This document shows positions 1-35,523 of a DNA stretch of 35,523 bases, in pieces. The notes beneath the pieces were generated by a model, which worked only from the letters and a program-made list of their open reading frames with translations, was not told the origin of the DNA and searched no databases. The stretch's first letter is position 1. Each line of letters begins with the position of its first letter. The DNA comes from Actinophytocola xanthii (GTDB taxonomy: Bacteria > Actinomycetota > Actinomycetes > Mycobacteriales > Pseudonocardiaceae): NCBI RefSeq assembly GCF_001921205.1, contig NZ_MSIE01000093.1, forward strand, positions 1 to 35,523, written 5' to 3'. The position numbers and the translations under genes are program-made.

Positions 1-959
1 ACACCGGCCTGGGCGCTGGTCTCCTCGGCGCTGGCGGCAACCTGGTTCGCCACCATCGACAGCTCCTGGGCGGAGCTCTCCAGCGACACCACGCCGGTGG
101 AGATGGCCGTCACGGTCTGCTTCATGCTGTCGGTCGCCTTGTTCAGCGAGGCGGCCATGGCGCCGACCTCGTCCTTGGAGGACACCTGCACCCGCTTGGT
201 CAGGTCGCCCTCGGCGAGCGCGTCGAGCACCTTGGACACGTCGTTCAGCGGCCGGGTCACCGCCCGGGAGGCGACCAGCGCCAGGGCGATCGAGCACAGC
301 AGCGCGATGCCGGCCGAGACCAGCAGGACCGTGCGGCTGGAGCTGAAGGCGCTCTCCGCCTCGGCGAGCTGGGACACGGCGGCCGAATCGATCACGCGGT
401 CGATGTCGTCCAGCGCGCCCTGGATCAGCTTGACCTGGGGCGTGACCTGGGTGGCGCGGATCTCGTTGAAGGCGGCGCGGTCACCGGCGCGGGCGGCGCC
501 GATGTACGCGGGGTCGTTCAGGATCTGCTCGTAGTTGCCCCAGGCGTCCCGGAGCTGGGCGGCCGCGTCACGCAGCGCCTGGTTGTAGGCGACCGAGTCG
601 ATGCGGTCGAGCGCGGCGTCCATCGCGTCGGTGGCGGCGAGGAACGCCTCGTGCTCCGGGCCGTCGGAGGTGGCGATCCACTCGTCGACCAGGGACAGGA
701 TCCGGGCGTTCAGGTAGGCGGACTCCACCTCGCTGTGCGCGAGGGCCGGCTCGAGGGCCTTGTCGTTGATCGACTGCTGGCCGTCGCGCAGGTCGGACAG
801 GTTGAGGATCGACACGAAGGTGATGACGGCCATGCCGATGCTGGCGACGATCACCGCGGAGAGGATCTTCGTCCCCACCCGGAGGTTCCCCAGCTTGCCG
901 AAGAGTTTGCTCCCACGACCGGACGTCTGCGCCCCGCCGGAGAGTGTGGAGTCGGTCAT
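1..959 (-). CDS. Methyl-accepting chemotaxis protein, N-terminal part (runs off the window)
   Basis: Chemoreceptor that senses a ligand outside the cell and controls CheA. The 319 visible codons start at the ATG at 959. They show a short basic cytoplasmic N-terminus, a first membrane helix at about residues 31-52 (ILSAVIVASIGMAVITF), and a roughly 140-residue helical extracellular region of the four-helix-bundle type. A second helix (VLLVSAGIALLCSIALALVA) follows, then a HAMP domain (VTRPLNDVSKVLDALAEGDL) and the start of the signalling coiled coil (ASAEETSAQ). The methylation helices and the CheA/CheW-binding hairpin lie beyond base 1. The gene is downstream of cheA and cheW on the same strand, which supports a role in the same chemosensory array. 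No strong ribosome site is seen; AAGGGC lies rather far upstream. The family is certain; the ligand cannot be told. Confidence 0.93.
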   Translation of the reverse strand, partial: MTDSTLSGGAQTSGRGSKLFGKLGNLRVGTKILSAVIVASIGMAVITFVSILNLSDLRDGQQSINDKALEPALAHSEVESAYLNARILSLVDEWIATSDGPEHEAFLAATDAMDAALDRIDSVAYNQALRDAAAQLRDAWGNYEQILNDPAYIGAARAGDRAAFNEIRATQVTPQVKLIQGALDDIDRVIDSAAVSQLAEAESAFSSSRTVLLVSAGIALLCSIALALVASRAVTRPLNDVSKVLDALAEGDLTKRVQVSSKDEVGAMAASLNKATDSMKQTVTAISTGVVSLESSAQELSMVANQVAASAEETSAQAG

Positions 960-1035
960 GGCTGCCCATGCCCTTTCTGCTTGGTGCCGCGCTCCTGCGG
1001 CGGGTGGTGTTCTGGGTCGTCTTGGTGCAGAGGTC

Positions 1036-1065
1036 GGGTCCGGCGCCCCAGACGGCGCCGGACCC
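1036..1065. terminator. Strong GC hairpin between cheW and the receptor gene
   Basis: Perfect 12-bp arms (GGGTCCGGCGCC and its complement) surround a 6-base loop. An outer GAGG/CCTC pairing adds to the stem. The hairpin sits alone in the 149-base gap after cheW. No T-run follows on either strand, so it may be a factor-assisted terminator, an attenuator or an mRNA-stabilising stem that sets the ratio of CheA/CheW to receptor. Confidence 0.55.
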
Positions 1066-1108
1066 GGTCCTCTGATCGGCAGGCCCGTTCCCGACCTGCG
1101 AATTTTGG

Positions 1109-1534
1109 TCAGCCCGCTTGTACGGCGGCCCGGGCGTCCAGCGCGAGCATGAGCCGGTCGGCGAGCGGGAAGGTCGCGACGATCAGGTTCCGCACCGGAC
1201 CGGTCAGCGTGTCCGGCGGCGGCTCGGCCGAGTTGTCGTCGAGCTCGACGACGTCACCGATCCGGTCGACCAGCAGGCTGACCCACTCGTCCTCGGTGCG
1301 GACGATCACGTTCATCGCCCCGTCGCTGAGGTCGGTCGGCGGCAGGCCGAGCCGTACCCGCAGGTCCAGTGCGGCGATTACCTGGCCGCGCAGGTTGAAC
1401 AGCCCGCCGACGTGGGCCGGTGCGTGCGGGACCGGGGTGTACTCACTGAACGAGAGCACCTCCTGCACCCGCCCCACCTCGAGCCCGAAGAGCTGGTCGG
1501 CGACCTCGAAGGTCGCGTACTGCACCGTGGTCAT
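1109..1534 (-). CDS. cheW: Chemotaxis coupling protein CheW
   Basis: A 141-residue single-domain CheW adaptor, the usual size for the family. It bridges receptor tips and the CheA P5 domain in the cytoplasmic chemosensory array. The sequence shows the typical opening YATFEVADQLFGLEVGRVQE, the conserved core VGGLFNLRGQVIAALDLR (the NLRG loop is the family signature), and a C-terminal strand-helix pattern around VSLLVDRIGDVVEL. The ATG at 1534 follows the cheA stop by one base, and its ribosome site (TTGGAG) lies inside the end of cheA. The two genes are therefore co-transcribed and probably translationally coupled. Confidence 0.95.
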   Translation of the reverse strand: MTTVQYATFEVADQLFGLEVGRVQEVLSFSEYTPVPHAPAHVGGLFNLRGQVIAALDLRVRLGLPPTDLSDGAMNVIVRTEDEWVSLLVDRIGDVVELDDNSAEPPPDTLTGPVRNLIVATFPLADRLMLALDARAAVQAG

Positions 1535-1535
1535 G

Positions 1536-3839
1536 TCAGGACTCCAACAGGTACGGGGACGAGTGCTGCTCGTCGTCGTGGCTGAAGAAGCTCGAGTCCG
1601 CCGCCAGGATCGCCTGGCGCATGTCGAGCAGCTCGGTCACCTTCTCGTGGATGACCGTCGAGCCGTTGAGGCCGTTGTCGTTCAGACCGCTGCGCGGGCC
1701 GGCGTCCTCGACGATGTCCAGGATCCCGTCCACCGCCAGCGCCACGCTGTGGCCGCCGTCGGTGTAGACGATCGTGGACAGGGTCTCCCGGTCGTCCTCC
1801 GACCAGGCGCCGAGCAGCTGCGCCAGGCGCAGCACCGGCAGGATCCTGCCGCGGTACTGCACGACCTCGCGGCTGCCCACCCGCTCGACGGCGCTCACCG
1901 GGAACTCCTCCAGGCGGGTCACCATGCTCAGCGGGATCGCCACCCGGCGGTCCACCACGCGGGTGATCAGCAGGCGGTCGCGGCTGTCGTCCGCCCAGCG
2001 GTCGTCGTCGTTGCCGGCCACCTTCGCCGCGGCCCGCTCCACCGCACCGAGGTGCGACCGGCGTGCCAGCGACGAGACGTCGAGGATCAGGGCCACCTCG
2101 CCGTCGCCGAGGATCGTGGCACCGGCGTAGGAGCCGACGTCCTTGAACCGGGCGGCGAGCGGCTTGACCACGACCTCCTCGGTGTTCAGCACCCGGTCCA
2201 CGACCAGGCCGAACTGGTGGCCGTCGCCCTTGAGCACGGCGACGTAGATGTCCTGGTCGGGCCCGACGGCCTCGCCGCCGAGGGCGTTGGTGAGCCGGAT
2301 CAGCGGGAGCAGCTTGCCCCGCAGCCGGTACACGGGCGCACCGGAGACGTACTCGACCTTGCCGCCGGACTGGCTGTCGACGTAGACCAGCTCGTGCACG
2401 GCCATCTGCGGGATCACGTACCGCTTGCCGCCGTTCTCGACGATCAGCGCCTGTACGATCGCGAGGGTCAGCGGGATGGTCAGCCGCCAGGTCGTGCCCT
2501 TGCCGGGCACCGACTTCAGGTCGACCGCGCCACCGATGGCCTCGAGGTTCGTCCGGACGACGTCCATGCCGACACCGCGGCCGGAGACGTTGCTGACCTT
2601 CTGCGCGGTGGAGAAGCCCGGCCGGAACACCAGCTTGAGGATCTCGTCGGTGTCCATCGCCGCGAGCTGCCCCTCGGTGATCACGCCGCGCTTGACCGCC
2701 GTCGCGCCGACCTTGGCCGGCTCGATGCCGGCACCGTCGTCGGTCACCTCGACGATCACCTGACCGTGCTCGTGGTAGGCACGCAGCAGCAGCGTTCCCG
2801 TGCGGGACTTGCCGGCGGCCTCCCGCTCCTCCGGCGGCTCGACGCCGTGGTCGACGGCGTTGCGCACGAGGTGGGTCAGCGGATCCTTCACGGCCTCGAG
2901 CAGGCTGCGGTCGAGCTCGGTCTCCGCGCCCTCCATCACCAGCTCGACCTCGCGACCGCAGGCCTTGCTGAGGTCGCGGACGACCCGCGGCAGCTTGGAC
3001 CAGAGGTTCTTGATCGGCTGCATGCGCGTCTTCATGACGTTCTCTTGCAGCTCGCTGGTGATGATGTTGAGCCGCTGCGCGGTACGCGTGAGCGTCTGCT
3101 CGTTGGCCGCCTCGGCCGCGCGCACCATCTGGTTGCGCGTGAGCACCAGCTCACCGACCAGCCGCATCAGCTTGTCGAGCAGGTCGACGTCGACGCGGAT
3201 GGAGCTGTCGGCGACACCGCGCTTGCTCGTGCTCTCCATCTCGGCCGGGTCGGCCGCGGAATCGGCGGCCGGTGCGGCCGGTGCCGGCGCCGCGGCGGGC
3301 TCGGCGACCGGCTCCGCCACGGTGGCGACCGGCTCTGCCGCGGCCTCGACCGGGGCGGGCTCCTGCGTCGGCTCCGCCACGGCGGCGGGTGCGTCGGCGA
3401 CGGGCGCGTCCTCGACGGCGGCATCGGGAGACGCGTCGGCGTCGGCCGGGGGCTCGCCGGTCATGCAGGCGTGCACCTCGTCGACGACGGCCTTGATCTC
3501 CACCTCGCCCTCTTTGCCCGTGCGTTCGATCTCGCCGAGGAGCTCGCGCACCACGTCGATCATGAGTAGCAGCACGTCGGTCGACCTGCGGTCCAGAACC
3601 TGGGTGCCGTCCCGCAGCCGGGCGAGCAGCGACTCGCCGGCGTGGGTCACCTCTTCCAGGCGGTGGAACGCGAGGAAACCGCTCGTGCCCTTGATGGTAT
3701 GAATCGTTCGGAAGATGCTCGCCAACCGGTCACGCGCGGTTGGCTCCTGCTCGAGCGCGATCAGATCGCGGTCGAGCTGGTCAAGGTTCTCATAACTCTC
3801 GACCAGGAACTCCTGAACGATGTCCTCGAATTCGTTCAC
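1536..3839 (-). CDS. cheA: Chemotaxis histidine kinase CheA with two CheW-like domains
   Basis: Cytoplasmic kinase that phosphorylates itself and passes phosphate to CheY/CheB. The chosen GTG start at 3839 has GGAGG five bases upstream. An in-frame ATG at 3851 would add four residues but lacks a good ribosome site. From the GTG the protein has 767 residues. In order it has an HPt domain with phospho-His47 (RTIHTIKG), an Ala/Pro/Glu-rich linker of about 100 residues, and the P3 dimer helices (DLLDKLMRLVGELVLTRNQ). The ATPase follows, with N box HLVRNAVDHG, G1 DDGAGI and G2 GRGVGMDVVR. Two CheW-like modules follow in tandem: one from about LIVENGGKRYVIPQ, the second from about DRLLITRVVDRRVAIP. 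The classical enzyme has only one. A separate P2 domain for binding CheY is not obvious and may be lost in the low-complexity linker. Confidence 0.95.
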   Translation of the reverse strand: MNEFEDIVQEFLVESYENLDQLDRDLIALEQEPTARDRLASIFRTIHTIKGTSGFLAFHRLEEVTHAGESLLARLRDGTQVLDRRSTDVLLLMIDVVRELLGEIERTGKEGEVEIKAVVDEVHACMTGEPPADADASPDAAVEDAPVADAPAAVAEPTQEPAPVEAAAEPVATVAEPVAEPAAAPAPAAPAADSAADPAEMESTSKRGVADSSIRVDVDLLDKLMRLVGELVLTRNQMVRAAEAANEQTLTRTAQRLNIITSELQENVMKTRMQPIKNLWSKLPRVVRDLSKACGREVELVMEGAETELDRSLLEAVKDPLTHLVRNAVDHGVEPPEEREAAGKSRTGTLLLRAYHEHGQVIVEVTDDGAGIEPAKVGATAVKRGVITEGQLAAMDTDEILKLVFRPGFSTAQKVSNVSGRGVGMDVVRTNLEAIGGAVDLKSVPGKGTTWRLTIPLTLAIVQALIVENGGKRYVIPQMAVHELVYVDSQSGGKVEYVSGAPVYRLRGKLLPLIRLTNALGGEAVGPDQDIYVAVLKGDGHQFGLVVDRVLNTEEVVVKPLAARFKDVGSYAGATILGDGEVALILDVSSLARRSHLGAVERAAAKVAGNDDDRWADDSRDRLLITRVVDRRVAIPLSMVTRLEEFPVSAVERVGSREVVQYRGRILPVLRLAQLLGAWSEDDRETLSTIVYTDGGHSVALAVDGILDIVEDAGPRSGLNDNGLNGSTVIHEKVTELLDMRQAILAADSSFFSHDDEQHSSPYLLES

Positions 3840-4053
3840 CAGACCCTCCATTTCAGGCTGACCCGTCGATCGGCACGTGGACCGGTGAGCTGAGGGATTC
3901 GTCCTCCGGAGGAAGGTCCCGGTCCGGCGGTGTCCCCGGTCGGGACCTTCGCCCCTCCGCACGCGGTGCCACCGGCCCTGCCCGCGACGCGCCCGGCGAA
4001 CGACGCTGGTGGTGGACGAGAACGGTGGACGAGAACAGCGTGAGGAGGCCGAC

Positions 4054-4308
4054 ATGAGCACGGCGGTGATGGGGCTCGACGAGGAGATCCGCGAGCGGGT
4101 GGAGCGGGCGGTCGCCGCGGCGGCGCCCGCCGAGCACGCGGTGGTGACGGCCTCGGTCGACCGCGGTGTGGTGCTGCTGGTCGGCCGGGTCGAGTACCAC
4201 GCGACCCTGCCGGCGGTCGAGCGGGCGGTGCGTGCGGTTCCCGGTGTCGTCGAGGTCCGGAACCGGATCGGCTACCTGTGGGGCGACGGCAGCGGCCGGG
4301 GCGCCTGA
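4054..4308 (+). CDS. Small BON-domain protein
   Basis: An 84-residue protein made almost entirely of one BON domain, an alpha/beta fold usually linked to binding membranes or other macromolecules. The pattern is seen in EEIRERVERAVAA, the central strand VVTASVDRGVVLLVGRVEY, the helix AVERAVRAVPGVVEVRN and the final strand. The ATG at 4054 is chosen because GAGGAGG lies just upstream; an earlier in-frame ATG at 4009 lacks such a site. There is no signal peptide, so it is probably cytoplasmic. It is divergent from cheA across about 210 bases that must hold both promoters. Its cellular role cannot be told from sequence. Confidence 0.75.
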   Translation: MSTAVMGLDEEIRERVERAVAAAAPAEHAVVTASVDRGVVLLVGRVEYHATLPAVERAVRAVPGVVEVRNRIGYLWGDGSGRGA

Positions 4309-4496
4309 GCGGCCGGCGCGAGGCCACCGCTGCGTGATGGCGGTGGCCCCGGCCACCCGGTCGGGTGGTCCCTCGGGGTGGCGTGGCGGTGTGGGCCGTT
4401 CAGAAGCCCTCCGCACGTGCCGATGCCCACCGTGATGAGCGAGCGCGAGCGACCCGGACCGAGCGCGCTGTCCGGTCGGACCCGTCCAGTGCCGGC

Positions 4497-6563
4497 GTGA
4501 ACCGTTCCAGCGGTCTGCTGAGCCGTCGTCCCGTCCGGTGGCAGCTGCGGGTGTTGGTGACCGCGGTCTGCGTGTTCATGCTCCTCGCCTGCGGTGCGAC
4601 CGTGTACTCGCTGCTCGCGCAGAGTGCGACGGTCACCCAGCTCACCACCGTGATCGGTCCGGCCCGGGACGCCAGTGCCACCGTCCTGCAGGCGATGACC
4701 GACGCGGACAACGCGCTGGCGACGGCCCAGGCCACCCGGAGTGCGGCGCCGGCTGAGCGGCTCGCGGCCGCGCGTGAGCGCGTGGGGGAGGCCCGGCGTG
4801 TGGCCCGAGACCTGCTCGCGCACCCCTCGCTCGGCGAGCGGGACCGCGAGGCGTACCGCCGGCTCCAGGACGAGCGGGACCGGGCGCTCACCGCGTGGTG
4901 GGACTACGCCGACGACGCGTTCGCCCGCGTGGCCGCCGGGCTGCCGGTCGACGCGACCACCCGCGAGGTGCTGCTCGACCGCTTCCGGGCCGAGCACATC
5001 GCGCTCACCGACAAGCTGGTGGCCAACCGCGACGCGCTGCGGACCGCCACCCGCGAGCTCGTCCCGGACGCGACGCTGGTGACGCTGGGGGCGACCGGGC
5101 TGGTGCTGGTCGGCGTGATGCTGGTGGCCAGGCGCACGGCCCGCTCGCTGACCGTGCCGATCGCCGGGCTGCGCTCGGTCGTCCAGCGGATCGAGGCCGG
5201 AGACCTGTCCGCGCGGGCCGACGCTGGCGCCGGCGCGCGCGAGGTGCGGGATCTGGCCGCCGCGTTCAACACCCTCGCCGCCGACCAGGCCGAAACGCTG
5301 CGCCTGCACGAGGTCGCGCTCGAGGTCGAGCTGACCGTCCGCGCGGTGTCCACGGTGCGCGAGGCCATCGAGGCGGTGTGCGCCTCGATCGGCCCGCCGC
5401 TCGCCGCCGACCGGGTGGTGATCAGCCTCGTCGACCCGAGCGGCGAGATCGTCCGGTCCACCCAGTGGCACGTCGAGGGCCTGCCCGACTTCCCGCCGGA
5501 CGTGAGCCCGTACGCCGGACCGGTCGCCGAGGAGCTCTGGCGGCGGTCCACCTACCTCGCCGTCGCCGACGTCCGCGCCGAGGGCGTCAAGCACGACCCG
5601 CGGATCGCCCCCTTCCGCCGCGAAGCCGACACCCGCGGCCTGCTCGTCGTGCCGATCGGGCTCGCCGAGCGCCCGCTGGGCACGATCGCGGTCAGCGACG
5701 GCACCGGGCCGCGGGCATGGCGAAGCGCGCAGATCGCGTTGGTGCACCACGTGGCGGCCGCGCTCGCGCACGCGATCGCCGAGGTCGACTACCGGGAGCA
5801 CCAGGCCCAGCACGTCGCCCGGCTCGAGCGCCTCGACCGGCAGAAGGACGACTTCCTGTCCACGGTCAGCCACGAGCTGCGCACCCCGCTCGCGTCGATC
5901 AGCGGCTACCTCGAGCTGCTGCTGGACGGCGACGCGGGGGAGGTCACCCCCGAGCAGCGGCACATGCTCCAGGTCATGGAGCGCAACGGGGTCAGGTTGC
6001 GAGCGCTGGTCGAGGACCTGCTCGCGATGAACCGCGCGGAGTCGAGCCATGTCCGGGCGGACACCGCGGTGGAGCTGGCCGGGGTCGTGGGCGCCACGGT
6101 CGAGGAGCTCCGGCCGCTGGCCGAGAAGAACGGGGTCGGGCTCGAGCTGAGCCTGGGCACCGATCCAGGGCCGGTGCTGGGCGACCGGGAGGACCTGCAG
6201 CGCGCGGTGGGCAACATCGTCTCGAACGCGGTCAAGTTCACCCCTCGGGGCGGCCAGGTCCGCGTCTCCCACACCGGCGACCCGGCCACCGGCGAGGTCG
6301 TCGTCACCTGCTCGGACACCGGGATCGGCATCCCCCGGGCCGACCTGCCCCACCTGACGACGCAATTCTTCCGGGCCGGCAACGTGGCGGGCGACGTGGT
6401 CCCGGGGACCGGGCTGGGGCTCGCCATCGTCAAGGCCGTCGTGGACGCGCACGGTGGGCAGCTGACGGTCGACTCCACCGAGGGGCGCGGCACCGTCGTC
6501 ACGCTCCGGTTCCCCACGCTGGCCCCCGTCACCGCGAGATCGTCCGAAGTGCACACTCCGTGA
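4497..6563 (+). CDS. Membrane sensor histidine kinase (HAMP-GAF-HisKA-HATPase)
   Basis: Two-component sensor, 688 residues from the GTG at 4497. An upstream in-frame GTG at 4365 would add 44 residues, but codons there have many A/T third positions, unlike the rest of the gene. No start has a convincing ribosome site, so the N-terminus is uncertain. Membrane helix 1 is near residues 16-38 and helix 2 near 193-212. The region between is helical and extracytoplasmic. A HAMP domain follows (GLRSVVQRIEAGDLSARAD), then a GAF-like domain at about 285-425. HisKA carries phospho-His459 (STVSHELRTPLAS). The ATPase has N box NIVSNAVKFTP, G1 DTGIGIP and G2 GTGLGLAIVKA. All catalytic motifs are intact. 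The response regulator gene 43 bases downstream is the likely partner. Confidence 0.93.
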   Translation: MNRSSGLLSRRPVRWQLRVLVTAVCVFMLLACGATVYSLLAQSATVTQLTTVIGPARDASATVLQAMTDADNALATAQATRSAAPAERLAAARERVGEARRVARDLLAHPSLGERDREAYRRLQDERDRALTAWWDYADDAFARVAAGLPVDATTREVLLDRFRAEHIALTDKLVANRDALRTATRELVPDATLVTLGATGLVLVGVMLVARRTARSLTVPIAGLRSVVQRIEAGDLSARADAGAGAREVRDLAAAFNTLAADQAETLRLHEVALEVELTVRAVSTVREAIEAVCASIGPPLAADRVVISLVDPSGEIVRSTQWHVEGLPDFPPDVSPYAGPVAEELWRRSTYLAVADVRAEGVKHDPRIAPFRREADTRGLLVVPIGLAERPLGTIAVSDGTGPRAWRSAQIALVHHVAAALAHAIAEVDYREHQAQHVARLERLDRQKDDFLSTVSHELRTPLASISGYLELLLDGDAGEVTPEQRHMLQVMERNGVRLRALVEDLLAMNRAESSHVRADTAVELAGVVGATVEELRPLAEKNGVGLELSLGTDPGPVLGDREDLQRAVGNIVSNAVKFTPRGGQVRVSHTGDPATGEVVVTCSDTGIGIPRADLPHLTTQFFRAGNVAGDVVPGTGLGLAIVKAVVDAHGGQLTVDSTEGRGTVVTLRFPTLAPVTARSSEVHTP

Positions 6564-6606
6564 CCTGGCGTTACGGTTCGGCGAGACGTTCGGAGGGAGG
6601 GCAAGG

Positions 6607-6981
6607 GTGGCGCGGGTGCTCGTGGCGGAGGACGACCCCGACCTGCGGGGAATGATCGAGTTCAAGCTGGCGTCCGCCGGCCACGAGGTGACCGTCGTCG
6701 CGGACGGCGACGCGGCCATGACCAGCGCCAGGGCGGCCCCGCCGGACCTGGCCGTGCTCGACGTGATGATGCCGGGCATGTCGGGAATCGAGGTGTGCGA
6801 GGCGCTGCGGGCCGACCCGGTGACCGCCGCCACGCCGATCATCATGCTGACGGCCAGGGCGCAGAGCGCCGACGTCAGCCGCGGCCTCGCGGCCGGCGCC
6901 GACGAGTACCTCGTCAAGCCGTTCAGCCCGCGCAGCCTGGTCGAGCACGTGGAGAAGCTGCTCGCCGCGGCCGCCAGCTGA
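6607..6981 (+). CDS. Receiver-only response regulator
   Basis: A 124-residue protein that is a complete receiver domain with no output domain, like CheY or Spo0F. The acidic pocket is Asp9-Asp10, the phosphoacceptor is Asp52 (LAVLDVMMPGMSG), and the switch residues are Thr82 and Lys104 (YLVKPF). The GTG start at 6607 follows a strong purine-rich site (GGAGGGAGGG). It lies 43 bases after the histidine kinase stop, so the two form an operon. With no DNA-binding domain it must act by protein contact, either in a phosphorelay or on a partner such as a membrane enzyme. The cheA genes nearby make a chemotaxis role possible too, but the kinase next door is the simpler partner. Confidence 0.93.
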   Translation: MARVLVAEDDPDLRGMIEFKLASAGHEVTVVADGDAAMTSARAAPPDLAVLDVMMPGMSGIEVCEALRADPVTAATPIIMLTARAQSADVSRGLAAGADEYLVKPFSPRSLVEHVEKLLAAAAS

Positions 6982-6989
6982 CGTGCCAG

Positions 6990-7403
6990 CTACCGGTGGA
7001 AGCTGACGACGATCGCCGCGTTGCTCCCGCGCTGGCCGTGGGTGTCGCAGTGGTAGCTGGTGGCGCTGTGGCCCTGGACGGATCCCCAGCTCCGCCAGGC
7101 GCAACGGGTCGTCGTGCCGGTCCCGATCCGGAGGTCCGCGTGGAAGAAGAGGCTCCCGTGCAGGCCGAAGACCCAGACGGTCGCGTCGGTGACGGTGACG
7201 CCGTCCGGGGCGACGGTCGTGGTGATCCTGGCGAGGGTGGCACCGGTGGCGGTGACCGTGGCATAGCCGGTGCGCGTGGCCGGCACCGACACCGCCGCGG
7301 TGCTGGCCGGGGTGAGCCGCGGCAGCACGGCGGCCAGCGCGACCACGAGACCGACCACGGCGGCGACCGCGGCCGTGATCCGGCTCTTGCGGGTCGGCGC
7401 CAT
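6990..7403 (-). CDS. Small secreted protein, paralogue of the product at 7617-8006
   Basis: The ATG at 7403 follows GAGGGAGAAG and gives 137 residues. The N-terminus is a signal peptide or anchor: basic MAPTRKSR, then a hydrophobic stretch AAVAAVVGLVVALAAVL, then a small-residue region. The mature part is short and rich in beta-strand residues (TVTATGATLARITTTVAPDG), with two cysteines 18 residues apart, so a disulfide is plausible. It aligns by eye with the plus-strand product at 7617: GYxTxTxxGAT, DGxTxTxA and GLxG blocks, then the Cys pair and a short hydrophobic final strand. I do not recognise a named family. It ends 8 bases from the response regulator stop (convergent) and is divergent from its paralogue. 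A longer minus-strand reading frame upstream of 7403 is antisense to the neighbours and is not supported. Confidence 0.65.
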   Translation of the reverse strand: MAPTRKSRITAAVAAVVGLVVALAAVLPRLTPASTAAVSVPATRTGYATVTATGATLARITTTVAPDGVTVTDATVWVFGLHGSLFFHADLRIGTGTTTRCAWRSWGSVQGHSATSYHCDTHGQRGSNAAIVVSFHR

Positions 7404-7499
7404 GCTGCTTCTCCCTCGCGCGGTCGACATGTCCTTCCCGGCATCGGTCGCCCGTCGCCCGGCATGAGGAAAAGCCGCCGATTTGTCACACGATCGGGT

Positions 7500-7517
7500 G
7501 CCGACGTTCAGGTCGGC
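7500..7517. promoter_or_regulatory. Inverted repeat in the divergent promoter region
   Basis: GCCGAC, six bases, GTCGGC: a perfect 6-6-6 inverted repeat roughly midway in the 213-base gap between the two divergent secreted-protein genes. The position fits an operator that controls both. At this GC content such a repeat may also arise by chance. Confidence 0.3.
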
Positions 7518-7616
7518 GGAGCGGCCGCCGATCGGTTCCGGCGAGCCGGGCAGAACGTGACCGGCAGGGCGCGGCACCGGCCGCGGCCCCCCTACCTCCG
7601 CCGAGGAGTCACATTC

Positions 7617-8006
7617 ATGAAGTCGCGCAAGGCCGTCGCCGTCCGTCGGGTGCTTCCGGTTCTCGCCGTCGCCGTCCTGGTTCTGCTGATCGGGCGCGCC
7701 GCGTTGGCCAGCAACAGCGTGGGCACGACCGTTGGTGGTTACGGCACCGGCACGGTCTCCGGCGCCACGGTGCAGAACGTCTCCTACACGTTCAGCGCCG
7801 ACGGCACGACGATCACCGGCGCGAGCCTGAGCCTCACCGGTGACCTCACCGGCAAGGTCGTCGCGGCGGGCTTCAACTCCGCGGCCCTGTCCACCTGCGT
7901 GACCGGCACCTACACCGCCGCCACCAACATCACCACCGCGTCCTGCAGCGGGTTCGCGCAGAACACCGCGGCCGCCGGCACCCTCGCCGTCGCGGTCCGG
8001 CAGTAA
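7617..8006 (+). CDS. Small secreted protein, likely signal-peptidase cargo
   Basis: A 129-residue protein; the ATG at 7617 follows GAGGAG. The signal peptide is clear: MKSRKAVAVRR, hydrophobic VLPVLAVAVLVLLIG, then RAALA before SNSVG, so cleavage after ALA at about residue 31 is likely. The mature part of about 98 residues is rich in Thr, Ser, Ala and Gly and reads as alternating beta strands, with two cysteines 16 residues apart. It resembles the minus-strand product at 6990-7403. The next gene, 8 bases downstream, encodes a SipW-type signal peptidase fusion. This is the arrangement seen where a dedicated peptidase processes its own substrate, as with TasA/SipW or camelysin. A surface or matrix protein is an inference; no family was recognised. 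Confidence 0.8.
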   Translation: MKSRKAVAVRRVLPVLAVAVLVLLIGRAALASNSVGTTVGGYGTGTVSGATVQNVSYTFSADGTTITGASLSLTGDLTGKVVAAGFNSAALSTCVTGTYTAATNITTASCSGFAQNTAAAGTLAVAVRQ

Positions 8007-8014
8007 CACCTGGC

Positions 8015-10150
8015 ATGCCGCAACCGCCGGGCACGGCAACCCACCGCATCAGGACGGTCGCGCTGACCATCACGTCGGCCGCCGTCCTGATCGCGATCGG
8101 GCTCCTCGTGCTCGGCGGTTTTCGCCTTGTCGTCACCCGCGGCGACAGCATGGAGCCGCACTTCTTCGCCGGTGATCTCGTCCTGGTCCACGAGCAGCCG
8201 CAGTACCGGGTCGGCGACGTCGTCGCCTACGACAGCCCGAGCCTGGGCATCACGATGCTGCACCGCATCGTCGGCGTGCGCGACGGCGGCTTCGTCACCC
8301 GGGGCGACAACAACGACTGGGACGACCCGGACCTGCTGACCGCGACGGACCTCAGCGGACGCCTGGTCCTGCGGATCCCGAGGGCCGGCGCCATGATCGA
8401 GTCGCTGCGCGGCCCGGTCGGCAGCATCCTCGTGGGGACGCTGTTCCTCGCGGTACTCGCGATCGCGTGGGGACAACGGTCGAGACGACGCAGACGGAGA
8501 CGCCAGATGCCCCCGACCGGCCAGCACCGCGCACCCGTCGTGGCCGCGCCGCGCCGGCCGGCGCCGACCGAGCGGGGCAGGCGTTCCCGGGTTCCCGCCG
8601 TGCTGGTCGCCGTCGCGACGCTGCTCGCGGTCGCGGCGGTCTGGTCGGCGCCCCGGCCGGCCTCCGCCACCGCCCCGGTCATCCCGCAGGACACCCTCGC
8701 GGTGAGCTACGAGGCGGCGGTCCCGGCCGGCGCCACCTACCCGAACGGTCGGGTCGCCACCGGGGACCCGATCTTCCTCAACCTCGTGCGCACGCTGACC
8801 GTCCGCGCCGCGCACTCCGGGCCCGCCGCCGGCCCGGTGACCCTCACCGCCCGGCTCGAGCACCCGAGCGGCTGGCGCCGCCCCGTGCCGCTGTCGACCA
8901 CGAGCGAGGACGGGAGCTCCTCCGCCACCCTCGACCTCGACGCGGTGTCGGCCACGCTGACCGGCCTGACCACCGAGACCGGCCTGCCCACCACCGGCGC
9001 GATGCTCATCGTGCTGCCCGCGGTCGGCTCCTGGTCCACCCAGGCGCGCTTCACCTTCGACGGCGTCCAGCTCACCCCCGACCCGGCCACGCTGACCGCG
9101 ACCAGGCAGGCCGCGCCCACGGCGGCCGCCGCGCCCGAGACCGGCTACCGCGCGGTCCTCGCGCCGCTCGGCCGGCTGCTGCCCGACTGGCCGCTGCGCC
9201 TGGCCGCGACGTTCGCCCTGCTGGCACTCGGGGCGGTCGCGGTGTGGCTGCTCCGCCGGCCGGCGGACCCGCTGCGCGCGCACCGGATCGTCCCGGTCGC
9301 CGAGTACGCGCCCGGCGCGGGCCGCACGCTCGTCGAGCTGCCCGCGCCGGCCCCGCTCGCCCGCCTGGCCGAGGCGGAGAACCTGCCGATCTTCCGGTCC
9401 GAGACCGCGGCGGGCGTCGAGTTCTTCATCGACGACGGTGCGGTGGTCTACCGCTACCGCCCCGAGCCCGGCCTCGAGCCGGCCGCGCTCGGCTACTTCG
9501 CCGACAGGCTGGCGGCCGAGATCGTCGGTCGCATCGCGACCGAGTTCCGGGCGCCGCTGGCCACCATCCAGGGCTACACGGAGATGCTCACCGACGCCCC
9601 CAACGGGTCCGCGGTCCCCGCCCAACGCACCATGCTCGAGGCCATCGACCGGGGGGTGAACCGGCTGCACGAGCTGATCGACGACGTGACCGTCCTGGCC
9701 GAGCCGCCCAGCGAGTACCCGGACACGATCGAGGTGCGGGACCTGCTCGCCGCCGGCACCCGCCCGCTGGCCGAGGCCCTGCGCGAGCGCGACACGCGGC
9801 TCACGACCAGCCTGGACGGGGACGTTCCCCGGGTCGTCGGCGACCGGGAGAAGCTCGTCTGGGCGCTGGGTGAGCTGGTCGACGCCGCCTCCCTGGAGGT
9901 CGGAGCCGGCGGCCGGCTGACCGTCCGGGCCAACCGGGACGGCGACGAGGTCGTGCTGACGATCACCGGGCAGACCGCTTCCGGCGGGAACGGAGCCAAT
10001 CCGGACCAGGCACCCCGCGACGGGCTGGCCGACTCCGTCGCCGTTGTGATCGTGGACCGCCACGGCGGGTCCGTCGAGCGGACCACGACGCCGACCGGGG
10101 CCACGATCACCGTGCGCCTTCCCGCGGAGACCCCCACCCGGACCCGGTGA
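8015..10150 (+). CDS. SipW/ER-type signal peptidase fused to a DUF5305-like domain and a degenerate histidine-kinase core
   Basis: 711 residues. A first membrane helix at about 14-36 is followed by the S26 peptidase: nucleophile Ser45 in TRGDSMEP, His83 in MLHRIVGV in place of the bacterial Lys (the ER/archaeal/SipW type), and the Asp box at GDNN (Asp98). Helix 2 is at 135-153, then an Arg-rich loop, and helix 3 at 193-210. An extracytoplasmic beta-rich domain at about 220-365 resembles DUF5305 from memory. Helix 4 at 394-413 leads to a cytoplasmic part. Residues 500-705 follow the HisKA/HATPase layout (IATEFRAPLATIQGYTEML, then VDRHGGSVE), but the phospho-His is Thr509, the N box reads ELVDAAS, and the G1 and G2 glycine motifs are gone. 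It should therefore neither phosphorylate itself nor bind ATP normally. The peptidase should be active; the tail looks like a pseudokinase. The ATG at 8015 lies 8 bases after the upstream gene and has no strong ribosome site, so translational coupling is likely. Confidence 0.88.
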   Translation: MPQPPGTATHRIRTVALTITSAAVLIAIGLLVLGGFRLVVTRGDSMEPHFFAGDLVLVHEQPQYRVGDVVAYDSPSLGITMLHRIVGVRDGGFVTRGDNNDWDDPDLLTATDLSGRLVLRIPRAGAMIESLRGPVGSILVGTLFLAVLAIAWGQRSRRRRRRRQMPPTGQHRAPVVAAPRRPAPTERGRRSRVPAVLVAVATLLAVAAVWSAPRPASATAPVIPQDTLAVSYEAAVPAGATYPNGRVATGDPIFLNLVRTLTVRAAHSGPAAGPVTLTARLEHPSGWRRPVPLSTTSEDGSSSATLDLDAVSATLTGLTTETGLPTTGAMLIVLPAVGSWSTQARFTFDGVQLTPDPATLTATRQAAPTAAAAPETGYRAVLAPLGRLLPDWPLRLAATFALLALGAVAVWLLRRPADPLRAHRIVPVAEYAPGAGRTLVELPAPAPLARLAEAENLPIFRSETAAGVEFFIDDGAVVYRYRPEPGLEPAALGYFADRLAAEIVGRIATEFRAPLATIQGYTEMLTDAPNGSAVPAQRTMLEAIDRGVNRLHELIDDVTVLAEPPSEYPDTIEVRDLLAAGTRPLAEALRERDTRLTTSLDGDVPRVVGDREKLVWALGELVDAASLEVGAGGRLTVRANRDGDEVVLTITGQTASGGNGANPDQAPRDGLADSVAVVIVDRHGGSVERTTTPTGATITVRLPAETPTRTR

Positions 10151-10244
10151 GAGTCTGTCGAACCGGACGAGGACGACGCCCGATGTTGTGCTCCGCCACG
10201 AACTAGGCTGTCGAGCGAGCCCTTAGCGTCGGGAGGTGTTCGCC

Positions 10245-11873
10245 ATGCCGACCTTCCGTCCGCACGCCAGCCTGCGCCGCGTGCTCGACGACCTGGGCGC
10301 GACCCTGTTGGAGCTCGTCCACGGCGACGTCGACCGCGTCGGCCAGCTCGGCGGCGTCGTCATCCACGACCCGCTGGAGGAGCCCGTACTGCCCCGGCAC
10401 GCGCTCGTGCTCGGGATCGGGCTGCGGGACCCCGACGAGATCGCCGCACTGCTCGCGGAGCTCGGCCGCCACGACGCCGCCGGGCTCGTCCTGCGTGCCC
10501 CGGTCGTCGTGTCCCGCGAGCTCGCCGCGGCGGCCGCGGGCTCCGGGGTCGCGTTGCTCGCGCTGACCAGGGGAGCCTCCTGGGCGCAGCTCGCCGCGTT
10601 GCTGCGTGCGCTGCTGGCCGAGGGCGACGTGGGCGAGGTGGCGGGGGAGACGTTGGGCGGGATGCCGTCGGGCGACCTGTTCGCCCTGGCCAACGCGATC
10701 GCCGCGCTGATCGACGCTCCCGTGACGATCGAGGACCGCAGCTCGCGGGTGCTCGCGTTCTCGGGCCGGCAGGACGAGGCCGACCCCTCCCGGGTGGAGA
10801 CGATCCTCGGCCGCCAGGTGCCGGAGCGGTACTCGCGGCTGCTGGCCGATCGCGGTGTGTTCCGCGAGCTGTACCGCAGCGACCGGCCGGTCTACGTCGA
10901 GCCGCTGCTGGAAGGGCTCGTGACGCTGCCCCGGGTGGCGTTGGCCGTCCGGGCGGGCGACGAGGTGCTCGGGTCGATCTGGGCCGCCGTGCGCGAACCG
11001 CTCAGCGAGGAGCGCACGCTGGCTCTGTGCGACGCGGCACGGCTGGTCGCGCTGCACATGCTGCGGATCCGGGCCGGGGCGGACGTCGAGCGCCGGCTGC
11101 GGACCGACCTGCTGAGCACCGCTCTGGAGGGCGGGGTCGGGGCGCGGGAGGCGCTGGACCGGCTCGGACTGGGGGACCAGCCCGTGGTGGTGCTCGCGCT
11201 CGCGCTCGTCGGCTCCGGGACGGACGCGGGGCTGGTCACCGAGCGCCAGCGGATCAGCGACGGCCTCGCCATGCACCTGAGCGCGGTGCACCCGCGGTGC
11301 GCCGCGGCCCTGGTCGGCGACGTCACCTACGGCCTGGTCCCGGTGAGCCGGGAGAGCGCGGCCGGCGAGCACGCCGCGGACGGGGCGGTGCGGGTGGCGG
11401 CGGACTTCCTGGAGCGGGTGGGCGACCGGGTGCGCGCGGTGGTCGGTGTCGGCACGGTCGCCCAGGACGCCGCCGGGCTGGTCGAGGCGCGGGCCAGCGC
11501 CGACCGTGCGCTGCGCGTGCTGCGTGCGGGCAGCGGGGACGGGCGCCGGGTCGCCCGGCTGGCCGACGTGCACGTCGAGGCCCTCGTGCTGGAGCTGCGC
11601 GACCTGGTCGCGGCCCGCGGCGACCGGCCGACCGGCCCGGTGGCGAAGCTGTTCGCCTACGACGAGCGGCACGGCACTCACCTCGTCGAGACCCTGCGCG
11701 CGTGGCTGGACGCCTTCGGCGACGTGGCCGTCGCCTCGGCCGCGCTCTACGTGCACCCCAACACGTTCCGGTACCGGCTGCGGCGCCTGGCCGAGGTCGG
11801 CGGGCTGGACCTGGCGGACCCGGAGGCCCGGTTCGCGGCGATGCTCCAGCTCCGCGTCGTCTCCCCACGGTGA
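10245..11873 (+). CDS. PucR-family transcriptional regulator
   Basis: A 542-residue cytoplasmic activator-type regulator. The ATG at 10245 is chosen because GGGAGG ends 8 bases upstream; a GTG at 10236 overlaps that site. The N-terminal 130 residues match the PucR N-terminal domain pattern (GDVDRVGQLGGVVIHDP, HALVLGIGL). The middle (about 140-390) has the GAF/GGDEF-like layout common in the family. The C-terminus carries the PucR helix-turn-helix: VASAALYVHPNTFRYRLRRLAEVGGLDLADPEAR was read in sections such as YVHPNTFRYRLRRL. Members control purine, amino-acid or aromatic catabolism, often from a divergent or adjacent operon. No such operon is next to it here, so the target is unknown. About 170 bases of relatively AT-rich non-coding sequence follow. 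Confidence 0.9.
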   Translation: MPTFRPHASLRRVLDDLGATLLELVHGDVDRVGQLGGVVIHDPLEEPVLPRHALVLGIGLRDPDEIAALLAELGRHDAAGLVLRAPVVVSRELAAAAAGSGVALLALTRGASWAQLAALLRALLAEGDVGEVAGETLGGMPSGDLFALANAIAALIDAPVTIEDRSSRVLAFSGRQDEADPSRVETILGRQVPERYSRLLADRGVFRELYRSDRPVYVEPLLEGLVTLPRVALAVRAGDEVLGSIWAAVREPLSEERTLALCDAARLVALHMLRIRAGADVERRLRTDLLSTALEGGVGAREALDRLGLGDQPVVVLALALVGSGTDAGLVTERQRISDGLAMHLSAVHPRCAAALVGDVTYGLVPVSRESAAGEHAADGAVRVAADFLERVGDRVRAVVGVGTVAQDAAGLVEARASADRALRVLRAGSGDGRRVARLADVHVEALVLELRDLVAARGDRPTGPVAKLFAYDERHGTHLVETLRAWLDAFGDVAVASAALYVHPNTFRYRLRRLAEVGGLDLADPEARFAAMLQLRVVSPR

Positions 11874-12041
11874 ATTGCCCACCGTCATGAATGCCCGCTT
11901 TTTGGCACATTCCGTCCGTGGAAATCCTTTTCTCTCGGTTTCCGTGTTCCTGGTAGCGCCAGCGTGAACACCGTATAGAGTGGACCGGCCCGTTCCCGGC
12001 TACTCCATTCGGTGATCCTTTTCGTATGGTCGTGAGGTGCC

Positions 12042-15000
12042 ATGACGCGTCCGAGCAGGGCGGTACATCGGATAATCCTTGTGGTTGATGTTGAGGGGTT
12101 CGGCGATCAACGCCGGAACAATGCGGATCAGATGGCGGTGCGAGCGGCGTTCTACGGCGCGCTCAAGGAGGCATTTCGGACGGCCGACATTCCCTGGGAG
12201 AAGTGTGAGTACGAGGACCGCGGTGACGGCGCGCTGGTCCTCGGTCCGGCGGAGCTGCCGAAGGGCCCGTTCATCGAGGGCCTGCCCGGCGCGCTGCTCG
12301 CGGCATTGGCCGAGCACAACCGGACCAACCGGCCGCAGCGGCGGGTGCGGCTGCGGATGGCCCTGCACGCGGGGGAGATCAACTACGACGAGCACGGCGT
12401 GACCAGTACCGCGATCAACCTGGCGTTCCGGTTGCTCGACGCGGAGCCGCTCAAGGCCGAGCTGGCCGGCTCGCCGGACGCGCTCGCGGTCATCGTCTCG
12501 TCGTGGTTCTTCGACGAGGTCGTCCGCCACTCCGACGGCCTCGACCAGGACGACTTCACCCCGGTCCAGGCCAAGGTCAAGGAGACCGACGTCGGCGCCT
12601 GGCTGTACCTGCCCCGCCCGGCGCCCGCGGGGAGACCGGCGACGCCGGGACCGGCCCCCCGCCCGACCGCGGTCGGCCCGCGGCTGCTCGGCCGCGACCA
12701 GGAGCTGGCGCGGCTGCGTCGGGCCGCCGACACGGCGCGGACGGGGCGGTTCACCCTCGCGCTGATCACCGGCGAGCCCGGGATCGGCAAGTCCTTCCTG
12801 GCCGGTGCGCTGCGCCGGCAGCTCGCGGCCGAGGGCTGGACGGTCGCCTGGGGCAGCTGCCCGGACCGCGACGGATGCTCGCCCGGCCAACCCTGGACCG
12901 AGGTCCTGCAGTGCCTGGTGGGTCGCTTCTCGCGGGAGGACGAGGCCGAGCTGGCGCCGCTGCTGGACGACCACGCCACCCTGCGGGCGGCCGGGGACGT
13001 GCCGGCGGCCCGGTTCCGGCTGCGTACCGCGGTCTCCCACCTGCTCGGCGCGGTCGGGCGGGACGACCCGCTGCTGGTCGTCCTGGACGACCTGCACCAG
13101 GCCGACGGCGAGGGCCTGGCCCTGCTCGCCCACGTCGCCGAGGACCTCGACGACGTGCCGGTGCTTCTGGTCGGCACCTACCGGTCGACCGAGGTCGGCG
13201 AGCTGCTGGCGGAGACGCTGGCCACGCTCGCCCGGCACGGCCCGGAGGAGATCGGGCTGACCGGGCTGGACGTGGGCGGGGTGGCGGACCTGCTCGGCGA
13301 GCTGTGCACGCGCGCGCTCACCGGCGAGACGGTGGCGGCGATCGCGCGGCGCACCGAGGGGAACCCGTTCTTCGTCCGGGAGATCGCCCGGCTGCTGGAG
13401 AACGACGGGGAGCATGCCGCGGTCGGCGAGGTGCCGCCCAGCGTCCGGCACATCGTCCGGCGCCGGGTGGGTCGGCTGCCGGCCGAGGCGCAGGGCCTGC
13501 TGCGCCTGGCCGCCGTCATCGGTCCGGAGTTCTCGCTGGACGTCCTGGCGGAGGTGAGCGACCTCGACGAGGAGTCCCTGCTCGCGTGCGTGGACGCCGC
13601 GCTGGAGGCGGGACTGCTCGTCGAGCCGGCGCAGGACCGGTCGCTGCGTTTCGCCCACGCGCTGGTCAGCGAGACCCTGTACCACGATCTCTCGCGGCTG
13701 CGCCGGACCGGTCTGCACGCCCGGGTCGGGGCCGCGCTCGAGCGGCTGCGCCCGGGTGACGCCGTGGCGCTGGCCCACCACTTCAACGCCGCCCAGGCCC
13801 CGGAGGCCGCGGCGAAGGCCGCCCGCTACCTGTGGCTGGCCGCCGAGCAGGCCGAGCGGCGCTACGCCTACCGGGAGGCGGCCGGGTTCTGGCAGCAGGC
13901 GGTGCTGAGCCACGCCCATGCCCCGGACGCGGCCGCGTCGGACCGGTTCGAGCTGGTGATCGGCTCGATCCGTACGCTGGCGACGGCCGGCGAGCTCAAG
14001 TCGGCCCGGGACGCGCGCGCCGACGCGCTCGCCGAGGTCGTCGGGCTCGGCGACGCCGAGCTCACCGCCCGGGTCATCGTCGCCTACGAGGCGCAGGGGC
14101 TGTGGCCCCAGCACGGCTACGGGGTGGTCGACGAGCGGATCGTCGACCTGATCGACCACACGCTCACCCAGCTCCCCGCGGCGCTGGTCGACCTGCGGTG
14201 CCGATTACTGGCCTGCCTCGCCGTCGAGCTCGAGCAGGCCGACGACCCGCGCGGCGAGGCCGCCTCCCAGGAGGCCGTGGCGCTCGCGCGGCGCTTCGAG
14301 GACCCCACGTTGCTGGCCGCGGCGCTCAACGCCCGGTTCCGGCGTAGCTACTGGACCGCTGACCTGGCCGAACGGGAGACCATCGGCGCCGAGCTGCTGT
14401 CGCTGGGCCGCGAGCACCGGCTGGTCTCGGTGGAGGCCACCGGCCGGCAGGCGCTGATCCGCTGCGCCAGCGGCCGAGGCGACTTCGCCGCGTCCGACGA
14501 GCACGCCGCCCAGCTCGACCACCTCGCCACCACCTACGAGCTGTCCAACTCCTCGGCGATCGTGGCCTGGTACCGGGGGCTGCGCCACACCGTCGACGGC
14601 CGGTTCGACGCCGCGGCGCGGGCATACCAGCAGGCCGCGGAGCTCACCAGGCAGGCCGGGATGGGGGACATCGAGCACGGCGCGTTCCCGATCGCCTCGC
14701 TGTGCCTGGCCGTGTGGACGGGAAAGCTCGCCGACCAGGTGGAACCCTGCCGACTCGTCCACCAGCGCTGGCCCGTCGTGGGGGCCGAGGCCTACGCGCT
14801 CGCGCTGGCCGCCGCCGGCCGGATCGAGGAGGCCCGCGCGGTCGCGGCACCGCGTCGACCGGTCCCCAGGGACATCCGCTTCAAGATCGTGATGGCGTTG
14901 CGCGGACGGGTCGGGCTGATGCTCAACGACCAGGACCGGATCGAGGAGGCCTATGAGACCCTGCGCCCGGTCGCCGACGAGGTGGCCGGCGGCGAGTCGG

Positions 15001-15200
15001 GCGGCTACGCGGTCCTGTTCCCGATCGCCCAGCTGCTCGGCGACCTGGCCCTGCGACGCAGGCTCCCGCTGGCCGCCGTCACCCACTACGGGACCGCGAC
15101 CGAGGTCGCGACGCGGGCCAGGGTCCCGGCCTGGGTCACCGCGGCGCGCGAGGCAAGGGCGAGGGCGCTCGCCGAGCACCGGCCGCGCCGCGCCTGGTGA
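12042..15200 (+). CDS. Large cyclase-like / STAND ATPase / helical-repeat signalling protein
   Basis: 1,052 residues; the ATG at 12042 follows GTGAGGTG. Residues about 10-190 resemble a class III nucleotide cyclase. They have metal-site Asp16 (VVDVEGFGD), Asp62 (EDRGDGALV) and an Asn-x3-Arg pair (INLAFRL) like the transition-state residues of active cyclases. A Pro/Ala linker follows. The AAA-16/STAND ATPase starts near residue 220 (LLGRDQELARLRRA), with Walker A GEPGIGKS at 244-251 and Walker B LLVVLDDLHQAD near 345-355. The last 500 or so residues are helical repeats of TPR type. The layout recalls mycobacterial cyclase-ATPase-LuxR proteins, but the C-terminus has no helix-turn-helix. It may be a signal-sensing scaffold or a cyclase; the activity is not proven by sequence. 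It stands alone, convergent with the SARP gene. Confidence 0.85.
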   Translation: MTRPSRAVHRIILVVDVEGFGDQRRNNADQMAVRAAFYGALKEAFRTADIPWEKCEYEDRGDGALVLGPAELPKGPFIEGLPGALLAALAEHNRTNRPQRRVRLRMALHAGEINYDEHGVTSTAINLAFRLLDAEPLKAELAGSPDALAVIVSSWFFDEVVRHSDGLDQDDFTPVQAKVKETDVGAWLYLPRPAPAGRPATPGPAPRPTAVGPRLLGRDQELARLRRAADTARTGRFTLALITGEPGIGKSFLAGALRRQLAAEGWTVAWGSCPDRDGCSPGQPWTEVLQCLVGRFSREDEAELAPLLDDHATLRAAGDVPAARFRLRTAVSHLLGAVGRDDPLLVVLDDLHQADGEGLALLAHVAEDLDDVPVLLVGTYRSTEVGELLAETLATLARHGPEEIGLTGLDVGGVADLLGELCTRALTGETVAAIARRTEGNPFFVREIARLLENDGEHAAVGEVPPSVRHIVRRRVGRLPAEAQGLLRLAAVIGPEFSLDVLAEVSDLDEESLLACVDAALEAGLLVEPAQDRSLRFAHALVSETLYHDLSRLRRTGLHARVGAALERLRPGDAVALAHHFNAAQAPEAAAKAARYLWLAAEQAERRYAYREAAGFWQQAVLSHAHAPDAAASDRFELVIGSIRTLATAGELKSARDARADALAEVVGLGDAELTARVIVAYEAQGLWPQHGYGVVDERIVDLIDHTLTQLPAALVDLRCRLLACLAVELEQADDPRGEAASQEAVALARRFEDPTLLAAALNARFRRSYWTADLAERETIGAELLSLGREHRLVSVEATGRQALIRCASGRGDFAASDEHAAQLDHLATTYELSNSSAIVAWYRGLRHTVDGRFDAAARAYQQAAELTRQAGMGDIEHGAFPIASLCLAVWTGKLADQVEPCRLVHQRWPVVGAEAYALALAAAGRIEEARAVAAPRRPVPRDIRFKIVMALRGRVGLMLNDQDRIEEAYETLRPVADEVAGGESGGYAVLFPIAQLLGDLALRRRLPLAAVTHYGTATEVATRARVPAWVTAAREARARALAEHRPRRAW

Positions 15201-15225
15201 GTCGCTGGTGGTTCGCCGCGTCGGT

Positions 15226-15261
15226 GAGTCTCAGTCCCGCGCCGAGTCTCAGTCCCGCGCC
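15226..15261. repeat. Perfect 18-bp tandem duplication
   Basis: The unit GAGTCTCAGTCCCGCGCC occurs twice head to tail (15226-15243 and 15244-15261). The second copy holds the stop codon of the minus-strand SARP gene. The first copy lies just past it, in the gap between two convergent genes. It looks like a recent slippage duplication that left the SARP protein unchanged. Confidence 0.9.
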
Positions 15262-15959
15262 GCGAGCACCGGCTGGACCAGCTTCTGGATCTCGGGGGAG
15301 GGGGTGAGCCCGAGCTCGTCGCGCAGCCGCGTCCGGTAGCTGGCGTACTGGCGCAGCGCCGCGGCCGGGTTCCCGTCCGCGAGGTGCAGCTCGATCAGCC
15401 GGCGGTGGGCGCTCTCCCGCAGCGGGTCGCCCCGGACGGCGGCCACGGCCGTCTCGTGCGCGTGGAAGTGGTCGCCGTCGGTGCGGAAACGCTCGCTCAG
15501 CATCTCGAGCACCCGCAGGCACAGCTGCCGGAACCACTCGCGCTCGGGAATCAGCCAGTCGTCGGTCCAGCCGGGCAGCAGGTCCGTGGTCAGCAGGGTG
15601 AGCGGCAGGGCCGGGGACAGCCGGGGCCGGGTAGCCCCGGCCATCTCGGCCGCGAACCGACGGACGGCCGCGAGGTCGACGTCGACGTCCTGGGCGATGC
15701 TCAGCATCCCCTGGTTCGCGTTGACCAGCACGTTCGGCGGTCTGACCAGCCGCCACAGCGCCGAGCGCAGGCATGCGGCGGCCCGCCGCGGCGTGGTTCC
15801 CGGCCACAGGGCCGAGGCGATGGCGGTCCGTGCCAGCGGTGCCTCCTGCACCGCGAGGTGGGCGAGCAGGCGCTGCGAGCTGGGCGGGACGGGCACGTGT
15901 TCGTCGTCGACATGGAGCTGGAACCCGCCCAACAGCTGGACGGCGATAACCGGGGTCAT
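15249..15959 (-). CDS. SARP-type regulator (winged helix plus BTAD)
   Basis: A 236-residue regulator of the AfsR/DnrI/SARP group. The N-terminal OmpR-like winged helix is seen in VQLLGGFQLHVDDEHVPVP, SSQRLLAHLAV and the recognition region RRAAACLRSALWRLVR. The bacterial transcriptional activation domain fills the rest (WFRQLCLRVLEMLSERF, HETAVAAVRGDPLRESAHR, then ALRQYASYRTRLRDELGLTPSPEI, read in parts). It is the small form with no ATPase domain. The ATG at 15959 has AGGGA upstream. The gene is divergent from the manganese catalase gene, so one 216-base region serves both. Family members usually switch on secondary-metabolite genes through short direct repeats; here the closest target is stress-related. 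Convergent with the large ATPase gene. Confidence 0.9.
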   Translation of the reverse strand: MTPVIAVQLLGGFQLHVDDEHVPVPPSSQRLLAHLAVQEAPLARTAIASALWPGTTPRRAAACLRSALWRLVRPPNVLVNANQGMLSIAQDVDVDLAAVRRFAAEMAGATRPRLSPALPLTLLTTDLLPGWTDDWLIPEREWFRQLCLRVLEMLSERFRTDGDHFHAHETAVAAVRGDPLRESAHRRLIELHLADGNPAAALRQYASYRTRLRDELGLTPSPEIQKLVQPVLAARD

Positions 15960-16042
15960 GGGCGGTCCCTACGTTCGGGGTCTGTCTGGGCGCGGAGTTC
16001 CCTCGGAATCGACGGACCAACATTTTTCCCCCGGATTTCTGC

Positions 16043-16060
16043 CCCTCCCAGCTGGGAGGG
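16043..16060. promoter_or_regulatory. Perfect 18-bp palindrome between the SARP and catalase genes
   Basis: CCCTCCCAGCTGGGAGGG is a gapless palindrome in the divergent promoter region, 84 bases from the SARP start and 116 from the catalase start. About 13 bases further on, ACGCGCCCG occurs twice as a direct repeat (16073-16081 and 16092-16100). A shared operator is the natural reading. I cannot match it to a known metal or peroxide regulator site. Confidence 0.5.
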
Positions 16061-16175
16061 AACGCGACGGTGACGCGCCCGTGCCGCCACCACGCGCCCG
16101 ACGGTGCCAGCGCGGTCACGACCCCTCCCTAGCGTCCCGGTCAGCAAAGGAACCGAGCCAACGGGGAGTTGAGAG

Positions 16176-17039
16176 ATGTTCAGGCACACGAGCCACCTGC
16201 AGTTCGAGGCCAAGCCGGAGAAGCCGGACGCGCACTACGCACGCAAGCTGCAGGAGCTGATCGGCGGCGCCTACGGCGAGATGACCGTCACCATGCAGTA
16301 CCTGTTCCAGGGCTGGAACTGCCGGATGGAGGGCAAGTACAAGGACCTCATCCTGGACGTGGCGACCGAGGAGATAGGCCACGTCGAGATGCTCGCGACG
16401 ATGGTCGCGCGGCTGCTCGAGGGCGCGCCCGCGGAAACCACCGCGGACATGGTGGACAAGGACCCTGTCGTCGCGGCCATCATCGGCGGGATGGACCCGC
16501 AGCAGGCGATCGTCAGCGGCGGCGGGCCCACCCTGTCCGACTCCAACGGCGTGCCGTGGAACGGGCGCTACATCGTCGCCAGCGGCAACCTGCTCGCCGA
16601 CTTCTACGCCAACGTGGCGGCCGAGGCGCAGGGCCGGTTGCAGACCGCGCGGCTCTACAACATGAGCGACGACCCGGGCGTGCGCGACATGCTCAAGTTC
16701 AACCTCGCCCGGGACACCGCGCACCAGAACATGTGGCTCGCCGCGATCGAGGAGCTGCAGGAGGACGGGCTGGAGGGCGCCGTGGCGCCGAGCGCGCTGT
16801 TCGACGAGGAGCACAGCGAGCACGCCGGCACGATCTGGCACCTGTCCGACGGCACGCAGGGCAACCAGGGCCGGTGGGCCTCCGGGCCCACCCCGGACGG
16901 CATGCACGAGTTCAGCTACCTGCAGGAGACCGAGCCGCTCGGCGGCAAGGCCTCGGCCCCGGCGCCGGACCCACTGCTGTACGCGACCAGCCCGGCCAAC
17001 CTCGGGCTGATCGAGAAGGCCATCAAGAAGCTCACGTAG
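16176..17039 (+). CDS. Manganese (non-haem) catalase
   Basis: A 287-residue cytoplasmic enzyme that turns hydrogen peroxide into water and oxygen at a dimanganese site. The ferritin-like four-helix core is intact with all five expected metal ligands: Glu35 (GAYGEMTV), Glu66 and His69 (ATEEIGHVEML), Glu150 (AAEAQGR) and His183 (DTAHQNMW). These are near the positions of the Lactobacillus plantarum enzyme. The C-terminal extension (AGTIWHLSDG, GMHEFSYLQE) is typical. The ATG at 16176 follows GGGGAG. A strong hairpin terminator follows, then an NRAMP manganese transporter gene, so metal supply and enzyme are neighbours. The upstream palindrome shared with the SARP gene may control it. Confidence 0.96.
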   Translation: MFRHTSHLQFEAKPEKPDAHYARKLQELIGGAYGEMTVTMQYLFQGWNCRMEGKYKDLILDVATEEIGHVEMLATMVARLLEGAPAETTADMVDKDPVVAAIIGGMDPQQAIVSGGGPTLSDSNGVPWNGRYIVASGNLLADFYANVAAEAQGRLQTARLYNMSDDPGVRDMLKFNLARDTAHQNMWLAAIEELQEDGLEGAVAPSALFDEEHSEHAGTIWHLSDGTQGNQGRWASGPTPDGMHEFSYLQETEPLGGKASAPAPDPLLYATSPANLGLIEKAIKKLT

Positions 17040-17044
17040 TGCCC

Positions 17045-17080
17045 GAGGTGCCCGCCGGTCCTGGGACCGGCGGGCACCTC
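17045..17080 (+). terminator. Hairpin terminator after the manganese catalase gene
   Basis: GAGGTGCCCGCCGGTCC and its exact complement form a 17-bp stem separated by only two bases (in practice a loop of 4-6 bases). It starts 6 bases after the catalase stop. There is no T-run, which is common in high-GC actinomycetes. It may uncouple catalase from the transporter gene 28 bases later, or allow partial read-through. Confidence 0.8.
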
Positions 17081-17107
17081 GTCGTCCTTCACCGGAGGTG
17101 ATGTCCC

Positions 17108-18373
17108 GTGGTCAGTTCCCTCGCCGAGAGCGTGCCGACGCCCGTCGTACCCGCCCGGCTCCCCGCCGCGCGTGCCCGGCTGCGTGGCGTCGCCGCGCTC
17201 ATGGGGCCGGCGTTCGTGGTCGCGATCGCCTACGTCGATCCCGGCAACTTCGCCACGAACATGGCCGGTGGCGCCGGCTACGGCTACCTGCTGCTGTGGG
17301 TGATCGTCAGCGCGAGCCTGATGGCGATGTTCGTGCAGTACCTCTCGGCCAAGCTCGGCATCGCCACCGGCAAGAACCTGCCGCAGCTGTGCCGGGAGAA
17401 CTACTCGCGACCGGTGACCGGCCTGCTGTGGGTCCAGGCGGAGCTGGTCACGATGGCCACCGACCTGGCCGAGTTCGTCGGGGCCGCGGTCGCGCTGAAC
17501 CTGCTGTTCGGCATCCCGCTGCTGCCCGCCGCGGGGATCACCGCGGTGGTCTCGTTCGGCATCCTCATGCTCGCGCCGCTGCGCCGCCGCCGCTTCGAGC
17601 AGGTGATCATCGGCCTGCTCGGGATCATCCTCGGCGGCTTCCTGTACCAGACCCTGCAGCTCGGTCCGCTCACCGACGCCGGGTCGGGCCTGATTCCGGG
17701 GTTCGCCGGCACCGACAGCGTGCTGCTGGCCACCGGCATGCTCGGCGCCACGGTCATGCCGCACGTGATCTACCTGCACTCCGCGCTCAACCAGCACCAG
17801 CACCGGGGTGACCTGGCCGACCGCCGCCGGGCGCTGCGCACGACCCGGTTCGACATCGCCGCCGCGCTCGGGCTGGCCGGCCTGGTGAACGTGAGCATGC
17901 TGATCGTCGCCGCCGCGGCGCTGCACGGCACGGACGTGCCCGCGGAGTCGCTGGAGGACATGCACGGCGGGCTGGGCACGACGTTGGGCGGCGGCGCCGC
18001 GCTGGCGTTCGCCCTGGCCCTGCTGGCCTCGGGGCTGGCCGCGTCCAGCGTCGGCACCTACTCCGGGCAGGTCGTGATGGAGGGCTTCCTGCGCCGGCGC
18101 ATCCCGCTGACGCTGCGCCGCCTGGTGACGATGGCCCCCGCGCTGCTGGTCCTGGCCTCCAGCGCCGACCCGACCGAAGCACTGGTGCTCAGCCAGGTGA
18201 TCCTGTCGTTCGGCATCCCCTTCGCCCTGGTCCCGCTGGTGCTGCTGACCCGGCGGCGCGACGTGATGGGGCCCATGGTCAACCGGCGGTCGACTACCGC
18301 CGTCGGGGTCGCTGTCGCGGTCGTCGTCTCCGGGCTCAACCTGTTCCTGCTGGCCAGGACGGTGCTCGGATGA
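17108..18373 (+). CDS. mntH: NRAMP-family divalent metal transporter, probably manganese
   Basis: A 421-residue inner-membrane protein with about 11 helices, driven by protons. The two unwound metal-binding helices are clear: DPGN at 44-47 in helix 1 and MPH at 217-219 in helix 6 (GATVMPHVIYLHS). These give the Asp, Asn and Met ligands that favour Mn(II) and other soft divalent ions. The GTG start at 17108 is set by a near-perfect ribosome site, GGAGGTGAT. It lies just after the catalase terminator, so it is either read through from the catalase promoter or has its own short promoter within the hairpin region. Its neighbour makes manganese the likely substrate; iron or cadmium cannot be excluded. 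Convergent with the STAS gene (14-base gap). Confidence 0.93.
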   Translation: MVSSLAESVPTPVVPARLPAARARLRGVAALMGPAFVVAIAYVDPGNFATNMAGGAGYGYLLLWVIVSASLMAMFVQYLSAKLGIATGKNLPQLCRENYSRPVTGLLWVQAELVTMATDLAEFVGAAVALNLLFGIPLLPAAGITAVVSFGILMLAPLRRRRFEQVIIGLLGIILGGFLYQTLQLGPLTDAGSGLIPGFAGTDSVLLATGMLGATVMPHVIYLHSALNQHQHRGDLADRRRALRTTRFDIAAALGLAGLVNVSMLIVAAAALHGTDVPAESLEDMHGGLGTTLGGGAALAFALALLASGLAASSVGTYSGQVVMEGFLRRRIPLTLRRLVTMAPALLVLASSADPTEALVLSQVILSFGIPFALVPLVLLTRRRDVMGPMVNRRSTTAVGVAVAVVVSGLNLFLLARTVLG

Positions 18374-18387
18374 GTACCGGAGTCCGG

Positions 18388-18753
18388 TCAGTCCCGAACG
18401 GTGTCCTGCGCTGCCAGCTCGCGCAGGGCGTCGGAGAGGGACTCGAAGGTGGGGATCGAGGCGGCGACGCCGCTCATCCGCAGCACGCGCAGCGCGAGGC
18501 GGTCGTCGGCGACGAGCCCGAAGCGGCGTCCCTCCGTGCTGGCCCGCCGCATCGCGGCGACCAGGACGCGCAGGCCCGCGACGGCGAGGAAGGCCACCTG
18601 GGTCAGGTCGACCACGGTCACCGGGGGCAGCGCCCCGCCCAGGGCCAGCGCCAGCTGGGGGGCGGAGCCGAGGTCGACCTCGCCGGTGACCCTGATGACG
18701 ACGAGGTCCTCACGGAACTCGACGCGTCTGGTGCTCAGCGGGAGGCGATCCAT
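18388..18753 (-). CDS. STAS-domain protein (anti-sigma antagonist-like), phospho-serine site lost
   Basis: A STAS fold of the SpoIIAA/RsbV type: EDLVVIRVTGEVDLGSAPQ, then VVDLTQVAFLAVAGLRVLV, then RRFGLVADDRLALRVLRMSG. The ATG at 18753 gives 121 residues, the usual size. An in-frame ATG at 18849 would add a Pro-rich 32-residue leader; neither has a clear ribosome site. In typical antagonists the loop reads FLDSSGL, and its serine is phosphorylated by an anti-sigma kinase. Here it reads FLAVAGL, with no serine. The protein would then be a constitutive or non-phosphorylated partner, as seen in some actinobacterial STAS proteins. No partner kinase or sigma gene is in the window. Confidence 0.85.
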   Translation of the reverse strand: MDRLPLSTRRVEFREDLVVIRVTGEVDLGSAPQLALALGGALPPVTVVDLTQVAFLAVAGLRVLVAAMRRASTEGRRFGLVADDRLALRVLRMSGVAASIPTFESLSDALRELAAQDTVRD

Positions 18754-18881
18754 GGGCTCGGGGCGGCTCGGTTGTCCTCGTAGCGTGCCGGGCCAACCCG
18801 GTGGTGGCGGTGGGGCGCCCGAATGGATGATCAACGGCGGTTCCAGCATACCTTCGGTAGTGCCCGGGTACGCCCAGCGGC

Positions 18882-19298
18882 ATGACGACGTACACGCACT
18901 CGGCGGAGGCCGACATCGCGCCGAACGAGTTGTTCGGCTTCCTCGCCGACCCCCGCAACCTGCCGCGCTACTTCCCGCAGATGACCGCCGCGGAGCCGGA
19001 AGGCGGCGAGACCGTGCACGTCGAGGCCGAGGTCCACGGCCACCAGGTGAGCGGCGAGGCCTGGGTCCGCCCTGACGAGAGCGCCCGCCGGCTCGAGTGG
19101 GGCGCCGAGGGCCCCGACGACTACCACGGCGAGCTCAAGGTCGACGAGGTCGCGCCGGGCCGCAGCCGGATCACCGTGTCGCTGCACAGCGTCCGCGAGG
19201 CCGAGGGCGGCGAGGTCCAGAAGGGCCTCGAGCAGACCGTCGCCGCCCTGACCCAGGCGGCCACAGCCGACGCCGACGACGCCCAGCGCGGCGGCTGA
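18882..19298 (+). CDS. SRPBCC (START-like) family protein
   Basis: A 138-residue cytoplasmic protein with the helix-grip pattern of the polyketide cyclase/dehydrase-like SRPBCC group. The opening TYTHSAEADIAPNELFGFLADPRNLPRYFPQM is typical (seen in parts such as ELFGFLADPRNLPRYFP). Alternating strands follow (VHVEAEVHGHQVSGEAW, SRITVSLHSV), then a long C-terminal helix (EVQKGLEQTVAALTQ). Such proteins bind hydrophobic ligands; the ligand is unknown. No ribosome site precedes the ATG. A GGGTAC element 10 bases upstream could be a stress-sigma -10 that gives a leaderless mRNA, but no -35 partner was found. Divergent from the STAS gene and followed by a terminator. Confidence 0.85.
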   Translation: MTTYTHSAEADIAPNELFGFLADPRNLPRYFPQMTAAEPEGGETVHVEAEVHGHQVSGEAWVRPDESARRLEWGAEGPDDYHGELKVDEVAPGRSRITVSLHSVREAEGGEVQKGLEQTVAALTQAATADADDAQRGG

Positions 19299-19356
19299 GC
19301 CGCGCGATGTGGGGCGCCTGAGCCCTTCGTTCATCATCACCCGTTCACCATCACCG

Positions 19357-19386
19357 ACCCCCGTCGCCTGGCGACGGGGGTCTTTC
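19357..19386 (+). terminator. Intrinsic terminator after the SRPBCC gene
   Basis: ACCCCCGTCGC and its complement form an 11-bp stem with a 3-base loop, followed by CTTTCC. This is the most classical rho-independent terminator in the window. It separates the SRPBCC gene from the glucanase promoter region. Confidence 0.85.
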
Positions 19387-19431
19387 CGTGTTCGGCCGTT
19401 GACGGATGGGACGACTGTGTGCAACCTTCTA

Positions 19432-19470
19432 ACTCAAGCTCTGCAAGAAATTTACTCAGCTGCGAAATTT
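19432..19470 (+). promoter_or_regulatory. AT-rich imperfect direct repeat upstream of the glucanase gene
   Basis: Two tandem units end in GAAATTT (19447-19453 and 19464-19470). Each begins ACTCA and continues GCT, TGC; the second unit (ACTCAGCTGCGAAATTT) is 5 bases shorter. The stretch is strikingly AT-rich for this genome and lies 29 bases before the start codon. TGCAAGAAATTT recalls operator half-sites of LacI-type regulators for maltose and other alpha-glucans in actinomycetes. That link is from memory and not tested. Confidence 0.4.
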
Positions 19471-19498
19471 CCTGATGGCGCTCTGGAGCGAGGGCAGC

Positions 19499-22400
19499 AT
19501 GAAACAGAACCAGCTCGGTCGGCGGTTGGTCGCCGGAGTCCTCCTCGTCGCGGGTCTGCTCGTTCCCGGGCTTCCCGCCCCAGCCGCCCAGGTCGCGGCC
19601 GAGCCCCGCCAGGACAGCGAGGCGGCGGCAGGTGTCCTGCTCGACCGCACTCTCTCGGCGAGCAGCGCGGTGTCCGGCTACCCCGTCGCCAACGCGGGCG
19701 ACGGCAATCGGGGCTCCTACTGGGAGAGCGCGAACAACGCGTTCTCCCAGTGGATCCAGGCCGACCTCGGCTCCGCGACCGGGGTGAGCCGGCTGGTGCT
19801 GCGGCTGCCGGCCCACTGGGAGGCCCGTGCCCAGACACTGACCGTCGGCGGCAGCACCAACGGGACCTCGTTCGGCACGCTCGCCGCCTCGACCCGCTAC
19901 GCCTTCGACCCCGCGAGCGAGAACACCGTCACGGTCACGCTGCCCGGCACGAGTGTCCGCTACGTTCGGCTGACCGTCACCGCCAACACCGGCTGGCCGG
20001 CCGCGCAGCTCGCCGAGTTCGAGGTGCATGGCAGCGACCCCGGCGGAGACGTCCAGGCGCCGACCGCGCCCGGCAACCTGAGCCTCGCCCAGCCCGCCGC
20101 CGGCCAGGTGCGGCTGGCCTGGACCGCCGCCGGCGACGACGTCGGTGTGACCGCCTACCTCGTGTACCGCGACGGTGTGCTCGTCGCGACGCTGGGCGGC
20201 ACGGTCCTCACCCACCTCGACACCCCGCCCGCCACCGCGACGGTGTCCTATGTGGTGCGTGCGAGAGACGCCGCGGGCAACGAGTCGCCGCCCAGCAACA
20301 CGGTCACCCGGCCGGGTTCAGGTTCGGCCGGGCCGAACCTGGCGGCCGGCAAGCCGATCGAGGCGTCCTCGACCGTCCACAACTTCGTCGCGACCAACGC
20401 CAACGACAACAACGTCGCCACCTACTGGGAGGCAGGCGGGCACCCCTCGACGCTGACCGTGCGGCTCGGCGCGAACACCGACCTCAGCTCGGTCGTCGTC
20501 GCGCTCAACCCCGACCCGGTCTGGGGCCCGCGCACGCAGAGCATCCAGGTGCTCGGCCGTGAGCAGTCCGCGACCGGCTTCACCTCGCTCGTGGCCAGGG
20601 CCGACTACGCCTTCACGCCGTCGGTCGAGCAGAACTCGGTGTCGATCCCGGTCCAGGGCCGAGTCGCCGACCTTCGGCTGCAGTTCTTCGCCAACTCCGG
20701 CGCCCCTGGCGGGCAGGTCGGCGAGCTGCGGGTGTTCGGCACGCCGGCGCCCAACCCCGACCTGGTCGTGAGCTCGGCGGCCTGGACGCCGGCGGCCCCG
20801 AACGAGACCAGCCGGATCACCCTGTCCGCCACCGTCCGCAACACCGGTAGCGCGCCCTCGGCCGCGACCACGGTGGCCTTCACCCTCGGCGGCGGAGTCG
20901 TGGGCAGCGCGCCAGTCGGTGCGCTGGCGGCCGGCGCCTCGGCGACCGTCTCGCTGGAGGCCGGGACGCGGCCCGCGGGCAGCTACCCCCTCTCCGCGAC
21001 CGTCGACCCGACCGACGCCGTGGTGGAGCAGGACAACGCCAACAACACCCACACCGCGCCGGAGCCGCTCGTCGTCGCGCCCGCACCCGGACCGGACCTG
21101 CTGGTCACCGCCGTCACCGCGAGTCCGCCCACCCCGGCCGTCGGCGAACGGGTCTCGTTCACCGTCGCGGTGCACAACCGCGGCACGAGTACGGCGGGCG
21201 CGACCGTCACCCGGCTCTCGGTCGGCGGGACGACGCTCGACACCGACACCCCGGCGGTCGCCGCGGGCGCGACGACGTCGGTCGCGGTCCGCGGCACCTG
21301 GACCGCGACCACCGGCGGCGCCTCGATCACCGCGACCGCCGACGCCACCGGCGCCGTCGCCGAGACCAACGAGGGCAACAACGCGTTCTCCCGCACGATC
21401 GTGGTCGGCCGCGGCGCGGCGCTGCCCTACGTCGAGTACGAGGCGGAGTCCGGGCAGTACCAGGGAACGCTGCTCGAGGCCGACCCGCTGCGCCCGTTCG
21501 GCCACACCAACTTCGCCAGCGAGTCCTCCGGCCGGCGCTCGGTGCGCCTGACCGGCACCGGCCAGTACGTCGAGTTCACCTCCACCGCGGCGGCCAACTC
21601 GATCGTGGTCCGCAACTCGATCCCCGACGCCCCGGGCGGCGGCGGCATCGACGCGACGATCAGCCTCTACGTCAACGGCATCTTCGACCGGAAGCTGACC
21701 CTCTCCTCCCGGCACAGCTGGCTCTACGGCAACACCGACGACCCCGAGGGGCTGACCAACACCCCGCAGGCCGACGCCCGCCGGCTGTTCGACGAGTCCT
21801 CCGCCCTGCTGGCCCGGTCCTACCCGGCCGGCACCCGGTTCCGGCTCCAGCGCGACGCGAGCGACACCGCGGCCTTCTACGTACTGGACCTGGTCGACCT
21901 CGAGCAGGTCGCCCCGCCCTCGTCCCAGCCGCCCGGCTGCACCTCGATCACCCAGTACGGCGCGGTTCCCGACGACAACGGCGACGACACCACTGCCATC
22001 CAACGGGCCGTTACCGACGACCAGAACGGGGTCATCGGCTGCGTCTGGATCCCGCAGGGACGGTGGCGTCAGGAGCAGAAGATCCTCACCGACGACCCGG
22101 ACAACCAGGGGCAGTACAACCAGATCGGCATCCGTGACGTCACGATCCGCGGTGCCGGCATGTGGCACTCCCAGCTGTTCACGCTGACCGAGCCACAGAA
22201 CGCCGGCGGGATCAACCACCCGCACGAGGGCAACTTCGGGTTCGACATCGACCGCAACACCCAGATCTCCGACATCGCGATCTTCGGCTCCGGCCGGATC
22301 CGGGGCGGCGGCGGGGCCGAGGGCGGAGTCGGGCTCAACGGCCGGTTCGGCACCGGGACCAGGATCACCAACGTATGGATCGAGCACGCCAACGTCGGCG

Positions 22401-23152
22401 TCTGGGTCGGCCGGGACTACGACAACATCCCGGCGCTGTGGGGTCCGGCGGACGGGCTGGAGTTCACCGGCATGCGGATCCGCAACACCTACGCCGACGG
22501 CATCAACCTCACCAACGGGAGCAGGAACTCGCGGGTGTTCAACTCCTCGTTCCGCAACACCGGTGACGACTCACTCGCCGTCTGGGCCAACCGGTACGTC
22601 CGCGACCCCGCGGTCGACATCGCGCACGACAACCAGTTCGTCAACAACACGATCCAGCTCCCGTGGCGCGCCAACGGCATCGCGATCTACGGCGGGTACG
22701 GCAACCGGATCGAGAACAACCTGGTCTTCGACACGATGAACTACCCGGGCATCATGCTGGCCACCGACCACGACCCGCTGCCGTTCTCCGGGCGGACGCT
22801 GATCGTCAACAACGGCCTGTACCGCTGCGGCGGCGCCTTCTGGGGCGAGCAGCAGAAGTTCGGCGCGGTCACGTTCTTCCCGCAGACCAGGGACATCCCC
22901 GGCGTGACGCTGTCGGACACCGAGATCGTCGACTCCACCTACGACGGGATCCAGTTCAAGTCGGGCGGCGGGAGCGTGCCAGGGGTCGCGATCACCAACG
23001 TGCGAATCGACGACTCCAACAACGGAGCGGGAATCCTCGCCCAGAACGGTGCCCGCGGCAGCGCGACGCTGACCAACGTCACGATCACCAACTCGGCGAC
23101 GGAAGACATCGTGATCGAGCCAGGCTCGAGCTTCGTGATCAACGGTACTTGA
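19499..23152 (+). CDS. Secreted multi-domain GH87-type alpha-1,3-glucanase (mycodextranase/mutanase group)
   Basis: 1,217 residues from the ATG at 19499, preceded by GGAGCGAGGG. Signal peptide: MKQNQLGRRLVAGVLLVAGL to about residue 32. In order: a discoidin-like (F5/8C) carbohydrate-binding module (about 40-180), fibronectin III (180-275), a second discoidin-like module (278-413), two CARDB repeats (418-530, 535-637), a CBM35-like module (about 640-805; YVEYEAESGQYQG), then a right-handed beta-helix (about 810-1217; ITQYGAVPDDNGDDTTAIQ). Three Asp occur at 1000 (ADGINLT), 1023 and 1024 (TGDDSLA). The spacing of 23 and 24 equals that of the catalytic Asp triad I recall for Bacillus and Paenibacillus GH87 enzymes. 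It should cut alpha-1,3-glucan of fungal walls or biofilm. The exact linkage specificity needs testing. Confidence 0.85.
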   Translation: MKQNQLGRRLVAGVLLVAGLLVPGLPAPAAQVAAEPRQDSEAAAGVLLDRTLSASSAVSGYPVANAGDGNRGSYWESANNAFSQWIQADLGSATGVSRLVLRLPAHWEARAQTLTVGGSTNGTSFGTLAASTRYAFDPASENTVTVTLPGTSVRYVRLTVTANTGWPAAQLAEFEVHGSDPGGDVQAPTAPGNLSLAQPAAGQVRLAWTAAGDDVGVTAYLVYRDGVLVATLGGTVLTHLDTPPATATVSYVVRARDAAGNESPPSNTVTRPGSGSAGPNLAAGKPIEASSTVHNFVATNANDNNVATYWEAGGHPSTLTVRLGANTDLSSVVVALNPDPVWGPRTQSIQVLGREQSATGFTSLVARADYAFTPSVEQNSVSIPVQGRVADLRLQFFANSGAPGGQVGELRVFGTPAPNPDLVVSSAAWTPAAPNETSRITLSATVRNTGSAPSAATTVAFTLGGGVVGSAPVGALAAGASATVSLEAGTRPAGSYPLSATVDPTDAVVEQDNANNTHTAPEPLVVAPAPGPDLLVTAVTASPPTPAVGERVSFTVAVHNRGTSTAGATVTRLSVGGTTLDTDTPAVAAGATTSVAVRGTWTATTGGASITATADATGAVAETNEGNNAFSRTIVVGRGAALPYVEYEAESGQYQGTLLEADPLRPFGHTNFASESSGRRSVRLTGTGQYVEFTSTAAANSIVVRNSIPDAPGGGGIDATISLYVNGIFDRKLTLSSRHSWLYGNTDDPEGLTNTPQADARRLFDESSALLARSYPAGTRFRLQRDASDTAAFYVLDLVDLEQVAPPSSQPPGCTSITQYGAVPDDNGDDTTAIQRAVTDDQNGVIGCVWIPQGRWRQEQKILTDDPDNQGQYNQIGIRDVTIRGAGMWHSQLFTLTEPQNAGGINHPHEGNFGFDIDRNTQISDIAIFGSGRIRGGGGAEGGVGLNGRFGTGTRITNVWIEHANVGVWVGRDYDNIPALWGPADGLEFTGMRIRNTYADGINLTNGSRNSRVFNSSFRNTGDDSLAVWANRYVRDPAVDIAHDNQFVNNTIQLPWRANGIAIYGGYGNRIENNLVFDTMNYPGIMLATDHDPLPFSGRTLIVNNGLYRCGGAFWGEQQKFGAVTFFPQTRDIPGVTLSDTEIVDSTYDGIQFKSGGGSVPGVAITNVRIDDSNNGAGILAQNGARGSATLTNVTITNSATEDIVIEPGSSFVINGT

Positions 23153-23266
23153 TGGTCGCTTCCGCGACTGCGCTGAGTCACCGTCTTCCCTCCTCACGTC
23201 CTCGGCGCTGGCGCGCCTGCGGGCGCTCCTCAGTCCAGACGGTGCCCGCTCCGCCGCTCCCGCTCC

Positions 23267-23298
23267 TTGTGGTCTGGACCACCTTGTGGTCCAGACCA
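23267..23298 (+). promoter_or_regulatory. Two tandem DasR/chitinase-type operators (dre-like)
   Basis: CTTGTGGTCTGGACCAC is followed directly by CTTGTGGTCCAGACCA. Each core (TGGTCTGGACCA at 23270-23281, TGGTCCAGACCA at 23287-23298) differs at one base from TGGTCTAGACCA, the core I recall for the GlcNAc-responsive GntR regulator DasR. The second is also the direct-repeat element known from Streptomyces chitinase promoters. Together they form a 13-bp stem with a 3-base spacer, so a terminator for the upstream gene is an alternative. They end 44 bases before the protease start codon, and TACACT at 23299 could be the -10. Confidence 0.65.
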
Positions 23299-23342
23299 TA
23301 CACTGGAGGTTCGATTCCCTGCTGGCACAAGGAGTTGGGCCG

Positions 23343-24461
23343 ATGAGGGCAACACGGCGAGTTCTGGCGATCCTGTCCGCCGCGGTGGCGGTGTCCACGG
23401 TGGTCACCACCGGAGCCGGGGCGGTACCCGCGGGAGCGGAAACGAGCGACTGGGAACGGATGCTCGCCCAGCAACCGCTCGTCCGCGCGGCCGACGTGAT
23501 CCAGGCCGAGGTGCGCCGCGGTGCCCACCCCGGCTTCGCCGGGATCTCGCTCGCCGAGGACCACGTGGACCTGTGGTGGAAGGGCGCGGTCCCGGCGCGG
23601 GTGCTGGACGCGGTCGACCGGGCCCGCACCCGCGCTGCCGTGGAGATCGAGCCGGCGGCGCACTCGGAGGCCGAGCTGCGAGCGGCCGCCCGCGGCCTCG
23701 CCGCCGCTCGCGGACCCGCCTCACCGGTGCACGCGATCAAGATCCCGGCCGACGGGAGCGGTCTCGTGCTCGGCACCACCTCGGCCGCCGCCGCCCGGGC
23801 CGTCGCGCCGGCTGTCGACGTTCCGGTGCGCGTCGTGGTCGAGGAGCCGTTGGCACCCGTGTCCCGGCAGAACGACGCGCCGCCGTGGAAGGGCGGTGCG
23901 ACGATCGTGCTGGGCAATGCGGCCTGCACGTCCGGGTTCGCGGTGCGCAACGGGGCCAACCAACGCTTCCTGCTCACCGCCGGCCACTGCGGCAACCCCG
24001 GCGTGCGCGTGACCGACCCGACCGGCGAGTTCATCGGCAACGCCGGCAGCAAGCACGGCGACCACGACATCATGCTGGTCCCCACCGGGAACGTGGTGAA
24101 CCAGCAGTACGTCGGCGGCGGCGACAGCAACAGCCTGGAGACCGTGCGCGGCTGGGGTGACGTCTACGTCGGGGAGTACCTGTGCCAGTCGGGTGTCACG
24201 AGCGCCAGGGAGACCGGCGGCCCGGTCTGCAACATCAAGGTGCTGTTCTTCTACGCCGACCGCGAGGACCTGGTGGAGGGCGAGCAGATGAACGGCCAGC
24301 AGGCGGCCCGGCCAGGTGACAGCGGCGGCCCGGTCTACGGTCCGGCCTCCGGCGGCGGCGTGATCGCCAAGGGCACGACGACCCGGGTCGCCGGTGCCCG
24401 CATCGGCTTCCAGGACTTCCGCACGGCCAACCGGGACTTCGGGGTCTACATCCCGCTGTGA
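23343..24461 (+). CDS. Secreted S1-family serine protease with a pro-region
   Basis: 372 residues. The ATG at 23343 is chosen because AAGGAG lies just upstream; an earlier in-frame start at 23286 would put residues before a perfect signal peptide. The signal peptide is MRATRRVLAILSAAVAVSTVVTTGAGA. The following 150 or so residues form a pro-region. The chymotrypsin-like domain starts near residue 183. The triad is His215 (LTAGHC), Asp242 (GDHDIML) and Ser327 (GDSGGP), with Cys195-Cys216 and Cys281-Cys296 as likely disulfides. It resembles streptogrisin and alpha-lytic protease, which are extracellular and self-processing. The tandem DasR-like sites suggest control by amino sugars along with chitin or wall-degrading functions. 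It ends 9 bases from the convergent phosphatase gene. Confidence 0.92.
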   Translation: MRATRRVLAILSAAVAVSTVVTTGAGAVPAGAETSDWERMLAQQPLVRAADVIQAEVRRGAHPGFAGISLAEDHVDLWWKGAVPARVLDAVDRARTRAAVEIEPAAHSEAELRAAARGLAAARGPASPVHAIKIPADGSGLVLGTTSAAAARAVAPAVDVPVRVVVEEPLAPVSRQNDAPPWKGGATIVLGNAACTSGFAVRNGANQRFLLTAGHCGNPGVRVTDPTGEFIGNAGSKHGDHDIMLVPTGNVVNQQYVGGGDSNSLETVRGWGDVYVGEYLCQSGVTSARETGGPVCNIKVLFFYADREDLVEGEQMNGQQAARPGDSGGPVYGPASGGGVIAKGTTTRVAGARIGFQDFRTANRDFGVYIPL

Positions 24462-24470
24462 GTCCGCCGG

Positions 24471-25226
24471 TCACCGGGTGGCGTCCTCGGTGGCCGGGAC
24501 GACCAGGTCGGTCACCAGGTCGGTCACCAGGTCGGCCAGCAGGTCGCCGATCAGCGCCGCGGCCTGCCGGTGTGCCTCGGCGGGGCGGCCGAACGGGTCC
24601 GGGACCGCGTCCTGCTCGGCGGACACCGGCGGGATCATGCCCCGGCGACCGGCGGCGGTGGCCACCGCGGCATGCAGGCGGGCGACCGGGTCCTCGCGCA
24701 CCCGGAGGTCCACACCGGACAGGAGGCGGTGCAGCTCGCGGAGGCAGAAGGTCCGGCCGAGGGCCTCCGGGTACAGCTCGACGACGTGGGCGCGGTGCCG
24801 GCGTTCCGCGGTCAACACCACGTCCGCGCCGGCCAGCATCCGCTCGTCGACCTGGCGTGCCACGTGCGCGTTCACCCGGGCACCGGGGACCCCCCGGACG
24901 GCGAGCTCGGCCCTGGTCAGCGGGTGCACCCCGGCCCCGGTCAGCGCCGCGCACCCGGCGCTGGCCACCGACACCCTGGCCGCGGTCGCCGGGGGAAGCG
25001 CCCGGTCGAGCAGCCGACGGGTGAGCAGCTCGGCGAACGCCGACCGGCAGACGTTGCCCGTGCAGACGAACAGGATGTCGAACAGTGCCGCGCTGCCCGC
25101 CTCCCCGGATTTCTCCCTGTCGGTCGCCGTGGGATGCACGGGTGCGGTTGCGGCACGTACTTGTGGCCGGGTTGCGTCACGTTCCCCTGAGGCGGGGGTT
25201 GGGGAGGTGGACAGGAGGTGTCTCAT
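24471..25226 (-). CDS. Low-molecular-weight protein tyrosine phosphatase with N-terminal extension
   Basis: 251 residues from the ATG at 25226, which overlaps the stop of the LytR-CpsA-Psr gene as ATGA. The catalytic P-loop is FVCTGNVCRS with Cys55 and Arg61. The general acid is in the DP of VPDPFG near the C-terminus. The first 48 residues are a Pro/Thr-rich extension that most family members (about 150-200 residues) lack. It is the expected partner that removes phosphate from the BY-type tyrosine kinase encoded two genes upstream, as Wzb acts on Wzc in exopolysaccharide assembly. The last residues repeat DLVTDLVTDLV, encoded by a 12-bp tandem repeat. A typical arsenate reductase function is less likely, given the operon. 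Confidence 0.92.
   Translation of the reverse strand: MRHLLSTSPTPASGERDATRPQVRAATAPVHPTATDREKSGEAGSAALFDILFVCTGNVCRSAFAELLTRRLLDRALPPATAARVSVASAGCAALTGAGVHPLTRAELAVRGVPGARVNAHVARQVDERMLAGADVVLTAERRHRAHVVELYPEALGRTFCLRELHRLLSGVDLRVREDPVARLHAAVATAAGRRGMIPPVSAEQDAVPDPFGRPAEAHRQAAALIGDLLADLVTDLVTDLVVPATEDATR
24503..24538. repeat. 12-bp tandem repeat in the phosphatase gene
   Basis: Three consecutive units of CCAGGTCGGTCA (the third with one change) encode repeated Asp-Leu-Val-Thr in the C-terminal tail of the phosphatase. Because the unit is a multiple of three, slippage changes tail length without a frameshift. Confidence 0.85.
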
Positions 25227-26389
25227 GGGGGGCTGCCGTCCAGCAGGTCGGCGGCGTTGTCGGCGAGGTAGGACGGGATTCGGTCGTGGTCGAGTGCTTG
25301 CCACAGCCGGGTGCCGCGCTGCTCGTCGAGGTAGACGACGGACTGGTCGCCGGCCCGGCCGGTGCGGGTCACCGGCGCGGTCAGGAACGTGACGTTCGGC
25401 CCGCGTAGGTGGCGCAGGTCGAGGGCGAGCGAGCGCAGGTCGCCATTGCTCAGCGTGTCGTCCACCGCCACCCAGCCGGACACCGCGTCCAGCAGGTCGA
25501 ACAGGCGCATCGGCTCGCTGAGCAGCTCGGCCGACCCGGCCCTGGCCAGCAGTGCCCGCAGCGCGCTCTGCTGGCGCAGCACCCGGTCGAGGTCGCCGCG
25601 CGGCAGACCCTCGCGCTGCCGGACGTAGGCCAGCGCCCGCCGCCCGTCCAGGTGGTTGACCCCCGCGTGGAAGGGGATGTCGCCGAAGGCGGTGTCCTGG
25701 GCGACCGCCACGTCGATACCGCCCACCGCGTCCACGACTGCCTCGAACCCGGCGAAGTCGACTGTCGCGAAGTGGTCGACGCGGACCTGGGTGAGCGCCT
25801 CTACCGTGCGGATCGCGAGGCTCGGGCCCCCGTAGGCGTAGGCGGCGTTGATCTTGGCCATGCCGTGGCCCGGGATCTCCACCCAGCTGTCGCGCGGGAT
25901 CGACACGACGACCGCCTCGGTACGGGCCGCGTTCACCCGGACCAGCATGAGCACGTCGCTGCGCCGCGCTCCCGGGCCGGACCCGGTACTCGGCTCGGGC
26001 GCCAGGGAGTCCGTGCCCGCCAGCAGGAACGTGGTCGCCCGGCCGGCGAGCCCGGCCGGCTTCGGCGGGCGCTCGCGCGGGTCGAGCGGGGCGAACACCG
26101 CCGGGATGCGCTCGACGTTCCCGGCCAGGCGGTCGCTGAGCACGTAGAGACCGCCGGCGGCGAGCAGCACGAGCGCCCCCAGCATCCCCACCGCCACCAG
26201 CAGGACCCGCCGAGCCCGCCGTGCGCGCCGGGACGGGGCCAGCCGGTCGTCTCCCCGGTCGTCCGGGTGGGTGCCGGAGGTCTCCCCGGGAGCGTCGGCG
26301 AGGGAGGCCATCAGCTCCTCGGCATGCCGGTCCGAGCGGGCTCCCGAGCGCGTCTCGCGCGTGGGTCGCCCGGCCCGCCGCCAGCTCAC
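25223..26389 (-). CDS. LytR-CpsA-Psr family glycopolymer ligase
   Basis: 388 residues from the GTG at 26389, which overlaps the kinase stop as GTGA. The cytoplasmic N-terminus is long and basic; one membrane helix lies at about 61-83 (VLLVAVGMLGALVLLAAGGL). The extracytoplasmic LCP domain follows: FLLAGTDS, the Arg-Arg-Ser-Asp block (about 142-145), VVSIPRDSWV with Arg166 and Asp167, INAAYAYGG, and YVRQREGLPRGDLDRVLRQQ (read in parts). These hold the pyrophosphate and polyprenyl sites. The family moves glycopolymers from lipid carrier to the peptidoglycan or another wall polymer. Here it probably attaches the polysaccharide made by the divergent operon. No C-terminal LytR_C domain is seen. 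Confidence 0.93.
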   Translation of the reverse strand: MSWRRAGRPTRETRSGARSDRHAEELMASLADAPGETSGTHPDDRGDDRLAPSRRARRARRVLLVAVGMLGALVLLAAGGLYVLSDRLAGNVERIPAVFAPLDPRERPPKPAGLAGRATTFLLAGTDSLAPEPSTGSGPGARRSDVLMLVRVNAARTEAVVVSIPRDSWVEIPGHGMAKINAAYAYGGPSLAIRTVEALTQVRVDHFATVDFAGFEAVVDAVGGIDVAVAQDTAFGDIPFHAGVNHLDGRRALAYVRQREGLPRGDLDRVLRQQSALRALLARAGSAELLSEPMRLFDLLDAVSGWVAVDDTLSNGDLRSLALDLRHLRGPNVTFLTAPVTRTGRAGDQSVVYLDEQRGTRLWQALDHDRIPSYLADNAADLLDGSPP

Positions 26390-27981
26390 CGCGGCACGCC
26401 CTCGGTCGGGTCGGCCGCCCCGCCGGTGTGGGCCGGCTCCCGCGACCGGACCCGGCGGATCGGGGTGGTGGCCTCGGCGGTGCTCACCCGCCGGCGCTCG
26501 GTAGCCGCCCGGCGGTGCTCCGCGCCGCTCGCGGACCGGCGCTCGGCGCTCCCGGACCGGTGCAGGGCGCTTGTCCGCAGGCGCAGCAGGCGCCGCAGCT
26601 GCCGCAGCGTCGACACCTGCTCCTCCTGCTCGGCCCGGGACCGGTAGGCGTAGTGGTAGTAGCCGTAGCTGCGTCCGCCGCCGGCCCGCGGGGTCATCGT
26701 GAGCACCGCGCCGAGCACCTTGGCCGACACGACGTTGAGCGCCGCCATCGCCGCCCGCACCTGCGCCCTCGAGGTCCGGCCGTGCCGCACGATCAGCAGC
26801 GCTCCGTCGTAGCGGCTGGCGAGCAGGGCCGCGTCGGTGACCGGCAGCAGCGGCGGGGTGTCCAGCAGCACGAAGTCGAACCGGCGGGACAGCTCGTCGA
26901 GCAGCTCCGCCATGTGCTGGGAGGCGAGCAGCTCACTCGGGTTGGGTGGCACCGGCCCGCTGGTCAGCACGCTCACCCCGGCCATCCCCCAGGGCTGGAG
27001 GACCTGGTCGAGGGTGGCCCGGCCGATCAGCACGCTGGTGAGCCCGGCCGCGCCCTCGAGGCCGAGGTTCTCCGCGATCCGCGGCCGGCGGAGGTCGGCG
27101 TCGACCACCGCCACCCGCTTGCCGGCCTGGGCGAGGGCGATGGCCAGGTTGCACACCGTCGTCGTCTTGCCCTCGGCCGGTAGCGAGCTGGTGAAGGCGA
27201 CGACCTTGGGCGGGTGGTCCACGTCCACGAACTGCAGGTTGGTGCGGATCTGCCGGTAGGACTCGGCGCGGGGGGCGCCGGCGGGCTCGTGGACGATCAG
27301 CGGTCGCGCGGCGGTCTCGGCCGAGTAGGCCACCGTGCCCAGCGCCGGTGCCCCGGTGAGCTCCTCCATGACCTGGACCGACTTCACCGAGTTGTCCACC
27401 GCGTTGCGCACGAGCGCCGCGACCAGTCCGCCGACGAGGCCGAGCAGACCGCCGATGGTCAGGTTCACCCACGGTTGCGGGTACACGGGAGCGACCGGGA
27501 GGCCGGCCGGCTCGACGACCCGCACGGCGATGCTCGGCGCCGCGTCGCCGGCCGGCCGCTCCAGCTCCGCGACCAGCGAGGGGAACGTCTCCCCGACGGC
27601 GTCGGCGAGCTCCCTTGCCCGGCTCGGCGACGGGTCGGTGACCGTCGCGCTCAGCAGCACCGTGTCCGGCTTGCTCGACGCGGTGATGGCGTCGGCGGCG
27701 ATGGTGGACCCGGTGCGCTCGGCGACGTCCGCGCGCAACCGTCCACTCGTGAGCAGCTGCGCATAGGACTTCACCTTCTGCTGCGACATCAGGCTGCCCT
27801 GGTAGGCACCGGTGGCGTCGTCCTGCTGTTCCTGGGCGGACACGAACATCACCACGGTCGAGGCGTAGACCGGGGTCACGCTCCAGGTGACGACGGTGGC
27901 GAGCCCCAGTCCGAGCAGCAGGCCGGCAAGCACGAGCCGCCAGCGCTCGCGCAGCACCTGTAGAAATCCCGACAACGTCAC
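26386..27981 (-). CDS. Wzz/BY-type tyrosine kinase for polysaccharide chain length
   Basis: 531 residues. The GTG at 27981 is chosen because GGAGGG lies five bases upstream and the protein then starts MTLSGFLQVLRERWRL, the usual opening. Membrane helices are at about 16-34 and 174-192, flanking an extracytoplasmic Wzz domain (VYASTVVMFVS). The kinase has Walker A LPAEGKTT (267-274), Walker A' VAVVDADLRRP (290-300) and Walker B FVLLDTPP (370-377). A tyrosine cluster follows at 439-446 (SYGYYHYAY), the self-phosphorylation tail. About 85 Arg/Ser/Ala-rich residues come after it. The kinase controls chain length and export; the phosphatase two genes downstream should reverse it. Confidence 0.93.
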   Translation of the reverse strand: MTLSGFLQVLRERWRLVLAGLLLGLGLATVVTWSVTPVYASTVVMFVSAQEQQDDATGAYQGSLMSQQKVKSYAQLLTSGRLRADVAERTGSTIAADAITASSKPDTVLLSATVTDPSPSRARELADAVGETFPSLVAELERPAGDAAPSIAVRVVEPAGLPVAPVYPQPWVNLTIGGLLGLVGGLVAALVRNAVDNSVKSVQVMEELTGAPALGTVAYSAETAARPLIVHEPAGAPRAESYRQIRTNLQFVDVDHPPKVVAFTSSLPAEGKTTTVCNLAIALAQAGKRVAVVDADLRRPRIAENLGLEGAAGLTSVLIGRATLDQVLQPWGMAGVSVLTSGPVPPNPSELLASQHMAELLDELSRRFDFVLLDTPPLLPVTDAALLASRYDGALLIVRHGRTSRAQVRAAMAALNVVSAKVLGAVLTMTPRAGGGRSYGYYHYAYRSRAEQEEQVSTLRQLRRLLRLRTSALHRSGSAERRSASGAEHRRAATERRRVSTAEATTPIRRVRSREPAHTGGAADPTEGVPR

Positions 27982-28495
27982 CGGCGCCCTCCGTTCGGCC
28001 GTACACATGATTCGGACGACCGACCCCCACCGCAACAGCGCCTGGCGGGTACTGATCGCACGATTGGGTGAAGTCCCACCGGAGAAACACGCGAACTCCC
28101 CGGCTGGGACGGCATGTCGGGGGACCACTCGATCGGGACGGACAGTCTGTTTGGGACGAACGGACGCCGAACCGCCCGCAGGCCGGCGCACTGTCACCGA
28201 CGCCACGGCGGCGAGAACCGCGACGCCGGGGAGCGGGTTCGCCCGTTTGGATGGATTCGCCGGGACGTCGGTAGCCGGCTACCGGCCCGCCGTGGGGGTC
28301 TCCTCGTGGCGATAACCGGGCAATACGGCGAAGGTCCGGCCGGAACGGCATGTCGCGCCGCCGTGACGCCTCGCCCGTCACGGCTTGCGCTCGCGGTCGC
28401 CCCGGTCATGATTCGGACTAGGGCACGTCCTCAACCCGCGAGCACGGTCGGTGCACGCGCGGGGTCACCGGCTCGTTTCGAAGGGATCCTCGGCC
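27982..28495. other. 514-base divergent promoter region of the polysaccharide locus
   Basis: No gene is supported here; reading frames that cross it are shadows. It must hold promoters for both divergent operons. GGGACG occurs three times (28106, 28135, 28153), and a 9-bp inverted repeat lies at 28360-28384. GC content is lower than in coding DNA. I cannot place -35 and -10 boxes with confidence. Confidence 0.7.
28360..28384. promoter_or_regulatory. 9-bp inverted repeat upstream of the polysaccharide operon
   Basis: GCCGTGACG, seven bases, CGTCACGGC: a perfect inverted repeat 111 bases before the dehydratase start. It is either an operator or a leader hairpin. No T-run follows, and there is no gene upstream on this strand that needs a terminator. 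Confidence 0.45.
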
Positions 28496-30313
28496 ATGCC
28501 AGGCAGGAGCCGCCGTCAGCACGCGCTCGCAACAGCGGCCATGGACGGGGCGGCCTGGGCTGTCGCCCTGCCCACGGCGAGCTGGGTGCGGTTCGAGCTC
28601 GATCTGTCCCACGTGGACGCGACCAGTCTGTCGGTCGCGCTGCTGGTCGTCCTGACAGGACAATGGTTGGGGGGTTGGGTCGGCCGGTTGTACAGCGGCC
28701 GGGACGCCATGGGCAGCCTGGAGGAGTCGGTCCAGCTGGCCGCGGTGGTGCTGGGCGCCGGCGGGCTGCTGCTCGCGGCGGACCTGGTCGCGCCGGCGCC
28801 GTTCCTGCCGCGGTCGGTGCCGCTCATCGCGACGCTGCTCACCCTCGTCCTGTGCTGGACCGTGCGGATGGCGCGCTGCCGGTACCGGGCACGGCGCTGC
28901 CGGCCGGACAAGCGGACCGCGCGCCGGGTGGTCGTCGTCGGTGCCGGAGCCAGGGGGGAGCGCATCGTGCGGGCGATGCTCGGTGACCCGGCGAGCGGCT
29001 ACCTCCCGGTCGCCCTGGTCGACGACAACCCGGAGAAGCGGGGTGTCCGGGTCTGCGGGGTCCCGGTCCGCGGCACCCGCCGGGAGCTCGGCGCGCTGCT
29101 CTCGGTTACGGGTGCCGACACCGTGATGGTCGCGGTGCAGGGCGCGGGTGCGGGGTTGCTCCGGGAGGTCTCGTGCGTGGCCCGGGAGCGGGGCGTCGCC
29201 GTCACGCTCACCCCGCCGCTGTGCGAGGTCTTCCGGCCGAGGCTGGGCCTGGACCGGGTGCCCGCGCTCGACCCGGCCGACCTGCTCGGGCGCCGAGAGG
29301 TCGACACGGGCACGGCCGTCGCGGGCGAGGTGCTCGCCGGGCGGCGGGTGCTGGTGACCGGTGCGGGCGGCTCGATCGGGTCGGAGCTGTGCCGCCAGCT
29401 CGACCGGTTCGGCCCCGCCGAGCTGTTCATGCTCGACCATGACGAGTCGGCGCTGCACTCGGTGCGGCTGTCGGTGCACGGCAGCGCGTTGCTGGACTCA
29501 CCCGACGTCATCCTCGCCGACATCCGCGACCCGGACTCGGTGCGCAGAGCGATGGTCGCCTGCCGGCCGGACCTGGTGTTCCACGCCGCCGCGCTCAAGC
29601 ACGTGCCGACGCTCGAACGCTTCCCGCTGGAGGCGTGGAAGACCAACGTCCTCGGCACGCTGAACGTCCTCGACGCCGCGGTCGCCGTCGACGTCGCCGC
29701 GTTCGTCAACATCTCGACGGACAAGGCGGCCAACCCCACCAGCGTCCTCGGCAGGTCCAAACGGGTCGGCGAGCGGCTGGTGGCCCATGCCGGCACCCGG
29801 TCGGACGGCCGGTTCATCTCGGTGCGGTTCGGCAACGTCCTCGGCAGCCGGGGATCGATGCTGGTGACCTTCGCCGAGCAGCTGGCAAGGGGTGGGCCGA
29901 TCACGGTGACCGACCCCGACGCGACCCGGTACTTCATGACGATCCCGGAGGCCGTGCGCCTCGTCCTGCATGCGGCGGCCATCGGGCGCTCGGGTGAGGC
30001 GCTCGTGCTGGACATGGGCGCACCGGTCCGCATCGAGGACGTGGCGAACCAGCTCATGCAGCTCGCCGGCCAGTCCACACCGATCGTCTACACGGGCCTG
30101 AGGCCGGGGGAGAAGCTGCACGAGGAACTGTTCGGAAGCGGGGAGTGGGGCGACCGCCCACTGCACCCGGCCATCTCCCACATCACCGTGCCACCGCTGG
30201 ACCCCGCGCTGCTCGCGGAGATGGCACTGCGGGACGGGGAGACAGCGGCGATGTGCGGAGCTGTCGGTGAACAGGGGCCGGTGTCGGCCCCGGAACTGGG
30301 GAAGGCTCTATGA
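28496..30313 (+). CDS. Membrane nucleotide-sugar 4,6-dehydratase (PglF/WbpM/CapD type)
   Basis: 605 residues from the ATG at 28496, with GAAGGGA upstream. About four membrane helices lie in residues 10-125. A first Rossmann-like domain starts at RRVVVVGAGARGERIV (about 141). The catalytic short-chain dehydratase domain starts at RVLVTGAGGSIGSEL (about 284), with VFHAAALKHVPTLE and the T-D-K motif at 408-410 (ISTDKAANPTSVLG). The family makes UDP-4-keto-6-deoxy-GlcNAc or similar, the first step to diamino or deoxy sugars. The residue usually Met in PglF and WbpM (Tyr in classic SDR enzymes) is Leu418, with Lys422 kept. First gene of a five-gene operon; its stop overlaps the next start as ATGA. 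Confidence 0.93.
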   Translation: MPGRSRRQHALATAAMDGAAWAVALPTASWVRFELDLSHVDATSLSVALLVVLTGQWLGGWVGRLYSGRDAMGSLEESVQLAAVVLGAGGLLLAADLVAPAPFLPRSVPLIATLLTLVLCWTVRMARCRYRARRCRPDKRTARRVVVVGAGARGERIVRAMLGDPASGYLPVALVDDNPEKRGVRVCGVPVRGTRRELGALLSVTGADTVMVAVQGAGAGLLREVSCVARERGVAVTLTPPLCEVFRPRLGLDRVPALDPADLLGRREVDTGTAVAGEVLAGRRVLVTGAGGSIGSELCRQLDRFGPAELFMLDHDESALHSVRLSVHGSALLDSPDVILADIRDPDSVRRAMVACRPDLVFHAAALKHVPTLERFPLEAWKTNVLGTLNVLDAAVAVDVAAFVNISTDKAANPTSVLGRSKRVGERLVAHAGTRSDGRFISVRFGNVLGSRGSMLVTFAEQLARGGPITVTDPDATRYFMTIPEAVRLVLHAAAIGRSGEALVLDMGAPVRIEDVANQLMQLAGQSTPIVYTGLRPGEKLHEELFGSGEWGDRPLHPAISHITVPPLDPALLAEMALRDGETAAMCGAVGEQGPVSAPELGKAL

Positions 30314-31266
30314 GAATCACGGTTACGGGCGGGGCCGGGTTCATCGGCGCGAACCTCTGCCGGGTGTTGCTCGAGCGGGGCCACGACGTGGTCGCCATCG
30401 ACGACCTCAGTACAAGCCTGCCGTCCAATGTGGATGGTTTGGAGCTCGACCTGCGGGTCGGCTCGGTACTGGACGCCGCGGTACTGGCCTCGGCCTGCCG
30501 GGGCGCGGACTCCGTCGTTCACCTGGCGGCGGTCCCGGCGGTGACCCGCTCGCTGGAGAACCCGCGGCGCAGCCACGAGGCGAACGCCACCGGGACGATG
30601 TGCGTCCTGGAGGCCGCGCGCACCGTGGGCGCCCACGTCGTCGTCGCCTCGTCGAGCTCGGTCTACGGGTCCAACCCCACGCTGCCGCGCTCGGAGGACC
30701 TGGTCTGCATGCCGGCGAGCCCGTATGCGGCGAGCAAGCTGGCCGCCGAGTCCTACACGCTGGCCCACCGCGCCTGCTTCGGGTTGGATGCCCTGGCACT
30801 GCGGCTGTTCAACGTGTTCGGCCCGCTGCAGCGCGCCGACCACGCCTACGCGGCGGTGGTCCCGAGGTTCGTCCGCGCGGCGCTGCGGGGGGAGCCGGTC
30901 CCCGTGCACGGCGACGGCGAACAGAGCCGGGACTTCACGTTCGTGGACACCGTCGTGGCGGTGTTGGTCGAGAGCGTGGAGCGGCGGGTCGCCGCCGACC
31001 GCCCGGTGAACCTGGCCTTCGGCACCCAGACCTCGGTAAACGACCTGGTGGCGATGATCGGGGACCTGCTGGGACGGCCGCTCGGGGTGATCGAGGAACC
31101 GGCGAGACCGGGCGACGTCCGCCATTCCCGGGCCGCGGGCGACTCGATCCGCCGGCTGTTCCCGACCGTCGAACCGGTGCCGTTCGTGGCGGGTCTGCGG
31201 CAGACGATCGAGTGGATGGACTCGCTCGGGGAGACCGCGCTGACTGGTGCCGGGCGGCCACGGTGA
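30310..31266 (+). CDS. NAD-dependent nucleotide-sugar epimerase
   Basis: 318 residues, extended SDR family (GalE/WbpP type), cytoplasmic. The NAD motif is TGGAGFIGANL (6-16) with Asp31-Asp32 at the end of strand 2. The active site has the Ser cluster (VVASSSSVYG, about 113-120) and Tyr139-x3-Lys143 (SPYAASKLAAE). The C-terminal substrate half shows RLFNVFGP and the RDFTFVDT block. It probably changes C4 of UDP-GlcNAc, UDP-Glc or the related acid; the exact sugar cannot be told. It starts inside the stop of the dehydratase gene (ATGA) and ends in a GTGA overlap with the dehydrogenase. Confidence 0.92.
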   Translation: MRITVTGGAGFIGANLCRVLLERGHDVVAIDDLSTSLPSNVDGLELDLRVGSVLDAAVLASACRGADSVVHLAAVPAVTRSLENPRRSHEANATGTMCVLEAARTVGAHVVVASSSSVYGSNPTLPRSEDLVCMPASPYAASKLAAESYTLAHRACFGLDALALRLFNVFGPLQRADHAYAAVVPRFVRAALRGEPVPVHGDGEQSRDFTFVDTVVAVLVESVERRVAADRPVNLAFGTQTSVNDLVAMIGDLLGRPLGVIEEPARPGDVRHSRAAGDSIRRLFPTVEPVPFVAGLRQTIEWMDSLGETALTGAGRPR

Positions 31267-32525
31267 CCGTCGAGCGGTTGGTGGTGGTCGGCCAGGGCTA
31301 CGTGGGACTGCCGATCGCGATGCGGGCGGTCGACGTGGGCTTCTCCGTGCTCGGCCTGGACCTCGACGAGTGGCGGGTCTCCGCCCTGCGCGCTGGTCGG
31401 TCCTATGTAGAGGACGTGACCCCTGCCCGGCTCGGCGCCGCGCTTGCCTCCGGGCGCTACCGTGCGACCGGAAACTACGCCGAGGTCGCCGGCTTCGACG
31501 CGGCGATCGTCACGGTGCCGACGCCGCTGACCGAGTGCCGACCCGACCTGACGTTCATCGAGGCGGCCGCGGTCGGGCTCGCCCGGCACCTGAGACCGGG
31601 TGCCACGGTCGTGCTCGAGTCGACGACCTACCCGGGAACGACCGAGGAGCTGCTCGTCCCGTTGCTCGAGGCCGGCAGCGGGTTGGTCGCCGGACGTGAC
31701 TTCGCCGTCGGGTACAGCCCGGAACGGATCGACCCGGGAAATCCGGAGTGGACGTTCGTGAACACCCCCAAGATCGTCTCCGGGATCGACGCGGCGTCAC
31801 TGGACGTGGTGCGCGCGCTCTACGGGCGGTTGGTGGACAGCACTGTGCCGGTCGCGACGCCCAAGGAGGCGGAGCTCGCGAAGTTGCTGGAGAACACGTT
31901 CCGGCACGTGAACATCGCGCTGGTCAACGAGATCGCGATGTTCGCGAGGGAGCTGGGCGTCGACGTGTGGGAGGCCATCGACGCCGCGTCCACGAAACCG
32001 TTCGGCTACCTGCGCTTCACCCCCGGACCCGGTGTCGGCGGCCACTGCCTGCCGATCGACCCCACCTATCTGTCCTGGCAGGTCCGCCACCAGCTGCGGC
32101 GCAGCTTCCGGTTCGTGGAGCTGGCGAACGACGTCAACGACCACATGCCGGACTACGTGGTGCAGCGGGTGAGCGGTGCGTTGAACCGTCGGCACAAGGC
32201 CGTCTCGGACAGTCGCATCCTGGCGCTCGGGCTGGCCTACAAGCGCAACACCGGTGACGTGCGCGAGTCACCGGCGCACCGGGTGGTGGAGCTGCTCACC
32301 GAGATGGGTGCCGTCGTCGAGGTTGTCGACTCCCATGTGGAGCCCCACCGGTGCCCACCGGGGGTGAAGACGGTGGAGCTGACCGAGGACGGCCTGCGGC
32401 TCGCCGACGCGGTCGTCCTGCTCACCGACCACGACGACCTGGACTACGGGCTCGTCGAGCGAGCCGCGGGACTGGTGCTGGACACCCGCCACCGGCTTAC
32501 CGCCCGACACGTGGAGCACCTGTGA
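31263..32525 (+). CDS. UDP-sugar 6-dehydrogenase (WbpA/WecC/TviB type)
   Basis: 420 residues; the GTG start at 31263 overlaps the previous stop (GTGA). Three domains: NAD-binding (LVVVGQGYVGLPIAM), the central helical dimer domain (ELAKLLENTFRHVNIALVNE, in parts) and the UDP-binding C-terminal domain (ILALGLAYKRNTGDVRESPA). The catalytic Cys262 is in GVGGHCLPIDP, and the PTPL loop (VTVPTPLTE) is present. It oxidises the C6 hydroxyl of a UDP-sugar to the acid in two NAD-dependent steps. The GGHCLP form, rather than the GFGGSCF of glucose dehydrogenases, suits UDP-GlcNAc or UDP-ManNAc as substrate. The polysaccharide probably contains a uronic acid. Confidence 0.94.
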   Translation: MTVERLVVVGQGYVGLPIAMRAVDVGFSVLGLDLDEWRVSALRAGRSYVEDVTPARLGAALASGRYRATGNYAEVAGFDAAIVTVPTPLTECRPDLTFIEAAAVGLARHLRPGATVVLESTTYPGTTEELLVPLLEAGSGLVAGRDFAVGYSPERIDPGNPEWTFVNTPKIVSGIDAASLDVVRALYGRLVDSTVPVATPKEAELAKLLENTFRHVNIALVNEIAMFARELGVDVWEAIDAASTKPFGYLRFTPGPGVGGHCLPIDPTYLSWQVRHQLRRSFRFVELANDVNDHMPDYVVQRVSGALNRRHKAVSDSRILALGLAYKRNTGDVRESPAHRVVELLTEMGAVVEVVDSHVEPHRCPPGVKTVELTEDGLRLADAVVLLTDHDDLDYGLVERAAGLVLDTRHRLTARHVEHL

Positions 32526-34975
32526 GGGCGACGGTCGTGCTGGTGCTCAAGACCAGCCGCTGTGCGCCCTGGGTCGTGCCGCAGGTCGAGGCGCTGCTGA
32601 CCCGCGGGCACCGGGTGGTCGCCGTGCTGCCGGCGGGTGACGGCCCGGTCCGGCGCGCGCTCGGCGAGCGCGGCGTGCCGGTCGTGGACAGCGCGACCGA
32701 CTTCGCGCTGCGGCCGCGTCCGTCCACCGCGGCCGCGCTGGTCCGGTTCCGCCGTCAGCTCCGCGCGCTCGGGCCCGATGTGCTGCTCTACCACCTCTAC
32801 GCCTCGGCGCTGGCGACCCGGCTGGCGAGCGCGGGCTGGGGGGTGCCGAGGGTGCACATGGTCGCCGGGCCGCTCTACCTCGACTCGCCGCTCGTGCGGT
32901 CGGCCGAGCGGCTCCTGGCGAGGTTGGACACGGTGACGATCGGCGGCAGTGCCTTCACCGCACAGCGCTACCGGGAGCTCGGCCGCCCCGCGCGTGCCGT
33001 TCCCTACGGTGTGGACACCACCCGGTTCCGTCCCGTCGACGACCGGGAGACCCGGCAGCGGGTCCGGACCGGGCTCGGCGTCGCCCCGGGGGAGCTGCTG
33101 GTGGTGATGGTGTCCTATGTGTACGCGCCCAAGCGGCTCGTGCACCGGGGGCGGGGAATCAAGGGCCACGCCGAGCTGCTGACGGCGTGGCTGACGTTCG
33201 AGCGGCGGCACCCCGGCAGCCGCCTGCTGCTGGTCGGCGGTGGCTTCGACGAGGCGGGGGAGCGCTACCGCCGGGAGCTCGTCGAGCGGTACCACCCCGA
33301 CCGCCACGGCGTCACCTGGCTCGACTCGGTCCCCGACGTGCGGCCGTACTACGCGGCAGCGGACCTGAGCGTCTCCCCGTCCCTGTCGGACAACCACGGC
33401 GCCGCCCTCGAAGCGGGCGCGATGGGCCTGCCCAGCATCGTCACCGACGCCGCGGCGCTGCCCGAGACCGTCGGCCCCGACTGCGGCTGGGTCGTCACGG
33501 CCGGCGACAGCGCCGCCCTGGCCCAGGCCCTGGCCCAAGCCCACGACGAACACCGCCACGGCCGCCTCGCCGCGCGCGGCGAGGCGGCCAGGGCCAGGGT
33601 CTGCGCCCACTTCGACGCCGCCAGCGCCGCCGAGTCGGTGGCCGACATCGTGGAGTCGGTCGCCCGGAACCGCGAGCCGTCGGTCTGGGACGGTGGGGCC
33701 GCGGCAGCAGACCCAGGGGCGCCGGAGGGCGAGCGCGCGGCATCGGTGTGGGACGGCGAGCCCGCGCTCCGGGACGCCGAGCCCTCGGCCCGACCGGAAC
33801 CCGGGCCTGGCCCGCGGGTCGTCACGGTGCTCACCGAGGCGCGGCTGGGGCGGGACGCGGCCGGGCGGTGGGCCGCGGAGGAGCCGGCGCTCGGCGCGGA
33901 CGCCTGGACGCGGTACCTCGCCGGTGGCGGGCGGCTGCGGATCGTCGCCAGGGCGCGTACCCGGCCGGGGAGTGCGGTCCACCCGCTGCCGCCGGGGGTC
34001 GAGGTCCTGGCGCTGCCGTACTACCTCGGCCCGGCCGGTCTGCTGCGGGTGCTGCCGCGGCTGCTCCCGGGCGTGTGCCGGGCGGTGCTCACGGCCGAGG
34101 TGCTCGTGCTCCGGCTGCCCGGCGCGGTGGGGCTGCTCGGCGCGCTCGCCGCCACCCTGGCTCGACGACGGTACGCCGCCGAGGTGGTCGGCGACCCTGA
34201 GCAGGTGCTCGCCGCGGGGGTGCTCGGCTCGACGGGGCGACGGGCGGCCGCCCTGGTCCACCGCGTCATGCGGGCCGCGGTACGGCGGGCCGCCGCGGTC
34301 CAGTACGTCACCGAGCAGGCCCTGCAGGGTCGGTACCCGCCCGCCCCCGGGGTGCCGACCGCCAGCGTGCCCAACGTGCGGCTGGCCGCGCCGGCCTTCC
34401 GCACCCAGTCCAGGGTGTGGCGGCCCGGTCCCGCCCTGGTGGTCACCGTGGGCAGCCAGGAGCAGCACTACAAGGGCCACGACGTGCTGCTGCGCGCCCT
34501 GCGCCGGCTCGCCGACCAGGGCTTGGCCGTCAACGGTGTGCTGGTGGGGGGCGGGCGCCGGCACACCGAGCTGGTCGCGCTCGCCGACGCGCTCGGCCTC
34601 GGCGAGCGGGTGCGGTTCACCGGACCGCTGCACGACCGCGCCCGGCTGGTCGAGCTGCTGGACCGGGCCAGCCTGTTCGCGCTGCCGTCGCGCACCGAGG
34701 GGTTGCCCCGTGCTCTCGTCGAGGCGATGGCCCGGGCGCTGCCCGCCATCGGCACCGCGGTCGGCGGCGTGCCGGAGCTGCTCGACCCGCGCTTCCTCGT
34801 CCCCCCGGACGACCACCGGGCGCTCGCCGACGGCCTGCGCACGCTGCTGGAGGACCCCGCGCTCTGGACCGAGCAGTCCGCCCGCAACCTCCGCGTCGCC
34901 GGGCGCTACGAGCTGGGAGGGCTCGAGGCGCGGTTCGCGGAGTGGCTGCACGAGGTCCCGGGGGCGCGGCCGTGA
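32522..34975 (+). CDS. Two fused GT-B glycosyltransferases
   Basis: 817 residues; the GTG start at 32522 overlaps the dehydrogenase stop. Residues 1-380 are one GT4-type enzyme: TVVLVLKTSRCAPWVVPQ, VPYGVDTTRFRPV, VRPYYAAADLSVSPSLSDNHGAALEAGAMGLP (in parts), with the E-x7-E-like donor site. A linker of about 55 residues rich in Ala, Pro, Glu and Gly holds SVWDG twice (387-391 and 408-412). A second GT4-type enzyme covers about 435-817: VVTVGSQEQHYKGHDVLLRAL, VRFTGPLHD, ALPSRTEGLPRALVEAMA. Both lack membrane helices and should act at the cytoplasmic face. One chain carrying two transferases would add two sugars in order. There is no frameshift or stop at the join. Confidence 0.92.
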   Translation: MRATVVLVLKTSRCAPWVVPQVEALLTRGHRVVAVLPAGDGPVRRALGERGVPVVDSATDFALRPRPSTAAALVRFRRQLRALGPDVLLYHLYASALATRLASAGWGVPRVHMVAGPLYLDSPLVRSAERLLARLDTVTIGGSAFTAQRYRELGRPARAVPYGVDTTRFRPVDDRETRQRVRTGLGVAPGELLVVMVSYVYAPKRLVHRGRGIKGHAELLTAWLTFERRHPGSRLLLVGGGFDEAGERYRRELVERYHPDRHGVTWLDSVPDVRPYYAAADLSVSPSLSDNHGAALEAGAMGLPSIVTDAAALPETVGPDCGWVVTAGDSAALAQALAQAHDEHRHGRLAARGEAARARVCAHFDAASAAESVADIVESVARNREPSVWDGGAAAADPGAPEGERAASVWDGEPALRDAEPSARPEPGPGPRVVTVLTEARLGRDAAGRWAAEEPALGADAWTRYLAGGGRLRIVARARTRPGSAVHPLPPGVEVLALPYYLGPAGLLRVLPRLLPGVCRAVLTAEVLVLRLPGAVGLLGALAATLARRRYAAEVVGDPEQVLAAGVLGSTGRRAAALVHRVMRAAVRRAAAVQYVTEQALQGRYPPAPGVPTASVPNVRLAAPAFRTQSRVWRPGPALVVTVGSQEQHYKGHDVLLRALRRLADQGLAVNGVLVGGGRRHTELVALADALGLGERVRFTGPLHDRARLVELLDRASLFALPSRTEGLPRALVEAMARALPAIGTAVGGVPELLDPRFLVPPDDHRALADGLRTLLEDPALWTEQSARNLRVAGRYELGGLEARFAEWLHEVPGARP

Positions 34976-35523
34976 CCACCGTCGCCGGGCCCGCGCCGCC
35001 CCGCCGGGCCGAGGTATCGCTGCTTGCCTCGGCCACCCTCGTCCAGGTCGCCGCGAACGCGGCCGCGGCGGTCGTGGCCACGCTCGCGCTCGGAGCGGCC
35101 GGGCGCGGCGAGATGGTCCTGGGAGCCAGCATCGGCGGGGTCTGCGCCCTGCTCGGCGGCCTGGGCTCCGGCTCGGCGCTGCGGTCGATCCTCCCCGCGA
35201 CCTCGGCCGCGCGGCGCCGGTTCCTGGGTGGGTACGCCTGGTGCACCGCGGCCGGCTCGGTCTGGGCGGCGGGGCTCGCGGTCCTGGCGTGCGCCGGGTC
35301 GGCACCCCTGCTCGGCCCCGCCCTGTCGGCCCCCGCGTTCCTCGCCGCGGTCGGCGGGTTCACCGCGGTGCAGGTGGTCATGGCCCAGGCCGGCGAGGCC
35401 TGGTACGCCGACGGGGCCTTCCGCCGCGGCGGGACCTGGACGGCGGCCTGCGCGGGCGGCGGGCTCCTCGCGCTGACGGCCGCGGCGACGGTCACCGACC
35501 GCGCGGCCGCGCTGCTCGGCGCC
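34972..35523 (+). CDS. Polytopic membrane protein, probably a polysaccharide flippase (runs off the window)
   Basis: 184 codons are visible from the GTG at 34972, which overlaps the transferase stop (GTGA). After a short cytoplasmic stretch (MTTVAGPAPPRRAEV), hydrophobic helices follow one another: LLASATLVQVAANAAAAVVATLAL, GASIGGVCALLGGLGSGSAL (in parts), WCTAAGSVWAAGLAVLACAG and FLAAVGGFTAVQVVMAQA. GAAGRGEMVLG after helix 1 is typical of the Wzx/MVF-type exporters, which often carry GRGE there. The likely role is to flip the lipid-linked repeat unit across the membrane. The C-terminal half is missing, so the exact family is not proven. Confidence 0.75.
   Translation, partial: MTTVAGPAPPRRAEVSLLASATLVQVAANAAAAVVATLALGAAGRGEMVLGASIGGVCALLGGLGSGSALRSILPATSAARRRFLGGYAWCTAAGSVWAAGLAVLACAGSAPLLGPALSAPAFLAAVGGFTAVQVVMAQAGEAWYADGAFRRGGTWTAACAGGGLLALTAAATVTDRAAALLGA

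Follow-up and report, generated by a model that had tools for sequence, protein, structure and literature searches.

Signal peptidases are usually treated as constitutive, and the catalytic dyad of the archaeal/ER-type enzymes consists of a Ser and a His, the His replacing Lys. SipW of Bacillus subtilis is described as required for exporting TapA and TasA, which are encoded in the same operon as SipW, and, in addition, a second role in surface-adhered biofilms is reported (PMC4238804)—a precedent for a signal peptidase with a further role. DivL of Caulobacter crescentus is described as lacking kinase and phosphatase activity and as binding DivK~P via the docking surface of its DHp domain (PMC4211667). 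An evolved ChrS pseudokinase of Corynebacterium glutamicum is reported to act on the kinase HrrS by pairing (PMC9491836), and the title of PDB entry 7n0e has RetS acting on GacS by pairing. The protein described here, encoded in a window of 35,523 nucleotides from a soil-type actinomycete—the whole stretch of DNA that was analysed—features a predicted signal peptidase and a kinase-like tail in one chain.

Layout of the fused protein

The fused protein of 711 residues is encoded at 8015–10150 of the forward strand in a single frame that is open over all 711 codons and carries a coding signal throughout; it is one chain, as the earlier note had read it. Hydropathy places hydrophobic stretches near residues 14–33, 131–153, 193–212, and 392–414, with a strongly basic segment at approximately 155–191 between the second and the third. 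According to the positive-inside rule, the peptidase site and region 213–390 would lie outside and the chain end would be cytoplasmic. GC3 ranges from 0.91 to 0.99 per domain, with 0.86 at residues 645–680. In-frame codon log-odds stay positive across the junction between the peptidase–DUF5305 part and the tail. The join lies within the few residues that separate the end of DUF5305 from the first DHp helix, and the 227 codons beyond it (residues 485–711) have a GC3 of 0.95, show codon log-odds of 0.54–1.08 per codon in frame and negative values in the other two forward frames, and contain neither a stop nor a frameshift.

The archaeal/ER-type signal peptidase domain (8015–8479, forward strand; approximately residues 1–155) features two membrane helices as judged by hydropathy. 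Its scores are above the cut-offs of TIGR02228 for archaeal-type signal peptidase I (63.6 bits; cut-off 51.85) and of Pfam Peptidase_S24 (27.8; cut-off 23.3) and below those of Pfam Peptidase_S26 (18.4; cut-off 22.9) and of the equivalog NF046067 for SipW of Bacillus (30.0 bits; cut-off 190). Ser45 and His83, which had been named as marks of an active enzyme, are found at these positions and are invariant in an alignment of five family sequences, as is the motif GDNN at 97–100, consistent with a predicted peptidase.

The third membrane helix is followed by a DUF5305-like extracytoplasmic part (8651–9184, forward strand; approximately residues 213–390) and by the fourth membrane helix with the cytoplasmic end of this domain (9185–9466, forward strand; approximately residues 391–484), the latter delimited by hydropathy and relatives. 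The 711-residue protein itself has no match to PF17231, and the best Pfam match of residues 165–490 has an E-value of 0.91. The assignment comes from four relatives of 511–597 residues (L025, L027, L028, and L029) that align over their whole length with residues 1–484 and all match PF17231, two of them above the cut-off of 29. The five sequences align across the entire DUF5305 region at 28–32% identity to the 711-residue protein. In the four relatives, DUF5305 takes in the ectodomain's end, the final membrane helix, and approximately 65 cytoplasmic residues. The "extracytoplasmic domain" of the earlier note is therefore right as to the ectodomain, but the DUF5305-like domain runs on via the membrane helix into the cytoplasm.

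Distribution of the three parts

Used as a query, the peptidase part matched 23 of the 296 genomes examined for the class, and the four relatives named above come from these matches. At 1e-6, and with only the best few candidates per genome scored, the middle-part alignment matches eight of the 394 genomes examined for the class, 32 of the 298 for the order, and one of the 390 for the family. The single family match is the source genome itself, and with this alignment no other family member reaches 1e-6. Since the DUF5305 part is not found in these 389 family relatives, the peptidase–DUF5305 unit looks acquired; its place in a tree of 34 sequences is weak. Two weak ectodomain matches, L023 (1.9e-4) and L024 (7.3e-4), were set aside.

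The class and order lists overlap in G000 and G508, which yields 38 genomes, and the loci of 36 were read. Peptidase and DUF5305 share one frame at 33 of the 36 loci; the DUF5305 frames without the peptidase are L055, which is cut by a contig end, L056, and L084. In one further frame, L083, a stop intervenes, so that the C-terminal end can be read in 35 DUF5305 frames. Among these, 34 stop 1–50 residues past the DUF5305 match, and the window frame alone continues, for 226 residues more, into a kinase-like tail. The earlier note had known of no such three-part fusion. This is borne out for the tail, unique in the 35 frames, but peptidase and DUF5305 in one chain are already usual, and the novelty is the kinase-like tail only.

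Genome G143 encodes the peptidase (L026) and DUF5305 (L056) in two adjoining frames, either separate genes or a frameshift, an arrangement that suggests the two parts may be separate. In other members of the bacterial family, the signal peptidase frames L014 and L015 continue into Laminin_G_3 (53 and 83 bits; cut-off 27.6)—possibly a peptidase and an exported domain in one chain—and L016 closely resembles L015. Among plasmid records, 22 matches were obtained; the kinase-like part accounts for 19 and haloarchaeal signal peptidases for three, and none of the 22 covers 80%. Single queries with the tail, the peptidase, or the neighboring kinase against viral contigs yielded no confirmed relative; with the kinase alignment A3 as query, 15 ordinary kinase loci were matched.

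The upstream small secreted protein

A small secreted protein is encoded at 7617–8006 of the forward strand, eight bases upstream of the peptidase gene. A homologous gene, recognized by alignment and by a cargo HMM, is the immediate upstream neighbor of the DUF5305 frame, in the same orientation, at all 21 loci, i.e., the window and 20 neighborhoods (L085–L104) from 20 of the 37 other matching genomes; two of these loci, L091 and L093, had no part in building the HMM. Where intact, the protein has 120–145 residues. This constant upstream position makes the small protein the likely substrate of the peptidase, which would probably cleave it. Neither the protein nor its relatives score above any curated cut-off of NCBIfam or Pfam, including those for SipW-dependent cargo of the TasA/camelysin type. 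The survey thus reveals a strictly paired two-gene unit without a name in actinobacteria, consisting of the small secreted protein and the peptidase–DUF5305 protein. At L084/L104 (genome G699), the gene for the small secreted protein precedes the DUF5305 frame as elsewhere, although no peptidase part was found at an E-value of 0.01. The window also encodes another relative of the small protein, more weakly matched and divergent from the first, at 6990–7403 of the reverse strand (E-value of 8.7e-5 and 18.5 bits with the cargo HMM). The two divergent genes are separated by 213 bases, which may hold putative promoters of both.

The kinase-like tail

The tail starts with a DHp-like helical hairpin (HisKA; 9479–9700, forward strand; residues 489–562), followed by a CA-like domain (HATPase; 9722–10126, forward strand; residues 570–704). 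HisKA matches residues 504–562 with 36.0 bits and, hence, above the cut-off of 26.9; HATPase_c reaches 22.7, or 25.2 with the tail scanned alone, below the cut-off of 26.4. In the alignment with working kinases, the site of the phospho-acceptor His is occupied by T509, the N box reads ELVDAASLE (NIVSNAVKF in the adjacent kinase), G1 is replaced by a loop without the Asp, G2 reads DGLADSVA, and the F box and the lid are deleted. The Thr located four residues after the acceptor His in kinases, a residue that matters for phosphatase activity, is an Ala in the tail. The tail has lost the residues for ATP binding of the usual kind and for phosphate carriage. The earlier note had called the tail a pseudo-histidine kinase, citing Thr509 and the loss of the N, G1, and G2 boxes; all of these are found, and the deleted F box and lid extend the list.

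The AlphaFold2 model of the tail features the DHp hairpin and the CA fold at a mean pLDDT of 79.8 and a pTM of 0.70, its input being an alignment of 16 kinase cores that steers the prediction toward a kinase fold. Most of the CA part has a pLDDT above 85, which drops to approximately 59 only at the missing lid. The full-length model is poor (pLDDT 63.9; pTM 0.39) and contains the same tail elements. The structure check that the earlier note proposed thus predicts a HisKA/HATPase fold and does not give the outcome without such a fold that was to speak against it. Among the Foldseek matches listed, the tail model finds ZraS first (2.1e-15) and also DivL (2.7e-13), and the full-length model finds DivL first (1.4e-15); for both models, every match listed is a histidine kinase or another protein containing a core of this kind, phytochromes among them. 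A PDB sequence search with the tail has DivL as the best of 21 matches (7e-13), followed by ZraS (2e-8).

The adjacent kinase is the closest relative of the tail in its own genome, and in an order-level search, L109 (9.2e-17) is as near to the tail as this neighbor (2.0e-16). Trees of 47 and 31 kinase cores, one of them built without viral-contig rows, L007, L144, L148, and L149, show the tail on a long branch and do not place it. The data do not reject a clade that unites the tail with the adjacent kinase, L106, and L109 (p-AU 0.436), and an exclusive pair of the tail and the adjacent kinase is borderline (p-AU 0.049). An origin of the tail by duplication of the neighboring kinase is possible on these sequence comparisons. 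The tail, which is known from one sequence, was compared with 46 kinases at the columns that these conserve; it retains 47 of the 74 structural columns and 8 of the 19 catalytic ones. Each of the 46 kinases retains at least as many structural columns. A selective loss of catalytic columns was considered as well and is not significant (Fisher p 0.12).

The neighboring kinase and receiver

The adjacent frame, open from 4365, encodes a HAMP–GAF–HisKA–HATPase histidine kinase with intact motifs (4551–6563, forward strand), recognized by profiles and alignment and a candidate partner of the tail. It is followed by a single-domain receiver (6607–6981, forward strand; Response_reg, 101 bits) as a candidate docking partner. 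In six-frame ORFs, a kinase core and a receiver are present at the window, the one locus with a tail; neither was detected at 1e-3 in any of the 20 other neighborhoods of 5.3–17 kb. The sole tailed peptidase of the 21 loci is thus the sole one with a kinase and a receiver adjoining—a single case, yet a telling one.

The docking surface of DivL comprises residues 553, 557, 561, 562, 565, 579, and 582 (PMC4211667). At the seven equivalent positions, the residues are RAGYMRL in the tail and RAGYLRL in the adjacent kinase, i.e., six of seven are equal, whereas the next-best of 31 own-genome cores shares four with the tail. Of these cores, 30 represent 31 of the 45 other HisKA matches, and L007 is outside that list. 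Random draws of seven DHp positions reach six matches with the adjacent kinase in 1.9% of cases, and L021, an unrelated kinase from outside the genome, has five of the seven as in the tail. At the five specificity positions named in the title of PDB entry 4jas, which were examined before the seven, the tail equals the adjacent kinase in two; the best other own-genome kinases also reach two, and L020 and L021 reach four. The five positions give no support for a specific match, whereas the seven do. The earlier proposal that the tail docks to the neighboring kinase or receiver gains indirect support: the seven-position surface and the confinement of the kinase–receiver pair to the tailed locus favor such putative binding, whereas the five-position set does not. 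The note's other idea, a tail that reports on cargo folding, draws no support from these analyses.

The window also encodes, at 3–3851 of the reverse strand, a chemoreceptor-like protein (HAMP, 4HB_MCP_1; cut by the window end), CheW, and CheA, the latter at 1536–3851 near the kinase–receiver pair. The receiver could serve this CheA instead or be shared with it. The adjacent kinase (4365–6563) has no match at 1e-80 in five genomes of the same genus, but its own genome contains two further copies at 50% identity; taken together, the whole neighborhood may be acquired. Alpha-1,3-glucanase catalytic domains occur together with CARDB and F5/8 type C domains in a large protein encoded farther downstream, at 19475–23152.

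Proposed role of the tail

The tail may let the neighboring signaling pair control or monitor the export of one small partner protein. The observed basis comprises the architecture, the loss of active-site motifs, the predicted fold, the conserved upstream gene, and the lack of such a tail at all other loci sampled. Our tentative preference, held with somewhat less than even confidence, is that the tail is a noncatalytic docking module that links a dedicated signal peptidase to the neighboring two-component pair. A dedicated archaeal/ER-type peptidase, which would remove the signal peptide of the upstream-encoded protein, would have gained a cytoplasmic pseudo-histidine-kinase tail that retains the DHp surface for receiver docking. 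The most likely partner would be the receiver at 6607–6981, phosphorylated by the kinase at 4551–6563. Via docking, the state of the pair would place, dimerize, or gate the peptidase, and the altered pairing or location would change the release of the upstream protein. The cleavage of the upstream protein, the kinase–receiver pairing, the receiver binding, and the effect on the peptidase are all inferred steps. It is rather doubtful that, in the narrower form of this scheme, the phosphorylated receiver docks on the dead-kinase tail and switches the cleavage of one exported protein without a transcription step.

The docking residues common to the tail and the adjacent kinase may be mere ancestry since this kinase is the closest own-genome relative. 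The same kinship, together with the predicted DHp hairpin, fits the main working rival, in which the DHp helices of the tail pair with themselves or with those of the adjacent kinase and thereby cluster the peptidase or restrain the kinase. Heterodimers of ChrS and HrrS, reported from two-hybrid assays, are a precedent for such pairing (PMC9491836). The DHp identity of 36% between the tail and the adjacent kinase, however, is judged low for heterodimers, and pairing is considered unlikely, though to be taken seriously. The main null explanation is that the tail is a decaying remnant of a kinase-gene fusion, still in frame and without function, and that the peptidase works without it. Its position as the lowest of 47 kinase cores at conserved structural columns, its long branch, and its occurrence in one of 35 readable DUF5305 frames speak for decay; the 227 uninterrupted codons with their high GC3 and positive log-odds, the confidently modeled CA part, and the retained docking positions speak against it, and we regard this explanation, too, as improbable at about one chance in several.

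Two further explanations carry little weight. The fusion is known from a single genome in 204 contigs, and an assembly error could have placed a peptidase gene in front of the last part of a kinase gene, as the earlier note had warned. The join, however, is in frame and at a domain border, GC3 and codon signal run evenly over it, and a misjoined active kinase should retain the His and the ATP motifs, both lost here; judged by its sequence, the junction is not an obvious join, nothing points to an assembly error, and such an error is very unlikely. The HisKA score above the Pfam cut-off would suit a tail with remaining kinase or phosphatase activity, in which Thr509 or some other residue is the acceptor. 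With the N box, the G1 Asp, the lid, and G2 gone and the Thr past the acceptor changed to Ala, this is scarcely credible.

Comparison with known systems

The closest systems are the actinobacterial signal peptidase–DUF5305 proteins, which have PF17231 at the C end and for which no name in use was found. Like the window protein, they comprise a peptidase, an ectodomain, a fourth helix, and a cytoplasmic end and are preceded by a gene for the small secreted protein; in contrast, none of the 34 readable others features a kinase-like tail. The literature search found no paper mentioning DUF5305 and, among titles and abstract openings of the matches listed, no fusion of a peptidase and a kinase core. 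SipW features a peptidase of the same type as the window protein and, to our knowledge, neither a DUF5305 nor a kinase-like domain. ChrS and RetS are comparable to the tail in being kinase-like, and their action on another kinase works through pairing; we know of neither being joined to a peptidase.

If the docking reading is true, a pseudokinase on the peptidase chain would place the export of one cargo directly under signaling control, and the window protein would be, as far as we know, the first signal peptidase that is itself an output, or a sensor, of two-component signaling. The dead kinase core would then serve as an input port, as in DivL. Both proteins feature a pseudo-histidine-kinase core, and the docking-surface Arg, Gly, and Tyr of DivL are retained in the tail. 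DivL is described as having a Tyr at the acceptor site, a retained ATP lid, and PAS domains (PMC4211667), whereas the window protein has a Thr at the acceptor site, a deleted lid, and a signal peptidase as its other half.
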